Source of the DNA: Maricaulis salignorans
GTDB lineage: Bacteria; Pseudomonadota; Alphaproteobacteria; Caulobacterales; Aquidulcibacteraceae
Assembly (NCBI GenBank): GCA_945891505.1
Contig: CAMDDL010000010.1
Coordinates: forward strand, 1 to 64,000
Direction: 5' to 3'
DNA length: 64,000 bases
Within the stretch, counting starts at the first letter, position 1. Each line of letters begins with the position of its first letter. The notes under the pieces were generated by a model, which worked only from the letters and a program-made list of their open reading frames with translations, made no database searches and was not told the DNA's origin. Both the position numbers and the translations under genes were made by a program. Shown piece after piece: positions 1 to 64,000 of the stretch.

Positions 1-897
1 GATTTGGTTTTGACCAAAGACGGGCACCTCATCTGCCGGCATGAAAATGAGATCAGCGGCACCACGGATGTGGCCGCAAAGCCAGAGTTTGCCGATCGAA
101 AGAAAGTGCACATCATAGATGGCGAGCGTTATGAAGGCTGGTTCACCGAAGATTTCACTTTGGCTGAGATCAAAACGCTGCGGTGTAAGGAGCGTTTGCC
201 GCAATTGCGGCCCGGCAATATGGCCTATGATGGGCAATTCGACGTGCCCACTTTTGAAGAAGTGTTGGACCTTGCCAAGCGGCAAACCGCGGCAACGGGA
301 CGCACGATTGGCGTCTATCCTGAAACTAAGCACCCCACGTGGTTTAAAGGTCTAAACCTATCGTTTGACACGCCCTTGCTGACCCTTATTCAGCGATACG
401 GTCTGGATGCCGCTGACGCCCCGATTTTCATTCAAAGCTTTGAAGTTTCCAATCTCAAGCGCTTGCGTGGCAAGACTAAAGCGCCATTGGTACAATTGAT
501 GGCCAAGGACGGTGGCCCATTTGATCTCAGCAAGGCAGGTGTCACCTATGCCAGCATGGCGACAGCGGCGGGTCTGAAAGAAATCGCTACCTATGCCAAT
601 GGCGTGGGGCCAGAGAAAGTTCTGATCCTGCCGCGCGACGCCGCCAATAAGAACCTAAAACCAACAAGCTTTGTTGCCGATGCACATAATGCGGGCCTCG
701 TGGTTCACCCTTGGACATTCCGCGCTGAGAATTACTTTTTGCCGGACGATTATCGCCAAGGTCAAAGCTCAGACCCAACCTATTTGGCCCAACATGGTGA
801 TCTGATTGCCGAAGTTCAGGCCTTTATGGCAGCCGGAGTAGATGGGGTCTTCGCCGACTTCCCAGAGGTTGCAGTTCAAGCACGGGCGTCACGATGA
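1..897 (+). CDS. glpQ: Glycerophosphodiester phosphodiesterase, 5' end cut by window edge
   Basis: Hydrolyses glycerophosphodiesters to glycerol 3-phosphate and an alcohol; the GlpQ type is usually periplasmic. The reading frame is open from base 1, so the signal peptide and start lie outside; 298 residues are visible. Family motifs are clear: DLVLTKDGHLICRHENEI and ISGTTDVA near the start (catalytic His and metal Glu region), YPETKHPTWF, IFIQSFE, and GVDGVFADFPE near the C-terminus, the usual end of the TIM barrel. The stop overlaps the next start by four bases (ATGA), so it is probably co-transcribed with the valine-degradation genes. The family call is firm; symbol and localisation follow from family knowledge. 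Confidence 0.9.
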   Translation, partial: DLVLTKDGHLICRHENEISGTTDVAAKPEFADRKKVHIIDGERYEGWFTEDFTLAEIKTLRCKERLPQLRPGNMAYDGQFDVPTFEEVLDLAKRQTAATGRTIGVYPETKHPTWFKGLNLSFDTPLLTLIQRYGLDAADAPIFIQSFEVSNLKRLRGKTKAPLVQLMAKDGGPFDLSKAGVTYASMATAAGLKEIATYANGVGPEKVLILPRDAANKNLKPTSFVADAHNAGLVVHPWTFRAENYFLPDDYRQGQSSDPTYLAQHGDLIAEVQAFMAAGVDGVFADFPEVAVQARASR

Positions 898-1985
898 GTG
901 CTGCCGCTTCCCCGCCTGTTCTTGTTTCAACCCAAGGACACTTAGGTGTTTTGACCCTTAACCGACCAGACGCGCTGCACGCGCTGGATGGGCAGATGGT
1001 CCAGATTATGACCGAAGCTTTGTTGGCGTGGCGAACAGATCCTGCCATCGCGGGTGTTATGGTTGATCATGCGGGGCCTCGCGGTTTTTGTGCGGGCGGC
1101 GACATTCGTATGTTGGCCGAAAGCGGGGCAAAGGATGGACAGGAAGCGCGGGCTTTCTTCTATGATGAGTATCGGCTGAACCATTTGATCGCCAACTATC
1201 CAAAGCCCTATGTCGCGATCCTTGATGGGGTCACGATGGGCGGTGGTGTTGGCATCTCGGTTCATGGGCCGTTTCGCATTGGAACCGAGCGCACTTTGTT
1301 TGCCATGCCGGAGACCGGGATTGGCTTGTTTCCCGATGTTGGTGGCGGTTGGTTTTTGCCGCGTCTCGCGGGCGAAATCGGCATGTGGTTGGCGCTGACC
1401 GGCACGCGCCTCAAAGCCGCCGATTGCGTTGTTGCTGGCATTTTGACCCATTACATCCCAAGTGAACTTCTCGATGCACTCAAAGCTCAAGTTGCCGGTG
1501 CCATGTCGACCCACACGCCGCTGGCTGCCCTAAAATCAGGTCTTGCGGCTTTGGAAGAAGAGGCAGGTAGACCCCAGCATCTGACCCCTGAGACAATCGC
1601 CATTATCAATCGCTGTTTCGCGGGCGATAGCGTTGAAGCGATCGTGGAAGCACTCGTCCAAGACGAAAGCGCTTGGGCTCAGGAACAAGTCAAAATTTTG
1701 GGGCAAAAATCGCCCCAGACCTTGAAAGTAGCATTCCGGCAATTGCGCGAAGGCCGGTCGGCGACGGATTTTGCGAGCCATATGGCAATGGAGTATCGCA
1801 TTGGCGCACGCGTTGTCCGACGTCATGACTTCCTCGAAGGGGTTCGCGCGGTTATAATCGACAAGGATCAAGCGCCAAAATGGCAACCGGCCAGCCTGGA
1901 AGAGGTGGATGACACCTTGCTTGATACAATTTTTGCTCCCCTTGCGGCAGGGGAAGGCACGGAATGGGAACCAATCACATGGTAG
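894..1985 (+). CDS. 3-hydroxyisobutyryl-CoA hydrolase (enoyl-CoA hydratase/isomerase family)
   Basis: Predicted to hydrolyse 3-hydroxyisobutyryl-CoA to 3-hydroxyisobutyrate in valine catabolism. The 363-residue protein has the crotonase oxyanion-hole segment GPRGFCAGGDIRML (around residues 62-75), then a long MGGGVGISVHG segment and the ETGIGLFPDVGGGWFLPRL stretch characteristic of the HIBYL-CoA hydrolase branch. The length, longer than simple enoyl-CoA hydratases, also fits that branch. It starts inside the stop of the phosphodiesterase gene and its own stop overlaps the start of the 3-hydroxyisobutyrate dehydrogenase gene, which consumes its product. Another enoyl-CoA hydratase role is possible but less likely given the neighbour. 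Confidence 0.88.
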   Translation: MSAAASPPVLVSTQGHLGVLTLNRPDALHALDGQMVQIMTEALLAWRTDPAIAGVMVDHAGPRGFCAGGDIRMLAESGAKDGQEARAFFYDEYRLNHLIANYPKPYVAILDGVTMGGGVGISVHGPFRIGTERTLFAMPETGIGLFPDVGGGWFLPRLAGEIGMWLALTGTRLKAADCVVAGILTHYIPSELLDALKAQVAGAMSTHTPLAALKSGLAALEEEAGRPQHLTPETIAIINRCFAGDSVEAIVEALVQDESAWAQEQVKILGQKSPQTLKVAFRQLREGRSATDFASHMAMEYRIGARVVRRHDFLEGVRAVIIDKDQAPKWQPASLEEVDDTLLDTIFAPLAAGEGTEWEPITW

Positions 1986-2866
1986 ATATCGCCTTTATCG
2001 GCTTGGGTGCCATGGGCTCTGGCATGGCGGCAAATCTGGCGAAGGCTGGCCATCGGGTGTTTGCTTATGACCTTGCGCCGTCTGCGCTTGAAGCTGCCAT
2101 TGCCGCTGGCTGTGAAGCGTCACCATCTGTGGCAGAAGCGGTTGCGCAAGCTGATTTTGTGGTGTCGATGTTGCCAACTGGTGCCCATGTGCTCGACGTT
2201 TATCAAGGGCCAGACGGGGTGTTTGCCCATATTCGGCCAAATACGGTTTTGATCGATTGCTCAACGATATCGGTCGACGATGCGCGGGCTGTGGGCGAGG
2301 CTGCGCGTGCCAAGGGCTTTATGATGTGCGATGCCCCTGTATCGGGTGGTGTGGCCGCCGCTTCAGCTGGAACCTTGACCTTCATGGTTGGCGGGACGGC
2401 AGGGGAATTTGAGAAGGCGCAACCTATTTTAGAAGCCATGGGCAAGGCCGTGATCCATGCGGGGCAATCGGGTGCCGGACAAGCGGCCAAAATCTGCAAC
2501 AATATGCTGCTAGCGATCTCCATGATTGGCACGTGTGAGGCGTTTGTGCTTGCCGAAAGGCTGGGTCTAGACGCCAAAGCCTTCTTCGACATCGCGTCTC
2601 AATCCTCTGGTCAAAGTTGGTCCATGACCAGCTATGCCCCAGTGCCAGGATTGGTACCTCAAGCGCCATCAAACCGAGATTTCACCAACGGATTTGCTGG
2701 CGCGCTCATGTTGAAGGATTTAAGGCTGGCTTTGGAAGCAACGCACGGCGTCGGCCTGACGGCTGCCTTAGCCTTAAAATCAGAAGAAATTTATAGTGAA
2801 TATATCCTTAAGTATCCACCAAATCGTGATTTCTCGGGTGTCATTGATATGCTTAGGAACAAGTAA
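1979..2866 (+). CDS. mmsB: 3-hydroxyisobutyrate dehydrogenase
   Basis: NAD-dependent oxidation of 3-hydroxyisobutyrate to methylmalonate semialdehyde, the step after the upstream hydrolase. The N-terminal Rossmann motif is IAFIGLGAMGSGMAANL; a substrate-binding DAPVSGGVAAASAGTLTFM segment and the catalytic-lysine segment GAGQAAKICNNMLL follow, all diagnostic of the beta-hydroxyacid dehydrogenase family. The ATG at 1979 was chosen over the in-frame ATG at 1964 because it starts the protein right before the Rossmann fold, as in relatives, and GGGAA lies at a suitable distance. The length, 295 residues, is normal. It overlaps the upstream stop by seven bases. Confidence 0.92.
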   Translation: MVDIAFIGLGAMGSGMAANLAKAGHRVFAYDLAPSALEAAIAAGCEASPSVAEAVAQADFVVSMLPTGAHVLDVYQGPDGVFAHIRPNTVLIDCSTISVDDARAVGEAARAKGFMMCDAPVSGGVAAASAGTLTFMVGGTAGEFEKAQPILEAMGKAVIHAGQSGAGQAAKICNNMLLAISMIGTCEAFVLAERLGLDAKAFFDIASQSSGQSWSMTSYAPVPGLVPQAPSNRDFTNGFAGALMLKDLRLALEATHGVGLTAALALKSEEIYSEYILKYPPNRDFSGVIDMLRNK

Positions 2867-2943
2867 AGTTCATTTTAACAAGATATTAGAGACTTTGCTT
2901 TAAGTTATCTCGAAACGTCGAAGAATACGGCGGGAGAAAAATT

Positions 2944-3450
2944 ATGGCGGGTCAAACACAACAGAACTCGGTCGGCGACTTGGTCGACGAATCAAGCTTA
3001 AGCGAATATCGTCGTGCGCTGTCATTGGTAGAGCGCCTCCATCGTCAATTGCTGGATGTCGTTAAGGACGATTTGGATCGTGCGGGTCATGATGATTTGA
3101 CCCCCGTTCAAGCGCTCTTGATCTTCAACATCGGCGATGCGGAATGGTCTGCGGGTGAATTGAAGTCCCGTGGCTTTTATCTCGGTTCCAATGTTTCCTA
3201 CAATTTGAAGAAGCTGCATGAGCTCGGTTATGTCGAGAGCGGCAAGTCTTTGCACGATAAGCGTCAGATCCGCTTGCGGCTGACCCAAGCAGGCAGCGAG
3301 TTGCGCAAGCAGTTGGATGGGATGTTCCAGCGCCATGCCGCAACCTTGAGCCCAGTCGGCGGTGTCGAGAGCCCAGATCTCGTGGCATCGAACAAGACGC
3401 TGACCCGGTTAGAGCGTTTCTGGGCAGACCAAATCCGCTTCCGGCTCTAA
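2944..3450 (+). CDS. MarR-family winged-helix regulator, LdtR-like
   Basis: A 168-residue DNA-binding regulator. Residues about 20-140 form a winged-helix domain with TPVQALLIFNIGDAEWSAGEL, the recognition-helix stretch YLGSNVSYNLKKLHELGYV and a wing DKRQIRLRLTQAG. That recognition helix matches the alphaproteobacterial LdtR group, whose studied members regulate cell-wall L,D-transpeptidase genes. The N-terminal ~20 residues are polar and probably disordered. It stands alone, with a GGGAG ribosome-binding site close to the ATG and a strong terminator just after it, so it is transcribed apart from hemA. Its targets cannot be read from this window. Confidence 0.82.
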   Translation: MAGQTQQNSVGDLVDESSLSEYRRALSLVERLHRQLLDVVKDDLDRAGHDDLTPVQALLIFNIGDAEWSAGELKSRGFYLGSNVSYNLKKLHELGYVESGKSLHDKRQIRLRLTQAGSELRKQLDGMFQRHAATLSPVGGVESPDLVASNKTLTRLERFWADQIRFRL

Positions 3451-3475
3451 GCTCTCAAAGCTTTCCAGATCACAA

Positions 3476-3508
3476 AGCCGCTATTGCTCAGTCGATAGCG
3501 GCTTTTTT
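3476..3508 (+). terminator. Rho-independent terminator after the MarR-type gene
   Basis: A perfect 9-bp stem (AGCCGCTAT at 3476-3484 with ATAGCGGCT at 3495-3503) and a 10-base loop is followed by a run of T. It lies 26 bases past the stop of the regulator gene and separates it from hemA. Confidence 0.9.
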
Positions 3509-3641
3509 GTATCTAAACGATCCGTCCCTCTGTCAGCTGCGACATATTGCCTATGGCTTTGTGATCAATTTCGTCTACTTATCCGTTTACGAATGATCGG
3601 AATAACGCGCACGATGAGGGGCCCGTAGGGGCCAGCTTACT

Positions 3642-4862
3642 ATGGATTATGAAGGTGCCTTCAAAAAGGCCGTCACGGAAATCCGCAATGAAGGGCGCTA
3701 TCGGGTTTTCGCCGATGTGAAGCGCGTTCAAGGCCAGTTCCCGCGCGCGCGCCGTCGGACAGAATCTGGTGAGCAGGAGATCGTGATCTGGTGCTCCAAT
3801 GATTATCTAGGGCAGGGGCAACACCCGCGTGTGTTGGCAGCCATGACCAACGCGATTGATGATGTTGGTGCAGGATCGGGTGGAACGCGCAATATCTCCG
3901 GTACCACCAGCTTCCATGTCGACTTAGAATATGAGCTAGCTGATCTGCACCAGAAGGAAGCGGCACTTCTCTTCACCTCTGGCTATGTCGCAAATGATGC
4001 GACTTTGGCTACGATGTCGCGCATCTTGCCGGGCTGCATCATCTTTTCCGACGAAAAAAACCATGCATCAATGATCGAAGGCATTCGCCGTTCTGGTTGT
4101 GAGAAGCGCGTTTTTCGCCACAATGATGTTGCCCACTTGGAAACTCTTCTGGCGCGTGCGCCGTTGGATGCGCCTAAGCTGATCGCGTTTGAAAGCGTCT
4201 ATTCCATGGATGGCGATGTGTCGCCGATTCATGCGATTTGCGATCTGGCAGAGCGCTATAATGCGATGACCTATCTAGACGAAGTTCATGCTGTTGGCCT
4301 CTATGGCGCACGCGGGGCAGGGATTGCAGAGCGGGATGGTGCCCTTGACCGGATTGATGTGATTGAAGGCACCCTAGGCAAGGCGTTTGGCCTGATGGGT
4401 GGCTATATTGCTGGCAGCCACGCAATGGTCGATGCAATCCGTTCATTTGCCCCGGGCTTTATCTTCACCACCTCTTTGGCCCCCGTTTTGGCGGCTGGCG
4501 CTTTGGAGAGTGTGCGCATTCTGAAAAGCTCAGAGGGTATCGAGCTGCGGGCGCAACATCAGCGCCAAGCCAATTTGCTCAAGCGCTTGTTCCTAGAGGC
4601 CGGTCTTCCGGTGATGGATAGTTCTACAACCCACATTGTACCGCTTTTTGTCGGTGATGCAGTCCGCTGTAAGGCGATTTCGGATCGATTGCTTCAGGAC
4701 CACGGTGTCTATGTGCAGCCTATCAACTTCCCAACTGTTGCGCGGGGCGCTGAGCGGTTACGCTTTACGCCGAGCCCGCTGCATGATGATCAACTCTGTG
4801 AAGCCTTGGTAGGCGCGGTGCTGGACGTTTGGCACACCAAAGCGCAGAGCCACGTTGCTTAG
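3642..4862 (+). CDS. hemA: 5-aminolevulinate synthase
   Basis: Condenses glycine with succinyl-CoA to 5-aminolevulinate, the first committed step of heme synthesis by the C4 (Shemin) route used by alphaproteobacteria. It is a fold-type I PLP enzyme of 406 residues with [13 protein letters not shown] near residue 50, [14 protein letters not shown] near 76-89, [10 protein letters not shown] near 213-222 and the PLP lysine K247 in GTLGKAFG. The [11 protein letters not shown] segment separates it from other alpha-oxoamine synthases. The start follows a G-rich leader. It is followed three bases later by a small conserved gene. No clear regulatory site was identified upstream. Confidence 0.96.
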
Positions 4863-4864
4863 AT

Positions 4865-5191
4865 ATGGCGCACCACGCGCAGCCAGACCCCCTTTTGAGG
4901 CAAATGGCTGCGCGGGAAATCTACATCGAACGACAGAACCGGGGGCCCTACGCGCAGGTCCGTGCGATTGATGCGCTAACTGGCTTAGAAGTCTCAGTAA
5001 CCACGCCTTCAAACGCCGCGCAATTTGACCAAAATCGCTTGGCTTTACGGAAGCTGGGGCAATGTCTTGTTGCGCAAGGCCATCTTGTTCTCGCCGATAA
5101 TGACGATCAAGGTGCCGACTTGTCTCAGAAAGCGGGGGAGGTTTCGAAAAGCACGTCCACGTCCTTGCCAAAAGGTGGCATTTATACTTAG
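4865..5191 (+). CDS. Small conserved alphaproteobacterial protein downstream of hemA
   Basis: A 108-residue protein of unknown function. The ATG at 4865 lies three bases after the hemA stop, so it is probably translated with hemA. The core REIYIERQNRGPYAQVRAID followed by LTGLEVSV and a leucine-rich KLGQCLVAQG segment looks like a small beta-rich domain seen in other alphaproteobacteria (I recall the label DUF6898, unchecked). The tail from about residue 85 is polar. No signal peptide or membrane segment is seen. A role linked to heme synthesis would be only an inference from position. Confidence 0.65.
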   Translation: MAHHAQPDPLLRQMAAREIYIERQNRGPYAQVRAIDALTGLEVSVTTPSNAAQFDQNRLALRKLGQCLVAQGHLVLADNDDQGADLSQKAGEVSKSTSTSLPKGGIYT

Positions 5192-5227
5192 ATTTTTCAC
5201 TTATTATCTTGAAGCTGTAAGTATAAA
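5181..5227. repeat. 10-bp inverted repeat at the end of the hemA operon
   Basis: TTTATACTTA (5181-5190) recurs inverted as TAAGTATAAA (5218-5227), with a 27-base spacer. It spans the stop of the small gene and the start of the AT-rich stretch. The long spacer and lack of GC make it a weak terminator; a protein-binding or accidental AT-rich repeat is equally possible. Confidence 0.4.
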
Positions 5228-5252
5228 AATCAACCTCCCCATCCTATTGGGC

Positions 5253-5672
5253 TTAACGGCCACGGACTCCACGGCCCAGACCGATTTGGCGGGCAAACTC
5301 ACTGCGGCGCTTTGCGTAGTTTGGTGCAACCATTGGATAATCTGCAGGCAGATTCCACCGACGCCGATATTCCTCTGGTGACAAATTATACTTAGAGCGT
5401 AAGTAACGCTTTAGCATCTTGAGCTTTTTCCCATCTTCGAGACAGATAAGAAAATCGTCTGTGATAGATTTTGCTAAGCTTACAGCAGCCTTTGGTTTGT
5501 CTGTGGGTTTTTCGAAATCATCACTGGATAATGTAACGAGGCTTTTGTGGATGCTTCGAATAAGATCGCTAAGGTTCTCTGCCCGAATTTCATTGGCATT
5601 TACATAAGAAGAAACGATTTCTGTTGTCATCTCTAAGATGTCAGAGTTGCCGTGCTCTCTTTGATTTCTCAT
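5253..5672 (-). CDS. MucR/Ros-family transcriptional regulator with degenerate zinc site
   Basis: A 139-residue DNA-binding protein of the Ros/MucR family, which act as global repressors and H-NS-like proteins in alphaproteobacteria. Residues 73-110 hold the family core FLICLEDGKKLKMLKRYL followed by SPEEYRRRWNLP. Only the first zinc ligand remains: C77 is present, the second Cys is D80, the first His is Y90 and the second is K94 or Y95. Zinc-less Ros-fold members are known. The start follows an AAAGGAAAGG ribosome-binding site on the minus strand. The gene and its upstream region look more AT-rich than their neighbours, which fits autoregulation through AT-rich sites or a different origin. 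Confidence 0.85.
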   Translation of the reverse strand: MRNQREHGNSDILEMTTEIVSSYVNANEIRAENLSDLIRSIHKSLVTLSSDDFEKPTDKPKAAVSLAKSITDDFLICLEDGKKLKMLKRYLRSKYNLSPEEYRRRWNLPADYPMVAPNYAKRRSEFARQIGLGRGVRGR

Positions 5673-6038
5673 TTTAAACCTTTCCTTTTATGGGTGCGTG
5701 ACAATGATTTGATATATGTGATTTCGTTTTGAAATAAGGGGCAACAATTCAATAATTAGATTTTTCTGGCGATTCTACGCTTTGGTTGCAGCTTGTTGGA
5801 TTGATAAACTTTTATTAAGTGTATGATTTTTTGTATATAATTATTCGATGGGGAATGATAACCTAGAATGACGATCTCGAAAACTGAGATTTTCACTCTA
5901 CTTAAACTTCTATTTTGACTGGTGCCCTCTATTACTTTTAAGTATATCGTTATTGCATTCTGATATGGTTGTGGCCTTGCCCTGTTGCATGCGGCGCCTA
6001 GGTTCATGTACAACGGGCGAAACGGAGACAGAACGACG
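5673..6038. promoter_or_regulatory. AT-rich divergent intergenic region between the mucR-like gene and glyA
   Basis: This 366-base stretch holds no convincing gene. It is clearly AT-rich compared with the flanking coding DNA and contains many TpA steps and T runs, the kind of DNA bound by MucR-family proteins. It must hold the promoters of the mucR-like gene (leftward) and glyA (rightward). No riboswitch fold was recognised upstream of glyA. Function is inferred from position and composition only. Confidence 0.5.
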
Positions 6039-7337
6039 ATGACAACCCTCGCGGACAGCCAAAATTTTGTAAGTAAAGACTTTTTTTCGGCCTCGCTTGG
6101 TGCGAAGGATTCCGCATTGGCAGCGGCCATTCACGAGGAACTGCATCGGCAACAGACTCAAATTGAGTTGATTGCGTCGGAGAACATTGTGTCTCGTGCG
6201 GTTCTTGCGGCCCAAGGGTCTGTTATGACCAATAAATACGCCGAGGGTTATCCCGGTCGCCGTTATTATGGTGGTTGTGAGTTTGTCGACGTGGCGGAGA
6301 CTCTGGCGCTTGACCGTGCAAAGGCATTGTTTGACTGCAGCTATGCTAATGTTCAACCTCACTCAGGCGCGCAGGCAAACCAGGCCGTGTTTCTGGCACT
6401 TTTGAAGCCCGGCGACACGTTTCTCGGCCTAGACTTGGCGAGTGGTGGACATCTGACGCACGGCTCACCGGCCAACCAATCGGGCAAGTGGTTTAACGCG
6501 ATTTCTTATGGTGTTCGCCCAGATACCCATTTGATCGACTATGATGCTGTCGCGGCCTTAGCAAAAGAACATCAGCCGAAGGTGATTATTGCGGGCGGGT
6601 CTGCCTATCCGCGTCAAATCGATTTTGCACGCTTCCGTGAGATTGCTGATTCGGTGGGCGCCTATTTCATGGTCGATATGGCCCACTTTGCTGGGCTTGT
6701 GGCCGGCAAGGCCCATCCAAATCCGCTTGACCATGCCCATGTTGTCACAACCACGACTCATAAGACGCTTCGTGGCCCGCGCGGCGGCATGATTTTGTCG
6801 AATGACGAGGCTTTGGGCAAAAAGTTCAATTCAGCTGTGTTCCCTGGCTTGCAAGGTGGACCATTGATGCATGTCATCGCGGCAAAGGCGGTGGCTTTTG
6901 GCGAAGCGTTGACGCCTGAGTTCCAAGCCTATGCGCGCCAAGTGGTCGCCAATGCTCAGGCTATGGCCTCCGCAGTCAAGGCTGGGGGCTTTGATCTTGT
7001 TTCGGGCGGCACCGACACCCATGTTGTGCTGGTAGATTTGCGGCCCAAGGATTTGACCGGCAAAGCCAGCGAAGCCGCGTTGGAGCGGGCAGGCTTTACC
7101 TGTAACAAGAACGGTGTTCCGTTTGATCCAAAGCCACCAGCAACGACATCTGGTGTTCGTTTGGGCTCACCCGCCGGAACGACGCGTGGCTTTGGTACTG
7201 AGGAATTCACCTGGATTGGTAATAAGATCGTGGAAGTGTTGGACGCGCTTGCCGGGACACCAGACGGCAACCCAGAAGTGGAAACCCGGGTGCGCGGCGA
7301 AGTCGAAGCGATGTGCGCGCGCTTCCCGATCTATTAA
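6039..7337 (+). CDS. glyA: Serine hydroxymethyltransferase
   Basis: Interconverts serine and glycine with tetrahydrofolate, supplying one-carbon units. The 432-residue PLP enzyme shows the N-terminal [15 protein letters not shown] segment, [16 protein letters not shown], the [13 protein letters not shown] segment and the PLP lysine (about residue 242) in [14 protein letters not shown]. The ATG at 6039 was preferred to in-frame ATGs at 5985 and 6006 because it gives the usual protein length and GGAG lies upstream; the choice is not certain. It is followed by nrdR, the usual alphaproteobacterial order. Confidence 0.95.
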
Positions 7338-7347
7338 GAGGCAGACA

Positions 7348-7367
7348 GGCGAGGTATTTGCCTCGCC
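7348..7367 (+). other. Short hairpin between glyA and nrdR
   Basis: GGCGAGG (7348-7354) pairs with CCTCGCC (7361-7367) across a six-base loop, 11 bases past the glyA stop. No T run follows, so it is not a typical terminator; it may limit read-through or protect the glyA mRNA end. Confidence 0.45.
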
Positions 7368-7392
7368 AAGGCTGCATTCGAAAGGATAGTCT

Positions 7393-7887
7393 ATGCGGTG
7401 CCCATTCTGCGGATTCGCTGACACCCAGGTCAAGGACTCTCGTCCGGCTGAAGATGGGGTTTCCATCCGGCGTCGCCGTCAATGTCCGGCATGCGGCGGC
7501 CGTTTCACGACCTTTGAGCGGGTGCAATTGCGGGAGTTGAAGGTCGTTAAACGGGATGGGGCGCGTGAATTGTTTGATCGCGACAAACTCCATCGGTCGG
7601 TAGCGATCGCTTTGCGCAAACGCGAAGTGCCAGAAGAGCGGATAGAGCATTTGATCTCTGGCATCGTGCGGCGCTTGGAGACCTCGGGCGAGACAGAAAT
7701 TCCAACCAGTACGGTTGGTCAGTTCGTGCTGGATGCTTTGGGCGAGACCGATCCCGTCGCCTTTGTGCGCTATGCGTCTGTCTATCGCGATTTCCGCGAG
7801 GCTGAAGACTTCAACCGCTTCGTTGATGACGAGTTAGGCGCGTTGAAAGAAAGCCTCAAACGCCGGGGCAGTGTGCGTGAAGACTAA
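7393..7887 (+). CDS. nrdR: Ribonucleotide reductase regulator NrdR
   Basis: A nucleotide-sensing repressor of ribonucleotide reductase genes, which it binds at NrdR boxes. The 164-residue protein has a complete N-terminal zinc ribbon (CPFCG at residues 3-7 and [12 protein letters not shown] near residue 31) followed by an ATP-cone domain beginning [16 protein letters not shown] (about residues 50-140). The length is normal. An AAGGAT ribosome-binding site precedes the ATG. It is first in the run nrdR-ribD-ribE-ribH-nusB-thiL, a conserved order. Confidence 0.95.
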
Positions 7888-7894
7888 GGTGGCT

Positions 7895-8569
7895 ATGGAT
7901 CGCCCCATCATCACGCTGAAATTAGCGACCAGTCTGGATGCACGCATTGCGACGGTCACCGGGGCGAGCCAATGGATCACGGGTCCAGAATCGCGTGCTG
8001 AAGTGCATCGCATGCGCAGTACCCATGATGTGGTACTGACCGGGATCGGCACCGTGCTTGCTGATGACCCTGAACTGACCGCGAGGCTGGACCCGCCACC
8101 TGCACGCCAGCCATGGCGGGTTGTGCTTGACCGGGATGGGCGGCTGCCGCCTGCAAGTAAGTTGGTCCAAACGACAGACAAGGCCGGTCTGATCTGGTGT
8201 ACCGGTGACCATGTTGCTGCCGAGGAGGTAGCGGAGCTGAGTGGGGTGAAGCATCATCTTCTTGGCCGGAGCCAAGCTGGGACCGTCGGGTTGGATCTGA
8301 ATGAAGTGGTGCGTCTCCTCACAAACACCTACCAAATCAAAACCTTGATGGTGGAAACAGGCCCCGTCTTGGCAACCGCTTTCCTGCGGGCCGGGCTGGT
8401 AGATCACATTGCTTGGTTTCGCGCACCCTTACTTCTCGGGGGCGATGGACGCCCGGTGTTTGAAAGCCTAAATGTTCAAGACTTGTCGCAAGCGTGGGTC
8501 CTTCAGCAAACTGACCATAAGCAGTTTGGTCGAGACGTTCTTGATTGCTTCGACCTCAGCCCAACTTAG
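7895..8569 (+). CDS. ribD: RibD reductase domain only (5-amino-6-(5-phosphoribosylamino)uracil reductase)
   Basis: NADPH-dependent reduction of the ribosylamino-pyrimidine intermediate in riboflavin synthesis. The 224 residues match only the C-terminal half of bifunctional RibD: ITLKLATSLDARIATVTG, ASQWITGPESRAEVHRMR, DVVLTGIGTVLADDPELTAR and a late VETGPVLATAFLRAGLVD segment. The N-terminal zinc deaminase domain (HAE and PC-x-C-type motifs) is absent, and nrdR ends only seven bases upstream, so nothing is hidden there. The ATG at 7895 was preferred to a GTG at 7871 that would overlap nrdR. The deaminase step must be encoded elsewhere or missing. Confidence 0.85.
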   Translation: MDRPIITLKLATSLDARIATVTGASQWITGPESRAEVHRMRSTHDVVLTGIGTVLADDPELTARLDPPPARQPWRVVLDRDGRLPPASKLVQTTDKAGLIWCTGDHVAAEEVAELSGVKHHLLGRSQAGTVGLDLNEVVRLLTNTYQIKTLMVETGPVLATAFLRAGLVDHIAWFRAPLLLGGDGRPVFESLNVQDLSQAWVLQQTDHKQFGRDVLDCFDLSPT

Positions 8570-8580
8570 AAGGCAAACCG

Positions 8581-9189
8581 ATGTTTACAGGGATTATCAC
8601 CGATATTGGGACCATTGTGGCCATAGACCACAGGCCGGGTACAGATGCAGCCATCACAGTCGATAGCGGCTATGATGCAACAAGTTTGTCCTTAGGCGCT
8701 TCGATCAGCCATCAGGGCGTCTGCCTGACGCTGATCTCGTTTGAACCAATCGCGACGGGTTCGCGCTGGCGGGTGCAGGTCAGTCAAGAAACCCTTGATG
8801 TGACGTGCGCCAAGGAGTGGCAGGTTGGCACGGCCTTAAATCTTGAGCGTGCGCTGAAGCTGGGGGATGAGTTAGGTGGACACATGGTGTCAGGCCATGT
8901 CGACGGAATCGGCGAAGTCATCGAGGTAACACCTGAAAACGAGAGTCACCGGGTAACGATTCGGGTTCCTGAGCCCTTGGCCAAATATGTCTCGACCAAA
9001 GGGTCCATCGCGATCGACGGTGTGTCTTTGACGGTCAATGAAGTGGATGATGTGACCTTTGGGATCAATATCATCCCCCATACCTGGCAGGTGACAACAT
9101 TGGGTCGCCTAAAGCTAGGTACACGTGTTAATCTTGAAGCGGATCAAGTTGCACGTTACGTGGAACGCATCCTATCTCGTAAGACCTGA
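8581..9189 (+). CDS. ribE: Riboflavin synthase alpha subunit
   Basis: Dismutates two molecules of 6,7-dimethyl-8-ribityllumazine into riboflavin and the pyrimidine substrate of lumazine synthase. The 202-residue protein has two lumazine-binding repeats: the first starts MFTGIITDIGTI, the second follows GGHMVSGHVDGIGEV near residue 100 and contains SIAIDGVSLTVNEV. An AGAAGG ribosome-binding site precedes the ATG at 8581. It lies 11 bases after ribD and 35 bases before ribH; in many relatives ribBA occupies that last position but is absent here. Confidence 0.94.
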   Translation: MFTGIITDIGTIVAIDHRPGTDAAITVDSGYDATSLSLGASISHQGVCLTLISFEPIATGSRWRVQVSQETLDVTCAKEWQVGTALNLERALKLGDELGGHMVSGHVDGIGEVIEVTPENESHRVTIRVPEPLAKYVSTKGSIAIDGVSLTVNEVDDVTFGINIIPHTWQVTTLGRLKLGTRVNLEADQVARYVERILSRKT

Positions 9190-9224
9190 CGACCCCTTCA
9201 CCAGCTTCAACCTTGGACTAGGCT

Positions 9225-9692
9225 ATGACCCTTTCTTTCGATCCGCCCCACCTATTGTTTGTTGTTGGTGATTATTACGCCCATATTGCGGAAGAATTGG
9301 TGGCTGGGGCCGCTGAGGCGATTAAGGCCGCTAAGGGTACCTATGATTTAATCAAAGTACCTGGTGCCTTCGAAATCCCGGCTGTTATCGCCCACGCCGA
9401 ACGCGCAACGCATCGTCCTGCTGGTCGTCACTATGATGGTTATGTGGCCTTGGGCTGCGTCATTCGCGGTGAAACCTCGCATTATGACTATGTTTGCGGC
9501 GAAAGCGCCCGCGCCTTGATGGAGCTTTCGGTCGAAGGCCTGCCAATCGGCTATGGTATTTTGACGGTTGAAACCGAAGCCCAAGCGCTTGTTCGTGCCA
9601 AGCGCGATCAAAAGAACAAAGGCAAGGATGCAGTTATTGCATGCCTAACCGTGTTGTCGGTCAAGCGGCGCCTGAACATGGGCGGCGTATGA
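9225..9692 (+). CDS. ribH: 6,7-dimethyl-8-ribityllumazine synthase
   Basis: Condenses the ribitylamino-uracil with 3,4-dihydroxy-2-butanone 4-phosphate, the penultimate riboflavin step. The 155-residue protein has the typical KVPGAFEIPAVIAHAER substrate segment, YDGYVALGCVIRGETSHYDYV and LPIGYGILTVETEAQAL. Its stop overlaps the nusB start by four bases (ATGA), an arrangement that favours coupled translation. Confidence 0.95.
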   Translation: MTLSFDPPHLLFVVGDYYAHIAEELVAGAAEAIKAAKGTYDLIKVPGAFEIPAVIAHAERATHRPAGRHYDGYVALGCVIRGETSHYDYVCGESARALMELSVEGLPIGYGILTVETEAQALVRAKRDQKNKGKDAVIACLTVLSVKRRLNMGGV

Positions 9693-10174
9693 CCCGCACA
9701 AAACCTTCGTCGATCACAGATGCGCGTCGCGGCGCGCGATTGGCTGCAGTGCAAGCGCTCTATCAAATGGAAATCTCTGGCGGCGGCGTCAAATCGACAG
9801 TGCGTGAATATCTAGACCACCGCTTAGGTGAAGACAGCGAGACAGGCCCGTTGGAGACGGCGGACGTTGATTTCTTTCGAGCCCTTGTCGAAGGCGTGGT
9901 CGAAGAGCAAGCCTTGATCGATGCGTCCATCAAATTACGACTGGCAAAGGGATGGCGGCTGGAACGTATTGATTCGATTGTACGCGCCGCTGTCCGGGTG
10001 GCGACCTTTGAACTTTTGCGGCGAGCCGATGTTCCTGTTGCGGTTGTGATCGACGAATATGTTGGCATTGTGAATGCGTTTTTCGATGGCCCAGAAGGTG
10101 GGTTTACCAATGGTTTATTGGACCGTTTGGCGCGCGAGCTGAATGCCAACGACCTTCGCCAGCTAACCTCTTGA
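9689..10174 (+). CDS. nusB: Transcription antitermination factor NusB
   Basis: Binds the boxA RNA with NusE (S10) to prevent premature termination, chiefly in rRNA operons. The 161-residue protein shows ARRGARLAAVQALYQMEISG near the N-terminus, the central RLERIDSIVRAAVRVATFEL helix and the C-terminal VVIDEYVGIVNAFFDGPEGG motif. The ATG at 9689, overlapping the ribH stop, was chosen over an upstream in-frame ATG buried inside ribH. The ribH-nusB-thiL order is common in proteobacteria. Confidence 0.95.
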   Translation: MTRTKPSSITDARRGARLAAVQALYQMEISGGGVKSTVREYLDHRLGEDSETGPLETADVDFFRALVEGVVEEQALIDASIKLRLAKGWRLERIDSIVRAAVRVATFELLRRADVPVAVVIDEYVGIVNAFFDGPEGGFTNGLLDRLARELNANDLRQLTS

Positions 10175-10190
10175 GCATGAGGTAGCCGGT

Positions 10191-11192
10191 GTGGAACAAG
10201 CTCCCCCAGAGTTTGATCTAATTGCTCAGCTTTGGGCACCGCTTACCCGTGGCGTACCAGGAGCATACGGCCTCAAGGATGATGTGGCTTACTTACCAAG
10301 TTCGCCACTAGGCCAAGTCGTTACGTGCGATCAGGTCATTGAAGGCACACATTTTCTGTCCTCCGACCCATTAAATTGGGTGGCCAAGCGTCTGGTGCGG
10401 CGAAACTTGTCGGATCTAATAGCTAAGGGGTGCGAGCCGGTCGGAGCTTTCTTGACGCTGGCTTGGCCCAAAGGCCGTCCGTATGCGCAAGTGGCCGATT
10501 TTGCCGACGGCCTTGGCCAAGATCTCGCTGATTTGTGCGGGAACTGCCCGCTTCTTGGTGGAGATACCAGCTCAACCAATGGACCGTTGGTGGCGAGCCT
10601 AACCTTGGTGGGCAGGGGTCTATCGGTCTCCGGCGCACCAATACTTCGCAGCGGCGCGCGCAGCGGTGACTTGGTCTTTTTGACTGGCATAATTGGGGAC
10701 GCATATCTGGGTCTGCAGGTTCGCTTAGGCCAGATAGACGGGCAGGGGCTTGATGGCGCGGTTGCTATGGCAATGGCCCCAGCACCACCGCCTTTAGCCG
10801 TGGCTGAGGTAATCGCAACCTTCGCGCAGGCTAGTATTGATATCTCAGACGGGCTGCTGGCGGATGCGGGTCATGTCGCTGAGGCCTCTAACCTTGCGAT
10901 GCACCTTCGTCTTGAACAGGTTCCACTTTCAGCAGAGGCGACCGCCTTTGTGGCGCGCTCGAACAATCTAGTTGAAAGCCTGTTAAGTCTCGTTACCGGT
11001 GGCGATGATTATCAAGCGCTGATGTGTGTGGCACCAGATAAGGCTGCTGCCTGTGTTTCAGCGATTGAGGCCATAGGGGTTCGCGTTACCCAGATTGGCG
11101 TCTGCCAAGAAGGGCAGGGACTTGTGTTGACCCATTGTGGTGGCTCGGTCACCTTACCTGCCCGCACAGGTTGGCAATTTAGCGGCGCATAA
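10191..11192 (+). CDS. thiL: Thiamine-monophosphate kinase
   Basis: Phosphorylates thiamine monophosphate to the active cofactor thiamine pyrophosphate using ATP. The 333-residue protein has the AIR-synthase/ThiL fold: EFDLIAQL, GLKDDVAYLP in the position of the usual GDDAA motif, LVRRNLSDLIAKGCEP, LLGGDTSSTNGPL, and IDISDGLLADAGHVAEAS with TGGDDYQAL in the C-terminal half. It starts with GTG. Its 3' end overlaps the convergent small exported-protein gene by 14 bases. Confidence 0.93.
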   Translation: MEQAPPEFDLIAQLWAPLTRGVPGAYGLKDDVAYLPSSPLGQVVTCDQVIEGTHFLSSDPLNWVAKRLVRRNLSDLIAKGCEPVGAFLTLAWPKGRPYAQVADFADGLGQDLADLCGNCPLLGGDTSSTNGPLVASLTLVGRGLSVSGAPILRSGARSGDLVFLTGIIGDAYLGLQVRLGQIDGQGLDGAVAMAMAPAPPPLAVAEVIATFAQASIDISDGLLADAGHVAEASNLAMHLRLEQVPLSAEATAFVARSNNLVESLLSLVTGGDDYQALMCVAPDKAAACVSAIEAIGVRVTQIGVCQEGQGLVLTHCGGSVTLPARTGWQFSGA

Positions 11193-11619
11193 AGGCCACT
11201 TGTTCAAGCGAAACCCGCGTGACGCGTAAACCCGGCTTTAGTCCCGACACAACCTGTGTAACCACTTTAACAATAGCGGCTTGATCATAGGTATTGGGGC
11301 CTTTGCCTTCTGGAATTGGGTTGCGCCCAGTCGCCCGTGTGACGCCGTCGCGCACCAAGAAGTGCTGCTCGCGCACGAATGTCGCAGCATTGAGATCCGA
11401 CATCCGGATTTTTAAAGTGACAAACGCATAATTTACCAACGCACCATTGCGGGCAATCGGCAGCACAACATTGGTCAACTCAGCAACCAGCGGCTCGCCA
11501 GCTTCTTCCTTCTTAGGCTCTGCAGCTTGGGCGCGGCGTGGCGCAAGGAAAGTACCAAATACAGCAGCACTAGCGGCGGCACTCAAAAGAAGCGTGGATC
11601 GGCGTGTCGAACTCGTCAT
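11179..11619 (-). CDS. Small exported protein, FliL-like C-terminal domain (weak)
   Basis: A 146-residue protein of unknown function. Residues 1-33 form a signal peptide, possibly of Tat type, with paired arginines (STRRSTLLLSAAASAAVFG) and a likely cut after AQA. The mature part begins with a charged linker, then VVLPIARNGALVNYAFVTLKI and a C-terminal LKPGLRVTRVSLEQVAFMR, a layout reminiscent of FliL-like membrane-associated domains, but I am not certain. The ATG at 11619 was chosen because it starts the signal peptide. It converges on thiL with a 14-base overlap and is divergent from hppA. Confidence 0.7.
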   Translation of the reverse strand: MTSSTRRSTLLLSAAASAAVFGTFLAPRRAQAAEPKKEEAGEPLVAELTNVVLPIARNGALVNYAFVTLKIRMSDLNAATFVREQHFLVRDGVTRATGRNPIPEGKGPNTYDQAAIVKVVTQVVSGLKPGLRVTRVSLEQVAFMRR

Positions 11620-11827
11620 AGCGATTGTGTGCCATACGAATGTCGACGATTGGTTAATGCGCGGGCACTTTTGGGGTTTACTGAAAAGGATTTCGCAAAA
11701 CCGATGCGGCACATTGCAAGCAGCGCAATCGCCCCGTAAAGAAGAGAGACCAATAAAGAGGGGTCATTCGGAGAGCGGGAGACAAACTGCCGCCACGTAT
11801 GAGCCAGGAAACGAAAAGAGGTAACAC

Positions 11828-13972
11828 ATGGACGTTAGCGTCATGAGTGTGGTCGCGGCAATTGGTGCCGGGGTCATTGCGTTGATCTACGGATTCATCA
11901 CCGTTCAACAAGTACTAAAAGCAAGCCCAGGGAATGCGCGTATGCAAGAAATTGCAGCGGCCATTCAAGAAGGGGCAAATGCCTATCTCAACCGTCAATA
12001 TACCACGATCGCCATCGTCGGCGTGGTGATTGCTGTGCTTCTAACCTTCTTATTCACCATCACAACGTCGCTTGCATTTGTGGTTGGTGCCGTTCTTTCA
12101 GGCTTGGCTGGCTATGTTGGGATGCTGGTGTCGGTTCGCGCCAATGTGCGCACGACCGAAGCGTCACGTAACAGCTTGGCCGCGGGCCTTTCCATGGCCT
12201 TCCGCTCCGGTGCTGTAACCGGCATGTTGGTTGCTGGTTTGGCTTTGATTGGTGTGGCTGGCTATTATTACATCCTGACCGAAGTGATCGGGTTAGAGCC
12301 AACCAGCCGCGAAGTGATCGATCCCTTGGTCGCCTTGGGTTTTGGCGCATCCTTGATCTCTATCTTTGCGCGTCTCGGCGGCGGTATCTTCACCAAGGGT
12401 GCAGATGTTGGCGGCGATATGGTTGGTAAGGTTGAAGCTGGCATCCCGGAAGATGATCCTCGCAACCCTGCAACCATCGCAGACAATGTTGGTGACAATG
12501 TTGGCGACTGCGCTGGTATGGCGGCAGACTTGTTTGAAACCTACGCGGTGACTTTGGTTGCAACCATGGTGTTGGCTTCGATCTTCTTCAAAGAAGCAGG
12601 CGCAGCCGTCATGATGTCTTTGCCGTTGGCTATTGGCGCGATGGCGATCATTACCTCGATCATCGGGACCTATTTTGTCCGTTTGGGCAAAGACAACAAC
12701 ATCATGAACGCCCTTTATAAGGGCTTGATTGCTGCAGGCCTTTTGTCGGTCGCGGGTCTTTATGCCGTGGTTCAAGCGACAGTAACCCAAACCTACACAA
12801 CAAGCGGTGGCGTGACGATTACAGCCATGAACCTGTTCTGGTCTGGTGTGATTGGCTTGGTCGTTACCGCAGCCATCGTGTGGGTGACTGAGTATTACAC
12901 CGGCACCGACTATCGTCCGGTGAAATCCGTGGCCCAGGCCTCGGTTTCGGGTCATGGCACCAATGTGATCCAAGGCTTGGCCGTGTCGATGGAATCCACT
13001 GCACTGCCAGCCTTGATCATCGTGGGCGGCATTCTTGCTACTTTCAACTTGGCGGGTCTGTTCGGCATTGCCATTGCGACAACTACCATGCTGTCGGTTG
13101 CTGGGATCATTGTGGCGCTGGATGCATTCGGTCCAGTGACAGACAATGCGGGCGGTATTGCTGAAATGGCCAATCTGCCACCCGAAGTCCGCAAGACAAC
13201 CGATGCTTTGGATGCCGTGGGTAACACGACAAAAGCGGTAACCAAGGGCTATGCGATTGGCTCGGCTGGCTTGGGTGCACTTGTCTTGTTTGCAGCCTAT
13301 ACCGAAGACTTGAAGTACTTCTCCAGCAATCCGGCGGAATATCCTTATTTTGCCGGTGTGAACGTCAGCTTCGACCTTTCCAACCCTTATGTTGTGGTCG
13401 GTCTGCTGATTGGTGGTCTGTTGCCTTATCTGTTCGGTGGCTGGTCGATGACTGCCGTTGGCCGTGCAGCTGAAGCGGTGGTGCAGGAAGTTCGTCGCCA
13501 ATTCCGCGAAATTCCGGGCATCATGGAAGGCACCGGCAAGCCAGATTATGGCCGGGCTGTCGACATTCTGACCAAAGCTGCGATCCGTGAAATGATCGTG
13601 CCAAGCTTGCTGCCAGTCTTGTCGCCAATTGCCCTCTTCTTCGCGATCAATTTAATTGCTGGCAAAGCGCAGGCTTTGGCGGCAGTTGGTGCCATGCTGT
13701 TGGGCGTGATTGTAACGGGCCTATTCGTCGCAATTTCCATGACCTCCGGCGGCGGCGCGTGGGACAATGCGAAGAAGTCGTTTGAAGACGGCTTTGTGGA
13801 CCGTGATGGCGTAAAGCATATGAAGGGTTCAGAGGCTCACAAGGCATCTGTGACCGGCGATACGGTTGGCGACCCATACAAGGACACGTCTGGACCTGCT
13901 GTGAACCCCATGATCAAGATCACGAATATCGTGGCTTTGCTCTTGCTCGCAGTTTTGGCTCACCAAGGCTAA
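11828..13972 (+). CDS. hppA: K+-insensitive proton-translocating pyrophosphatase
   Basis: An integral membrane pump that couples pyrophosphate hydrolysis to proton export. The 714-residue protein has about 15-16 hydrophobic segments. The catalytic stretch [18 protein letters not shown] is followed by [20 protein letters not shown] and ADLFETYAV. The sequence [18 protein letters not shown] carries Lys at the position that is Ala in potassium-dependent enzymes, marking this as the K+-independent, proton-pumping class. The C-terminus contains [16 protein letters not shown] and [20 protein letters not shown], both conserved. An AGAGG ribosome-binding site precedes the ATG, and a terminator follows. 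Confidence 0.96.
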
Positions 13973-13993
13973 GCATTTGGACAGGCAACCCTG

Positions 13994-14024
13994 AAAGTCC
14001 CGGTCGAAAGGCCGGGACTTTTTT
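13994..14024 (+). terminator. Rho-independent terminator after hppA
   Basis: AAGTCCCGG (13995-14003) pairs with CCGGGACTT (14012-14020) over an eight-base loop and runs straight into a T tract. It lies about 22 bases past the hppA stop. Confidence 0.93.
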
Positions 14025-14072
14025 GTTTGCGGCCCAACCCCGCGGTGGTTGGCAAGAATTTAATCGTCCAAT

Positions 14073-14108
14073 GCGCAGCCCGAAGCGCAGCCCAAAGCGC
14101 AGCAAAGT
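14073..14108. repeat. Three tandem copies of a 12-base unit
   Basis: GCGCAGCCCGAA, GCGCAGCCCAAA and GCGCAGCAAAGT follow one another directly in the gap between hppA and the first SH3-like gene; the third copy is degenerate. It is a short intergenic repeat of unknown meaning. Confidence 0.6.
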
Positions 14109-14170
14109 GCTTGGCCAAGCCACAAGGGTTGGTTAGGCTGTGACCAACAAAGTAGGTTAGGAGATTGCTG

Positions 14171-15436
14171 GTGCGGAAAGGTCGCTGTTCGAATGAGCCG
14201 AGCGCATGCGAGTTTGCCCGCAACCAATTGGAGTTACCTTATGCCGGGTCCGGGAGTGCTTGCCCGCGCTGTGGCAGCCCGTTAGCGGCCATTGTTGATT
14301 TCCCAGAAGAAGCTGGACCAATCTTTACCCAAAGTGCGCCTGATTTCTTGGCACCAATACCGGACCCACAGCCCGAGCCACGTTATGAGCCGCGGATGGA
14401 ACCTGTCGCTGACGTGTCATCTGGTTTCACGATCATGCGTTTGACCCGTTGGGTTGTCATTGCTGCCCTTTTGGTTCTCGTTGGATTTATTGCTTGGCGG
14501 CTTTTGGGCCCGGAGCAAGTCAATGATGACGCCCTAGGATCTTCAAGCTTGTCAGCCTTAACCGAGGGGCTGGATATCGAACAAATCTCACCGCCCGAGT
14601 TGCGTCGCGTGGCTGTCTCGACAGAGGCGCGTGTATCTCCGGATCCGACCAGTGCAGTTATCATGTTGCTGGCTCCAGAAACGATTCTCGATATCACCGG
14701 GCGCATCCAAGTTGGCGGCCTTGAGTGGCTGCGCATTACCATTCCCACAGATCGGTCGCGTTCAGGCTTTATCCGCGAAGATATGCTGGCTCCGCTAGGC
14801 GAGGGCGACAGCGATTATTCGAGCCTCGATCCATTGGCCGGAAATACCATTAACGGGTCCATCATGCCGGTTGCCCCTGTGCAAGTTGGTGTTGTGCCAC
14901 TGGCTCAGCCCATGACCTATCAAATTGTCGGGGTGCCCGCGTCCATCCATCAGAGCCCTGCTTTTGAAAGCCCACAATTGGGTCAGGTGCCCACTGGTAC
15001 GCTGGTTATGGTTGTCGCCCAACAGATCTCGAATGGGCTGCCATGGTATCAAGTTCAACTGACCAATGGGCGCACGGGCTGGATATCCAGTACTGCAGCC
15101 GTGCCTGCTTCCCAAAACCTAAATACCGACGGCGACACGGGTGCAGTGCCTGCGGCTGAAGCGAGCTCGATACCCGCGCCAAAAGCTGAAGCTGAGTTGC
15201 CGGCTGGCCCTATGGCTGTGAGTGTGGGGACGCTGATGCGCGTCGATACGCCATCCGCCAGCCTGCGGGCGCGGCCCGGGGCAGCAGGCGATCCTGTTTT
15301 AGAAATCCTGCCTATCGATACCTTAATGACAGTTGAAGATGTTCGCATTGTTGCCGGCATGCCGTGGTACCAAGTCACGTCGCCTAAGGGCAATCAAGGC
15401 TGGTTGTCTGGGCGCGCACTTGTTGCCAATCAATAG
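14171..15436 (+). CDS. Membrane-anchored zinc-ribbon and SH3-like repeat protein
   Basis: A 421-residue protein of unknown function. The first 40 residues hold four cysteines (C6, C13, C31, C34, the last pair as CPRCG), a likely zinc ribbon. One membrane helix, about residues 92-112 ([20 protein letters not shown]), follows a Pro-rich linker. The remainder is outside the membrane, with at least three bacterial SH3-like repeats ending in [26 protein letters not shown] and [20 protein letters not shown]. Start is uncertain: GTG at 14171 has GGAG at good spacing; a TTG at 14165 is the alternative. The next gene has a similar plan, so the two look like a paralogous pair. Confidence 0.75.
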
Positions 15437-15557
15437 CCTAAGCGCTGTAGGCCCCACGGCTTCACCCCTATTGCGCTGTTGCAAGTCCTGATAAAGCACC
15501 AGCCGAAACGTTGATTGTGCCGTAAATTTAAACCCGACCCAAGCGAAAGCTACGAGT

Positions 15558-16661
15558 ATGTTTTCAGAAGAAGCTCAAACTTCAAGCCACATGCAGCGTC
15601 GTGAATCGGGCGGTGCCAGCCGGGTCTTGCTGATCATGGGCGCGATCGGCGTCGCTGTGCTGGTTATTCTGGGGGCCTTTTACGGGTTTAAGGCTCTATT
15701 TTCGGGCCAGCAGGCCGCAATGCCGACGCTAGAAGGACCAAAATCCTATAGTGCCTTGGGGCGTACCGAAGTCCGCAAGGAGCCAGCTCTGACGGCACCT
15801 ATCTCTCTACTTTTGAAGGAAGGAACGATTGTATCTGGGCAAAGTGTGGGCGTAAAAGCTGGCGTTGAGTGGCTATCCCTGACTGCCGTGGATGGTGCCA
15901 AAGGCTTTGCGCCGAAGGCTCTGTTTCGCGAGATCGTGCCGACCAACGGCAGCAACAAGATTAGTGGCGGGGTTCGCAACATCGTCACGTCCGCGCTTTT
16001 GAACCTGCGCGAAACACCCTCAATGTCTGGCAAAATTGTTGGCACGGTCGATGGGGGTACCCGTCTCGTGTCTGATGGATCGGTCGAGGCTGAGGGTGTG
16101 TGGTGGATGCGCATCCCACTGGACGGAAACACCATCGTGTACATTCTGCAGCGCTTTACCACAGCTGATGATGACGCCAGCGGTAATGATGGGATCGGGG
16201 CAGACAATGCCACAGTTGGTGCCGTCGGCCGCGCCATCCAGATTGCTAATGTCCAAGCAACGCCCCTGCCTAACTCGCGAATTGTTCGTGCGCTACAGCC
16301 TGGTGAGGTGGTTCGTGTGATCGGCCAAACCAATTCAGGCATTGCTTGGTATGTTTTGCGTCTCAACGACGGCAGCCAAGGCTTTGCGCCAAAGGCTGCG
16401 ATTAGCATTGATGAAGGGTCTTCGCGCTGGGTCTATCCAGACGGTACAGAAGCACCGGGTCCAAATGTCCCGCAGGGCCAAACTCAGCCGATTGATCCGG
16501 CCAGCCTGATGCAAATGAACTCTTTGGCTACCGGCACCGATGGCGCGACTGGTGAATCCGCTGGGGCCAACACCACGCCAGCAGAGGCAGCCGACGGTGT
16601 TTTGCCAGTCACGCCAACTGCGCCAGCAACTCCGCCGGCCGTCACAGGTCCTCAGCCGTAA
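15558..16661 (+). CDS. Membrane-anchored SH3-like repeat protein
   Basis: A 367-residue protein of unknown function. A short cytoplasmic tail is followed by one membrane helix at about residues 22-46 (VLLIMGAIGVAVLVILGAFY) and then three SH3-like repeats, recognisable by VEWLSLTAVDGAKGFAPKAL, LLNLRETPSMSGKIVGTV and IAWYVLRLNDGSQGFAPKAA. The last ~80 residues are Pro-, Ala- and Thr-rich and probably unstructured. It shares its plan with the protein encoded just upstream but lacks the zinc ribbon. Domains of this kind often bind peptidoglycan or proteins; no catalytic residue was recognised. Confidence 0.75.
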   Translation: MFSEEAQTSSHMQRRESGGASRVLLIMGAIGVAVLVILGAFYGFKALFSGQQAAMPTLEGPKSYSALGRTEVRKEPALTAPISLLLKEGTIVSGQSVGVKAGVEWLSLTAVDGAKGFAPKALFREIVPTNGSNKISGGVRNIVTSALLNLRETPSMSGKIVGTVDGGTRLVSDGSVEAEGVWWMRIPLDGNTIVYILQRFTTADDDASGNDGIGADNATVGAVGRAIQIANVQATPLPNSRIVRALQPGEVVRVIGQTNSGIAWYVLRLNDGSQGFAPKAAISIDEGSSRWVYPDGTEAPGPNVPQGQTQPIDPASLMQMNSLATGTDGATGESAGANTTPAEAADGVLPVTPTAPATPPAVTGPQP

Positions 16662-16736
16662 CGCCACCAATGTGTAGCAACTGGTCTTGATTTTTCTTGC
16701 GAGCGCACGTGTGAACCGAGTGGTTCAACAAGCTTT

Positions 16737-17693
16737 TCAGGCTTCTTCGTTGACCCAAATACGGATTAGATGATGGGCAATTGCAAGCGGGGGTGGCGCG
16801 CGTAAGGTGACGCCGTCACGTGAGCAGCCTGCTTCAGACAAGAGTTGTCGTGCCTCATCGCGGCTGAACCAGATGGCTTGGGATATTTCATGGGGATCAA
16901 TGTTGAGGTCATAGCTTTCCACCTCCGCAATCAAGCCAATCATCAGTTGCGAGGGGAATGGCCAAGGCTGGTTGGCGACAATACGCGCGCTGGTCATTTT
17001 GACCCCAGCCTCTTCAAACAATTCCCGCGCGCACCCTTCTTCCACAGTCTCGCCGGGTTCAATGAATCCGGCCAGAGCTGAGATAAAGCCCGCTCGAAAG
17101 CCAATGCCGCGCCCGAGCAAGCATTGATCACCTTTAACGGCCAACATGATGGCAACAGGGTCTGTGCGCGGGAAATGCTCGGTTTTGCAGGCTGGGCAAG
17201 CCCGCTTCCAGCCCGCTTCTGCCATCTGGGTTGCCTCGCCGCAATTGGCGCAAAAGCTATGACGGCTATGCCAGTCCAGAATTGCTTTCGCGGTCCCTGC
17301 AATGGCTAGGTCAGCCATATCCATAATCCCTGCCGCCACGCGCAGGTCTTCGGTATCGCCCAGGCCCTGTAACGGCCCATCGTTCCAATCAAACCTAGCG
17401 GGCAGTGTGGTCGCGAAAGTAGCGCGGCCCTTGTCATCCAAACCCATCAAGATGAGCTCGGGGCTTGATTTAGGCAAAAAGGCCGACCGGCTCGTGCTCG
17501 CCAAACGCAGGAGCTTTCGCGCGCCTGTCGACTGCGAGTCTTGGGTTAGAACCGGTTTGCCATCTTGGATCAAGATCAAATCGGTATCCGGGTGATTGAG
17601 CAGGCTCTCCATCTTGTCGGCATCACGGCGCAGCGCGCTGGCGCGGTCGAGAGGGAAGGCGGTGAACGGGATGAAATCGGAAGATTGTGCCAT
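16737..17693 (-). CDS. nudC: NADH pyrophosphatase / NAD-decapping NUDIX hydrolase
   Basis: Hydrolyses NADH (and NAD caps on RNA) to the mononucleotides. The 318-residue protein has the NudC plan: an N-terminal domain, a four-cysteine zinc ribbon (FCANCGEATQM ... RACPACKTEHFPR), then the NUDIX domain with a complete box, GFIEPGETVEEGCARELFEE followed by AGV. The preceding RTDPVAIMLAV and following NQPWPFPSQLMIG segments are typical. The ATG at 17693 was chosen because upstream in-frame sequence shows no family similarity. It is divergent from the SRP RNA gene. Confidence 0.93.
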   Translation of the reverse strand: MAQSSDFIPFTAFPLDRASALRRDADKMESLLNHPDTDLILIQDGKPVLTQDSQSTGARKLLRLASTSRSAFLPKSSPELILMGLDDKGRATFATTLPARFDWNDGPLQGLGDTEDLRVAAGIMDMADLAIAGTAKAILDWHSRHSFCANCGEATQMAEAGWKRACPACKTEHFPRTDPVAIMLAVKGDQCLLGRGIGFRAGFISALAGFIEPGETVEEGCARELFEEAGVKMTSARIVANQPWPFPSQLMIGLIAEVESYDLNIDPHEISQAIWFSRDEARQLLSEAGCSRDGVTLRAPPPLAIAHHLIRIWVNEEA

Positions 17694-17814
17694 AGAGTGC
17701 ACCTGAACTGGCCCGCCTATCTTGGTCAAGCAAGATTTGTTGCTGGCTGACACCTGCTGCATCCACAGGATTGCCGCCATTAGCGCTTGAAACTAGCCGC
17801 TTGACTTGCGATAT

Positions 17815-17923
17815 GGGGGGTGGAGATCGGCGGTGGACGTAGTCCTCGCCAATTCGGTCAGGTCCGGAAGGAAGCAGCCGCAACGAGTTTCGCTATGGGT
17901 CGCCGTTCGGTCTCCACCCTTTT
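17815..17923 (+). ncRNA. ffs: Signal recognition particle RNA, small bacterial type
   Basis: The conserved apical loop and asymmetric internal loop GGTCAGGTCCGGAAGGAAGC (from about 17856) is unmistakable. The ends pair: GGGTGGAGA (17818-17826) with TCTCCACCC (17911-17919), followed by a short T run. The size, about 100 bases, is that of the 4.5S-like form without an Alu domain. It sits just upstream of dnaX, a common alphaproteobacterial position. The ends are estimated from pairing. Confidence 0.95.
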
Positions 17924-17955
17924 ACCTGTGCGCACCCACAGTTTGGAACCCCAGC

Positions 17956-19851
17956 ATGGACGAAACGGATCTTGGCGGCGAGGGTGATCTTCCACAGTCG
18001 GGAGGATTTCCTGAGTACGACCAAGCCGATGCGGAGCCGGACGATCTGACCTTGTCGATGTTCGGGGACCCCGTTGAAGTTCCAGCAAAAGCTGCTGCTG
18101 GACAGGGTAGCCAGCCGTACCTCGTTTTGGCGCGCAAATACCGGCCACAACGGTTCGAAGATCTCATCGGCCAAGAAGCCATGGTCCGCACCCTGACCAA
18201 CGCCTTTGCCTCAAACCGGATCGCTCATGCCTTCATGCTGACAGGGGTACGCGGTGTTGGTAAAACCACGACAGCGCGCCTAATCGCCCGCGCCCTAAAT
18301 TATCAAACCGCGACAATGGATCGCCCGTCGATCCAGCTCGACCCGCTCGGCAGCCAATGTGAAGCCATTACGCGCGGTAATCATCCTGATGTGTTCGAAC
18401 TTGATGCCGCTTCGCGAACCGGTGTTGGCGATATGCGCGAATTGCTGGACGGCGTGCGCTATGGACCGATCGCGGCGCGCTATAAAGTCTATATTATCGA
18501 CGAAGTTCACATGTTGTCGAAGAGCGCGTTCAACGCGCTGTTGAAGACGTTGGAGGAGCCGCCTCCGCATGTGAAATTTATCTTTGCGACCACTGAAATC
18601 CGCTCAGTCCCTGTCACCATTCTATCCCGCTGCCAGCGCTTTGATCTTCGGCGGATTGAGCCTGTTGTTCTTGCCGATTATCTGGAGAAGATAGCTGGTC
18701 GCGAAGGTACTCAGATTGCTCGTGACGGGGTGGAGCTGATCGCCCGGGCCGCAGAGGGTTCAGCGCGCGATGGTCTATCGTTGTTAGATCAAGCCATCGT
18801 GCAAGATCAGGGCAATGGCGTAACTGGCGCTGAAATCCGCGACATGTTGGGTCTGGCCGACCGCACCCGCACAATGGACTTGCTTGGGGCAATCCTCAAA
18901 GGCGATGCCAAGACGGCCCTGCAAGCTTTCCGCGAACAATATGATTTGGGCGCGGATCCCGGCCTTGTTCTGCGCGACTTAATGGACCTAACCCACGAGG
19001 TTTCGCGTGGTGACGTTCTGGGCGCAGATTGGCATCCAGCTGGCGCGAGCGACCATATCCAGCAAATGAAGGCCTTTGCCCACAGCACAACCCCCGCGTC
19101 GCTTGGACGGCTGTGGCAATTGATCTTGCGAGGCTTTGAAGAATCTGGCCGCGCGCCCGATCCCGTCCAAGCCGCAGAAATGTGTTTGTTGCGCGCATGT
19201 GCGGCCCAGCAATTGCCGCCGCCTGAGGATTTAGCCCGTCTCCTGATTGGTCAGCCGATGGCGACGGGCGCGTCGGCGGGCCCATCGCCCTCTCAAGCAC
19301 CCAGTGGTGGACCCGCGGCTTTTCTCGTGCCCCAAACGGTAGCGGCGACACCTACGGTTCCAACGGCTTCTTCGCTGTCGACACAGGCTGCTACGACCTT
19401 TGAGGGCTTACTAGAGGCACTAGAAGATGCCCGTGAGATTGTTTTGGTCACGGAACTAGAGCGCTTTGTTCGCCCTGTTAGCCTTGTGCCTGGCCATTTG
19501 GTAATCGAGCTTTTGCCCAATGCCCCGGCAGACCTACAAAAGCGAGCGGTCGAGGCGCTAGCGGCGCTTACAGATGAAGATTGGCTGGTTGAGGCGGGCT
19601 CAGGTGGACAAGAGAGCATTGCCGAACGCAATAAGCGCTTAGAGGTCGAACGCGTAGACGCCGCTAAGCAGGCTCCGGAAGTCGTTGCGGCCATGAAAGC
19701 CTTTCCCGGTGCCCGCATTCTCGATGTCCGCGCGGCACCTGTGCCAGAGGTAGCCTTAGAGGCCGTGGTTGAGGATGGCGACGAGGAGGCCGAGGCCCTG
19801 ACCAGCAATGTCTTATCGGTGGACTTTAACCGCCGCCGCGTTGGCGACTAG
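17956..19851 (+). CDS. dnaX: DNA polymerase III subunits gamma and tau
   Basis: The ATPase of the clamp loader. The 631-residue protein has Walker A in LTGVRGVGKTTTARLIARAL, Walker B and sensor motifs in VYIIDEVHMLSKSAFNALLK, and TLEEPPPHVKFIFATTE with the SRC motif (TILSRCQRFDL). The zinc-module cysteines of enterobacterial DnaX are absent; only one Cys remains (GSQCEAITRG), as in other alphaproteobacteria. The C-terminal third holds the polymerase-binding tau region. The ATG at 17956 avoids overlap with the SRP RNA. No frameshift signal for making gamma was looked for in detail. Confidence 0.95.
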   Translation: MDETDLGGEGDLPQSGGFPEYDQADAEPDDLTLSMFGDPVEVPAKAAAGQGSQPYLVLARKYRPQRFEDLIGQEAMVRTLTNAFASNRIAHAFMLTGVRGVGKTTTARLIARALNYQTATMDRPSIQLDPLGSQCEAITRGNHPDVFELDAASRTGVGDMRELLDGVRYGPIAARYKVYIIDEVHMLSKSAFNALLKTLEEPPPHVKFIFATTEIRSVPVTILSRCQRFDLRRIEPVVLADYLEKIAGREGTQIARDGVELIARAAEGSARDGLSLLDQAIVQDQGNGVTGAEIRDMLGLADRTRTMDLLGAILKGDAKTALQAFREQYDLGADPGLVLRDLMDLTHEVSRGDVLGADWHPAGASDHIQQMKAFAHSTTPASLGRLWQLILRGFEESGRAPDPVQAAEMCLLRACAAQQLPPPEDLARLLIGQPMATGASAGPSPSQAPSGGPAAFLVPQTVAATPTVPTASSLSTQAATTFEGLLEALEDAREIVLVTELERFVRPVSLVPGHLVIELLPNAPADLQKRAVEALAALTDEDWLVEAGSGGQESIAERNKRLEVERVDAAKQAPEVVAAMKAFPGARILDVRAAPVPEVALEAVVEDGDEEAEALTSNVLSVDFNRRRVGD

Positions 19852-19899
19852 AAAATAATCCAGGATCTTGCCGGATCCCCATTTAACAGGACAAAATCG

Positions 19900-20223
19900 A
19901 TGAAAGACCTTGGCGGATTGATGAAGACGATGCAGCAGATGCAGTCCAAAGTGGCTGATGCGCATAAGAAAATGGAGAAAATTGAGGCTGAAGGCAGCGC
20001 TGGCGCAGGCATGGTGAAAATCACCAGCAATGGCGAAGGCAAGCTTTTGTCGATCTCGATTGATCCCATCCTGTGTGTGGCGGAGGATGTCGAAATTCTC
20101 GAAGACTTGATCAAAGCCGCTTTTGAAGATGCCCGCAAAAAAGTGGAAGCCAGTCGCGCCGCGATGGAGAAGGATTTGATGGGTGGCCTGCCGCTGCCCC
20201 CAGGCTTCAAGATGCCCTTCTAA
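19900..20223 (+). CDS. ybaB: YbaB/EbfC nucleoid-associated protein
   Basis: A 107-residue DNA-binding protein, dimeric in relatives. It shows the [20 protein letters not shown] helix, the [19 protein letters not shown] strand segment and [20 protein letters not shown], all family hallmarks. It lies between dnaX and recR, the standard arrangement, with 2 bases to recR. Confidence 0.95.
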
Positions 20224-20225
20224 TC

Positions 20226-20852
20226 ATGACGGATCGGAATGCGCGAACCAAGCGTGCCACGGCAAGCCCTGAGATTGAACGCCTTGTGGCGCTACTGGCG
20301 AAGCTTCCGGGCTTGGGTCCACGTTCTGCGCGCCGGGCCGCCCTACATCTGTTAAAAAAGCGCGATGCCTTGATGCAGCCACTTGGCCAAGCCCTTGCGG
20401 ATGCAGCGGAAAAGGTGAAGGCCTGCCGGATTTGTGGCAATCTGGATACGCAAGACCCGTGCTCTGTCTGCGCTGACCCAGCCCGTGATCAGAACACATT
20501 GTGTGTCGTGGTTGAAGTGAGTGACCTTTGGGCGCTTGAGCGTTCTGGCGCTTATTCAGGCCAGTATCATGTTCTTGGCGGCGTCTTGTCGGCTTTAGAC
20601 GGCGTGCGTCCAGAAGACTTGCGGATTGGCAGTCTCATGGCGCGCATTCAAGCAGGGGGCATCACCGAAGTCGTCTTGGCGTTGGCTGCCACCGTAGAAG
20701 GCCAAACCACCGCCCATTATCTCGCCGATATTTTGGCCGACAGTGGCGTCGCCACCACGAAGCTTGCCCATGGCGTGCCAGTTGGCGGGGAATTGGATCA
20801 TCTGGACGACGGGACGCTGCTGGCGGCCCTAAAGGCACGCCGCAGCGTCTAA
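20226..20852 (+). CDS. recR: Recombination mediator RecR
   Basis: Works with RecO and RecF to load RecA at single-strand gaps. The 208-residue protein has an N-terminal helix-hairpin-helix ([20 protein letters not shown]), a four-cysteine zinc finger ([16 protein letters not shown]), and a Toprim domain ([20 protein letters not shown]) ending in the conserved [16 protein letters not shown]. It begins two bases after the ybaB stop, so the two are translated together. Confidence 0.95.
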
Positions 20853-20864
20853 CGTCTTTAGGTT

Positions 20865-22034
20865 TTAGCCAGTCACGACATCAAAGGTGAGGCCAGCGCT
20901 CTTCACAAGACGGGCGCGAAGGGCAGGGCCCATGACGGCACCCGGCGTCCAAATCCCGCCAGCTGCGTCCTTGGCTTCGTTGATGAGGCACAAAGCGGAC
21001 TCAGCAATCATCTTGGAAGTCGAGCCATAGCCCGGATCGCGGTCGCCGGTGACGGCAACTTGGACTTCGGCGCCGGTGTCAGACTGCGCAATGAACAGCA
21101 CATCGTAAAAGCCGGTCTCACGTTCTTCTTTTGAAGGACCTTCGCCGGGCTTTGGCCCGCCTTCACCGCCAAGGCTCTTGTCGCCCGCAATGGCATTGGC
21201 CATGGCTTCACCCTTTTCGCCGGGGCCGGTCACCATCATTTCTTCATAGACAAGGCCTGCCCCATATTTATGGCCGAGAAGTGCATTCGTGCGGTGCACG
21301 TTGCGGGTGTTGATCGGTGCCATCACAAAGGGGGCAACCCAGACACCCATTTCTTCGTCCAGATAAGGCTTCATGCCATGGGGCTGGGTAGGGCCTTCAA
21401 AGCCCGGCGTCAGTGCAAATGGGTTGCGCAACAGGTCTAGCACACCTGGCTCGCTCATGGCAGCGGCCATGGTGGCCTTCAGGCTGGCTGCCGTGCCGCC
21501 CGAAAACGTGCCTTTCATCTTGCGGACCCGACCTTTAACTTTGGTTGCTGGGCTGCCCGTGTTAGCGATCATCGCTTCTTGCGCCATTTGGACACCAAGA
21601 TCGAATGGGATGGAATCAAAGCCGCACGAAAATACAATGCGCGCACCAGATGCCTTGGCAGCCGCCTCATGCGCGTCGATCATCTTGCGCATCCACGCGG
21701 GCTCGCCACACAAGTCTACATAATCAGTACCGTGCTCGGCGCAGGCAGCAACTAAGCCATTGCCATAGAGCTGATAGGGGCCAACCGTTGTCAGGACAAC
21801 TTTGGTTGAGGTGACCATCGCCTTCAAAGAGGCAGCATCATCGCTGTCGCAAACGACAAGCGGCGTATCCGCAGGTGCACCAATTTCGTCGCGAACTTGC
21901 GCCAGCTTTTCCAAGCTGCGCCCACCCATCGCCCAGCACACGCCAGTTGGATAGGTTGTTGCGAGATACTCAGCCACCAATCGGCCGGTAAAGCCTGACG
22001 CGCCAAAAACGATGATATCAAATTGCTGGCTCAT
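20865..22034 (-). CDS. Saccharopine dehydrogenase-like oxidoreductase
   Basis: A 389-residue NAD(P)-binding protein. The N-terminus has a Rossmann fold (DIIVFGASGFTGRLVAEYL) and the family segments VVLTTVGPYQLYGNGLVAAC, YVDLCGEPAWMRKMIDAH and RIVFSCGFDSIPFDLGV. This branch, related to mycobacterial trans-acting enoyl reductases, is separate from true lysine-pathway saccharopine dehydrogenases; the substrate is unknown. It converges on recR with only 12 bases between stops and appears monocistronic. Confidence 0.85.
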   Translation of the reverse strand: MSQQFDIIVFGASGFTGRLVAEYLATTYPTGVCWAMGGRSLEKLAQVRDEIGAPADTPLVVCDSDDAASLKAMVTSTKVVLTTVGPYQLYGNGLVAACAEHGTDYVDLCGEPAWMRKMIDAHEAAAKASGARIVFSCGFDSIPFDLGVQMAQEAMIANTGSPATKVKGRVRKMKGTFSGGTAASLKATMAAAMSEPGVLDLLRNPFALTPGFEGPTQPHGMKPYLDEEMGVWVAPFVMAPINTRNVHRTNALLGHKYGAGLVYEEMMVTGPGEKGEAMANAIAGDKSLGGEGGPKPGEGPSKEERETGFYDVLFIAQSDTGAEVQVAVTGDRDPGYGSTSKMIAESALCLINEAKDAAGGIWTPGAVMGPALRARLVKSAGLTFDVVTG

Positions 22035-22101
22035 GCCCTCATCTCCCTAATTGTTGGGACGTGTGTGGCTTGGAAAGTGCGGAAGAGCAAGAGGCTCAAA
22101 C

Positions 22102-22347
22102 CTATTTTGCTTGGCAGGCAGCTTTGATGGGTGCCCGTTCCGTTTGGCCCGGGAAACGAGCCAGAGCGGCAGCTGGCCGGATTGGCCTTTGAACCAGATT
22201 TCCTTGGCAAGCTGGGCACACACCAGCCAGCCTGCCGGTGGCGCAGCTCTCACAATAGGTGCACTCAAAGGAGCAGATAAAGGCTTCAGCACGATCGGCG
22301 GGCAAATCACGGTCGCAGCATTCGCAATTGGGCTTGAGCGCCAGCAT
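22102..22347 (-). CDS. DUF1272 small zinc-binding protein
   Basis: An 81-residue protein of unknown function with seven closely placed cysteines: NCECCDRDLP, ICSFECTYCESC and VCPACQGNLV, forming a treble-clef-like zinc site. It ends in the family signature RRPIRPAAALA-like segment (QRPIRPAAALARFPGQTE). The ATG at 22347 was chosen because relatives begin with a similar MLxLxPNCECCD. It starts four bases after the parE stop and is probably translated from the same message. Confidence 0.88.
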   Translation of the reverse strand: MLALKPNCECCDRDLPADRAEAFICSFECTYCESCATGRLAGVCPACQGNLVQRPIRPAAALARFPGQTERAPIKAACQAK

Positions 22348-22351
22348 CGCC

Positions 22352-24367
22352 TTAGACGTCAAGCTCTTCCGCGTAGCGGGCATTTTCTTGAAGCCATTTA
22401 AAGCGCAGCTCAGGCTTGCGCCCCATCAGCGTCTCCACCAACTCACCCACGCTCGGCAAATCGCCTTCGGGAATGACCAAACGTGCAAGCGTGCGGGTGG
22501 CTGGGTTCATGGTCGTGACCTTCAATTGCGCTGGCATCATTTCGCCCAAGCCTTTGAACCGGCCAATTTCGACTTTGGCGCGGGGATTGAAGGCCGTCTT
22601 CAGCAACTCATCCTTGTGCGCGTCATTCTTGGCATAGACCGTCTTGCCGCCATGGGTCAGGCGATAGAGTGGCGGCAAGGCAACAAACAAGCGCCCCGAA
22701 TGCACCAATTGTGGCATGGCCCGGAAGAAATAGGTGGCCAATAGGGCTGCGATATGGGCCCCGTCGACGTCTGCGTCGGTCATGATGATGACGCGCTCAT
22801 AGCGCAGGTCTTGCACCCGGAACTTGCTGCCCGGAGCGACCCCCAAAGCAAGGGCAAGGTCAGAGAGTTCTTGATTGCCGGCAAGCTTATCGCCACCCGC
22901 GCTCGCCACGTTCAAGATTTTACCACGAAGCGGCAAGATGGCTTGGGTATTGCGGTCGCGTGCCTGTTTGGCGCTGCCACCTGCCGAATCGCCTTCGACG
23001 ATGAAGATTTCGGTGCCGACCGCATCTTGGCGCGCGCAATCTGCCAGCTTGCCGGGCAAGCGTAATTTGCGTGTCGCGCTTTGGCGTTGCACTTCTTTTT
23101 CTTTGCGCCGCTTGAGCCGATCATCAGCTTGAGCAATCGCCCAATCAAGCAAGGCCCGCGCTTCACGTGGACTTGCACCCAACCATTGGTCAAACGGATC
23201 GCGGATGGCGTTTTCAACAATGCGGGACGCTTCTGCCGTCGCCAAGCGGTCCTTGGTTTGACCGACAAATTCTGGTTCGCGCACGAAGACGCTGATTAGG
23301 GCTGCTGCAGTGCCAAACACGTCCTCAGAGGTGATTTGAGCGGCCTTCTTGTCGCCCACCAACTCCCCATAATTGCGCAAGCCCTTGGAGATAACAGTCC
23401 GGAGGCCTTGCTCATGCGTGCCGCCTTCGGGCGTGGGGATGGTGTTACAATAGGAAAGTAGGAAGCCATCCCGGTCGCCAAACCCACGCACCCCCCAAGT
23501 TAACGCCCACTCCACCGCACCATGACCGCCAGCTTGCGACGTGCGCCCGGCAAACATGGTGGAAGTAACGGTCGGGGCTTCGCCAATGCTGCCTTGGAGA
23601 TAGTCGGCGAGACCATTTGGGAAGCACAACACTTCTTCCAAAGGCGTGGAATCACCTGGACGAATGCGCTCGGGCGCGCATTTCCAACGAATTTCTACGC
23701 CCCGGAACAAATAGGCCTTAGACCGCGCCATGCGGAACAAGCGCGCTGGATCAAGGCTGGCACCTTCGCCGAAAATATCTGGATCCGGGTGAAAGCGCAC
23801 AAGAGTACCACGACGATTATGCACGGCTCCTAAGTGTTCGATTGGGCCCTGAGGAATTCCGCGTGAAAACGCCATGCGGTAGAGCCGCTTGTCGCGAGCC
23901 ACTTCCACTTCGAGACGATCCGAAAGCGCGTTGACCACCGACACGCCCACCCCGTGCAAGCCGCCAGAGGTTTGATAGGCCTTATCCGAGAACTTGCCGC
24001 CCGCGTGCAGCACGGTCATGACCACTTCAAGTGCGGACTTGTCGACATATTTTGGGTGCGGGTCGATTGGGATGCCGCGTCCATTGTCCGAGACGGCGAG
24101 GGCTCCATCGGCTTCGAGGGTGACTTCAATGCGAGTCGCATGACCGGCAACGGCCTCGTCCATCGAATTGTCGAGCACTTCTGCAAACAAATGGTGCATC
24201 GCGCGGGCATCGGTGCCGCCAATATACATGCCAGGCCGCTTGCGAACAGGTTCCAGCCCTTCAAGCACTTCAATGTCTTTCGCGGAATAACCCGCGGTGG
24301 CTGCAGAGACGCCTGCTGGCTCTAGATCATCAAACAAACTGGATTTTGGAGCGGCATTGGCAGCCAT
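22352..24367 (-). CDS. parE: DNA topoisomerase IV subunit B
   Basis: The ATPase subunit that works with ParC to decatenate daughter chromosomes. The 671-residue protein has the GHKL ATPase motifs EVLDNSMDEAVAG, DNGRGIPIDPHPKY and QTSGGLHGVGVSVVNALS, then the transducer and the Toprim domain with IVEGDSAGGSAKQARDR and IIMTDADVDGAHIAALL. The size and KYVDKSALEVVMTVLHAGGK favour ParE over GyrB. The ATG at 24367 follows AAGGAA on the minus strand. Confidence 0.94.
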   Translation of the reverse strand: MAANAAPKSSLFDDLEPAGVSAATAGYSAKDIEVLEGLEPVRKRPGMYIGGTDARAMHHLFAEVLDNSMDEAVAGHATRIEVTLEADGALAVSDNGRGIPIDPHPKYVDKSALEVVMTVLHAGGKFSDKAYQTSGGLHGVGVSVVNALSDRLEVEVARDKRLYRMAFSRGIPQGPIEHLGAVHNRRGTLVRFHPDPDIFGEGASLDPARLFRMARSKAYLFRGVEIRWKCAPERIRPGDSTPLEEVLCFPNGLADYLQGSIGEAPTVTSTMFAGRTSQAGGHGAVEWALTWGVRGFGDRDGFLLSYCNTIPTPEGGTHEQGLRTVISKGLRNYGELVGDKKAAQITSEDVFGTAAALISVFVREPEFVGQTKDRLATAEASRIVENAIRDPFDQWLGASPREARALLDWAIAQADDRLKRRKEKEVQRQSATRKLRLPGKLADCARQDAVGTEIFIVEGDSAGGSAKQARDRNTQAILPLRGKILNVASAGGDKLAGNQELSDLALALGVAPGSKFRVQDLRYERVIIMTDADVDGAHIAALLATYFFRAMPQLVHSGRLFVALPPLYRLTHGGKTVYAKNDAHKDELLKTAFNPRAKVEIGRFKGLGEMMPAQLKVTTMNPATRTLARLVIPEGDLPSVGELVETLMGRKPELRFKWLQENARYAEELDV

Positions 24368-24394
24368 TCGGCGGGGTTCCTTGAATTTTAAGGC

Positions 24395-24426
24395 AAACAA
24401 GAGCAGCCCGATATGGGCTCTTGTTT
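24395..24426. promoter_or_regulatory. 10-bp inverted repeat in the parE leader
   Basis: AAACAAGAGC (24395-24404) and GCTCTTGTTT (24417-24426) form a perfect inverted repeat with a 12-base centre that itself holds an AGCCC/GGGCT pair. It lies 28-59 bases upstream of the parE start, where an operator or 5' leader hairpin could sit. There is no T run for a terminator on either strand that would make sense of the neighbours. Confidence 0.5.
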
Positions 24427-24513
24427 GGGCTGTGGGTCAAGCCTTTGTGTTAGCAACCACGGGCTTTCGTTTTCTTCACAAACATCTTGCGCTCTTGTAA
24501 ACCCTGTGTTTAC

Positions 24514-24527
24514 TTACCAAATGGTAA
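24514..24527. promoter_or_regulatory. Small palindrome in the parE/cold-shock divergent region
   Basis: TTACCA and TGGTAA flank AA, a 6-bp inverted repeat in the 260-base gap between the divergent parE and cold-shock genes. The size and symmetry fit an operator, but with no known match it may be chance. The rest of the gap shows no gene. Confidence 0.3.
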
Positions 24528-24627
24528 TGCTAGGGCTCGGGTGCGGGGAGCTGTCCTAGGGTTCAATCTAGAAGTCCCGCGTAACGAAGCTCGCGATGTA
24601 TCAATTTGAGCGAAGGGATCAAGTTTT

Positions 24628-25155
24628 GTGACACACCAATTGTTAGAAACTGTCCTAGCCATGGGGAAAGAGCCATTGGGTAGTTTGGCAGAGGGCATCG
24701 TAAAATGGTTCGATCCAGTCAAAGGCTTTGGCTTTGTTCAGCTAACGGCAGGCGACGCCGAAAACCCCAATGGAATTTATGCTTTATTGCATATTAGCGT
24801 GCTGCGAAAGCACTCAACCGCCATCCCTAAAGAGGGAGACGAGATCACTGTTTTGACCGCTGAGAGCGATCGGGGCCTACAAGTCGTCGGAATTTTGAGC
24901 CTGCGGCCCGTGTTTCGGCCGCCGCCTGAAGATGTGGATCAATTTGTTCCTGTTACCGTTAAATGGTTCAACCGGTCCAAGGGGTATGGCTTTGCTGGTC
25001 TGACCAGCGACGGACCAGAATCGGAAGATATCTTCGTGCACGTGGCCACGCTGCGCCGCGGCGGTATTGATATGGTCGATGGCGGGGAAGTCTTGCGGGC
25101 CCGTGTTGAGCGCAGTGCCAAGGGTGCTATCGCCACAGCAATTGTCCGCGCCTGA
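24628..25155 (+). CDS. Double cold-shock-domain protein
   Basis: A 175-residue protein with two nucleic-acid-binding cold-shock domains, a layout known from Caulobacter-type alphaproteobacteria. The first (about residues 22-82) has [17 protein letters not shown] but an altered RNP2 motif, [10 protein letters not shown]. The second (about 108-172) is more standard: [17 protein letters not shown] with [13 protein letters not shown]. It starts with GTG after a GAAGGGA ribosome-binding site. It probably acts as an RNA chaperone or in stationary phase; its regulation is not evident from sequence. Confidence 0.88.
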
Positions 25156-25239
25156 CGCTCTGAAACAAGTTGAGCTGTGGCGACTTGGTCGCGATCATGC
25201 CATCTTGGCGGACGTCAACGCGTCGTGTTAGGGAAGGTC

Positions 25240-25740
25240 ATGACGAAGCTACTGCATTTCATTTTCCTTGCCTTCATGGCTTGTGCCGCTCTTCCTTCTG
25301 CGTCGTTTGCTCAAGCTGTGGCCATTGAGGGGCCACAGCGTGGCTTGCGGGTTGAGAAATTGTCGATTGCGACACCGGCGGGCGTTCGGTCATTCAACGT
25401 CGAAATGGCTGACACACCGCGCTCGCGTGAGATCGGGATGATGTGGCGGACCCAAGTGCCACGCGGCACTGGCATGTTGTTTGATTTCAAGACGCCGGAA
25501 TCTTCTACTTTCTGGATGGAAAACACACTGGTTTCGCTCGACCTCATCTTCATTCGCGCCGATGGTCGCATTGCCAATATCGCGGTGAATGCACAGCCAA
25601 TGTCACGCGCACTCATCCCTTCGGACGGACCGGTTTTGGCGGTTTTGGAGATTGGCGCGGGTGAATCTCGCCGTTTGGGGCTGGCCGCTGGCCAGCGTGT
25701 GACGCACAGGATTTTCAAGCCAGTGCGTGCAAAAAAGTGA
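25240..25740 (+). CDS. DUF192 exported protein
   Basis: A 166-residue protein with a signal peptide (residues 1-24, LLHFIFLAFMACAALPSASF, cut near AQA). The mature part matches DUF192: FNVEMADTPRSREIGMMWR, GTGMLFDFKTPESSTFWMEN, SLDLIFIRADGRI and the C-terminal VLEIGAGESRRLGLAAGQRV. The function is unknown; a periplasmic role is likely. The ATG at 25240, next to GGGAAGG, starts the signal peptide and was preferred to an upstream non-ATG start. Confidence 0.88.
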   Translation: MTKLLHFIFLAFMACAALPSASFAQAVAIEGPQRGLRVEKLSIATPAGVRSFNVEMADTPRSREIGMMWRTQVPRGTGMLFDFKTPESSTFWMENTLVSLDLIFIRADGRIANIAVNAQPMSRALIPSDGPVLAVLEIGAGESRRLGLAAGQRVTHRIFKPVRAKK

Positions 25741-25806
25741 GACTTCAGTAAATTCTGTTTAGAGCGCTTGCCCTAAACGGCTTGGTCGCGCTATACGCGC
25801 GCCTCT

Positions 25807-25886
<80 letters not shown>

Positions 25887-25987
25887 TGGTCGTTTGTGAT
25901 AAGCGGGACGTGCTATTTTAGTGCATTGCCCGCTTTTACATTTTTGCCGAACGCGCTCATGATGAGACATCTAGTTTCGAGGCCTTC

Positions 25988-26296
25988 ATGACATTTGCAA
26001 GAATCTTCCGTCCAGCCAAAACCGCCATGCAGTCGGGCCGTGCGAAGAACAATGTTTGGATGCTGGAATTTGAATCCGCTGCCGTGCGCTCCTCTGATCC
26101 TTTGATGGGCTGGACCTCGTCAGCTGATACCCAAGGTCAAGTGCGTTTGACCTTTGATACGCGCGATGAGGCGATTGCCTATGCGCAAAAATACAATCTG
26201 GCGTTTCAGGTTATTGATCGGCAAGAGCCTAAGCGTATCCCGCGTGCTTACTCCGACAACTTCACCTTTTACCGCCGTGAACCCTGGTCTCACTAG
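25988..26296 (+). CDS. NDUFS4-like accessory subunit of respiratory complex I
   Basis: A 102-residue protein matching the conserved region of the 18-kDa NADH dehydrogenase subunit shared by mitochondria and alphaproteobacteria: ARIFRPAKTAMQSGRAK, WMLEFESAA, DPLMGWTSSADTQGQVRLTF and DEAIAYAQKYNLAFQVI. It sits on the matrix or cytoplasmic side of complex I near the N module. It stands alone between two tRNA genes; its stop codon shares its final G with the first base of the following tRNA-Arg. Confidence 0.95.
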   Translation: MTFARIFRPAKTAMQSGRAKNNVWMLEFESAAVRSSDPLMGWTSSADTQGQVRLTFDTRDEAIAYAQKYNLAFQVIDRQEPKRIPRAYSDNFTFYRREPWSH

Positions 26297-26372
26297 GCCC
26301 AATAGCTCAGCAGGATAGAGCATCCGCCTTCTAAGCGGACGGTCGCAGGTTCGAGCCCTGCTTGGGTCGCCA
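26296..26372 (+). tRNA. tRNA-Arg (TCT)
   Basis: Acceptor arms GGCCCAA (26296-26302) and TTGGGTC (26362-26368), anticodon stem-loop TCCGC-CTTCTAA-GCGGA with anticodon TCT, GGTTCGAGCCC T-arm, and an encoded CCA (26370-26372). Its first base is the last base of the upstream gene's stop codon, so the mature 5' end must be made by cleaving a joint transcript or the two transcripts differ. Confidence 0.96.
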
Positions 26373-26427
26373 GTTCTTAGTGTTTTGCCTTCTTTGCCAA
26401 ACCGCTCAGCCCCGTTATGAAGACATC

Positions 26428-27921
26428 ATGACCACACTCGCCAATGATCTCGATATCCGCTCCGCCCGTCCTGACCAACTTGTGGCTGGGGCCACGGGTG
26501 ATTGGGAAATTATTGTGGGACTTGAAGTCCACGCGCAGGTGAGTGCGCAGTCCAAGTTGTTTTCTGGGGCGAGTGCCTCTTACGGTGCCGCGCCGAACGC
26601 GCACGTTAGCCTAGTGGATGCGGGCATGCCTGGCATGTTGCCGGTGTTGAACCGCTATTGCGTTGAACAAGCGGTGCGCACAGGCCTTGGCCTTGGGGCC
26701 AAGATCAATTTGTGGAGCCGGTTTGATCGGAAGAATTATTTCTATCCCGATTTGCCACAAGGCTATCAAATCAGCCAGTTCGCCCACCCAATCGTGGGTG
26801 AGGGGACATTGAACGTTGATTGCGATAATGGCGAGACGGTTCCCATCCGCATTGAGCGCATTCACTTGGAACAAGATGCCGGCAAGTCGATCCATGATCT
26901 CGACCCCCGCGCCACCTATGTCGACCTGAACCGTTCGGGCTGTGCCTTGATGGAAATCGTCTCCAAGCCCGATATCCGTTCGAGCGAAGAGGCTGCTAAT
27001 TATTTCAAGGCACTGCGGGCTTTGCTGCGCTATCTGGGTACGTGTGATGGCAACATGGATGAAGGCTCGATGCGGGCAGACGTCAATGTGTCCGTCCGCA
27101 AGCCCGGCACGCCCTTTGGCACGCGCTGTGAAATCAAGAATGTGAACTCGACCCGCTATGTCGCTTTGGCGGTCGATTATGAGGCGCGTCGTCAGATTGA
27201 GGTCTTGGAAGATGGCGGGTCCATCAGCCAAGAGACGCGCTTGTTTGATGTGAAGACGGGAAAAACCCGCTCTATGCGCTCAAAAGAAGATGCGCATGAT
27301 TATCGCTATTTCCCAGACCCGGACTTGTTGCCTCTGGAGCTGGATCAAGCTTGGGTGGATGCGATCAAGGCGAGCCTGCCTGAACTGCCAGACGCCAAGA
27401 AGCAGCGCTTTAAGGCTGATTATGGCCTGTCGCCCTATGATGCGGCCGTGCTGGTCTCTGATAAGGACGCGGCAGACTTCTTTGAGACTGCCGCCCGTGG
27501 CCGTGATGCCAAGCTGGTCAACAGCTGGATGACGGTGGAATTGTTCGGCTGGCTTAACAAGCATGACAAGACATTGGCCGAAACCCCTGTTTCGGCAGAG
27601 CGTTTGGGAGAATTGGTAGATCTGATCAGCAATGGCACGATCAATGGCAAGATCGCCAAAGACGTCTTCCCCCGCATGATCGAAACTGGCGACGCGCCGT
27701 TGGTCATTGTTGAGCGTGAAGGCCTGAAGCAAGAAACCGACACAGGCCTGATCGAAGAAACCGTTGATGCTTTGATCGCGGCTAATCCCGATAAAGTGGA
27801 AGAAGCCCGCACAAAGCCAAAGGCGCTTGGTTGGTGGGTCGGCCAATTGATGAAGGCAACCGGCGGCAAAGCCAGCCCTGCTGTCATCAATGACGTGATC
27901 AAGGCAAAGCTGGGGCTTTAA
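26428..27921 (+). CDS. gatB: Aspartyl/glutamyl-tRNA amidotransferase subunit B
   Basis: Part of GatCAB, which converts mischarged Glu-tRNA(Gln) (and Asp-tRNA(Asn)) to the amidated form. The 497-residue protein has the GatB hallmarks [71 protein letters not shown] and the C-terminal YqeY-like domain ending [19 protein letters not shown]. The ATG at 26428 with GAAG upstream was chosen over an in-frame start inside the tRNA gene. It converges on the DUF1176 gene. Confidence 0.96.
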
Positions 27922-27935
27922 GCGCCCCAGTCGCC

Positions 27936-29069
27936 TTAGCGCTTTGCTTTGGCCGGCGGGACAACCTCGGTCTTGATCCGTTGCGGCCAGAAGTAGGGCA
28001 TCAGCCCACTGCAGGCGTTCATCTCGATCAAAGTGGTCATTACAAAGCGCGTACCGTCCCAAGTATGAGTTTCCGCTGTTCCGCAATCGGCAATGCCGCG
28101 TCCCTTTGAGAAAGCACTGATTTGACCAGTCTCTGGCTCGATGCTGACATTGACGAGGCTGTGCGCATCTTCGTCCGACGCAGTGCGCTCAGGACCAAGG
28201 AAGGGGTGGGGCATCACGCTGGTGCTACCCTGCTGCAGGTAGAATTTCGACCACGCATTATAGGCACCAGCGCCACAGGGGACCGACCAAAGTGTGCGGC
28301 CCTTGCCGAGGTTAAAGCCCTCAATGCCTTGCCCGCGCGGGTCATAACGCTCGCTGTCATCGCATTCGGCCTTGCGGCGTTCCAGCACGGATTTGGGGAC
28401 AGTGGTTCGGGCTGATAGCTTCGTGAAGGCAACAGCATTAACGATCGGGGCCGCTGGGGCAAGGGGCACGCGCTCTCGTGCCGACTTACCTTTATCTATC
28501 CAGGCCGCTGCCGTTCCCGTTCGACCTTGCGTCACTTCAATTGCCCGCAGCGCTGCCACAAATCCTGACAGGCTGGCGAAGGATTGCACCTGGCGGCTTG
28601 CTCCGATTGAATAGATCACCGCATGGCCGTTTTTGGCTAGTGCGATGAACCGATCCACGTCGGCGCTTGGCAATAGGCTCGCACCGCTCTCATCGGGTGT
28701 GAGGATGAAATTTCCGTTGGCCAAGGGTCGCCCGTCTCGGCCAACGATGCGCAGGCTACCGTCTTTGGGCGTCGGCTGGGCTGAAGTAAACATGGCGGAA
28801 TAGATGATCCTGGGCCTAGCGGCAGGGCCTGCCTCAAGCTCTAACCAAAGCCAGCCCATTTCCGTTTCGGCCCGGACACCACGTGGGCGGGCACTGACGC
28901 CCATTTCATTCAGACCTGAGATGGAAACCGCTGTGCAGGTCTTGATATTGCTGCAGCTCACGCTCCAATCGCGATAATCCTTCGGCACGCTTTGGGCTTG
29001 CACAGGCATCACGAAAAGGCCTGCCAAAACGAAAGACAGAAGAAGCGGTTTGGCGGTGCGTGTATTCAT
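27936..29069 (-). CDS. DUF1176 exported protein
   Basis: A 377-residue protein with a signal peptide (residues 1-25, LLLSFVLAGLFVMPVQAQ). The mature part matches the alphaproteobacterial DUF1176 family: VPKDYRDWSVSCSNIKTCTA, WLWLELEAGPAARPRIIY, TLWSVPCGAGAYNAWSKFYL, GRGIADCGTAETHTWDG. Several conserved cysteines suggest disulfide bonds in the periplasm. No function is assigned. The ATG at 29069 was preferred to an upstream TTG because it starts the signal peptide. Confidence 0.85.
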   Translation of the reverse strand: MNTRTAKPLLLSFVLAGLFVMPVQAQSVPKDYRDWSVSCSNIKTCTAVSISGLNEMGVSARPRGVRAETEMGWLWLELEAGPAARPRIIYSAMFTSAQPTPKDGSLRIVGRDGRPLANGNFILTPDESGASLLPSADVDRFIALAKNGHAVIYSIGASRQVQSFASLSGFVAALRAIEVTQGRTGTAAAWIDKGKSARERVPLAPAAPIVNAVAFTKLSARTTVPKSVLERRKAECDDSERYDPRGQGIEGFNLGKGRTLWSVPCGAGAYNAWSKFYLQQGSTSVMPHPFLGPERTASDEDAHSLVNVSIEPETGQISAFSKGRGIADCGTAETHTWDGTRFVMTTLIEMNACSGLMPYFWPQRIKTEVVPPAKAKR

Positions 29070-29126
29070 GAGTACGGGCTTATCAGGCAAGGTTTTTCAA
29101 GGTCAATGGCATTTCGCGCATACTTT

Positions 29127-29795
29127 TCAAAGGGGCGCATCGACAGCAGAAACCGCGCCAAAGCGGGCGATAAAGGTTTGGCGAAGGGCTTCATCCACTT
29201 CGGCAAACGTAACTGGGTAGCCCAAGTCGACCAAAGAGGTGACACCAAGGCCGTCTTCTTGGATTCCGCACGGAATAATCCCACCAAAATGGGTGAGGTC
29301 CGGCTCCACATTCAGACTGATACCGTGAAAGCTGACCCATTTTTTCACACGCAGACCAACAGCGGCGATCTTATCCTCGTGACGGGGAAAGCCAGGATGG
29401 GTACGGTCTACCCAAACACCCACGCGGCCACAGCGCAACTCGCCCTTGATGGTAAACTGCGCCAACGCATCAATCACCCAATTTTCAACCGATTGGACAA
29501 AGGCGCGTACATCTCGCTTGTGGTTGCGCAGATCGAGCATGAGATAGGCAACGCGCTGGCCGGGCCCATGATAAGTATATTGGCCACCACGACCACTTTT
29601 GAACACCGGGAAGCTGGCGCCGGGCAAAATGTCTGACGATTTCGCACTCGTGCCGGCGCTATACAAAGGCGGATGCTCAAGGAGCCAGACCAATTGATTC
29701 GCTGTTCCTGCCGCGATTTCCGCAGCGCGGGCCTCCATAAAGGCCACTGCGGCCTCATATTCGACCGGTTTTTCCGACACAGCCCATTCAATCAC
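29127..29795 (-). CDS. lipB: Octanoyl-(acyl carrier protein) protein transferase
   Basis: Transfers octanoate from acyl carrier protein to lipoyl domains, the first step of endogenous lipoate synthesis. Motifs: [40 protein letters not shown], the catalytic-lysine segment [20 protein letters not shown], and the catalytic cysteine in [10 protein letters not shown]. The start is a GTG at 29795: GGAG lies eight bases upstream and relatives start at this point; a longer frame upstream runs into the divergent FliN-like gene and has no similarity. The length is then 222 residues, normal for the family. Confidence 0.92.
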
Positions 29796-29871
29796 GCCAA
29801 TTTCTCCAGTATTTGCAGTATCTTTACGCGCGTTAACCAAGTCCCAACACTCATGGGTTCTATCTAGTCCC

Positions 29872-30144
29872 GTGACAGATGATAGTGAACACCCCCCCTC
29901 GCAGATTGAGAAGGTCATGGTCGAAATTTCGGTCTTGGTCGGACGATCTTCCTTGCCCATGCACCAGCTACTCCGGATGGGTCGCGGTGCCGTTATTCCT
30001 TTGACGGCTTCCCCGAATGATCCCGTGTGGGTTTTGGTCAATAACCACCCAGTGGCCCGCGGCGACATCCAGCTTGATGACGATAAGATTTCGGTTGAAA
30101 TCACCGGCGAAGCTGATGTTTATGACTATCTGGCAGGGCCCTAA
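29872..30144 (+). CDS. Small FliN/FliM C-terminal (SpoA) domain protein
   Basis: A 90-residue protein made almost entirely of one SpoA domain: [51 protein letters not shown]. In flagellar motors such domains form the switch ring that binds CheY and the export ATPase apparatus. It starts with GTG and is divergent from lipB; the 76-base gap carries one TTAACC word, which resembles a CtrA half-site but is not enough to claim one. No other flagellar gene is nearby, so a motor role is inferred from the domain alone. Confidence 0.85.
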
Positions 30145-30235
30145 CAGTCCTTCACTGTTTGGAACTGGCAAGATGCAGGGATAAGGGCTTCACATTGGCG
30201 GCGTGTTCTACTAAAAGCGCCGCTCTTTCCGGAAC

Positions 30236-30320
30236 GTGCTCATGGCGGAACTGGTAGACGCGCTAGCTTGAGGTGCTAGTGGGGAGACCCGTGGAGGTTC
30301 GAGTCCTCTTGGGCACACCA
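30236..30320 (+). tRNA. tRNA-Leu (GAG)
   Basis: A class II tRNA with a long variable arm. Acceptor arms GTGCTCA (30236-30242) and TGGGCAC (30310-30316) pair with one G-T wobble; anticodon stem-loop CTAGC-TTGAGGT-GCTAG gives anticodon GAG; the variable arm TGGGGAGACCCG and the T-arm GGTTCGAGTCC follow; CCA is encoded at 30318-30320. Confidence 0.96.
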
Positions 30321-30336
30321 ACGGAAAGATAGCTTT

Positions 30337-30375
30337 ATTGCCTGTATCTGCTACCAGCATGATGATACAGGCAAT
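30337..30375 (+). promoter_or_regulatory. 12-bp perfect inverted repeat between tRNA-Leu and mgtE
   Basis: ATTGCCTGTATC (30337-30348) and GATACAGGCAAT (30364-30375) are perfect complements with a 15-base loop. It lies 17 bases after the tRNA and 39 before the mgtE ATG. The stem could end the tRNA transcript, but no T run follows; it could equally be an mgtE leader hairpin or an operator. It does not look like a known magnesium-sensing M-box, which is much longer. Confidence 0.55.
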
Positions 30376-30414
30376 CAGACTTAGGGGCTTACGACATGAC
30401 GGAAAGTGACAGTC

Positions 30415-31800
30415 ATGGACGATCTACAAGCCCTGGGGGTCGACCCCACTAAAACAGACCATGGGCTAGACCGCCTGATTACCATAAAGGTGATCGGGGC
30501 GGCGGGCGATCATGACGGGCCGTTGCTGCGCCGTCTGTTATTGCCCATGCACCCTGCCGACGTGGCAGAGCTTCTGCAAAACGCACCAAAAGAAACCGCG
30601 CGCACGATTTTCACGCTGATTGGCGAAGACCTCGACGCGGAAGTCTATGCCGAACTCGAAGATGAATTGCGTGAATTTGCACTGGAATTCATTCCGGCCA
30701 GCAAGCTGGCGCAAAAGCTAGATGATCTCGATACCGATGACGCAGCTGCGATTGTGGCTGAGCTCGATGATGAGGACCGCGCCGAAGTTCTTGCTGCGGC
30801 CTCTGATGATGTCCGCGTGGCTGTTGAAGGTGCACTGTCGTTTGATGAGGAAACCGCTGGCCGTCTGATGCAGCGGGAGTTTGTGGCCGCCCCACAGCAT
30901 TGGGATGTCGGGCAAACCATCGACTTCATGCGCAAGACGGGCGAGGACCTGCCCGATCTCTTTTTCGATATCTATGTCGTCAGCCCTGCGATGCGGCCGA
31001 TTGGCGCTATCCCGGTCTCCAAGCTGATGCGGGCCAAGCGCACGATGCTGCTGCAAGACCTGATGGAAGTGCCCGAGATCATTGTAGATCCAGAGACCGA
31101 CCAAGAAGTCGTGGCCCATGCCTTCCAAAAATACCACCTGATCTCCGCACCCGTGGTCGATCGCAGCGGTCGCCTCACAGGCATGATCACAGTCGACGAC
31201 ATCGTGCGGGTTATTCAGGACGAAAACGAGGAAGACTTGCTGGCACTGGCCGGTGTGCGCGATGCGTCAACGGCTGACTCTGTCTGGGCATCGGTTAAGT
31301 CGCGTTTGCCTTGGCTGGTGATCAATCTTGTAACGGCGTTGATCGCGTCCGTGCTGATTAGCAAATTTCAAGCTTCCATCGAAAAGATTGTGGCGCTTGC
31401 CGTGATGATGCCAATGGTCGCCTCCATGGGCGGCAATGCAGGTACCCAAACCGTTGCGGTTGCTGTTCGTGCATTGGCTGCGCGAGAACTTACGCCGGGC
31501 AATTCGGGCCGGATCATCCTGCGTGAAGTGATTACTGGCGTGGTCAATGGGGCGGTGTTTGCTTTGCTCTTGTCGAGTGTGGCCTTGATTTGGTTCCAAA
31601 GCGTTCTGTTATCTTTGACCATTGCTTTGGCGATTCTGTTGAATCTGTCAGTTGCGGGCCTTGCAGGCATTTTGATCCCACTAACGCTCAAGCGCTTGGG
31701 CCAAGACCCGGCTGTTTCCTCCGGCGTGCTTGTAACCTTTGTCACCGATATGGTGGGTTTTGTGGCATTCTTAGGCCTTGCGACGCTGATTATTCTTTAG
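30415..31800 (+). CDS. mgtE: Magnesium transporter MgtE
   Basis: A Mg2+ channel gated by cytosolic magnesium. The 461-residue protein has an acidic N domain (HPADVAELLQNAP, DDLDTDDAAAIVAELDDEDR), two CBS domains (LMEVPEIIVDPETDQ and SGRLTGMITVDDIVRVIQDE), a linking helix and five membrane segments with the pore motif ASMGGNAGTQTVAV. The ATG at 30415 has GGAAAG eight bases upstream and was preferred to a GTG nine bases earlier. Its 3' end overlaps the convergent cyclophilin-like gene by 11 bases. Confidence 0.95.
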   Translation: MDDLQALGVDPTKTDHGLDRLITIKVIGAAGDHDGPLLRRLLLPMHPADVAELLQNAPKETARTIFTLIGEDLDAEVYAELEDELREFALEFIPASKLAQKLDDLDTDDAAAIVAELDDEDRAEVLAAASDDVRVAVEGALSFDEETAGRLMQREFVAAPQHWDVGQTIDFMRKTGEDLPDLFFDIYVVSPAMRPIGAIPVSKLMRAKRTMLLQDLMEVPEIIVDPETDQEVVAHAFQKYHLISAPVVDRSGRLTGMITVDDIVRVIQDENEEDLLALAGVRDASTADSVWASVKSRLPWLVINLVTALIASVLISKFQASIEKIVALAVMMPMVASMGGNAGTQTVAVAVRALAARELTPGNSGRIILREVITGVVNGAVFALLLSSVALIWFQSVLLSLTIALAILLNLSVAGLAGILIPLTLKRLGQDPAVSSGVLVTFVTDMVGFVAFLGLATLIIL

Positions 31801-32761
31801 CGCTGATCCGCACGGGCAGGGGTGCATTGCACAGCTCTAGCTTGCCTGCCTTAAACTTGGTCCAGCTATCGCGGCGGTTCCTGCGGCTTTCAAGGACTTC
31901 AGCATAAATGGCGTGATCGGTACGCAAGGCCTCTAGGCTCACTTGCTCTGAAGCAGGCAGTGTGAAGCCCAATTCTGCTTTGATGATCCTTGGCTTAGTT
32001 TGACCAGAGGCGTAAAAGCCCATCGCCTCACTGCCGCGCGGCAAAGTGGCAAAGTGATCCATGCCATCAACGACCCGGCCCAGAAGGGTGACGTTGCGGT
32101 CTAGCGCGCGCGGACTATGGCCATTGACCGCGTAGAGTTCAGCAGGGCCACCTGAATCGGCTGCCCCGTCGCGTCCTGCCCCCACCATGCCATAGCAATG
32201 GGGCAACCAATAACGCTTGGCCTTCGGGTCCCAGGCCACGGGCCAATTGCGCCAGAAGCCAACTTTTGGCGCATAGACGTCGCCGTCCTTGAGTTCGAAC
32301 GGCGTGAACTCAGCCCCGTAAGCGCGGTCAAATTCCGCCGCCATCCGCCCCCCGGTTAAGCCTTGCGCGGTTGCCGCTGCACCATCGCCCCATTGGACGA
32401 CGTAATTGTCTTGGCTCCGAACAATGTCACGGCCGTTGAAGAAGCCTTTCGTCAGCAATTCATTCAAGGCCAACACATGATTGGGCGCAAAGTCTGGGGC
32501 CAGCAAAATGATTACACGGGAAGGTGTCTGCGCGCCTGCATGGGTTGGCTCGAAATAAAGATAGAGCAACCGGCTTTGATCTAGCTTGGCCCAAGCTTCT
32601 TTTGGTGCAGCGCCGATCAATTCAGCACTGGTCAAGGCGCTCCAAGGTTTTGTCGGAGTGGGTGGCGTTGTTTGCGCCGTCGCCGTGCCTGCGCAAACCA
32701 TAAGAGCCAGCGCCCCAATCCCAAAAGCGCGCTGAAAATGGCGCGTTTGCTTGCCCAACAT
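31790..32761 (-). CDS. Exported cyclophilin-like peptidyl-prolyl isomerase
   Basis: A 323-residue periplasmic protein. A signal peptide at residues 1-29 (FGIGALALMVCAGTATAQ) is followed by a divergent cyclophilin fold: VIILLAPDFAPNHVLALNEL, GFFNGRDIVRSQDNYVVQWGD and the late VTLLGRVVDGMDHFATLPRG. The sequence between, containing FWRNWPVAWDPKAKRYWLPH, is an insertion typical of a long alphaproteobacterial branch. Isomerase activity is not assured. It converges on mgtE with an 11-base overlap of the ends. Confidence 0.82.
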   Translation of the reverse strand: MLGKQTRHFQRAFGIGALALMVCAGTATAQTTPPTPTKPWSALTSAELIGAAPKEAWAKLDQSRLLYLYFEPTHAGAQTPSRVIILLAPDFAPNHVLALNELLTKGFFNGRDIVRSQDNYVVQWGDGAAATAQGLTGGRMAAEFDRAYGAEFTPFELKDGDVYAPKVGFWRNWPVAWDPKAKRYWLPHCYGMVGAGRDGAADSGGPAELYAVNGHSPRALDRNVTLLGRVVDGMDHFATLPRGSEAMGFYASGQTKPRIIKAELGFTLPASEQVSLEALRTDHAIYAEVLESRRNRRDSWTKFKAGKLELCNAPLPVRISAKE

Positions 32762-32780
32762 GGTCTGATCCTTGCTTGAT

Positions 32781-32808
32781 GTGCCGAGTGCCGAGTGTCG
32801 AGTGTCGA
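32781..32808. repeat. Four tandem copies of a 7-base unit
   Basis: GTGCCGA twice and then GTGTCGA twice stand head to tail just upstream of the cyclophilin-like gene start on the minus strand and 118 bases upstream of the lysozyme-like gene. The unit number could vary by slippage; a role in the promoter region between these divergent genes is possible. Confidence 0.75.
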
Positions 32809-32925
32809 TGGCTCGAAGGTGCAGGATTGCCCCCCGCTTGTCGAGCAGCCTTTGTGGACAAAAACGGCATCAATCCTGCAGAGCCAGTCTCATCGGGCGG
32901 AATCCGTCTCTTTTTGGAACGAAAA

Positions 32926-34122
32926 ATGTCCAGACTCACTGCGTCTCGCGCTGCATTGGACCTGATAGCCAGCTTTGAAGGCTTCCGTGCACGTGCGGCT
33001 AAAACCCCCGACGGGCGGTGGACGCTGGGCTTTGGCCATGTCGCAACAGCACGTGAGGGCCTGTCGGTCTCGCGCGCGGAGGCAGAGGACCTACTGCGTT
33101 GGGATTTACGTCCCGTCGAAGATATGGTGCGCCAGTCGGCTTTAACCCCCTTAAATCAAAATCAATTCGACGCTTTGGTGTCGTTTGCCTTCAACATTGG
33201 CGTCTCTAACTTCGCGACTTGCGATGTGCTGCGCTATTTGAACCAAGGCCAGCCCATTGCTGGCGCGCTTGCCATGCATGCGTGGCGTCGGGCTCGGGTA
33301 AATGGTCGCGTTTTGGTGATTGATGCTTTGGTTCGGCGCAGGGCCGCTGAGGCTGCTTTGTTCCTAGAACCTTTAGGTCCGCGCCCCGCCGCGCCAAGCT
33401 CGGTTTTGAGCCCAGAAATTGATTATACGGCAGCGTTATTATCCCATGCCTCTGATCCGCGCGACGTTGCTTTTGGCGTCGGTGCAGATGGCGCTACGAT
33501 TGCAACCGACCCCTCGCCGAGTTGGCTATCTGAGCCTCGTAAAGCTGAGACGCCCGAACCTGTAAAAGTGGCAACAGAAGCGATCCCATCGCCTGAACTG
33601 AAGGCAGAGGTGCCCCTCGAAGAGCCTAAAGCTTCAATTTCAGCTGAACTAGAAACGGAGCAATCCATCGATGCCCCAGTGGCTGTTGCAGCTGAGCCTG
33701 GTTTGGTGCCTTTCCCGAAAGACGAGGCTGTAGCGGCCAATCAATTGGATCAAAGCCAGCCCGTGCCTGCGAATGATGGCCTGCGGACATTGGCTCCTTG
33801 GGCTCCAGAATTGGATCTGACGTCTGAGCCCACGTTAGCTGGCAGTGTCTCTGTCGCAGGCCCGCAGGTGCTTGAACCAGCAGCATCCACGCGTGCTCTC
33901 ACGTGGGTGATTTTAGTGGTTGGCGCTGTCTTTATGGCTGGCGGATTGTGGTTTGCTCATCTGATTGGTGCGTTGACCTTTGATCCAAAAGCAAAGACTA
34001 TCACCTTGCCGGGGATCATGGCGTTGCTGTCTGCCACATGGGGATTTGTTGCCGTGGTGACCTCTGCGGTGTCCTTGGCCCGTGGGCAAGAAAGCGGCGA
34101 CGAGACGGCCTTACTGCCCTAA
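32926..34122 (+). CDS. GH24 lysozyme-like protein with C-terminal membrane segments
   Basis: A 398-residue protein. Residues 1-145 form a phage-type (GH24) lysozyme domain: the catalytic Glu is E18 in IASFEGFRARA, followed by DGRWTLGFGHVATAREGL and the FDALVSFAFNIGVSNFATCD segment. The Asp expected nine residues after the Glu is Thr (T27), while the Thr at +15 (T33) is kept. A long acidic, Pro-rich linker (about 165-330) leads to two membrane helices (WVILVVGAVFMAGGLWFAHL and LPGIMALLSATWGFVAVVTS). No phage genes are nearby, so a chromosomal envelope role is more likely than a prophage remnant. Start chosen at 32926 with GGAAC upstream. Confidence 0.82.
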   Translation: MSRLTASRAALDLIASFEGFRARAAKTPDGRWTLGFGHVATAREGLSVSRAEAEDLLRWDLRPVEDMVRQSALTPLNQNQFDALVSFAFNIGVSNFATCDVLRYLNQGQPIAGALAMHAWRRARVNGRVLVIDALVRRRAAEAALFLEPLGPRPAAPSSVLSPEIDYTAALLSHASDPRDVAFGVGADGATIATDPSPSWLSEPRKAETPEPVKVATEAIPSPELKAEVPLEEPKASISAELETEQSIDAPVAVAAEPGLVPFPKDEAVAANQLDQSQPVPANDGLRTLAPWAPELDLTSEPTLAGSVSVAGPQVLEPAASTRALTWVILVVGAVFMAGGLWFAHLIGALTFDPKAKTITLPGIMALLSATWGFVAVVTSAVSLARGQESGDETALLP

Positions 34123-34172
34123 ACGCTTACCCTTTTGCTTGCACTCGCGAGCAGGCTCGCGCATGGTAAGCC

Positions 34173-35348
34173 ATGCTTAGAAACTCCTATCCCAGCCTCG
34201 ATTACGACCTCGGCGAGACAGCCGACGCCATTCGTGAAACCGTTGAACGCTTTGCAGCCGCAGAGATCGCCCCACGTGCCGCAGAAATTGACCGCAGCGA
34301 CGAATTCCCGCGCGACCTTTGGCCAAAACTGGGCGACCTTGGTCTGTTGGGCATAACAGTGGACGAGGCCGATGGCGGCTCTGGCCTTGGTTATCTTGAG
34401 CATGTCGTGGCGATGGAAGAAATCAGCCGCGCTTCGGCCTCGGTTGGCTTATCTTATGGGGCGCACTCCAATCTGTGTGTGAATCAATTGCGGCGCTGGG
34501 GCACGCCCGAGCAGAAGGCGCGCTATCTGCCCAAGCTGATTTCAGGGCAGCATGTTGGCGCATTGGCCATGTCGGAAAGTGGCTCAGGCTCAGATGTGGT
34601 CTCGATGCGCTTGCGGGCCGATAAGAAGGGCGACCGCTATGTCCTCAATGGTGGCAAGTTCTGGATCACCAATGCCAAACACGCCGATACTTTGATCGTC
34701 TATGCCAAGACTGAGCCTGAAGCAGCCTCACGCGGAATTAGTGCCTTCTTGATCGAGAAAGACTTTAAGGGCTTCTCGGTTGCCCAAAGCCTCGACAAGC
34801 TCGGGATGCGTGGCTCGCCGACCGGGGAGTTGGTGTTTGAAGATTGCGAAGTGCCGGAGGAAAATCTGATGGGGCCGCTAAACAAGGGCGCACAGGTTTT
34901 AATGTCCGGCCTTGATTATGAGCGCGCGGTTCTGGCCTCTGGCCCGATTGGCATTATGCAGGCCTGCCTCGATGTTGTTCTTCCATACATCCATGAACGC
35001 AAACAATTTGGCCAAGCCATTGGCGAGTTCCAGCTGATGCAGGGCAAGATTGCCGACATGTATGTCACGCTCTCGACCACGCGCGCCTATGTCTATGCCG
35101 TGGCTAAGGCCTGTGACCGTGGACTGACCACACGCAAGGATGCGGCTGGTGCAATCCTCTATGCCGCTGAGAAGGCGACCTGGATGGCTCTAGAGGCCAT
35201 TCAATGCTTGGGCGGCAATGGCTATATCAATGATTATGCCACAGGCCGTCTTTTGCGCGATGCCAAACTCTATGAAATCGGCGCCGGCACCAGCGAAATC
35301 CGCCGTTGGTTGATCGGGCGGGAGTTGTTTAGCGAGACGGCGAGTTAA
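34173..35348 (+). CDS. Isovaleryl-CoA dehydrogenase (acyl-CoA dehydrogenase family)
   Basis: An FAD enzyme oxidising isovaleryl-CoA to 3-methylcrotonyl-CoA in leucine breakdown, passing electrons to ETF. The 391-residue protein has [16 protein letters not shown] at the start, [18 protein letters not shown] and [20 protein letters not shown] for flavin and substrate binding, and [19 protein letters not shown] near the end. E250 in [14 protein letters not shown] is at the catalytic base position specific to the isovaleryl-CoA branch; other acyl-CoA dehydrogenases carry it later. The partner carboxylase genes are not in this window. Confidence 0.88.
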
Positions 35349-35381
35349 GTTTTCTGCGTGTTAGAAAGAAGGGACCCTAAA

Positions 35382-36074
35382 GTGATCCGTCGTACTTTTT
35401 TCGTTACGCTCGTGGGCTTGGCTTTCGCCGGAACCGCACTCGCTCAGACGCCCATGCAACCTGCAGCACCCTTGGCCGTTGCGCCCGTCGTGACGCCAGC
35501 CCCGAAAGTCTTCCTCACAACATCCATGGGCGAGATTGAGATCACGCTGGACCCAGTGGGTGCCCCCAAGACCAGCGCCCACATGCTGAAGATGTTTCAG
35601 ACCAATCACTTCATTGGTGCTTCCTTCTTCCGGATTGAACCTGGCTTTATCATTCAAATCGGCGACTTGGATGCCCAGTTCAAAGGACGGTATCCACCCC
35701 TGAGCCCTGTTGAGCTGGAAACAGCGACCAATAAGCACGCCAAGGGAGCTGTCGCGCTCGCACGTGGCGATGCGCTCAATTCAGGTCACTCCAGCTTCTA
35801 TTTCGACTTGGCCGATAATCCTTACCTCAACGCCGACCCTAAGGCCCCACCCAACACAACCGGCTTTGCCGTCTTCGGGCGGGTCACGGCTGGATGGGAC
35901 GTGGTGGAGGCCATGGCGAAGGTCGAGCGAGCCCCTACAGGCGGCCCATTCCCCGGCAAAGCACCGGTTGTGCCCATCATCATAACCGCCATCCGCACAG
36001 ACCCACCGCCACCGCCTAAGCCAAAGCCAGCGGTTAAGGCTTCGGCGAAAGCTAAGGCTAAGAAGAAGCGGTGA
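35382..36074 (+). CDS. Exported cyclophilin-type peptidyl-prolyl isomerase
   Basis: A 230-residue periplasmic foldase. The GTG at 35382 has AGAAGGGA seven bases upstream and starts a clean signal peptide (RRTFFVTLVGLAFAGTALAQ). The cyclophilin domain follows: VFLTTSMGEIEITLDPVGAP, FIGASFFRIEPGFIIQIGDL, GAVALARGDALNSGHSSFYF, GFAVFGRVTAGWDVVEAM. The C-terminal ~25 residues are Pro- and Lys-rich (KPAVKASAKAKAKKKR), unusual for the family, and may bind anionic polymers. It lies shortly after the acyl-CoA dehydrogenase gene. Confidence 0.9.
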   Translation: MIRRTFFVTLVGLAFAGTALAQTPMQPAAPLAVAPVVTPAPKVFLTTSMGEIEITLDPVGAPKTSAHMLKMFQTNHFIGASFFRIEPGFIIQIGDLDAQFKGRYPPLSPVELETATNKHAKGAVALARGDALNSGHSSFYFDLADNPYLNADPKAPPNTTGFAVFGRVTAGWDVVEAMAKVERAPTGGPFPGKAPVVPIIITAIRTDPPPPPKPKPAVKASAKAKAKKKR

Positions 36075-36085
36075 GGGGCATTGCC

Positions 36086-37786
36086 CTAATGCGCGTCATC
36101 CACCTTCAAGCTATCCCTCAGCGCCCGCTTCAAGAACTTGCCCGACGCATTGCGCGGGATGGCCTCGTCCAAGAACCAGACATAGCGGGGTACTTTGTGC
36201 TTCGCCATCAGGGCCAGACAATGCTCGCGCAATTCTTGGCCGGTCAGGCTAGCATCAGGGCGGACCAGAATGGCGGCACCCACTTCTTCGCCTAAGCGGT
36301 CGTCTGGCACGCCGAACACACAGCATTCGGCGACAGCGGGATGGCGATAGGCGACAGCTTCAACCTCAACGCAATAGACATTTTCACCGCCGCGCAGAAC
36401 CATGTCCTTCTTGCGGTCCACGAGGAAGATAAAGCCATCCTCGTCGATGCGCGCCACATCGCCTGTGTGGAGCCAGCCATCTGTGATGCTTTCCTTGGTG
36501 GCGTCCGCTCGGTTGAGATAGCCCTTAATGACCGGTGCGCCTTTAACCCACAGCTCCCCCATCTCACCAACCGGCAAGAAGTTGCCCTCATCATCGACGC
36601 AACGGGCTTCGAAAGTTGGCATGGCGGGGCCGCAGCTGGCGGGCTTGTCGACGAAGAAGTCGGCGCTGACAGCGGTGATAATGCCGCAGGTTTCGGTCAT
36701 GCCATAGCCAGTATTGGGTCTCGCCGTGGGGACGGACGCATCAATCTTGGCAACAAGATCAGGCTGCAATTGCGCCCCGCCGCCGCCCAAAGTGAGCAAG
36801 CTGGACGTATCGGTCGTGGCAAAATCGGGGTGGGTGATGACTTCGCGCGCCATAGTTGGCACGCCACTCATCGCTGTTACCTTTTCGGTCTCAATCAGGC
36901 GCAGCGCTTCACCCGCATCCCATTTATACATCAGGACCATGGTGCCACCGCTCGCCGTGGCGACATAGGCGGCGCAATTATTGGCGGTTACGTGGAACAG
37001 AGGCGTTGTAATCAGGCCCACGGGTGGGTTTGGTGCGGGCACGCTGGCAGGGTCAATGCCAGTGGCGCGCATAGTTGCAAGACCTTGGACTTGCGCCGAA
37101 AAGCTCATATTCATCAGATTGGCGACGCAGCCGCGATGGGTCAATTGCGCGCCTTTTGGGAAACCCGTGGTGCCGGACGTATAGAAGATGCAGGCATCAT
37201 CGTCTGGATCAATGTCTACGTCGGGCATCGCGCCGCCGCCAGCGATCACCTCTTCATAGGGCACAACTCCAGAAGGGAGCGTGTCGCAGCGCACGCCAAC
37301 AAGCGTAATGCCAGCAGCCATATCCGGCCGCTCCATCACCCGGGCCAAGCGCTCAGAATCGCAGAACAACACCTTGGGGCCCGAATCCTTCAGGCCATAT
37401 TCCAGCTCATCGGTAATCCACCAAGCATTCATGCCAACGCATGCCACGCCAATCGAGACACAAGCCCAATAGAGCAGCATCCATTCAGGATAGTTGCGCA
37501 TCGCCACGGCAACCCGGTCACCCCGCCGCACGCCTTGGCCCCACAGCCAAGCGGTAATGGCATTCACCTTCTCATGCGCTTGGCCATAGGTGATGCGCTC
37601 ATCCTGATAGACCAGATAATCCCGGTCGCTAAAGGCCGCAGTCGACAGCCAGACCTCACGGATATTGGGCGGGGCGTGCTTATAACTGCGAATGTGGCTG
37701 CCACGCACATCAATCTCAGCAATCTCGAAAGGTTGCCCGGCTGAAGTCAGTTCAGTCCAAGCCTGCTTGAGTTCTTGATAGTGCAT
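36086..37786 (-). CDS. Acyl-CoA synthetase (AMP-forming, class I adenylate-forming family)
   Basis: Activates a carboxylic acid to its CoA thioester through an acyl-adenylate. The 566-residue protein has the P-loop CIFYTSGTTGFPKGAQLTHR, the adenylate motif NTGYGMTETCG, the hinge GWLHTGDVARIDEDGFIFLV, DRKKDMVLRGGENVYCVEVE, and the catalytic lysine near the end in IPRNASGKFLKRAL. The motifs fit medium- or long-chain fatty acid activation, but the chain length cannot be told from sequence. It converges on the cyclophilin gene. A direct repeat lies in its promoter region. Confidence 0.88.
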   Translation of the reverse strand: MHYQELKQAWTELTSAGQPFEIAEIDVRGSHIRSYKHAPPNIREVWLSTAAFSDRDYLVYQDERITYGQAHEKVNAITAWLWGQGVRRGDRVAVAMRNYPEWMLLYWACVSIGVACVGMNAWWITDELEYGLKDSGPKVLFCDSERLARVMERPDMAAGITLVGVRCDTLPSGVVPYEEVIAGGGAMPDVDIDPDDDACIFYTSGTTGFPKGAQLTHRGCVANLMNMSFSAQVQGLATMRATGIDPASVPAPNPPVGLITTPLFHVTANNCAAYVATASGGTMVLMYKWDAGEALRLIETEKVTAMSGVPTMAREVITHPDFATTDTSSLLTLGGGGAQLQPDLVAKIDASVPTARPNTGYGMTETCGIITAVSADFFVDKPASCGPAMPTFEARCVDDEGNFLPVGEMGELWVKGAPVIKGYLNRADATKESITDGWLHTGDVARIDEDGFIFLVDRKKDMVLRGGENVYCVEVEAVAYRHPAVAECCVFGVPDDRLGEEVGAAILVRPDASLTGQELREHCLALMAKHKVPRYVWFLDEAIPRNASGKFLKRALRDSLKVDDAH

Positions 37787-37809
37787 ATCGCCCCCCTGAA
37801 TTATTTGAT

Positions 37810-37835
37810 TGCGCGCTTTTTATATGCGCGCTTTT
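37810..37835. repeat. Direct repeat upstream of the acyl-CoA synthetase gene
   Basis: TGCGCGCTTTT occurs at 37810-37820 and again at 37825-37835, a 15-base period, 24 to 49 bases upstream of the synthetase start. Both copies contain the self-complementary GCGCGC. The position fits a regulator-binding or promoter element; no known site matches. Confidence 0.5.
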
Positions 37836-37951
37836 GTTGCCTGATTGTATCCGGTGTTGTGAGGAATGGGTCAAGTGGGGAGGGGTCTTTGGTTTCTCGG
37901 AGACGCCTTGGAGTGCGCGCGACAAAGAGAACGAGAACAATTTGGAGAAAA

Positions 37952-38041
37952 TGGCGGACAGGGTGGGATTCGAACCCACGGTAGGCTTCCACCTACGGCG
38001 GTTTTCAAGACCGCTGCCTTAAACCACTCGGCCACCTGTCC
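37952..38041 (-). tRNA. tRNA-Ser (TGA)
   Basis: A class II tRNA read from the minus strand: acceptor GGACAGG (38041-38035) with CCTGTCC (37962-37956), anticodon stem-loop GCGGT-CTTGAAA-ACCGC with anticodon TGA, a long variable arm (CGTAGGTGGAAGCCTACC), T-arm GGTTCGAATCC, and an encoded CCA (37954-37952). It is 90 bases in length. Confidence 0.97.
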
Positions 38042-38192
38042 GCTTTTTGACGTCACGCCTGAAAAAAATGCCAGATCGATAAAATTCGACCTAATTTCCA
38101 AGCGTTGATTTCAAACCTCTCTTGTAGAGTGCAACCCGCAGTCGGATCAACCGGCGCGGGAAGAATGTCTGCAGAAACTACTGCAGTCCAAT

Positions 38193-39404
38193 ATGGTGGG
38201 ACATAAAATGGTCCGGAATTCGGCACAGAAGATCCAAGTTGTTACGCATTGTTTTAAAAATAGAATTATTGATTTGAGTGTAGTGGGTCCACTCTGGACC
38301 AGCGCACTCTTATTAGCAGCTGGATTTACAGTTCATCCTGCAGCTGCTGCGCCTAATGTCCGTCCATTGACCGCCACCATCAATAGCGAAGCTGCGTCTA
38401 CTGAAGTCGTCTCGAGTGCTAAGCCCGTGCGCAAGGTCTCCATTGCGACGGCAAAACCGACGACCTCTAGCCAAGGTGCCCCGATTGAGCGGGTCCAGAT
38501 GGCTTCACTCTCGCCTGCAACAACCCGGGCACCGAAAGTTGCAGCACCGGCGAATCGCCCCATCCGGGCAACACCAATTTCTATTCGCGCCTCTGAGCCA
38601 GAGCCTGCGCCATCGGTCCGCCCTTCAGATGTCAGAGCCTTCCAAAAGATTGGCGCGCCCTATCAGGTTAATGGCACATGGTACATTCCAACCCATGAGC
38701 CAGACTATAATGAAACGGGGACGGCCTCTTGGTATGGGCGCGATTTCCATGGCAAGCCGACGGCCAATGGCGAATTGTTCGACATGAATATCGTCAGTGC
38801 AGCCCATCCCACTTTGCCAATCCCAAGCCTTGTTGAAGTGACCAATCTGACCAATGGCCGCTCGATGGTGGTGCGGGTCAATGATCGGGGTCCGTTTGTA
38901 TCCGATCGTTTGATTGATCTTTCAGCGCGTGGGGCAACGCTGTTGGGCTTTCGCGATCAGGGCTCCACACAAGTGCGGGTGCGCTTTATTGGCCCCGCTG
39001 ATCCTGAACCGCTGGTGACGACGGCTAATCTCACAGCGCCAAGTGAAGAGAAGAAATGGAAGAAGCCCGCGCCCCAGCCCGTCCAGACCGCAAGTCTTCC
39101 TCGTATAGCTGAGCCAAAGCCAACAGGGCCGGTGAAGCCCACCCAGGTAAATTCCGATGATGTGGTTTCAGGCCTATATGTGCAGGCGGGCGCTTTCTCG
39201 CGTCGGGCAAATGCTGAGCGTGCGCTGAGCCGCGTATCGGACGTCGGCCCTGCGCAAATCGTGGAAACCCAAACGGCCTCAGGTGTCAGTCTGTATCGGA
39301 TCTTGATTGGACCGCTGGAAAATCAAACCAAAGCCAGTGCATTGGCGGAATCGGTGTCAGGGCTGGGCGTCAGTGGTGCCCATGTTATGGCGTCACGCAA
39401 CTAA
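38193..39404 (+). CDS. rlpA: Septal ring lytic transglycosylase RlpA
   Basis: A cell-envelope protein that cleaves or binds glycan strands at the division septum. The 403-residue protein has an N-terminal hydrophobic export segment around residues 33-53 (LWTSALLLAAGFTVHPAAAA), a low-complexity linker, a double-psi beta-barrel (about 175-268: GTASWYGRDFHGKPTANGEL, VNDRGPFVSDRLIDLS) and a C-terminal SPOR domain (about 328-402: LYVQAGAFSRRANAERAL) that binds denuded peptidoglycan. The start is uncertain; ATG at 38208 is also possible and would have GGGA upstream. It begins the run rlpA-tmk-holB-tatD. Confidence 0.9.
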   Translation: MVGHKMVRNSAQKIQVVTHCFKNRIIDLSVVGPLWTSALLLAAGFTVHPAAAAPNVRPLTATINSEAASTEVVSSAKPVRKVSIATAKPTTSSQGAPIERVQMASLSPATTRAPKVAAPANRPIRATPISIRASEPEPAPSVRPSDVRAFQKIGAPYQVNGTWYIPTHEPDYNETGTASWYGRDFHGKPTANGELFDMNIVSAAHPTLPIPSLVEVTNLTNGRSMVVRVNDRGPFVSDRLIDLSARGATLLGFRDQGSTQVRVRFIGPADPEPLVTTANLTAPSEEKKWKKPAPQPVQTASLPRIAEPKPTGPVKPTQVNSDDVVSGLYVQAGAFSRRANAERALSRVSDVGPAQIVETQTASGVSLYRILIGPLENQTKASALAESVSGLGVSGAHVMASRN

Positions 39405-39494
39405 AGTCCGACACAGACTGCAACAAGGCCCTTGCTTAGAGCGGGCGGGCGGGTCACTTCTGTCTGCACCATGAGAGCAGATGGGTCTTGAAGC

Positions 39495-40127
39495 ATGAAG
39501 GGCGGCCATTTCATCACTTTGGAAGGCGGCGAGGGGGCAGGGAAGACCACCTTGCTGACCGCGCTTAAGGCGCGGCTGGAAACTTCTGGCCACGAGGTCG
39601 TCTTAACGCGAGAGCCTGGCGGAACCCCTGGGGCGGAGGCCATTCGCGCCCTGTTGGTGACTGGGGCAGCCGATCGTTGGACGGCTCTGTCAGAGTTATG
39701 TCTATTTTTCGCGGCGCGCGAAGACCATCTAGAACGCCTGATCCGTCCAGCCTTAAAGCGCGGTGCGATTGTCCTCTGTGACCGATTTTCAGATTCCACC
39801 CGCGCCTATCAAGGCCAAGCGGGCGGGGCAGGGCGCGAGGCGGTTGAGGCCCTTGATGCCTTGATTGTTAGGCAAACCCAGCCTGATCTAACGCTTATCC
39901 TCGACATCGACCCAGCCATCGGCCTGAAGCGCGCGGCAGCGCGGCGTGGCATTGAGGATCGGTTTGAGGGCAAGGCCTTTGCCTTCCATACTGCTTTGCG
40001 GGCCGCCTATCTGGAACTTGCCGAGAGATTCCCAGAGCGCTGTGGCGTTTTAGATGCGTCGGTGACACCAGACGTGTTGGCGGAAGCGGCTTGGACCCTG
40101 TTGGTTGCGCGCTTGAGCCTGTCATGA
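39495..40127 (+). CDS. tmk: Thymidylate kinase
   Basis: Phosphorylates dTMP to dTDP for DNA synthesis. The 210-residue protein has the P-loop LEGGEGAGKTTLL, the VLTREPGGTPGAEAIR substrate segment, the DRFSDSTRAYQGQAGG lid-adjacent motif and a late LILDIDPAIGLKRAAAR. The stop overlaps the holB start by four bases (ATGA). Confidence 0.96.
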   Translation: MKGGHFITLEGGEGAGKTTLLTALKARLETSGHEVVLTREPGGTPGAEAIRALLVTGAADRWTALSELCLFFAAREDHLERLIRPALKRGAIVLCDRFSDSTRAYQGQAGGAGREAVEALDALIVRQTQPDLTLILDIDPAIGLKRAAARRGIEDRFEGKAFAFHTALRAAYLELAERFPERCGVLDASVTPDVLAEAAWTLLVARLSLS

Positions 40128-41179
40128 GTGATGAGACACAAGGTCCAGACCAAGAGCCCGGCTCACCCCATCCTCGTGCGGTGTTTGAGCTTTTTGGCCA
40201 TGAGGCCGCTGAAGCAGAACTAGCAGCCAGTCTTTCAGGCGGGCGCTCGCACCATGCGTGGCTGATCACGGGGCCTAAGGGTGTCGGCAAGGCTACCTTG
40301 GCTTATCGGTTTGCGCGCAGACTGTTAGGCGCAGCCCCGGACCCGTCCAACCCGCTGGCGAGTGCGGCTGATGATGTCGTCAGCCGCAAGATCGCCCAAG
40401 GCTCTCACGCAGACTTGCGCACGGCCACGCGTCTTGACCCTGAAAAAGGCGAGATCAAGCGCGATGTCACCGTCGCAGCCATTCGTGACCTCACCCAATT
40501 TTTTACAATGACAGCGGACGGGGCAGGCGGCGCCCGGGTTGGCATCGTCGATTGTGCCGACGACATGAGCTCAAACGCTGCCAACGCTCTTTTGAAGACG
40601 CTTGAAGAACCACCGCCGGGCGGGACCTTGATCTTGCTCGCCCATGCACCCGGTCGATTATTGCCGACCCTGCGGTCGCGCTGTCGCAGGCTAGACCTAT
40701 CCTGTCTCTCCGAAGAGGCCATGGCTAAGGCATTGCCCGATATTGATGCCACCACACGGGCTCTCGGGGCAGGACGGCCGGGTCGTGCACGAGCCCTAGC
40801 AGCCTTGGGTGCTGCGAAACTCTATGGCTCATTGTCGCGCCACTTATCCGGCCTGCCGCGTGCGCCTTTGGATGAAGCTTTGGCCTTGGCCGATGCTTGC
40901 AGCGATGCGGACCGCTTTCACGCGGTGTTTGATATGATGGAAGACTGGCTGGCGCGTGCCGGGCGGGCAGGGCTTGGCCTTGAGATACCCGAGATAGAGC
41001 CGGGCGAAAGTGTGCTGCTGGCGCGCCTTGCGGCAGGGGCGGGCACGGATGGTGCCGCAAAGGCTTGGAGCCATGTGCGCTGGGTGCGAATCAAGGTCGA
41101 GGCCCTCAATCTAGACCGCAGTTTAGCGACTTTAGAGGCGCTGCGTGCCATCCGTGCAGACTTGGCACCGATCCATTAG
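40124..41179 (+). CDS. holB: DNA polymerase III subunit delta prime
   Basis: A clamp-loader stator subunit. The 351-residue protein has a recognisable P-loop (LITGPKGVGKATLAYRFARR), VGIVDCADDMSSNAANALLK, TLEEPPPGGTLILLAHAPGR and the SRC motif (LPTLRSRCRRLDL), followed by the collar domain. The ATG at 40124 overlaps the tmk stop, an arrangement common to alphaproteobacteria. The distance to tatD is nine bases; metG, found here in many relatives, is absent. Confidence 0.94.
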   Translation: MSDETQGPDQEPGSPHPRAVFELFGHEAAEAELAASLSGGRSHHAWLITGPKGVGKATLAYRFARRLLGAAPDPSNPLASAADDVVSRKIAQGSHADLRTATRLDPEKGEIKRDVTVAAIRDLTQFFTMTADGAGGARVGIVDCADDMSSNAANALLKTLEEPPPGGTLILLAHAPGRLLPTLRSRCRRLDLSCLSEEAMAKALPDIDATTRALGAGRPGRARALAALGAAKLYGSLSRHLSGLPRAPLDEALALADACSDADRFHAVFDMMEDWLARAGRAGLGLEIPEIEPGESVLLARLAAGAGTDGAAKAWSHVRWVRIKVEALNLDRSLATLEALRAIRADLAPIH

Positions 41180-41188
41180 AGAAGCGTC

Positions 41189-41962
41189 ATGATCGATAGC
41201 CACGTCAATTTGCACCACGAATCCTTCGCCGAAGATTTCGACGCTGTCCTAGAGCGCGCCTCAGAAGCGGGCGTGCACGCCATGCTGACCATTTGCGACA
41301 AGATGGCCTCGCTACCTGCCATTGAGGCCATTTCCGCTCCACGCAGCAACGTCTGGCACAGCGTCGGGGTGCATCCCCATTATGCCGATGATTATCAAGA
41401 TTTGACGGCTGACCAGCTCGTCACCGCAAGCGCGAACCCTAAAGCGATTGGCATTGGCGAAACGGGCCTAGATTTTCACTATGGCTACAGCGCAGAGGCC
41501 GCCCAAATTGCAGTGTTCCGTACCCATATTCAGGCTGCACGCGAAACAGGCCTGCCCCTCATCGTCCATACCCGCCAAGCCGATGAATTGACGGCCACGA
41601 TCCTGGAAGAGGAAATGGGCAGGGGTGCCTTCAAGATTCTGCTCCATTGCTATACCAGCGGGCTAGACCTGTTACAGCGTGGCTTAAACTTGGGGGCCTA
41701 TGTGTCCTTTTCCGGCATTGCGACCTTTAAGAACGCGACAGACGTGCGCGAAGCTGCCCGCCTTGTGCCCTTGGACCGCGTCTTGATTGAGACCGATTGC
41801 CCCTATCTCGCGCCCATCCCCATGCGGGGCCGCAGGAATGAGCCAGCCTTTTTGCCCCACGTCAGCCAATATCTGGCTGATTTTTATGGAATTGAGGCGA
41901 GCGGGTTTGCAGACCTTGCCGACCGGAACTTCTTCGCTTTGTTCGATAAGGCCGTCCTATGA
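41189..41962 (+). CDS. tatD: TatD-family metal-dependent deoxyribonuclease
   Basis: A TIM-barrel hydrolase of the TatD family, with reported 3'-5' exonuclease activity in relatives. The 257-residue protein keeps most metal ligands: H5 in MIDSHVNLHH, the Glu in GIGETGLDFHYGYS, the His in LPLIVHTRQA, KILLHCYTSG, and the Asp in LIETDCPYLAP. The second His of the usual HxH is Asn (N7), a variant that may be shared by close relatives. The stop overlaps the start of the next gene by four bases. Confidence 0.9.
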   Translation: MIDSHVNLHHESFAEDFDAVLERASEAGVHAMLTICDKMASLPAIEAISAPRSNVWHSVGVHPHYADDYQDLTADQLVTASANPKAIGIGETGLDFHYGYSAEAAQIAVFRTHIQAARETGLPLIVHTRQADELTATILEEEMGRGAFKILLHCYTSGLDLLQRGLNLGAYVSFSGIATFKNATDVREAARLVPLDRVLIETDCPYLAPIPMRGRRNEPAFLPHVSQYLADFYGIEASGFADLADRNFFALFDKAVL

Positions 41963-42792
41963 CCCAAACCAAAGCAACCCATATTCGGGTTACCATTCTA
42001 GGCTGCGGTTCTTCGGGTGGGGTGCCCCGCGTAGGCGGGGAGTGGGGGGCTTGTGATCCAGACGATCCGCGCAATTACCGCACCCGTTGCAGCCTATTGG
42101 TTGAGGCCTATCAGGGCACCTATAGTCATGAGACGTCGACAGTCATTTTGATCGACACCTCGCCTGACCTCCGCACCCAGTTCCTCGCGGCCAAGGTCAG
42201 CCATGTCGACGCGCTCCTCTACACCCATGACCATGCCGACCAAAGCCACGGCATCGATGATCTGCGCGCTATTGTGTATCATCAGCGCAAGCGCATCCCG
42301 ACCTTTATGGATGCCTTCACGCGGGAAAATCTGGTCCGACGTTTTGGCTATATTTTTGAGACCCCGCCCGGCAGTCATTATCCCGCCTTATTGGATGCTC
42401 ACGACATGCCCGTGCCGGGGCAAACATTGACTGTCCAAGGCCCAGGTGGCGCATTAGACTTCCAAGTCCTCGCCCAAAATCATGGCGAGATCGACAGCCT
42501 CGGCTTTCGCTTCGGCCCCGTTGCTTATTGCAATGATTGCAAAATCTTGCCTCAAGCAAGCTTGGAAGCCTGCAAGGGCGCTGACCTATTCATCGTCGAC
42601 GCACTCCGCCACACGCCCCACCCAAGCCATGCACACTTGGAACTGAGCCTTGAGTGGATCGCGGAAATCCAGCCCAAACAAGCGATCCTCACGAATATGC
42701 ATATTGATTTGGACTACGCGGCTTTGGCTGCGAGCCTGCCGGAACACATCGTGCCAGCGGTGGATGGGATGGTGGTTGAGGTGGTGGTTTGA
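41959..42792 (+). CDS. MBL-fold metallohydrolase, PhnP-like
   Basis: A 277-residue metallo-beta-lactamase-fold hydrolase. It shows VTILGCGSSGGVPRVGG at the N-terminus, the metal motif YTHDHADQSHGIDDLR, VLAQNHGEIDSLGFRFG, FIVDALRHTPHPSHAHLELS and a final ILTNMHIDLDY. The fold and motif resemble PhnP and related phosphodiesterases; the substrate is not known, and no phosphonate genes are nearby. It overlaps the tatD stop by four bases, as is common in alphaproteobacteria. Confidence 0.9.
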   Translation: MTQTKATHIRVTILGCGSSGGVPRVGGEWGACDPDDPRNYRTRCSLLVEAYQGTYSHETSTVILIDTSPDLRTQFLAAKVSHVDALLYTHDHADQSHGIDDLRAIVYHQRKRIPTFMDAFTRENLVRRFGYIFETPPGSHYPALLDAHDMPVPGQTLTVQGPGGALDFQVLAQNHGEIDSLGFRFGPVAYCNDCKILPQASLEACKGADLFIVDALRHTPHPSHAHLELSLEWIAEIQPKQAILTNMHIDLDYAALAASLPEHIVPAVDGMVVEVVV

Positions 42793-42841
42793 GGGGGGGG
42801 CCGGTTTCTAGGGTGCGTTCCGCGAGGAATGCACCAAAGAG

Positions 42842-42897
42842 CGCCCATCCAAACCTAATCAGCCATTGCTTTACTTCGGTGCATTCCAGCTTTAGAA
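42842..42897 (+). repeat. Left copy of a 56-bp direct repeat flanking the alpha/beta hydrolase
   Basis: Begins CGCCCATCCAAACCT and ends CCAGCTTTAGAA. Aligned with 44000-44055 without gaps, 47 of 56 bases agree. The copies lie either side of one gene, in the same direction. It sits 50 bases after the metallohydrolase stop. Confidence 0.85.
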
Positions 42898-42934
42898 GCG
42901 CGAAGCGCATTGCTAGCTATTTAAGGCTTATCAT

Positions 42935-43966
42935 ATGTCCATTCGTCATTTTAAATCATCATATTTCCTTTTGGCCATGGCCGCATGTGTGGCTGCCTTT
43001 CAACCTGCGTTTGCATTTTCTGTATTGGCCGTTGGCAGCACGCCGACTGCTGCAACCTCCGCACCCAGCGTCATAGGAATTACCACCAGTGACGCGGGAA
43101 CCTTGCGCGGCACTTTGCTGCCAGCAACTGCGGAAAAGTCGCCTTTAGCCATAATTATTCCTGGTTCTGGTCCCACAGACCAAGACGGCAATGGCCCCTT
43201 TGTTAAAACAGATACCTATCGCCTCCTAGCGAATGGTTTGCAGGCTGCCGGGATTTCCAGCTTGCGAATTGACAAGCGCGGCATGTTCTCCAGCGCCAGT
43301 GATGGAGTGGATCCAAATGCAGTGTCGCTCGAAGCTTATGGCCGGGACATGCGCGCGTGGATCAATGAAATGGCACCACAATCGGCATCGAAGTGTGTCT
43401 GGCTAATTGGACACAGTGAGGGTGGCCTTGTGGCTATTGCCACTGCCGCAGAAAGCAGCGCCGGGGTATGTGGTCTCATCCTCTTGGCCAGCCCTGGTCG
43501 CCGTGCAAGTGACGTGATGCGACAGCAACTGCGCGCAAATCCAGCAAACTCTATCATTCTTGACGATGCGCTTGGCGCAATTGACCGATTGGAGCAGGGA
43601 CATCGCGTCGATGTCACGAATATGCACCCAGCCTTGCAGCAACTTTTTGCGCCAGCTGTACAAGGATTTCTGATCAGCCTTTTTCAGTTCGATCCAGCAG
43701 TTAAGCTCCAAAAGCACACTTTGCCAGTGCTGATTGTGCAAGGCCGAGAAGACCTTCAAGTGACACTTGAGGACGCAGCTGCCCTTGGAAATGGCCGTCC
43801 CAATACAATTCAGGTGAATCTCGATGGTGTAACGCACACCCTTAAGGCCATCCCGCAGGGTGACGTGGCTGCCAATCAAGCAACGTATTCAAACCCAAAG
43901 CTTCCTTTGGCACCCGGATTTGTCAAAAGTGTCTCAAAGTTCATTGCCGACCACACCAAACCTTGA
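42935..43966 (+). CDS. Exported alpha/beta hydrolase
   Basis: A 343-residue hydrolase with a signal peptide (residues 1-28, YFLLAMAACVAAFQPAFA). The core shows an oxyanion strand LAIIIPGSGPTDQDGNGP, the nucleophile elbow GHSEGGLVAIAT (catalytic Ser), a likely acid in LIVQGREDLQVTLEDA and the catalytic His in LDGVTHTLK. It resembles YqiA-like or dienelactone hydrolase-like exported esterases, substrate unknown. The gene is bracketed by two imperfect 56-bp direct repeats, suggesting it arrived or was duplicated as a unit. Confidence 0.85.
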   Translation: MSIRHFKSSYFLLAMAACVAAFQPAFAFSVLAVGSTPTAATSAPSVIGITTSDAGTLRGTLLPATAEKSPLAIIIPGSGPTDQDGNGPFVKTDTYRLLANGLQAAGISSLRIDKRGMFSSASDGVDPNAVSLEAYGRDMRAWINEMAPQSASKCVWLIGHSEGGLVAIATAAESSAGVCGLILLASPGRRASDVMRQQLRANPANSIILDDALGAIDRLEQGHRVDVTNMHPALQQLFAPAVQGFLISLFQFDPAVKLQKHTLPVLIVQGREDLQVTLEDAAALGNGRPNTIQVNLDGVTHTLKAIPQGDVAANQATYSNPKLPLAPGFVKSVSKFIADHTKP

Positions 43967-43999
43967 AGTGACAATTCGAGGCTTTACGCGGGTAAAGGT

Positions 44000-44055
44000 C
44001 GCCCATCCAAACCTGTTCAGCCACTAATTCACATCGGTGCATGCCAGCTTTGGAA
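44000..44055 (+). repeat. Right copy of a 56-bp direct repeat flanking the alpha/beta hydrolase
   Basis: Begins CGCCCATCCAAACCT and ends CCAGCTTTGGAA; 47 of 56 bases agree with 42842-42897 in the same direction. It lies between the hydrolase stop and the convergent DUF445 gene. It contains CCATCCAAACCT, which also occurs at 47929-47940 at the edge of a palindrome. Confidence 0.85.
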
Positions 44056-44081
44056 TGCAACCTACGACGCGACCCACCACC

Positions 44082-45359
44082 CTACTTCACCGGAAACAAC
44101 CAAATCGAAATCGTGTGGATCGTCAGGCCAGCTAGACCGCCGATAACGGTGCCGCTGATGCGGATATATTGCAGGTCTCGGCCTACGGCGGCTTCAATTT
44201 GATCGACGACGGTGCGGGCGTCCCAGCCTTGGATGGTCTCGGCCACCATGGTGCCGACGCCAGCGCCTTGGGCGTCGGCGAGCTCAACCGCCCAAGATTT
44301 CAAGCGCTGATTGAGGCTTTCGCGAAGCTCGTCATCGCGCTCAATCGCGCGGGCCAAATCTTCGAGGCCAGCTGCAATGGCATTGCTGAGGCGGTCGGTT
44401 TCTTCGGGTGATTGTTCGCGGAGGGTCTTTTTTAGGTCGCTCCAGACATTGGTCACATAGGTGCGCACGACTTGATGATCCGAGACTTCACGCACCCAGC
44501 GCTGGAGTTGATCGCGTAAGTTTGGGTCATGACGTAGGTCGCGCGCCAGGTGGGACAGCGCTTCATCGATGCGGGTGCGAATGGAGTGATTGGGGTCCTT
44601 TGCAGCGTCTTTCAGCGTGTCCTTGATCGCGGTCAGCAACGCGTCTGAGGCGGCGGCATCGACCGAGAACAGCTTGGGCAGCCAGTCCATTTTGTCTGAC
44701 ACCCGTGTGCGGAACATGTTTTCTTCCGAATGGATCGCAAGGTCGGCATGGAAGATAATCAGGTCAACGATGGCCTTGTGCCGGCCGCCCTTGATCAAAA
44801 TGTCTAAGCCCTCAGCCAATAGGTGTGCAATATCGGCATTGCGCAGCCGCTCTGTCAGCGTCGTCTGTAGCCAAGTGGCGATCTTGCCCTCGTTTAACAG
44901 GCCCAAAATACGGGGGACGGCCCCGGCGATACCTTGCGCGACGCGGCGTGCGCGGTCGCCTTCGGTCAGCCAAGCGGCTGTATTGCCGGCAAGGTCTAAA
45001 TCCTTCAAGCGCCGCTGAACTTGATCAGGTTGTAGGAAGTTGCGCGAGATAAAGCGGCCCAACCCTGCGCCAATCCGATCCTTAGACCTTGGCACAATAG
45101 CGGTATGGGGGATGGGCAAACCCAAGGGCCTGCGGAAGAGGGCGGTCACGGCAAACCAATCTGCCAGCGCGCCGACCATAGCTGCCTCGGCGAAGGCGCG
45201 GACAAAGGGGAGGACTGGACTGGAGGCTTCGAAAAATTTCGTGACAATGAACAACAAGGTCATGGCCAGAAACAACCCAGTCGCCACGCGCTTCATGCGC
45301 CGATAAGCGATGGCCGGGTCTTCTTGCACAAGGGTCGTCACAGGCTGTTTATCTGCCAT
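44082..45359 (-). CDS. DUF445 membrane protein
   Basis: A 425-residue protein of the DUF445 (YjiN-like) family. One hydrophobic segment near the N-terminus (TGLFLAMTLLFIVTKF), a second region AEAAMVGALADWFAVTALFR and a C-terminal helix (GGLAGLTIHTISIWLF) flank a long, amphipathic helical region. The ADWFAVTALFRRPLGLPIPH motif is the family signature. The function is unknown. The ATG at 45359 begins five bases after the stop of the ABC permease, so the three genes probably form an operon. Confidence 0.85.
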   Translation of the reverse strand: MADKQPVTTLVQEDPAIAYRRMKRVATGLFLAMTLLFIVTKFFEASSPVLPFVRAFAEAAMVGALADWFAVTALFRRPLGLPIPHTAIVPRSKDRIGAGLGRFISRNFLQPDQVQRRLKDLDLAGNTAAWLTEGDRARRVAQGIAGAVPRILGLLNEGKIATWLQTTLTERLRNADIAHLLAEGLDILIKGGRHKAIVDLIIFHADLAIHSEENMFRTRVSDKMDWLPKLFSVDAAASDALLTAIKDTLKDAAKDPNHSIRTRIDEALSHLARDLRHDPNLRDQLQRWVREVSDHQVVRTYVTNVWSDLKKTLREQSPEETDRLSNAIAAGLEDLARAIERDDELRESLNQRLKSWAVELADAQGAGVGTMVAETIQGWDARTVVDQIEAAVGRDLQYIRISGTVIGGLAGLTIHTISIWLFPVK

Positions 45360-45364
45360 AGAGA

Positions 45365-47014
45365 TTAAGTCTGATCCACTCTTTGCCAAGGGCCGCCAGG
45401 ACTGCCAACAGAGACGGCAACCAAGGGCTGCGATACCGGAATAGAGCTCAGGTCACGTGGACGGGTTGCCCATGCCACATAAGACATGGTGATTGCCAAG
45501 GCTGCGGGCAATAACCACCACAGGATATTAGCGGCAGCGAGGCCGGCAGCACAAGCCCAAAGGATCCCAAGGCCTAGGCCGAAAAGGACGGTGACTAAGG
45601 AGCGATCGGGCCGCTGAGTCATTTTTGGCCGCTTGGTTGGCCGCGGGCGCGAAAATTCGATCACGCAAGCCCCCGCACAGGTTGCTGTCCCCATCACCAA
45701 GATGGTCAGCGCGGCGACTGGCCAAGCCCAAGCAACGAGAGCAGACACAATGAAAAGTTCGATGATAGCTGGACCACTGGCCGCTAAAACTTTGCCTTGC
45801 AGGATGATTTTAGGGTCCAAGGGGCTGGCCTGTAACAAGTCGCGGGCTTCTTCGACAGAGGCGGTCAGCCACGCAAGGCTGGAAGTCAGCATGGTCACGT
45901 TGAACACGGTGATGGCCGCGAACATCGCTCCCATAACAGGTGCCATCTCGCTTTGTTCCTGTGGGTTGGTCATAGCGTTCCACACAAAGCCCAAAAAGGG
46001 CACCATGGTGAAAAGAGGCACAATCAATTGACTGACAAATAACGGGTCACGCGTCAGGCTCAACCATTCCTTGTGGAACACCATAACGAGGGCTGGGCGG
46101 CGGAATTGTTGGGCATGCGCTTTGCGCGCTTTGTGCAGCGCATGGTCATTTTGGCCATTGAGAAATGCGACATCTTGATCGTAGCGCTTGCCCGCAAAAT
46201 GCAGGACCGCAGCAGAGACCACTGCCCCTGCGACGAGGAAAACAAGCGCACCCAGCCAATCGCCTAAAATTGTGCCGCCCAGCCAACTGAGGTTTGAGGT
46301 GAGCTGGACGATCCAATCATGGAGCAGAACGAGAATGGCATTTGGATCGTCTGCCTTGGCAGCCAATCGACCAAGACTGCCAGAACTAGAAACCATTTGA
46401 TAGCCAATAAGGCCAACCATAACGCCTACAGCGCCGAGGGTGATGGTCGCGCGGCGGCCGTTTCTTAGGCCGAACCACAACAAGGCTTGCCGTGCGATCA
46501 TGTAGGTGAGGGCGGCATCGAGAATCGCGAAACCGGCAACCACAACGTAGATTGAGGCAAACATCGGTGAGATCATCACAATCGAAGCGCCAAAAAAGAT
46601 CGTTGCAAACCCCGCATAAATACAAAAGCCGCGCCAAGCTGACGAAATCAGACGGGCAGCCACAAAGCGGTGCGGTGGAATAGGGGAGGAGAGCAGGAGG
46701 TCTAAATCCCCCTTCTCCGTGATCGTCATAAACGACCCCATCAAATTCATCGAAATGCCAGAGATCATCAAGGTAAGGATGACCGCCCCTGCAAGTGAGC
46801 TGATCTGTTTGTAATCGCCAGCGGCAGCCTCAAAGGTCTTCGCGATCCCATAACCCATACTAAAGCTTAGGAAAGCTACAAACAGGATCGTAAAAACCGG
46901 CTTTACCCAGCTGGGCATTTTTTTGCCAAGTCTACCAAGCCGCCATGACAGGCGAATTTGATGGCGGGCGAGCCAAAGGATGCTGCCGGGCACAAAGAGG
47001 CGATCGAGCATCAT
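45365..47014 (-). CDS. ABC transporter permease
   Basis: A 549-residue integral membrane protein with about 12 hydrophobic segments in two halves and a charged central region (AFLNGQNDHALHKARKAHAQ). It starts four bases inside the upstream ATPase gene (ATGA), so the two certainly form one exporter. The N-terminal part contains LDLLLSSPIPPHRFVAARL, typical of ABC-2-like permeases. The substrate is unknown. Confidence 0.85.
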   Translation of the reverse strand: MMLDRLFVPGSILWLARHQIRLSWRLGRLGKKMPSWVKPVFTILFVAFLSFSMGYGIAKTFEAAAGDYKQISSLAGAVILTLMISGISMNLMGSFMTITEKGDLDLLLSSPIPPHRFVAARLISSAWRGFCIYAGFATIFFGASIVMISPMFASIYVVVAGFAILDAALTYMIARQALLWFGLRNGRRATITLGAVGVMVGLIGYQMVSSSGSLGRLAAKADDPNAILVLLHDWIVQLTSNLSWLGGTILGDWLGALVFLVAGAVVSAAVLHFAGKRYDQDVAFLNGQNDHALHKARKAHAQQFRRPALVMVFHKEWLSLTRDPLFVSQLIVPLFTMVPFLGFVWNAMTNPQEQSEMAPVMGAMFAAITVFNVTMLTSSLAWLTASVEEARDLLQASPLDPKIILQGKVLAASGPAIIELFIVSALVAWAWPVAALTILVMGTATCAGACVIEFSRPRPTKRPKMTQRPDRSLVTVLFGLGLGILWACAAGLAAANILWWLLPAALAITMSYVAWATRPRDLSSIPVSQPLVAVSVGSPGGPWQRVDQT

Positions 47015-47775
47015 GCTGGGCTTCCTACCGAGGCGTCATCCACCAATTGAATGAAGATGTCTTCCAAACTGCCATCGGTTTGCCCAGCTTGAGCGCGCAA
47101 GTCTGACAAGGATCCATCGGCCAACAAGCGGCCGCGGTGGAAGATACCAACCCGCTCGGCCAAACGCTCAGCGATTTCCATCACATGGGTTGTGAGAACA
47201 ATGGTGGCACCTTCTTTGGTCTTTTCGACCAACAATTCCTTGACCTGCCGCGCCACCGCCGCATCGAGGCCGGAAAAAGGCTCGTCGAGCAAAAGAAGTT
47301 TGGGATCATGCAACAGCGCGCCCGCCAAGGCGGTCTTTTGTTTCATGCCGCGTGAGAAGGTCTCGCACCGCTTGTCGCGCTCTTCCCATAAGTCCATCCA
47401 GCGCAATAATTCTTCAGCGCGCTTTTCCGCCACACTGCCTTCAACCGACCAGAGGCCTGCGATAAACTCCAGATATTCAAGTGGGGTCAGCTTGTCATAG
47501 AGCAAAGGCTCATCAGGAAGCCAGGCGGTGATGGATTTAACCGCCTTTGGGTCTTTCGACACATCATGACCAAACACACAAATACTGCCTTCATCGGCCT
47601 GCAGCAGGCCCGCGATCATCCGCATTGTCGTGGTCTTACCAGCCCCATTTGCACCCAAAAGCCCATAGAATGAACCCGGCGCCAGCGTCAGGTTAAAGTC
47701 CGATACGGCAGTCTTAGTGCCAAACCGTTTCGTTAACGATTTGATCTCGAGGGCGGGTAGGGGATGGGTGCTCAT
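47011..47775 (-). CDS. ABC transporter ATP-binding protein
   Basis: A 254-residue ABC ATPase: Walker A GLLGANGAGKTTTMRMIAG, an ABC signature (TFSRGMKQKTALAGALLHD, slightly altered from LSGGQ), Walker B PKLLLLDEPFSGLDAAV and the H-loop in TIVLTTHVMEIAE. It resembles export-type, ABC-2-associated ATPases. It is first in the three-gene operon with the permease and the DUF445 protein, but the cargo is unknown. Confidence 0.92.
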   Translation of the reverse strand: MSTHPLPALEIKSLTKRFGTKTAVSDFNLTLAPGSFYGLLGANGAGKTTTMRMIAGLLQADEGSICVFGHDVSKDPKAVKSITAWLPDEPLLYDKLTPLEYLEFIAGLWSVEGSVAEKRAEELLRWMDLWEERDKRCETFSRGMKQKTALAGALLHDPKLLLLDEPFSGLDAAVARQVKELLVEKTKEGATIVLTTHVMEIAERLAERVGIFHRGRLLADGSLSDLRAQAGQTDGSLEDIFIQLVDDASVGSPA

Positions 47776-48176
47776 AGTCGGTCCTGTTCTTCAATCACCT
47801 GGTCCAACGCGCAAGGTTCGAAGACAGGCACACGCTTCTAGCCGATTGGGTGTTTCAAACCCGTGAATCATTATGGGCAATGCAGCGGGAAATACGGCGA
47901 TTGGCTGCGTAAAGTCAGCTAACGATATCCATCCAAACCTTAACGCGTTAAGGTTTGGCCAAGTCGAAGTCTTAACGGCGATTTCGGCGCTGTGCTGTGG
48001 GGCTAAGTTTCAGCAACACGAGAGGCCTGCAGTTGCAGTTAATGTTCGTGAATCCGCCTGAGGCTGTTGCAGTTCAAGCTGGGCTAAGGGCTAGGATTAG
48101 TCCAGACCGATTGAGTATATTGTCCCATAACACATATTATGCGAAATTAGTTTTGGGTCGGGTGGATTCAATCTTG
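47776..48176. other. Non-coding stretch left of the IS30 element
   Basis: About 400 bases with no convincing gene. It must hold the promoter of the ABC operon (leftward). It contains a 26-bp perfect palindrome at 47933-47958. The remainder shows no recognisable RNA or protein; it might be debris of an older gene cut by the insertion. Confidence 0.45.
47933..47958. repeat. 26-bp perfect palindrome
   Basis: CCAAACCTTAACG is followed at once by its exact reverse complement CGTTAAGGTTTGG, centred between 47945 and 47946. No spacer or T run is present. Its left edge carries the 12-base word CCATCCAAACCT (47929-47940) found in both 56-bp repeats at 42842 and 44000. It may be an operator, a cruciform site or a mobile repeat end. 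Confidence 0.85.
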
Positions 48177-49307
48177 AAGTGCGAATTTCCAATGATTTGA
48201 GGGGTTTCTGGTAAGCCCCTCTTTTGCCTTTGGAGGAATTTGCAATGGGACGGACTTATCGACATCTGACTTTGCGTGAGCGTCAGTTGATTTTCCGGAT
48301 GCTGGACAAGAAAGCATCAATGCGGGCAATCGCTGAGAAGCTGGGAAAGCACATCTCAACGATCTATCGAGAAATCAAGCGAAACTGGTTTGACGACATG
48401 GATCCATGGCTGGACGGTTACTACGGCGAAGCGGCCGATCAAATGGCCAAGGGCCGGCGAACCAAGTTGCGCAAAATGGTTGCCAATCCCCAATTAGCAA
48501 GTTTGGCTATAGAGAAGCTGAAAGAAGCGTGGTCGCCAGAGCAGATTGCTGGGCATTTGCGGGTGGTATCGCAGACCACGGATGCGGTCGTATCGAAAAT
48601 CAGCCATGAGACTATCTACCGCTATGTTTATGATAAGACTGGCCGCGCGTTGGACTTGTACCGCCATCTGCCAACTGGGCGTCGGCGTCGCAGGCGGCGC
48701 TATGATCGCAAGCCGCGCGGTCTGCTTATTCCTCAAGCAGATACAATCGCCTACCGCCCGGATGTGATCAATGAGCGCCAACGCCTCGGTGACTGGGAAT
48801 GTGATCTGGTCCAGTTCCGCAAGGAGTTTGGAAACGCCAACCTAACGACGATTGTTGAGCGCAAAACCCGGTTATTGGTCATAGTCAGAAACCCTAGTCG
48901 TCATTCGGAAGGTGTCATGAAAGGGATCGAATCTAAGCTTGGCCCCTACCCTGCTCATGCGCGTCGTTCAATCACGTTTGATCGGGGCAGTGAGTTTGCC
49001 AATTATAGCTATTTGAAGAGCGAGATTGGCGCTGAAGGCTTTTTCTGCAAACCCCAAGCCCCCTGGCAGAAAGGTACCAACGAAAACACCAATGGTCGGC
49101 TGCGGCGTTTTCTACCTCGAGAAACTGATCTTGCGACCGTCACAGATGCTCAGTTGCAAGCCATTGCTGACAAGATGAACGCAACGCCGCGCAAGTGCCT
49201 CGGATACATCGCGCCCAAAGAAGCATTCTCCCGACTCTTAACGGTCGAGAATGCTTCTTGACGATGTTTGGCGCATGCTTGATGTTGTAGGTTGGAAATT
49301 CGCACTT
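48177..49307 (+). mobile_element. IS30-family insertion sequence, intact
   Basis: A 1131-base element bounded by perfect 16-bp inverted repeats, AAGTGCGAATTTCCAA (48177-48192) and its complement (49292-49307). It contains one full transposase gene with an apparently complete DDE triad. I could not recognise a target-site duplication from the flanks. No other copy is in this window. Confidence 0.9.
48245..49261 (+). CDS. IS30-family transposase
   Basis: The DDE recombinase of the IS30 element, 338 residues. An N-terminal helix-turn-helix (YRHLTLRERQLIFRMLDKKA, then AIAEKLGKHISTIYREIKRN) recognises the ends. The catalytic Asp/Asp/Glu lie in LGDWECDLVQF, SITFDRGSEFANYSY and KGTNENTNGRLRRFLPR. 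Start ATG at 48245 with GGAGG upstream. No frameshift or stop was seen, so the protein may be active. Confidence 0.94.
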   Translation: MGRTYRHLTLRERQLIFRMLDKKASMRAIAEKLGKHISTIYREIKRNWFDDMDPWLDGYYGEAADQMAKGRRTKLRKMVANPQLASLAIEKLKEAWSPEQIAGHLRVVSQTTDAVVSKISHETIYRYVYDKTGRALDLYRHLPTGRRRRRRRYDRKPRGLLIPQADTIAYRPDVINERQRLGDWECDLVQFRKEFGNANLTTIVERKTRLLVIVRNPSRHSEGVMKGIESKLGPYPAHARRSITFDRGSEFANYSYLKSEIGAEGFFCKPQAPWQKGTNENTNGRLRRFLPRETDLATVTDAQLQAIADKMNATPRKCLGYIAPKEAFSRLLTVENAS

Positions 49308-49419
49308 GGCTTAGAATCTAAATCCGTAGAGCGCCCACCACAAGCCCTTGCCCTAGACCAATGCCGCCCATCGGCCTAAGTCTTCTCTCCCGCTTGCTTC
49401 CATCAGAATTGGATCGCCC

Positions 49420-49812
49420 ATGTTGACGTTACCCCTCACCAGTTTAATCACGCTCGCTGCGATCATCCTCTTCTTCGTCATGGCATTGCGGGTCGCCAAA
49501 GCCCGCGGCACTTATGGTGTTCCGGCCCCCGCTACCTCTGGCGATCCGATTTTTGAGCGCCATTTTCGGGTTCAAATGAATACGCTAGAATGGCTCGCCA
49601 TGTTCTTGCCCGCCTTATGGCTCGGGGCAGTTTGGCATTCAGACGTGGTTGCAGCAGGCCTGGGTCTTGTCTGGATCGTCGGGCGGATCATCTACATGCT
49701 GGCCTATGTGGCCGATCCTAAAACCCGTTCGATAGGTTTCGTGGTTCAGATGTTGGCGACGTTGAGCTTGATTTTGCTGACCTTGTTTCACATCGTCAGC
49801 TCATTCTTATAA
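49420..49812 (+). CDS. MAPEG-family membrane protein
   Basis: A 130-residue protein with four membrane helices, matching the MAPEG (membrane-associated eicosanoid and glutathione metabolism) family: VAKARGTYGVPAPATSGD, FERHFRVQMNTLEWLAMFLP and IVGRIIYMLAYVADPKTRS. Bacterial members often bind glutathione; specific activity is unknown. The following gene is a glutathione peroxidase, so both may deal with oxidised lipids. Confidence 0.88.
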   Translation: MLTLPLTSLITLAAIILFFVMALRVAKARGTYGVPAPATSGDPIFERHFRVQMNTLEWLAMFLPALWLGAVWHSDVVAAGLGLVWIVGRIIYMLAYVADPKTRSIGFVVQMLATLSLILLTLFHIVSSFL

Positions 49813-49856
49813 TGTTTGGAATAACAGTCCATTAAGTGAGTATCGGGAGATGGGTT

Positions 49857-50468
49857 ATGAAGATCTTGGTCTTAGGTTTATCCGGCGTGATTGGTGCAGC
49901 GCTTGTGTTGGCCATTTCGGCGGCAAGTCAACCAGCACCTCAAAAGCCCAAAACTGCACCCCAGCCCAAGAAAGCCGTTGCCATGTCTTCACCTGATTTG
50001 TTTGAGGGCCTGATGGGTGGCCAAGTGAATCTCGCCGATTATCGCGGTAAGGTCATTCTCGTAGTTAATACCGCGTCGCAATGCGGATATACTGGTCAAT
50101 ATGCAGGCTTAGAGACCCTGTGGAAATCACGCCAACGTGAAGGCCTCGTCATTGTTGGTGTGCCATCCAATGATTTCGGCGGCCAAGAGCCTGGCAGCGC
50201 GACAGAGATCAAGAAATTCTGTGAGCTCAATTATGGTGTCACCTTCCCGATGGCTGCCAAATACTCGGTACGGGGGCCTAACGCGCATCCTTTTTATCGC
50301 AATTCTTTGAATGTGTTAGGGCCAAAAGCTGAGCCTAAGTGGAACTTCCACAAGATCTTGATCGGGAAAGATGGACAGCCTGTGGCCGCGTTTGCGTCTG
50401 GCGTCACGCCTCAATCGGCAGAGCTATCTCAAGCGATCACCTCCGCCCTCACCTTACCTAAGCGGTAA
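49857..50468 (+). CDS. Exported or membrane-anchored glutathione peroxidase (Cys type)
   Basis: A 203-residue thiol peroxidase. Residues 1-26 are hydrophobic (ILVLGLSGVIGAALVLAISA) and serve as a signal or anchor, unusual for bacterial GPx, which are often cytoplasmic. The peroxidatic Cys is in VVNTASQCGYTGQYAGLETL, with the Gln in PSNDFGGQEPG and the Trp in KWNFHKILIG. It likely reduces peroxides with thioredoxin rather than glutathione. The ATG at 49857 has GGGAG seven bases upstream. It follows the MAPEG gene by 44 bases. Confidence 0.88.
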   Translation: MKILVLGLSGVIGAALVLAISAASQPAPQKPKTAPQPKKAVAMSSPDLFEGLMGGQVNLADYRGKVILVVNTASQCGYTGQYAGLETLWKSRQREGLVIVGVPSNDFGGQEPGSATEIKKFCELNYGVTFPMAAKYSVRGPNAHPFYRNSLNVLGPKAEPKWNFHKILIGKDGQPVAAFASGVTPQSAELSQAITSALTLPKR

Positions 50469-50571
50469 CTGCTTTGGTTCCAATCGCTTGGCAAAAGCAC
50501 TTGGCGTTTGGGATAAAGGGTGACAAGGTCAAGACGATGAGCCTGAAGTAACAAGGGCCACTGGAGGAAAC

Positions 50572-51954
50572 ATGGCGACCGATCTCGAAAAGTCCAATAA
50601 AACGGGCTCCAAAGTCGCTTTGTCTCGAATTCTTGCTTTTTCGGCCCCTAGCTTACCTCTTGCAGCGCTTGGCCTGCCTTTGGTTGTTCAATTGCCACCC
50701 CATTATGCGGGCTATGTCGGGCTTGAGATTGGGGTTGTGGGCCTTCTCTTTATGCTGGCGCGCATTCTCGATATTGGGGTCGATGTCAGCATCGGCCTCG
50801 CCATGGACCAAACCCGCACGCGTATTGGCAGGTTCTCGCCATGGCTTGTGATGTCCATTCCGGTCATTATGGTTGGGTCTTACTTCCTCTTTATGGCAAA
50901 GCCCGGCGCCGATGCGGCTTATTTGGGCTTCTGGCTGTTCTTCACCTATGTGGGCTTCTCCATGGGCTCACTGTCGCAAATGTCGCTGGGCGCGACACTG
51001 AGCGATAATTATCATGAGCGGTCGCGTGTGTTTGTCTTCTGGCAGGCGGCCAACGTGTTGGGCATGCTTATGGTGCTGATGATTCCTGTCTTGATCCATT
51101 CGCAGGGCGGCACTGCGGCCAGTGGTGTGCAAGGCATGGGCTGGTTCATCGTGTGCCTTATGCCCCTCACCGCCTTGCTAGCGGCAGGCTTTGCCAAGGA
51201 AGAATCACCCAAGGCTTCTGCTAAACATACAAGCATCAAGGACATTATTTCGATATTTAAATCAGATGCGTGTCGGCGTTTGTTGCTATGCGATCTTCTT
51301 TTGATGTTTGGCTCTGGCGTAACAGGTGGGCTGTTCCTCTTCTACTTTGATGCGGTCAAGGGCTATGGCGGCTTGGCGGCAGCCTTGTTGCTGATCTATT
51401 TCATCGCGGGCCTGATCGGCGCGCCGCTTTGGACCCTCATTGCACGCCGCTGGGGCAAGCATGTCTCACTTATTTGTGCGTGTCTCTATGGCGCTGTTAG
51501 CCAGCCATTGATCATGTATCTCCCCGAGAACAATTTTGTTGCGGCAGCGATCGGAATGTCTGTGGCTGGGATTGTTTATACTGCAGGTGCGTATCTGCTT
51601 CGTGCCATGATGGCCGACATTGGTGACGAGGATTTGTTACAAACCGGGCAAGACCGGACAGGTCTTCTTTACGCGTTCGTGACGTTGACGGGTAAGGCGG
51701 GCTATGCGTTGGCCGTAGGTGTCACCTACGTGGGGCTGGGACTATTTGGCTTCAACTCCAAACTAGGGGCAGGAAATACACCGGAGGCACTGGCTGGCTT
51801 AACCCTCCTCTTCCTAGGTCTGCCAGTCGCGGTCAATCTAGTGGGTGCCTTGTTGCTCGTGAAATATCCCATCGACGCCAAGCGCACGGCAGAGCTTCAG
51901 GCCGCAATTGCTGCCAAACGGAGCCTCGACGAAGAGGCATCTCTGCAAGGCTAG
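50572..51954 (+). CDS. GPH-type sugar:cation symporter (MFS superfamily)
   Basis: A 460-residue transporter with about 12 membrane segments. Early motifs VVGLLFMLARILDIGVDVSI and IGLAMDQTRTRIGRFSPWLV match the glycoside-pentoside-hexuronide:cation family, in which the DxxxG and RxG residues are typical. The central cytoplasmic loop is moderately long. It is not next to sugar-use genes, so the substrate is not deducible. It is 19 bases ahead of mazG. Confidence 0.87.
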   Translation: MATDLEKSNKTGSKVALSRILAFSAPSLPLAALGLPLVVQLPPHYAGYVGLEIGVVGLLFMLARILDIGVDVSIGLAMDQTRTRIGRFSPWLVMSIPVIMVGSYFLFMAKPGADAAYLGFWLFFTYVGFSMGSLSQMSLGATLSDNYHERSRVFVFWQAANVLGMLMVLMIPVLIHSQGGTAASGVQGMGWFIVCLMPLTALLAAGFAKEESPKASAKHTSIKDIISIFKSDACRRLLLCDLLLMFGSGVTGGLFLFYFDAVKGYGGLAAALLLIYFIAGLIGAPLWTLIARRWGKHVSLICACLYGAVSQPLIMYLPENNFVAAAIGMSVAGIVYTAGAYLLRAMMADIGDEDLLQTGQDRTGLLYAFVTLTGKAGYALAVGVTYVGLGLFGFNSKLGAGNTPEALAGLTLLFLGLPVAVNLVGALLLVKYPIDAKRTAELQAAIAAKRSLDEEASLQG

Positions 51955-51973
51955 AATCGGATCATAGAGGGGC

Positions 51974-52774
51974 ATGACCGAACCCGCCCCCATCAACCGC
52001 CTCCTCGATATTATGGCTGCCCTGCGCACCCCTGAAACGGGCTGTCCTTGGGACCTAGAGCAAAGCTTTGCCACCATTGCGCCTTATACAATCGAGGAAG
52101 CGTATGAAGTGGCCGATGCCATCGCGCAGGGCAATTTGGGCTCGTTGAAAGAAGAATTGGGTGACCTCTTGTTTCAAGTGGTCTTCCACGCCCGGATGGC
52201 TGAAGAACAGGGTGCCTTTGATTTCAATGAAGTCGTCCAAGGCCTATCAGACAAGATGGAAGCCCGACACCCCCATGTCTTTGGCACACAAGCAATCGAG
52301 ACCGCCGAGCAGCAGACCCAGAATTGGGAGGTTATGAAAGCAAAAGAGCGTGCCGCTAAACTAGCTAACGACCCCAGTCTCTTGGCCGACATTCCCTTAG
52401 CTTTGCCCGCTTTGATGCGCGCAGAAAAGCTCACCAAACGCGCAGCTCGTGTCGGCTTTGATTGGCCAAGCTTGGATGAGGTTTTCGAAAAGCTCACCGA
52501 AGAAATTGGTGAAACCCAAGAAGCAATTGCCGAAGGCGATCAGGCCCATATCGAAGAAGAAATCGGTGATGTCTTGTTTGTGTTGGCAAACCTTGCCCGC
52601 AAAGCGAAAGTCGATCCAGAAGTCGCGCTGCGCTCTGCGAATGCAAAGTTTGAGCGTCGTTTCCGTTGGATTGAAGAGGCCCTCCAACGCGACGGAAAAA
52701 GCCCTGAAACCTCAAGCCTCGAGGAAATGGACCGGCTCTGGAACCTCGCCAAGCGCCACGAACGGAACCTCTGA
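51974..52774 (+). CDS. mazG: Nucleoside triphosphate pyrophosphohydrolase MazG
   Basis: Hydrolyses nucleoside triphosphates to monophosphates and pyrophosphate. The 266-residue protein has two tandem MazG domains, with metal-binding acidic motifs ETGCPWDLEQSF, TIEEAYEVADAI and LKEELGDLLFQVVFHARM in the first and EIGETQEAIAEGD with IEEEIGDVLFVLANLARK in the second. The 3' end overlaps the convergent hflX gene by 63 bases, a large overlap for real genes; both ends carry family-conserved sequence. Confidence 0.94.
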   Translation: MTEPAPINRLLDIMAALRTPETGCPWDLEQSFATIAPYTIEEAYEVADAIAQGNLGSLKEELGDLLFQVVFHARMAEEQGAFDFNEVVQGLSDKMEARHPHVFGTQAIETAEQQTQNWEVMKAKERAAKLANDPSLLADIPLALPALMRAEKLTKRAARVGFDWPSLDEVFEKLTEEIGETQEAIAEGDQAHIEEEIGDVLFVLANLARKAKVDPEVALRSANAKFERRFRWIEEALQRDGKSPETSSLEEMDRLWNLAKRHERNL

Positions 52775-54088
52775 CAAGATTTGCGGCCATTGCGCCACAA
52801 AGCGCGCAGCATCTTCGGCGGTGAGGCGGACCTTCAGATGGGTAAAGCCCTGCTCGTCGGTCTCTTCATGTCGAACGGCACCTTTTCGGAACAACCAAGC
52901 CCGGGCCGCACCTTGATCGGGGCCAATCACCAAATCTACCGGCCGGGCATCAAGCGCCAATTCGGAGTCAATCAAAGCAAAGAGGTCCTTGACCCCTTCC
53001 CCTGTCAAAGCTGACACACATAGGCCCTGCGCCGTGCCATCCAGACCAGACGCAGCGGCACGTGCCCGAACAAAAGCGGCCCCATCCTCATCGAGAGCGT
53101 CAATTTTGTTCCACGCTTCGATCAACGGCGGACGGCTTTCATGCTCTGACAACACGCGATCCAACACCAGCTCCACGTCGCGGCGCTGATTATCGCTTTC
53201 CGCGTGCGCAATATCGCGCACATGCACCAGAAGGTCGGCTTGAGCGACCTCTTCCAAGGTTGCCCGGAAGGCAGCGACCAATTCTGTCGGCAGGTCTGTG
53301 ATGAAGCCCACGGTATCCGATAAGATCACATCGCGACCCGTCGGGGTCCGTACGGCGCGCAAGGTGGTGTCCAAGGTCGCAAAGGGCATGTCTTTGGCCA
53401 ACACGTCGGCCGAGGCAGCGCGATTGAACAAGGTCGACTTTCCGGCATTTGTATAGCCAACCAAGGCGATGACCGGATAGGGCACGCGTTTCCTGCTGGC
53501 CCTCTGCAAGGTGCGGGTCCGCTTAACTTCTTCTAGCTCTTTTTTTAGTTTGAGGATTTTGTCCGCGATCATGCGGCGATCAAGCTCGATTTGCCGTTCA
53601 CCGGGGCCGCCAGTCTTGCCGGTGCCACCGCGCTGGCGCTCCAAGTGGGTCCAGGTTTTGACCAAGCGCGACTTCTCATAGCTGAGGCGCGCCAATTCGA
53701 CCTGCAGACGGCCTTCGCGTGTTCTTGCACGGCGGGCAAAGATTTCAAGGATTAGCCCGGTCCGGTCGACGACTTTGACCTGAAGCTCTTTTTCCAGATT
53801 GCGCTGCTGTACGGGCGACATCTGATCATCGAGGATCAAAACCTCGACTTTCAGCTCTTCACAATGTGCTTTAAGTTCTTCAATCTTGCCGGTCCCGAAA
53901 TAGGCACCGGGTCGGACCTGACGCAAGGGTTCAAGTCGCGCGTCGGCGACTTCGAGGTCAAGCGCTTCAGCAAGGCCACAGGCCTCGATCAGCCGCAATT
54001 CAGGGTCACGACTGGCAGAAGCGTCGCTTCGTAACGGGTGGATGACCAAGGCCCGCTGCACGGGCGCCTGACGATCGATCAAATGCAA
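52712..54088 (-). CDS. hflX: GTPase HflX
   Basis: A ribosome-associated GTPase that can split stalled ribosomes. The 458-residue protein has the HflX N-terminal domain with the glycine-rich GGTGKTGGPGERQIELDRR, then the G domain: ALVGYTNAGKSTLFNRAAS, ILSDTVGFITDLPTELVAAF and IEAWNKIDALD. The start is a TTG (54088 or 54082); AGGA lies just upstream and no ATG or GTG fits. The hfq-hflX order is classical. The 3' end overlaps mazG by 63 bases. Confidence 0.93.
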   Translation of the reverse strand: MHLIDRQAPVQRALVIHPLRSDASASRDPELRLIEACGLAEALDLEVADARLEPLRQVRPGAYFGTGKIEELKAHCEELKVEVLILDDQMSPVQQRNLEKELQVKVVDRTGLILEIFARRARTREGRLQVELARLSYEKSRLVKTWTHLERQRGGTGKTGGPGERQIELDRRMIADKILKLKKELEEVKRTRTLQRASRKRVPYPVIALVGYTNAGKSTLFNRAASADVLAKDMPFATLDTTLRAVRTPTGRDVILSDTVGFITDLPTELVAAFRATLEEVAQADLLVHVRDIAHAESDNQRRDVELVLDRVLSEHESRPPLIEAWNKIDALDEDGAAFVRARAAASGLDGTAQGLCVSALTGEGVKDLFALIDSELALDARPVDLVIGPDQGAARAWLFRKGAVRHEETDEQGFTHLKVRLTAEDAARFVAQWPQILSEVPFVALGEVPEPVHFLEA

Positions 54089-54170
54089 TTATCCTAGCTC
54101 TATTGCGCGCCTACAGACCATCTGTAGCGGCGACAGCATGAGCCTGAAGACGTTCAATGACAAGAAAGAC

Positions 54171-54419
54171 TTAGTCGAGGTCCGCAGGATCGCCCTCAAA
54201 CATCTGGACCGGCGCGCCGGGCATGATGGTCGAGATGGCATGCTTATAAACCAATTGGACCTGACCGTCGCGGCGCAACAACACACAAAAATTGTCAAAC
54301 CAAGTGACCACGCCTTGCAGTTTCACGCCATTCACTAAAAATATCGTCAATGGCGTGCGGGATTTGCGGACTGCGTTTAAAAATGTGTCCTGAAGATTCT
54401 GTTTTTTGTCGGCAGACAT
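54171..54419 (-). CDS. hfq: RNA chaperone Hfq
   Basis: The Sm-like hexameric protein that pairs small RNAs with mRNAs. The 82-residue protein has both Sm motifs: [55 protein letters not shown], and a short C-terminal tail. The ATG at 54419 is preceded by AGGG. It is followed by hflX 82 bases later. Confidence 0.97.
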
Positions 54420-54513
54420 TGTTAGCCCTGTCTTTTCTTGGGTGACGCACCTCGTCACCTGAGTCTCTCATTAGGCAGTCCTTCTCTGAAATTTCAATCC
54501 AGAAGGGTGCTGA

Positions 54514-55377
54514 CTAAGGCTTTTTTACTGATGTTTGTTGAGAAAGATAGGTTTCCCGCAGTTTCCCTGCAATTGGGCCAGGTGTGCCATCGCCGATTTT
54601 GTGGCCGTCCAGCCCAATCACCGGGGTCACAAAGCTGGTAGCCGAAGTAATGAAGGCTTCTTGCGCAGATAATGCCTCATCTGGGGAAAAGGCTTTTTCT
54701 TCAAAGGCAAAGCCTAGTTCTTGCGCAGTCTTGATGATCGTGTCGCGCGTAATCCCACGCAAAATGGCGTGGGTTGCAGGACGCGTTCGTAACACACCCT
54801 TAGAATCAACGATCCAAGCGTTCTGCGCAGTACCTTCAGTAACCATGCCTTCAGAATCAACAAACCAAGCATCGGCGAAGCCCGCTTCTAGGGCGGCTTG
54901 TTTAGCCAGAACATTGGGCAGGAGATTGACGGTTTTGATATCCACCCTGCCCCAGCGATTGTCTGGGCAGGTTTGAACCTGAATTCCTTTGGCCGCGCGC
55001 GCATCCGCTTGGACCATGTTCATAGGCCGTGCCGTCAAGATAATGCTCGGACGCGAATGGGCAGGAAATGGATGATCCCGACGTGCCACGCCACGGGAAA
55101 CCTGCAAATAAACCAAGCCATCCTTCAGCTTATTTCGCGCCATCAGTTCCCGTACGATCACCATCAGACTGGCATTGCCCATAGGTGCCTTGATTTGTAA
55201 GGCCGCGAGAGAACGTGCGAGCCGTGCGAGATGGCCTTCTGAATCAAACAAGATGCCGTTACGAACCGCCCAGACTTCATAGACGGCATCGCCAAATTGC
55301 AAACCGCGATCTTCAACATGGATCGAGGCTTCCCCGTGGCGCACAAATTGGCCGTCGACATAGGCAATTCTTGGCAC
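54514..55377 (-). CDS. dat: D-amino-acid transaminase (fold-type IV PLP enzyme)
   Basis: Interconverts D-alanine, D-glutamate and their keto acids, for peptidoglycan precursors. The 287-residue protein has IHVEDRGLQFGDAVYEVWAV, the PLP lysine in RVDIKTVNLLPNVLAKQAAL, EGMVTEGTAQNAWIV and ITSATSFVTPVIGLDG. It starts with GTG after GGAGGG, two bases after the ntrX stop. A branched-chain transaminase or aminodeoxychorismate lyase role is possible, but the position between ntrX and hfq is the standard site of dat in alphaproteobacteria. Confidence 0.88.
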   Translation of the reverse strand: MPRIAYVDGQFVRHGEASIHVEDRGLQFGDAVYEVWAVRNGILFDSEGHLARLARSLAALQIKAPMGNASLMVIVRELMARNKLKDGLVYLQVSRGVARRDHPFPAHSRPSIILTARPMNMVQADARAAKGIQVQTCPDNRWGRVDIKTVNLLPNVLAKQAALEAGFADAWFVDSEGMVTEGTAQNAWIVDSKGVLRTRPATHAILRGITRDTIIKTAQELGFAFEEKAFSPDEALSAQEAFITSATSFVTPVIGLDGHKIGDGTPGPIAGKLRETYLSQQTSVKKP

Positions 55378-55379
55378 TT

Positions 55380-56771
55380 TTAACCCTCCAGATCAAAGCC
55401 GCGGGTACCTTCAACACCGAGGCTTTTCAGTTTGCGGTGCAAAGCCGACCGTTCCATCCCAATGAATGACGCGGTTCGCGAGATATTGCCACCAAAGCGC
55501 GTGATTTGAGCTGCCAGATATTCCCGCTCAAACAATTCGCGTGCTTCGCGCAGCGGCAGGGATACCAATTGATGCAAGCCTGTCCGGTCTGCCAATTCGC
55601 CCACGCCGACGCCGTCTAGCGCCAGAGCGGCCGCATCGATCGGCTCACTTGAATCGCCAGAAGCCAAGATCAGCATGCGTTCCACCAAATTCCGCAATTC
55701 GCGGACATTGCCCGGCCAGCTCGCTGCCTGCATGGCCGCCAATGCTTCGGGTCCAAATTGGCGCTGGGCCACGCCATTGGCTTCGGCGACACGTTTAGAG
55801 AAGTGCTCTACTAAGCGGGGCACATCATCGCGCCGTTCTGCCAAGGCGGGCGAGCGGATGGGTACAACATTGAGGCGGTGGTAGAGGTCTTCGCGGAAGC
55901 GACCCAAGCTAATAGCTTCTCGTAAATCCCGCGCAGTCGAGGAAATCACCCGCACATTGACCGACACATCGCTACTGCCGCCTAAGCGACGGAATCGTTG
56001 CTCTACCAATACGCGAAGGATCTTGGACTGCGTTTCCATCGGCATTTCGGCGATTTCGTCGAGCAATAGGGTGCCGTTATGGGCGTGCTCAAACACCCCG
56101 ATCTTGGTGGGGCGCCCCTCGCTGGTTTCTTCGCCGAATAGTTCGGACTCCATGCGTTCAGGCGCGATGGCGGCTGCCGAGATGACGACGAACGGACCGT
56201 CAGCGCGCTGAGAGCCAGCATGCAAGGCCCTCGCGATTACTTCCTTGCCAGAGCCAGACGGGCCCGTGATCAAGACGCGACTGTTCATCGGTGCGATTTT
56301 CTCGATGGCAGAGCGCAGCTGAAGCATGACCGTACTTTCGCCGATCAACTCATCACCGGCCACAGCGCGGGCGCGCAGCGCCATGTTTTCGCGCCGCAAA
56401 CGTGCGCTTTCGAGCGCGCGGCTGATAATCAAGATTAATCGGTCGGACTTGAATGGCTTCTCAATAAAGTCAAACGCCCCACGTTTGAGCGCGCTGACAG
56501 CGGTTTCGATCGTGCCATGACCAGAGATCAGAACGATTGGGATGGTTGGGTCTATGCCTTGTACGACTGACAGGATTTCTAGCCCGTCGAGACGGCTGCC
56601 CTGCAACCAAACGTCCAAGACAACCAGATCAGGGCGCCGGGTACGAAACGCATCTAACGCGCCGTCTGAGTCAGCGGCATAGCGAACGACATAGCCTTCG
56701 TCTTCTAAAATGCCGCCAACCAAATCACGAATATCGGCTTCATCGTCAACGATTAGAATTTCAGCTGCCAT
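55380..56771 (-). CDS. ntrX: Response regulator NtrX
   Basis: Response regulator partnered with the NtrY sensor. The 463-residue protein has a receiver domain with D53 (VVLDVWLQGSRL), an AAA+ domain (Walker A ITGPSGSGKEVIARALH, Walker B LLLDEI) and a C-terminal Fis-type helix-turn-helix (ISRTASFIGMERSALHRKL). The GAFTGA loop used by sigma-54 activators is absent; EETSEGRPTKIGVFEHA stands in its place, as in other NtrX proteins. The start overlaps the end of ntrY by 11 bases. Confidence 0.94.
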   Translation of the reverse strand: MAAEILIVDDEADIRDLVGGILEDEGYVVRYAADSDGALDAFRTRRPDLVVLDVWLQGSRLDGLEILSVVQGIDPTIPIVLISGHGTIETAVSALKRGAFDFIEKPFKSDRLILIISRALESARLRRENMALRARAVAGDELIGESTVMLQLRSAIEKIAPMNSRVLITGPSGSGKEVIARALHAGSQRADGPFVVISAAAIAPERMESELFGEETSEGRPTKIGVFEHAHNGTLLLDEIAEMPMETQSKILRVLVEQRFRRLGGSSDVSVNVRVISSTARDLREAISLGRFREDLYHRLNVVPIRSPALAERRDDVPRLVEHFSKRVAEANGVAQRQFGPEALAAMQAASWPGNVRELRNLVERMLILASGDSSEPIDAAALALDGVGVGELADRTGLHQLVSLPLREARELFEREYLAAQITRFGGNISRTASFIGMERSALHRKLKSLGVEGTRGFDLEG

Positions 56772-59031
56772 GGGGAGACTCCGAGCTTACGCGCTCTTGT
56801 TGGGATGTGTTTAGGTCGGGGGTGTTTGTGGCGGTGTCGGCCATATGCACAGGCAGGTTCATCAAAACCCGAGCGCCGTTCTGGCCGTCAGTTCGGTCGG
56901 CAAGTTCGAGTTTGCCGCCATGTTCTTCCATCACACGCGAGACGATGGCGAGGCCTAGCCCCGTCCCTTTGGCGCGGGTGGTCATGTAGGGCTCCAGCAG
57001 TCGCCGACGATCATGGACCGGGAAGCCAATGCCATTATCGACCACTTCGATCCAAGCCATCTTTTCATTGAGGTAAAGGCTGACTTCAATTTGACCCGCG
57101 ATATCGGTTTCCTCGCGCGCCCGACGGGTCGCAATCCCCTCACCCGCATTCTTCAAAATATTGGCAAACGCTTGAATCAACAGGCGGGTGTCCATCGAAA
57201 CAAGGACAGGTTCGGGTGGCAGGGTGCTGGAGACTTCGATGTCAGGGCTGGCGATCCGTTGGGCAAAGACAGCCTGGCGCAAGGCTTCGCTCAAATCATC
57301 GACCGCAAATTTGGGTGAAGGCATGCGCGCATAGCTAGAGAACTCATCCACCATGCGTCCAATGTCGGTCACTTGCCGCACGATCGTGTCGGTCATGCGG
57401 ATGAACACATCGCGATCCTTGGTGATCACGTCAGCATATTTGCGCTTTAGGCGCTCTGCGGACAATTGGATCGGGGTCAATGGGTTCTTGATCTCATGCG
57501 CAATCCGGCGCGCCACATCTTTCCAAGCCGCTTGGCGTTGGGCCGCCAAAAGGCCCGAAACATCGTCGAACGTCACCACCAAATCATCGCCCGCAAATGC
57601 CGCGCGGACGTCAAACAACAACGTCTCTGCCCCCACCAGTCGTTCGGCCTGGCCTTGTGCGGGATGAAGCGGGCGAGCGCTGCCGACAATGGCCATGAAC
57701 TCTGGCGCAATCACCGAGAAGTCACGGCCCTCAAGGCGATCATCATGGGTCTGAAGAAGTCGACCTGCAGACCCATTGGCGGCGCGGACACAATTGGTTC
57801 CGTCCAAACTGACAACACCAGCCGAAACGCCTTCCAATACCGCGCCGATAAAGACAGATCGGGTTTCGGCGTATTCCGCAGCCTCTTCCAAAGCGCGGCG
57901 CTGGAACTGCAGCTCGCCCGTCATTTTGTTGAACGTAGTTGCCAAGGCGGAGATTTCATCCCCACCCCCAACTTGGGCGACGCGGGCACTCATATCCCCG
58001 CCCCGCACACGTTCAGCCGCATCGGCCAATAGGCCGATCGGCGCACTGATCCGACCAGCAGACACCAGTCCCAACCAGACAGACCCGATCAGCACCAAAA
58101 GCACGATCTCAAGATAAGCTAGCGCGAACAAAAGGCGCAGCAGGCCTTGGCGCTCTTCAATGACCTGATAGGCGTAAACTGCGGCCTTGGCTTTCTCAAA
58201 CAAAGCAAGCTGCCCGGGCTCTGGCAGTCTGACGACGGCCAAATAGGAGTTTGAAAAGGCGTCAAGGCGGTAAAGTGCGCGCACCACAGCCGAGGGGTCG
58301 ATATTGATTGAGACATCGCCGGCCTGCGCGGTGGCAAAGTCGCCAGCATCAGGCATAATGAATTCAGGAACCCCTTGCGGGCGCTGCGCTTGCGCTAGCT
58401 TGGTGCCTTGGGCGTTCAAAACGTAAGCAGCCACAAAACCACGACGGTCGGCCTGTAGCGCCAGATAGTCCCGATAAGCCTGCGGGTCGGCTTTGAGCTG
58501 GATAGCTGAAGCATTCAGATCGACGGCCATGGCCGAGATGTCGATTTTGGTCGTTTCTGCGGTTTTATCGACGGATTGGTTGCCCAATATCCGGGTGGCT
58601 TGAACGGCCTCACGCACTTGCTCGGAAAACCACGCCTGAACACCTTGGCCGATGGTCAACGCGGAAAACAAAGCGATCAGGATCACCGGGATAACGCCAT
58701 TGGCGGCAAACAACATCACAAAGCGCAAATGCAGGCGCGCGCCGGTCTGTGCCTTTTTGCCTGCATTGCGCAGCGCTAAAACACGGCTGCCAACCCGCAC
58801 CGACAGATATGCGATCAGGAGACCGCTAATAATCAAAAGCGCTAAAATCCAAGAGCTTGCAGGGCCAACAATATCGCCGCCTGAAACCGCAAACAATAGA
58901 CCGATAAAGGTCAGAATGATTGCAGCGACATAGGCTCCCATATCTGTAACGGAGATATGGGCAGCATCGGAGAAAGCCGGGCTGCGGGCGCTAACTGGGC
59001 TGGATTGAGAGACCGACTGCTGTGAACTCAT
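56761..59031 (-). CDS. ntrY: Sensor histidine kinase NtrY
   Basis: A membrane histidine kinase. The 756-residue protein has an N-terminal region with several membrane helices, a periplasmic loop, HAMP (LIGSVWLGLVSAGRISAPIG then LLADAAERVRGGDMSARVAQ), PAS, HisKA with the phospho-His in ARRIAHEIKNPLTPIQLSAE, and a HATPase domain (VDNGIGFPVHDRRRLLEPYM, TTRAKGTGLGLAIVSRVMEE). ATG at 59031 follows AGGG; an earlier TTG is possible. It is between ntrC and ntrX. Confidence 0.94.
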   Translation of the reverse strand: MSSQQSVSQSSPVSARSPAFSDAAHISVTDMGAYVAAIILTFIGLLFAVSGGDIVGPASSWILALLIISGLLIAYLSVRVGSRVLALRNAGKKAQTGARLHLRFVMLFAANGVIPVILIALFSALTIGQGVQAWFSEQVREAVQATRILGNQSVDKTAETTKIDISAMAVDLNASAIQLKADPQAYRDYLALQADRRGFVAAYVLNAQGTKLAQAQRPQGVPEFIMPDAGDFATAQAGDVSINIDPSAVVRALYRLDAFSNSYLAVVRLPEPGQLALFEKAKAAVYAYQVIEERQGLLRLLFALAYLEIVLLVLIGSVWLGLVSAGRISAPIGLLADAAERVRGGDMSARVAQVGGGDEISALATTFNKMTGELQFQRRALEEAAEYAETRSVFIGAVLEGVSAGVVSLDGTNCVRAANGSAGRLLQTHDDRLEGRDFSVIAPEFMAIVGSARPLHPAQGQAERLVGAETLLFDVRAAFAGDDLVVTFDDVSGLLAAQRQAAWKDVARRIAHEIKNPLTPIQLSAERLKRKYADVITKDRDVFIRMTDTIVRQVTDIGRMVDEFSSYARMPSPKFAVDDLSEALRQAVFAQRIASPDIEVSSTLPPEPVLVSMDTRLLIQAFANILKNAGEGIATRRAREETDIAGQIEVSLYLNEKMAWIEVVDNGIGFPVHDRRRLLEPYMTTRAKGTGLGLAIVSRVMEEHGGKLELADRTDGQNGARVLMNLPVHMADTATNTPDLNTSQQERVSSESPHGS

Positions 59032-59080
59032 GTGCCCTGAAAAGCACAATTGTGTCCAAAACGCAACAGTCTAACCTGTG

Positions 59081-60496
59081 TTAGGCTTTGCCGCGCCCCA
59101 CATCAATGTCCAACAAGGCCAAGCGCTTGCGCAATGTGTTCCGGTTTAGACCCAATATATCCGCTGCCTTGATCTGGTTACCGCGCGTTTCACGCAGGGT
59201 TAGCTCAAACAAAGGTCTTTCAACGGCGGCAATCACACTTTCGTGCAAGTCAGTCATCGACTTGCCTGTCGCAGAGGCTTGCGCGATCAATTTTGAGATC
59301 GCCGTTCGAGCCACAGTTTCTAGGTCATCATCTTGACCCACATGACCAGTCACGATCGGCTGGCTCCGCTCTCTAAACAGCTCACGCCGGATCGTGTCGG
59401 CACCGATCACCGGGTCTGGGCTTAGGGCTGCGATACGCCGCATGACATTTTCAAGCTCGCGCACATTGCCGGGCCATGACCACGTTTCGAGTTCTTCAGC
59501 ACCCGACTTATCGAGCGCCTTCTCCCCTAACCCGTCCTTTGTTGCGCGCGCCAAGAATGCCCGCGCCAAGTCTGGTACATCGCTCATGCGTTCGCGCAAA
59601 GGCGGCACGGTAATGGTTACCACGTTCAGGCGGTAATAGAGGTCTTCCCGGAAGCTGCCATTCATGACGAGGCCTTTGAGGTCTCGGTCACTTGCCGCCA
59701 CCAGTCTAACATCGCCCATGGCAGACTTTGGCCCACTGGTATCGGCCAAAATGCGCGCAAGTCTTGCTTGAGTGGGCATAGGCGTATCGGCAAGACCATC
59801 TAAGAATAAGGTCCCGCCAGCGGCTTCGGCAAACAGGCCAACGCCATTATGGCCTTCGATTGCTTGGTCAAGACTGCGCGGGTCTAAGGCCGCCAAGCTT
59901 AAGGTCACAAAGGGCCCGGACTTGCGCCGGCCATATTCATGCAGGACACGCGCGACCAGCTTTTTGCCAACGCCAGACTCACCCTCGATCAATACCGTCA
60001 GATCAAAGCCTGCCGCGCGCGACAGCGTCCGATAGACTTCTTGCATCGGCAAAGACCGACCAATCAGCGGCAGACGTTCTTCCTTTTCCGCTTTGCGTTG
60101 CTGGTTAGAGGCGTTGAAATCCTTCTTTCCCTCTAAAGCCCGCCGCACCAAGCCAACCATGACATCGAGGTCAAACGGCTTAGGTAGATATTCATAGGCC
60201 CCATGTTCGGCAGCAGACACAGCGGTCAAAAGCGTGTTCTGCGCACTCATGACGATAATGGGTAGCTTGGGACGCTCCATCCGCATGCGAGGCAAATAGT
60301 CGAACAAATTGCCATCGGGCATCATCACATCGGTAAGGACCAAATCGCCCTCACCTTCCTTGATCCACTTCCATAAGGTTGCGGCATTTCCTGTCGCGCG
60401 GACCTGATAGCCTTCGCGTGCAAGAGCCTGCGACAACACCAAGCGGATTGATGCATCATCATCAGCAATCAAAACATTACGCCCAGCAACACTCAT
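59081..60496 (-). CDS. ntrC: Nitrogen response regulator NtrC, without a GAFTGA loop
   Basis: Response regulator of nitrogen assimilation, partnered with NtrB. The 471-residue protein has a receiver domain with D56 (LVLTDVMMPDG), an AAA+ domain with Walker A (IEGESGVGKKLVARVLHEYG), and a C-terminal Fis-type helix-turn-helix (QIKAADILGLNRNTLRKRL). The sigma-54 contact loop GAFTGA is missing (IEGHNGVGLFAEAAGGTLFL in the region), and Walker B reads LFLDG rather than LFLDE, with the catalytic Glu replaced by Gly234. Caulobacter NtrC also lacks GAFTGA. It probably acts as a sigma-54-independent DNA-binding regulator. Confidence 0.93.
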   Translation of the reverse strand: MSVAGRNVLIADDDASIRLVLSQALAREGYQVRATGNAATLWKWIKEGEGDLVLTDVMMPDGNLFDYLPRMRMERPKLPIIVMSAQNTLLTAVSAAEHGAYEYLPKPFDLDVMVGLVRRALEGKKDFNASNQQRKAEKEERLPLIGRSLPMQEVYRTLSRAAGFDLTVLIEGESGVGKKLVARVLHEYGRRKSGPFVTLSLAALDPRSLDQAIEGHNGVGLFAEAAGGTLFLDGLADTPMPTQARLARILADTSGPKSAMGDVRLVAASDRDLKGLVMNGSFREDLYYRLNVVTITVPPLRERMSDVPDLARAFLARATKDGLGEKALDKSGAEELETWSWPGNVRELENVMRRIAALSPDPVIGADTIRRELFRERSQPIVTGHVGQDDDLETVARTAISKLIAQASATGKSMTDLHESVIAAVERPLFELTLRETRGNQIKAADILGLNRNTLRKRLALLDIDVGRGKA

Positions 60497-60505
60497 GTTT
60501 AAGTC

Positions 60506-61672
60506 CTAATTCTTTCGACTGGTTTGTGGACCAGTTCGTTGGTGGGAGAGTGGCAAACGAACACGGAAGACTGTCCGTCCGGGCTCAGACTCAAAATCGA
60601 CGACTCCGCCATGTGCATTCACAATCTTTTGCACCAGGGGTAGACCCAAGCCGCCACTGGCGGGCTTGGTGGAGACGAAGGGCTCAAACAAACAATCTTT
60701 CACATCTTCGGCAACGCCACGGCCATTGTCGTAGAAAGCGATTTCCAATGGCAAGTCGCGGGCTTCACCCGACGGCGTGCGCATCCTCACACCATGACGA
60801 TAAGCCGTCGCCAAAATGATTTCTGCGCCCTCTGGCCGACTTTGCGCTGCCTCGGCGGCATTTTTGGCGAGGTTCAAGAACACTTGGATCAACTGGTCTT
60901 CATCGCCTAGCGCATCAGGCAAGGACGGATCGAAGCGACGCTTAACATTGATTTCGCGGGCAAAACCATTCTCAGCCAAACTGGCAACACGCTCTAGCGA
61001 TGCGTGCACATTGACAGGTGCAAACTCAATCGGGGGATCGGCACCAAAGCTCTCCATCCGATCGATCAACCGCCGTACCCGGTCGGTCTCTTCCACGATC
61101 AAATTGACCAACTCAAGCTCAGCTGGGTTTGCGTCACGCACCAGAAGCTGGGCTGCACCGCGTATGCCCGCCAAAGGATTTTTCACCTCATGGGCCAAGG
61201 TTCTGCCCAAGGCTGCCATAGACCGCGCACCTGCCATATCCTGCATGCGCTCAGAAAGATCACGGCCCCGGCCCTTGGGGCGAACCACTAAAGCGATAAA
61301 GCCGCCGTCTTCGCTGGGTGAAGCGGTGATGTCGCATGAAAAATCGCCAAAGCTCGGGCCGCGCAAGGTCATGTCGCGACCGCTAACGGGGGATCCAGTG
61401 GTGCGTGCCCGCTCGATCAAGTCATGAATGGGGCTATCTTCACTGAACAGCCCCATGATGCCATTGGCCTTGATGCTACGAATGGACTTTAGAAAAATGT
61501 CCTGCGCTGCTCCATTAGCCAAGATGATCTGTCCGCCGCCTTCAACGCCTAAAGCTGGCAGGGGCAAAGCTTCCAGAAATGCAGCCGCAATCTGCCCCTC
61601 TCGGTCGGTCGGCAGACCGGGGACATAATCAACCGATAGGGAGGAGTTTTTCAGGCGATCCAAAACAGGCAT
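60506..61672 (-). CDS. ntrB: Nitrogen sensor histidine kinase NtrB
   Basis: A soluble kinase and phosphatase for NtrC, controlled by PII. The 388-residue protein has an N-terminal PAS domain (LPALGVEGGGQIILANGAAQ), HisKA with the phospho-His H161 in LGRTLAHEVKNPLAGIRGAA, and HATPase motifs (FLNLAKNAAEAAQ, AFYDNGRGVAEDVKD, PASGGLGLPLVQKIVNAHGG). It begins the run ntrB-ntrC-ntrY-ntrX. In many relatives dusB lies just upstream; here ispDF is divergent. Confidence 0.95.
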   Translation of the reverse strand: MPVLDRLKNSSLSVDYVPGLPTDREGQIAAAFLEALPLPALGVEGGGQIILANGAAQDIFLKSIRSIKANGIMGLFSEDSPIHDLIERARTTGSPVSGRDMTLRGPSFGDFSCDITASPSEDGGFIALVVRPKGRGRDLSERMQDMAGARSMAALGRTLAHEVKNPLAGIRGAAQLLVRDANPAELELVNLIVEETDRVRRLIDRMESFGADPPIEFAPVNVHASLERVASLAENGFAREINVKRRFDPSLPDALGDEDQLIQVFLNLAKNAAEAAQSRPEGAEIILATAYRHGVRMRTPSGEARDLPLEIAFYDNGRGVAEDVKDCLFEPFVSTKPASGGLGLPLVQKIVNAHGGVVDFESEPGRTVFRVRLPLSHQRTGPQTSRKN

Positions 61673-61903
61673 TTCCAGTTGGTTAGACCATGATGCTTAC
61701 ATAAATGGCAGACTACGTCAAAACAGCAGCTCACATAACGCTGATTGCAATATATTTAATCAGAATCCCCCTAATTTTTGCTCTTTTCAAGTCGAGCGAC
61801 AGAGGTCATCCGCGCTGTGGTCAAATCTGAGAGTGTCGCCCAGTTCTCGCCATTGCGGGTAAAGCCGCTGGAGTGTCGGCCTCAAACTGGCTAAGGTTGC
61901 CAC
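61673..61903. promoter_or_regulatory. Divergent promoter region between ntrB and ispDF
   Basis: 231 bases, AT-rich toward the ntrB side, with no gene. A short inverted repeat CTGATT (61741-61746) / AATCAG (61758-61763) surrounds a TA-rich centre and could be part of a promoter or operator. No sigma-54 promoter was recognised. Confidence 0.45.
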
Positions 61904-63133
61904 ATGGTCCATTCCCACTCTTCCCCCCTTGTGGCGGTCGCGATCCTTGTCGCTGGCGGAACAGGTTCGCGTGCAAAACAGACTATCTCAGCCACAGGTC
62001 CCTGCGCTCAGGACGATCTGCCCAAGCAATTTCAATCCTTGGGCGGGAAACCAATTTTGCGCTGGAGCTTGGAAGCCTTCAGCCGCGATCCCCGGTTTGG
62101 TGCGATTGTGGTTGTCTGCGCGCGAGAGATGCGTGACCGGGTTTTGGCGTGCGCGGGTTCCAAACCGATCCTGCTGGCAGACGCTGGTGAGACGCGCACG
62201 CAATCGGTGGCCAATGGTCTGCGCGCAGCCCAAAGCGTCGGTGCCCTGTTCAGTTTCATCCATGACGCGGCGCGGCCGGGACTTAATCAGACTGTCTTGG
62301 ACGATCTATTCGCCGCTTTAGAGGCCGGGGCCGATGGCACAGCGCCGGGTCTCGCGATTGCGGACGCTTTGTGGCTGGCCCCAAATGGCCAAGTTGAACA
62401 GGCCCAAGCCCGCGACGGCCTTGTGCGCATCCAGACCCCGCAGGCCTTTAAAGCGAGCCTGATCCAAGCCGCCTATGAGACAATAGCCCCCGATCAAATG
62501 CTCTTGGACGATGTCGCGGTTGCCAAAGCCCATGGTGCCACCATCCAAGTGGTTGCAGGCAGCCCACTGCTTGAGAAAATTACTTGGCCAGAGGATTTTG
62601 ACCGTATGACGCGCCTGCTCACCCCGCAGCTTCTCCCCCGTATTGGGACTGGCTTTGATGCGCACCGGTTTGCGGAAGGCAGCTTCGTGACGCTCTGCGG
62701 CATCGAAGTGCCCCACACGCATGGGCTGGCCGGGCATTCTGACGCCGATGTGGCGTGGCATTGTTTGGCCGACGCGATCTATGGCGCTTTGTCAGCTGGC
62801 GATATTGGCAAGCACTTTCCGCCGACGGATCCCCAATGGCGCGGTGCGGCGTCCAGCATTTTCCTAGCCCATGCGGGAAACATGGTGACGGCCGCCGGTG
62901 GCAACATCAATCATGTCGACCTGACGATTATATGTGAGCGCCCTAAAGTCGGGCCGCATCGCGATGCCATGGTTCAAAGAACGGCCCAGCTTCTGGGCCT
63001 TCGCGAAAGCCAAGTCTCGGTCAAAGCCACGACGACCGAAGGCATGGGCTTTACCGGGCGTGCCGAAGGCATTGCCGCTCAAGCTACTGCCACCATCCTA
63101 CTGCCCGCCGATTTTGGCACTGCTCAAACTTAG
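61904..63133 (+). CDS. ispDF: Fused IspD/IspF isoprenoid enzyme
   Basis: A fused enzyme of the MEP isoprenoid pathway, common in alphaproteobacteria. The 409-residue protein combines IspD cytidylyltransferase (about residues 1-240: FIHDAARPGL, RIQTPQAFKASLIQAAYE) and IspF cyclase (about 245-405: RIGTGFDAHRFAEGSFVTLC, HSDADVAWHCLADAIYGALS, TTEGMGFTGRAEGIAAQ). The IspD nucleotide-binding loop after VAGGTGSR carries about 11 extra residues before PKQF, an insertion unlike most relatives. Otherwise the motifs are intact. Confidence 0.93.
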   Translation: MVHSHSSPLVAVAILVAGGTGSRAKQTISATGPCAQDDLPKQFQSLGGKPILRWSLEAFSRDPRFGAIVVVCAREMRDRVLACAGSKPILLADAGETRTQSVANGLRAAQSVGALFSFIHDAARPGLNQTVLDDLFAALEAGADGTAPGLAIADALWLAPNGQVEQAQARDGLVRIQTPQAFKASLIQAAYETIAPDQMLLDDVAVAKAHGATIQVVAGSPLLEKITWPEDFDRMTRLLTPQLLPRIGTGFDAHRFAEGSFVTLCGIEVPHTHGLAGHSDADVAWHCLADAIYGALSAGDIGKHFPPTDPQWRGAASSIFLAHAGNMVTAAGGNINHVDLTIICERPKVGPHRDAMVQRTAQLLGLRESQVSVKATTTEGMGFTGRAEGIAAQATATILLPADFGTAQT

Positions 63134-63143
63134 GATCGCACCC

Positions 63144-63644
63144 ATGTCGATTTTTCCCCAAGACCTCGTCATGGCAGCCCGCCTGCTGATCGGGGATGCA
63201 GAAGCCCGTGGCATCAAGATTACGACCGCCGAAAGTTGCACGGGTGGTCTGGTTGCTTCGCTCTTGACCGAGATCGCAGGCTCTTCCGCCGTGTTTGAGC
63301 GCGGCTTCGTAGTATATTCCAATCGTGCAAAAGAAGAGATGTTGCACGTACCGGGCGACCTATTGGCAGACTTCGGCGCGGTGTCTGAACCCGTTGCCCG
63401 CGCCTTAGCCGAAGGCGCACTGCATGAAAGCCGGGCAAACCTAAGTGTCGCCATCACCGGCATCGCCGGCCCGGGCGGTGGCACCGGCATGAAACCCGTC
63501 GGCCTCGTCCACTTCGCCAGCGCACGCGAAAACCGCTCGATCCGGCATGAGGAGCATTTATTCGGCGACATTGGCCGCGAGAAGGTCCGCCTCGAGGCCG
63601 TCCGCGTCGCGCTGCGCATGTTGCAGGATGGGTTGGAGGCGTAA
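63144..63644 (+). CDS. pncC: CinA C-terminal family nicotinamide-nucleotide amidase
   Basis: Deamidates nicotinamide mononucleotide, salvaging NAD. The 166-residue protein is the stand-alone C-terminal CinA domain: ITTAESCTGGLVASLLTEIA, VFERGFVVYSNRAKEEMLHV, GAVSEPVARALAEGAL and ITGIAGPGGGTGMKPVGLVH. The ATG at 63144 lies 10 bases after the ispDF stop; the two are probably co-transcribed. Only the amidase domain is present, without the N-terminal CinA domain, as is usual. Confidence 0.93.
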   Translation: MSIFPQDLVMAARLLIGDAEARGIKITTAESCTGGLVASLLTEIAGSSAVFERGFVVYSNRAKEEMLHVPGDLLADFGAVSEPVARALAEGALHESRANLSVAITGIAGPGGGTGMKPVGLVHFASARENRSIRHEEHLFGDIGREKVRLEAVRVALRMLQDGLEA

Positions 63645-63645
63645 C

Positions 63646-63791
63646 TCCCCTCGCCCTCTGGGAGAGGGGTCGGGGGTGAGGGGGATGGCGCAAAGGCGCG
63701 TTAGGTTGTCCGATTTGAGCTTCAGTAGTGCGCACTCAAGCAAAGCGAGTGAAGCGCCCTCACCCTAACCCCTCTCCCAGAGGGAGAGGGG
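63646..63791. repeat. Intergenic inverted-repeat element of the CCCTCACCC / CCCCTCTCCC type
   Basis: Imperfect inverted arms at 63647-63682 (rich in CCCTCTGGGAGAGGGG) and 63757-63791 (rich in CCCCTCTCCCAGAGGGAG) flank about 74 bases. Each arm is itself a small hairpin. Such elements are scattered between genes in many proteobacterial genomes, where they can act as REP-like transcription or mRNA-stability sequences. It begins two bases after the CinA-family stop. Confidence 0.8.
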
Positions 63792-63874
63792 CTTGACGCT
63801 CAAACTCGAGCACTGCCGTCGCGAAGACAAAAGCCTGTCTAAGTAGAAAGACTCCCAAGATAGGTCATTACCCC

Positions 63875-64000
63875 TCACTCATCCGGCGATATCGCGCGCA
63901 GAATATCCGTGTGATCATCCGTCCACGGTTTAAGTTCTTTGCGCGGCATCATCAATTCCCACATGGGTAAGGAATATTTCGCCAAGCGTGCAGGCGTTTT
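63875..64000 (-). CDS. C-terminal fragment of an unidentified protein, cut by window edge
   Basis: A reading frame open from the right edge runs for 41 codons to a TGA at 63875-63877. The visible residues include PMWELMMPRKELKPWTDD and end DDHTDILRAISPDE. The other two frames on this strand contain stops in the same span. The ending WTDDHTDILRAI faintly recalls C-terminal ends of spermidine synthase-like proteins, but this is a guess. Coding status is likely, identity unknown. Confidence 0.5.
   Translation of the reverse strand, partial: KTPARLAKYSLPMWELMMPRKELKPWTDDHTDILRAISPDE

Follow-up and report, generated by a model that had tools for sequence, protein, structure and literature searches.

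GTP cyclohydrolase II (RibA) is generally seen as the bacterial entry to vitamin B2 synthesis and as a drug target. The riboflavin (rib) locus of Maricaulis salignorans described here includes no ribBA gene and only the reductase half of RibD, which raises the question of how the missing steps would be supplied. The window is the whole stretch of 64,000 nucleotides that was analysed, at the start of the 79-kb contig C10; the source genome (G000) that was searched is a 3.07-Mb draft of 88 contigs with 99.6% completeness.

A Reductase-Only RibD in the rib Locus

The locus has the order glyA-nrdR-ribD-ribE-ribH-nusB, without ribBA. On the + strand, nrdR (7393-7887; TIGR00244, 163 bits) is followed after seven bases by ribD (7895-8569, +), which encodes a stand-alone pyrimidine reductase of 224 residues from ATG, and then by ribE for riboflavin synthase (8581-9189, +; NF006767, 231 bits), ribH for lumazine synthase (9225-9692, +; TIGR00114, 102 bits; PF00885, 135 bits) and nusB (9641-10174, +; TIGR01951, 118 bits), whose start codon is uncertain and whose listed open reading frame overlaps ribH. 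The gap between ribE and ribH is 35 bases (9190-9224, +) and corresponds to the ribB-ribX site of other genera with a split RibD. The window also contains a small SRP RNA gene at 17821-17919 (+).

The reductase models PF01872 (157 bits, residues 4-215) and TIGR00227 (171 bits; cut-off 150) account for the whole RibD protein, and the domain-model search found no deaminase domain in it. TIGR00326, the model of bifunctional RibD, matches only from model position 140, and its 139 bits are below the cut-off of 156. The N terminus of the protein coincides with the domain boundary, and no remnant of a decayed deaminase precedes the reductase domain. The first-pass annotation, which had described a reductase-only RibD of 224 residues seven bases from nrdR and a 35-base ribE-ribH gap lacking ribBA, is thus borne out by the coordinates, which are exact, and by the domain searches.

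A sequencing error creating a false nrdR-ribD junction was also considered as the origin of the short gene. This is very unlikely and was rejected: the same reductase-only gene recurs in 8/8 genomes sampled from the genus, among them a single-contig assembly of 3.5 Mb. In each, the one reductase domain is encoded by an open frame of 236-245 residues, a length that a fused RibD would exceed.

A Stand-Alone RibD Deaminase Beside gpmA

The source genome contains one RibD reductase domain and two deaminase-family proteins. One of the latter is TadA and was rejected as a RibD partner. The other is a stand-alone RibD deaminase encoded beside gpmA on another contig than the window (G000:C4:22301-22963); it matches TIGR00326 over model positions 1-144 with 156.4 bits against a cut-off of 156.35. 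In this genome, therefore, the two RibD domains are in two separate proteins and not in one chain. Searches of the rest of the genome and of close relatives, as proposed in the first-pass annotation, have thus located the deaminase and extended the split to the whole genus sample, in which 8/8 genomes have a reductase-only frame and a RibD-type deaminase frame, one of each.

Residues H52, E54, C77, and C87 of the deaminase (the His, the Glu, and both zinc Cys) are invariant in all 21 aligned sequences, which are those of the 30 fetched loci that were cleanly cut by motif scripts; the reductase and the fused RibD alignments, made likewise, contain 20 loci each. The source protein has the zinc motif with one residue inserted between the two cysteines in the alignment. 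Several other stand-alone deaminases (L047-L051, L053, L056, L057, and others) also have an inserted residue and an altered stretch between the zinc cysteines, e.g., PCGARSSGRKSC.

A gpmA-like gene adjoins the deaminase gene, or is one gene off, in 31/31 loci (the 30 best hits and L212) and in 20/20 further loci; gpmA, purU, and some other neighbour genes were named by eye from sequence. Conservation of this neighbour across families f1 to f4 fits a single old event.

The deaminase protein runs on for about 60 residues past the deaminase domain, and this tail suggests how the split arose. In a profile comparison by hhalign, the tail matched the stand-alone reductases at their positions 135-174 (probability 81.5, E 1.1e-5, score 34.3), and the best of 100 column shuffles scored 21.6. 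The tail also aligns at the matching place with the fused RibD alignment, though more weakly (probability 35, E 4e-4); the middle part of the reductase is missing from it. These similarities point to the tail as a decayed reductase remnant. The simplest history is probably that an ancestral RibD was duplicated and that each copy then lost one half: the operon copy would have kept the reductase, and the second copy, beside gpmA, the deaminase with about 60 decayed reductase residues. After such complementary decay, the two RibD proteins would act in trans.

A comparable division is present in plants, in which two RibD-derived proteins, PyrD and PyrR, divide deamination and reduction and the deaminase protein has a decayed reductase part. 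The deaminase described here resembles PyrD in this respect, but its reductase part is reduced to about 60 residues; unlike PyrR, the reductase begins at the domain boundary and has no decayed deaminase part. In the titles and abstracts of the openly licensed literature, a scope outside which most subscription papers lie, no description of a split bacterial RibD was recognised.

The split of RibD is old and inherited, and is no artefact. A single-frame RibD is present elsewhere in the order: it has at least 369 residues in all 22 RibD-bearing genomes of Parvularculaceae, and 323-392 residues in nine of the order's 10 genomes with a high-scoring RibA match, RibD being split in the remaining one (G098).

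RibB Relocated in a Fusion With a Zinc-Less RibA-Like Domain

The source genome has one RibB domain and one RibA-like domain, both in the same 444-residue open reading frame at G000:C10:72457-73791 (L002:1024-2358, - strand), 8.5 kb beyond the window end. A ribB elsewhere in the genome, for which the first-pass annotation had advised a search, does therefore exist. Among other genera with a split RibD, the RibB-RibX gene lies between ribE and ribH in 10/10 fetched rib loci (L153-L161, L165). In the genus of the window and a neighbour genus it is relocated, and all seven loci (G000:C10:72457-73791, L163, L164, and L330-L333) encode an N-terminal helix-turn-helix (HTH)-like domain, which passes the Pfam cut-offs (HTH_26, HTH_3) in one locus and is below them in the other six. 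The HTH-RibB-RibX protein is a possible one-protein regulator of the riboflavin pathway. No FMN riboswitch was found in the three HTH-RibB-RibX loci searched (L162-L164), nor at gathering score in the window or in the ribBX, creatininase, deaminase, and folE loci of the source genome; of the above 10 rib loci of other genera, eight were searched and none has it, and one of four canonical-RibA loci has it (L336). An RNase P RNA gene lies near ribBX at L162:13713-14132 (+) and is also present in L163 and L164.

The RibA-like half lacks the C-x10-C-x-C zinc site, so that the protein is by its domains a RibBX and not a RibBA. Among the low-scoring RibA-like rows, all three zinc cysteines are absent in 38/38 (36 distinct genes, two of which appear twice), and they are present in 11/11 canonical rows (eight distinct genes, three of which appear twice); 3 of the 52 loci, L066, L074, and L075, were dropped from this count for want of a RibB-RibA frame; two of them, L074 and L075, show the complete cysteine motif. 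The RibX domain was also aligned to 4i14, and in the RibX rows the EGRGxGL stretch is either changed or could not be located. By the established chemistry of GTP cyclohydrolase II, loss of the zinc ligands means that no GTP ring opening is expected.

RibBX proteins of other Proteobacteria have been described as RibB linked to a RibA-like domain that has no GTP cyclohydrolase II activity (PMC10012899, citing Brutinel et al. 2013, Nouwen et al. 2021), and passages of the same article report by complementation that RibBX of Aeromonas salmonicida has retained only RibB activity (PMC10012899). The protein described here is like RibBX of Shewanella, Aeromonas, and Bradyrhizobium in joining RibB to a RibA-like domain devoid of zinc ligands (PMC10012899), and differs from these in the HTH-like domain fused in front in two genera. 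Another difference is that A. salmonicida has a separate ribA (PMC10012899), whereas none was found in the source genome.

The RibX domain might instead open GTP by a zinc-free route, making the fusion a working RibBA. The domain is kept across families, with PF00925 scores of about 95-127 bits in the order; however, the uniform loss of the three cysteines, the state of the EGRGxGL stretch and the complementation result for A. salmonicida make this highly improbable. In the reading that we prefer, a rearranged pathway would lead from GTP to riboflavin; RibB would be supplied by the relocated HTH-RibB-RibX fusion, and its RibA-like half should not open the GTP ring. We estimate a probability of roughly 0.8 that both parts of this reading hold together, i.e., that RibD is split into two genes and that RibB comes from the relocated, zinc-less RibX fusion.

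No Canonical RibA Found in the Genome and in Most of the Order

A PF00925 profile search of the 99.6% complete draft found no canonical RibA, its sole match being the RibX-type domain without zinc cysteines. The first-pass annotation had supposed that the missing functions might have moved elsewhere in the genome: this holds for the deaminase (contig C4) and RibB (contig C10), but not for GTP cyclohydrolase II. The eight genomes sampled from the genus give the same picture.

Canonical RibA is lacking far beyond the source genome. Among 150 genomes of the order, a RibA match of at least 190 bits is present in 10, only matches of at most 127 bits in 104, and none in 36, including 30/30 Parvularculaceae, a family sample that has neither RibA nor RibX. 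The order is that of the genome service, which includes Parvularculaceae, a family to which NCBI gives its own order; family f5 was called Parvularculaceae from the names of four rib-type FolE hits. In a class sample of 385 genomes, a high-scoring match is present in 159, only a weaker one in 123, and none in 103, where the types were divided by E-value at a self-chosen cut between 5e-44 and 1.1e-45, cysteines were checked in the order alone and some genomes are incomplete. Both the order and the class counts treat related genomes as independent. The split of RibD and the lack of canonical RibA are common to most sampled genomes of the order.

That no canonical RibA was found might mean that the source cell needs riboflavin from outside or takes up an intermediate of the pathway, as the first-pass annotation had offered. 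Auxotrophs would be expected to lose rib genes, yet RibB, both RibD halves, RibE, and RibH are all present and are kept in several families of the order; the gene content thus makes such dependence very unlikely. Another enzyme would then have to open GTP.

The Creatininase-Family Protein and the BrbF Route

In Sinorhizobium meliloti, the formamidase BrbF is reported to be essential for riboflavin synthesis, and its GTP-opening partner ('BrbG') is stated in the same paper as not known (Yurgel et al. 2022, PMC9478397). The postulated BrbG might work with a creatininase-like formamidase in the source genome also, with FolE uninvolved, and we regard this as a serious candidate at somewhat below even odds. 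In agreement with it, the source genome encodes one creatininase-family protein (G000:C17:30445-31197; PF02633, 186 bits), which belongs to the creatininase superfamily and is present in all eight sampled genomes of the genus. In both systems, then, alphaproteobacterial riboflavin synthesis would not rest on RibA and a creatininase-family protein is present (PMC9478397).

Unlike in the S. meliloti route, many RibX-only relatives lack the family: PF02633 is present in 90/150 genomes of the order, but in 0/14 of genus g13 and 1/12 of genus g4, both RibX-only. In the class sample it is no commoner with low-scoring RibA (69/123 genomes) than with high-scoring RibA (95/159). The source protein itself is far below the creatininase cut-off (78 versus 235 bits), but is no more than a putative BrbF. 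BrbF as a general substitute for RibA is thus unsupported. Among the neighbours of creatininase genes in 20 loci, no BrbG candidate was found; no neighbour family occurs in more than nine loci, and those that recur do so at varying distance.

All 14 genomes of g13 have RibX only, no creatininase family, and exactly one FolE, so that neither BrbF nor an extra FolE explains this genus: either one FolE serves two pathways or another enzyme acts. In eight of 11 g13 loci (L212, L339-L343, L346, and L347), a gene identified by eye as that of a PurU-like formyltetrahydrofolate deformylase lies between gpmA and the RibD deaminase gene, and in L212 folE then follows the deaminase gene.

A Distinct FolE in the rib Operon of Parvularculaceae

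FolE-type GTP cyclohydrolase I opens the same GTP ring as RibA, via formamidopyrimidine and diaminopyrimidine intermediates, and would be the best candidate for the GTP-opening enzyme. In Parvularculaceae, the order ribD, ribE, ribH, folE on one strand is found in all 22 RibD-bearing genomes, all loci having been fetched, and an FMN riboswitch above gathering score precedes ribD in 22/22 (7/7, 8/8, and 7/7 in three sets). Where detected, ribB lies between ribE and ribH (7/7 loci), and its motif is present in 7 of the other 15. The motif search for ribH missed 8/22 loci, and a second search found ribH in all 22; in the 14 loci with the motif, the earliest possible folE start ranges from 14 bases before to 4 bases after the ribH stop. 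Riboswitch-led ribD-ribE-ribB-ribH-folE operons of the family are in loci L146-L152, L196-L210, and L216-L219. In L152 (G035), the FolE frame extends upstream into an HTH-like stretch (275 residues), which is a fusion or a chance read-through.

The rib-type FolE proteins form one clade (26/26, FastTree support 0.998) in a midpoint-rooted tree of 139 sequences. Y15, F32, S116, C160, and R or Q at 163 are fixed in 22/22, and 34/34 compared FolE proteins have other residues there; one of the fixed changes adjoins the Q-E pair that we take to be guanine-binding. Residues C76, H78, H79, S101, K102, Q117, E118, H145, C147, and R151 are invariant in the clade, and presumably correspond to the residues that bind zinc and take part in catalysis in ordinary GTP cyclohydrolase I. 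The rib-operon protein of L148, the one protein tested, passes the FolE models TIGR00063 and NF006825 like ordinary GTP cyclohydrolase I, but the clade is set apart from ordinary FolE by its fixed changes and its place within a rib operon led by an FMN riboswitch.

At least four named contigs carry rib-type FolE; on three of these, ribD, ribB, and ribH are its neighbours, and on the fourth, which is short, ribH is. For the 76 remaining named FolE loci among the matches listed, the fetched flanks of at most 6 kb contain no rib motif. Rib-type FolE outside Parvularculaceae is unsupported: the best 30 FolE matches in the 385 class genomes, a sample with five members of the order and no Parvularculaceae, include no RLQSQE form in the 25 motif-readable rows (five rows were not readable) and no rib motif in flanks of about 1.5 kb; one row (L316) shares Y15.

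Alternatively, the entry of folE into the rib operon might serve nothing more than joint control of folate and flavin synthesis. Retention of the presumed catalytic residues and the match of the tested protein to FolE models speak for this, but 22/22 genomes have one or more FolE in addition to the rib-type copy, i.e., at least two in every RibD-bearing genome. Also, the rib-type copy is present in 22/22 genomes with RibD and in 0/8 without (Fisher p 1.7e-7, kinship ignored), in a family sample that has no RibA. Co-regulation alone is thus possible but a rather unlikely explanation, and we consider that a FolE-type enzyme has probably, though by no means certainly, replaced RibA in Parvularculaceae, as judged from gene content and operon structure. 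The eight genomes without a full-strength RibD reductase match (G040, G045, G059, G094, G104, G129, G134, and G149; 98-99% complete) have only folate-type FolE (9/9 sequences, G040 having two copies), and are candidates for riboflavin auxotrophy on the basis of the RibD and RibA searches.

The case is more tentative in the lineage of the window. The source genome, like its genus, has a single FolE; this is an ordinary one, and its gene and the rib genes lie on different contigs. Over 186 residues, the protein shares 99.5% identity with FolE of Aquidulcibacter paucihalophilus TH1-2, which places the genome in or very near Aquidulcibacter, a genus assigned to Caulobacterales by NCBI. Whereas Parvularculaceae would use a dedicated paralogue, this lineage would possibly rely on the single FolE that it has, alone or together with a BrbF-like formamidase. 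Against a role of FolE in place of RibA, the rib-type FolE of Parvularculaceae keeps the presumed catalytic residues of the ordinary enzyme, and its sequence gives no sign of a shortened reaction; as the FolE product would be a triphosphate, an extra phosphatase would also be needed. That FolE opens GTP in the source genome is a doubtful, if conceivable, extension. The general proposal that FolE replaced RibA, as a riboswitch-controlled paralogue in Parvularculaceae and, shared with folate synthesis, as BrbG in RibA-less relatives including the genus of the window, can similarly be put forward only with reserve. In the titles and abstracts of openly licensed literature, no description of FolE in place of RibA was recognised; most subscription papers lie outside this scope.

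Implications for Riboflavin Synthesis

By score, 140/150 sampled genomes of the order are without canonical GTP cyclohydrolase II. RibX domains still match models of this enzyme, which can hide the gap in annotation. If the general proposal is true, the need of FolE for folate synthesis as well would explain why BrbG was missed by the S. meliloti transposon screen. The Parvularculaceae operon offers a concrete candidate for the missing enzyme, and makes the BrbG question, as posed by Yurgel et al. 2022 (PMC9478397), testable.
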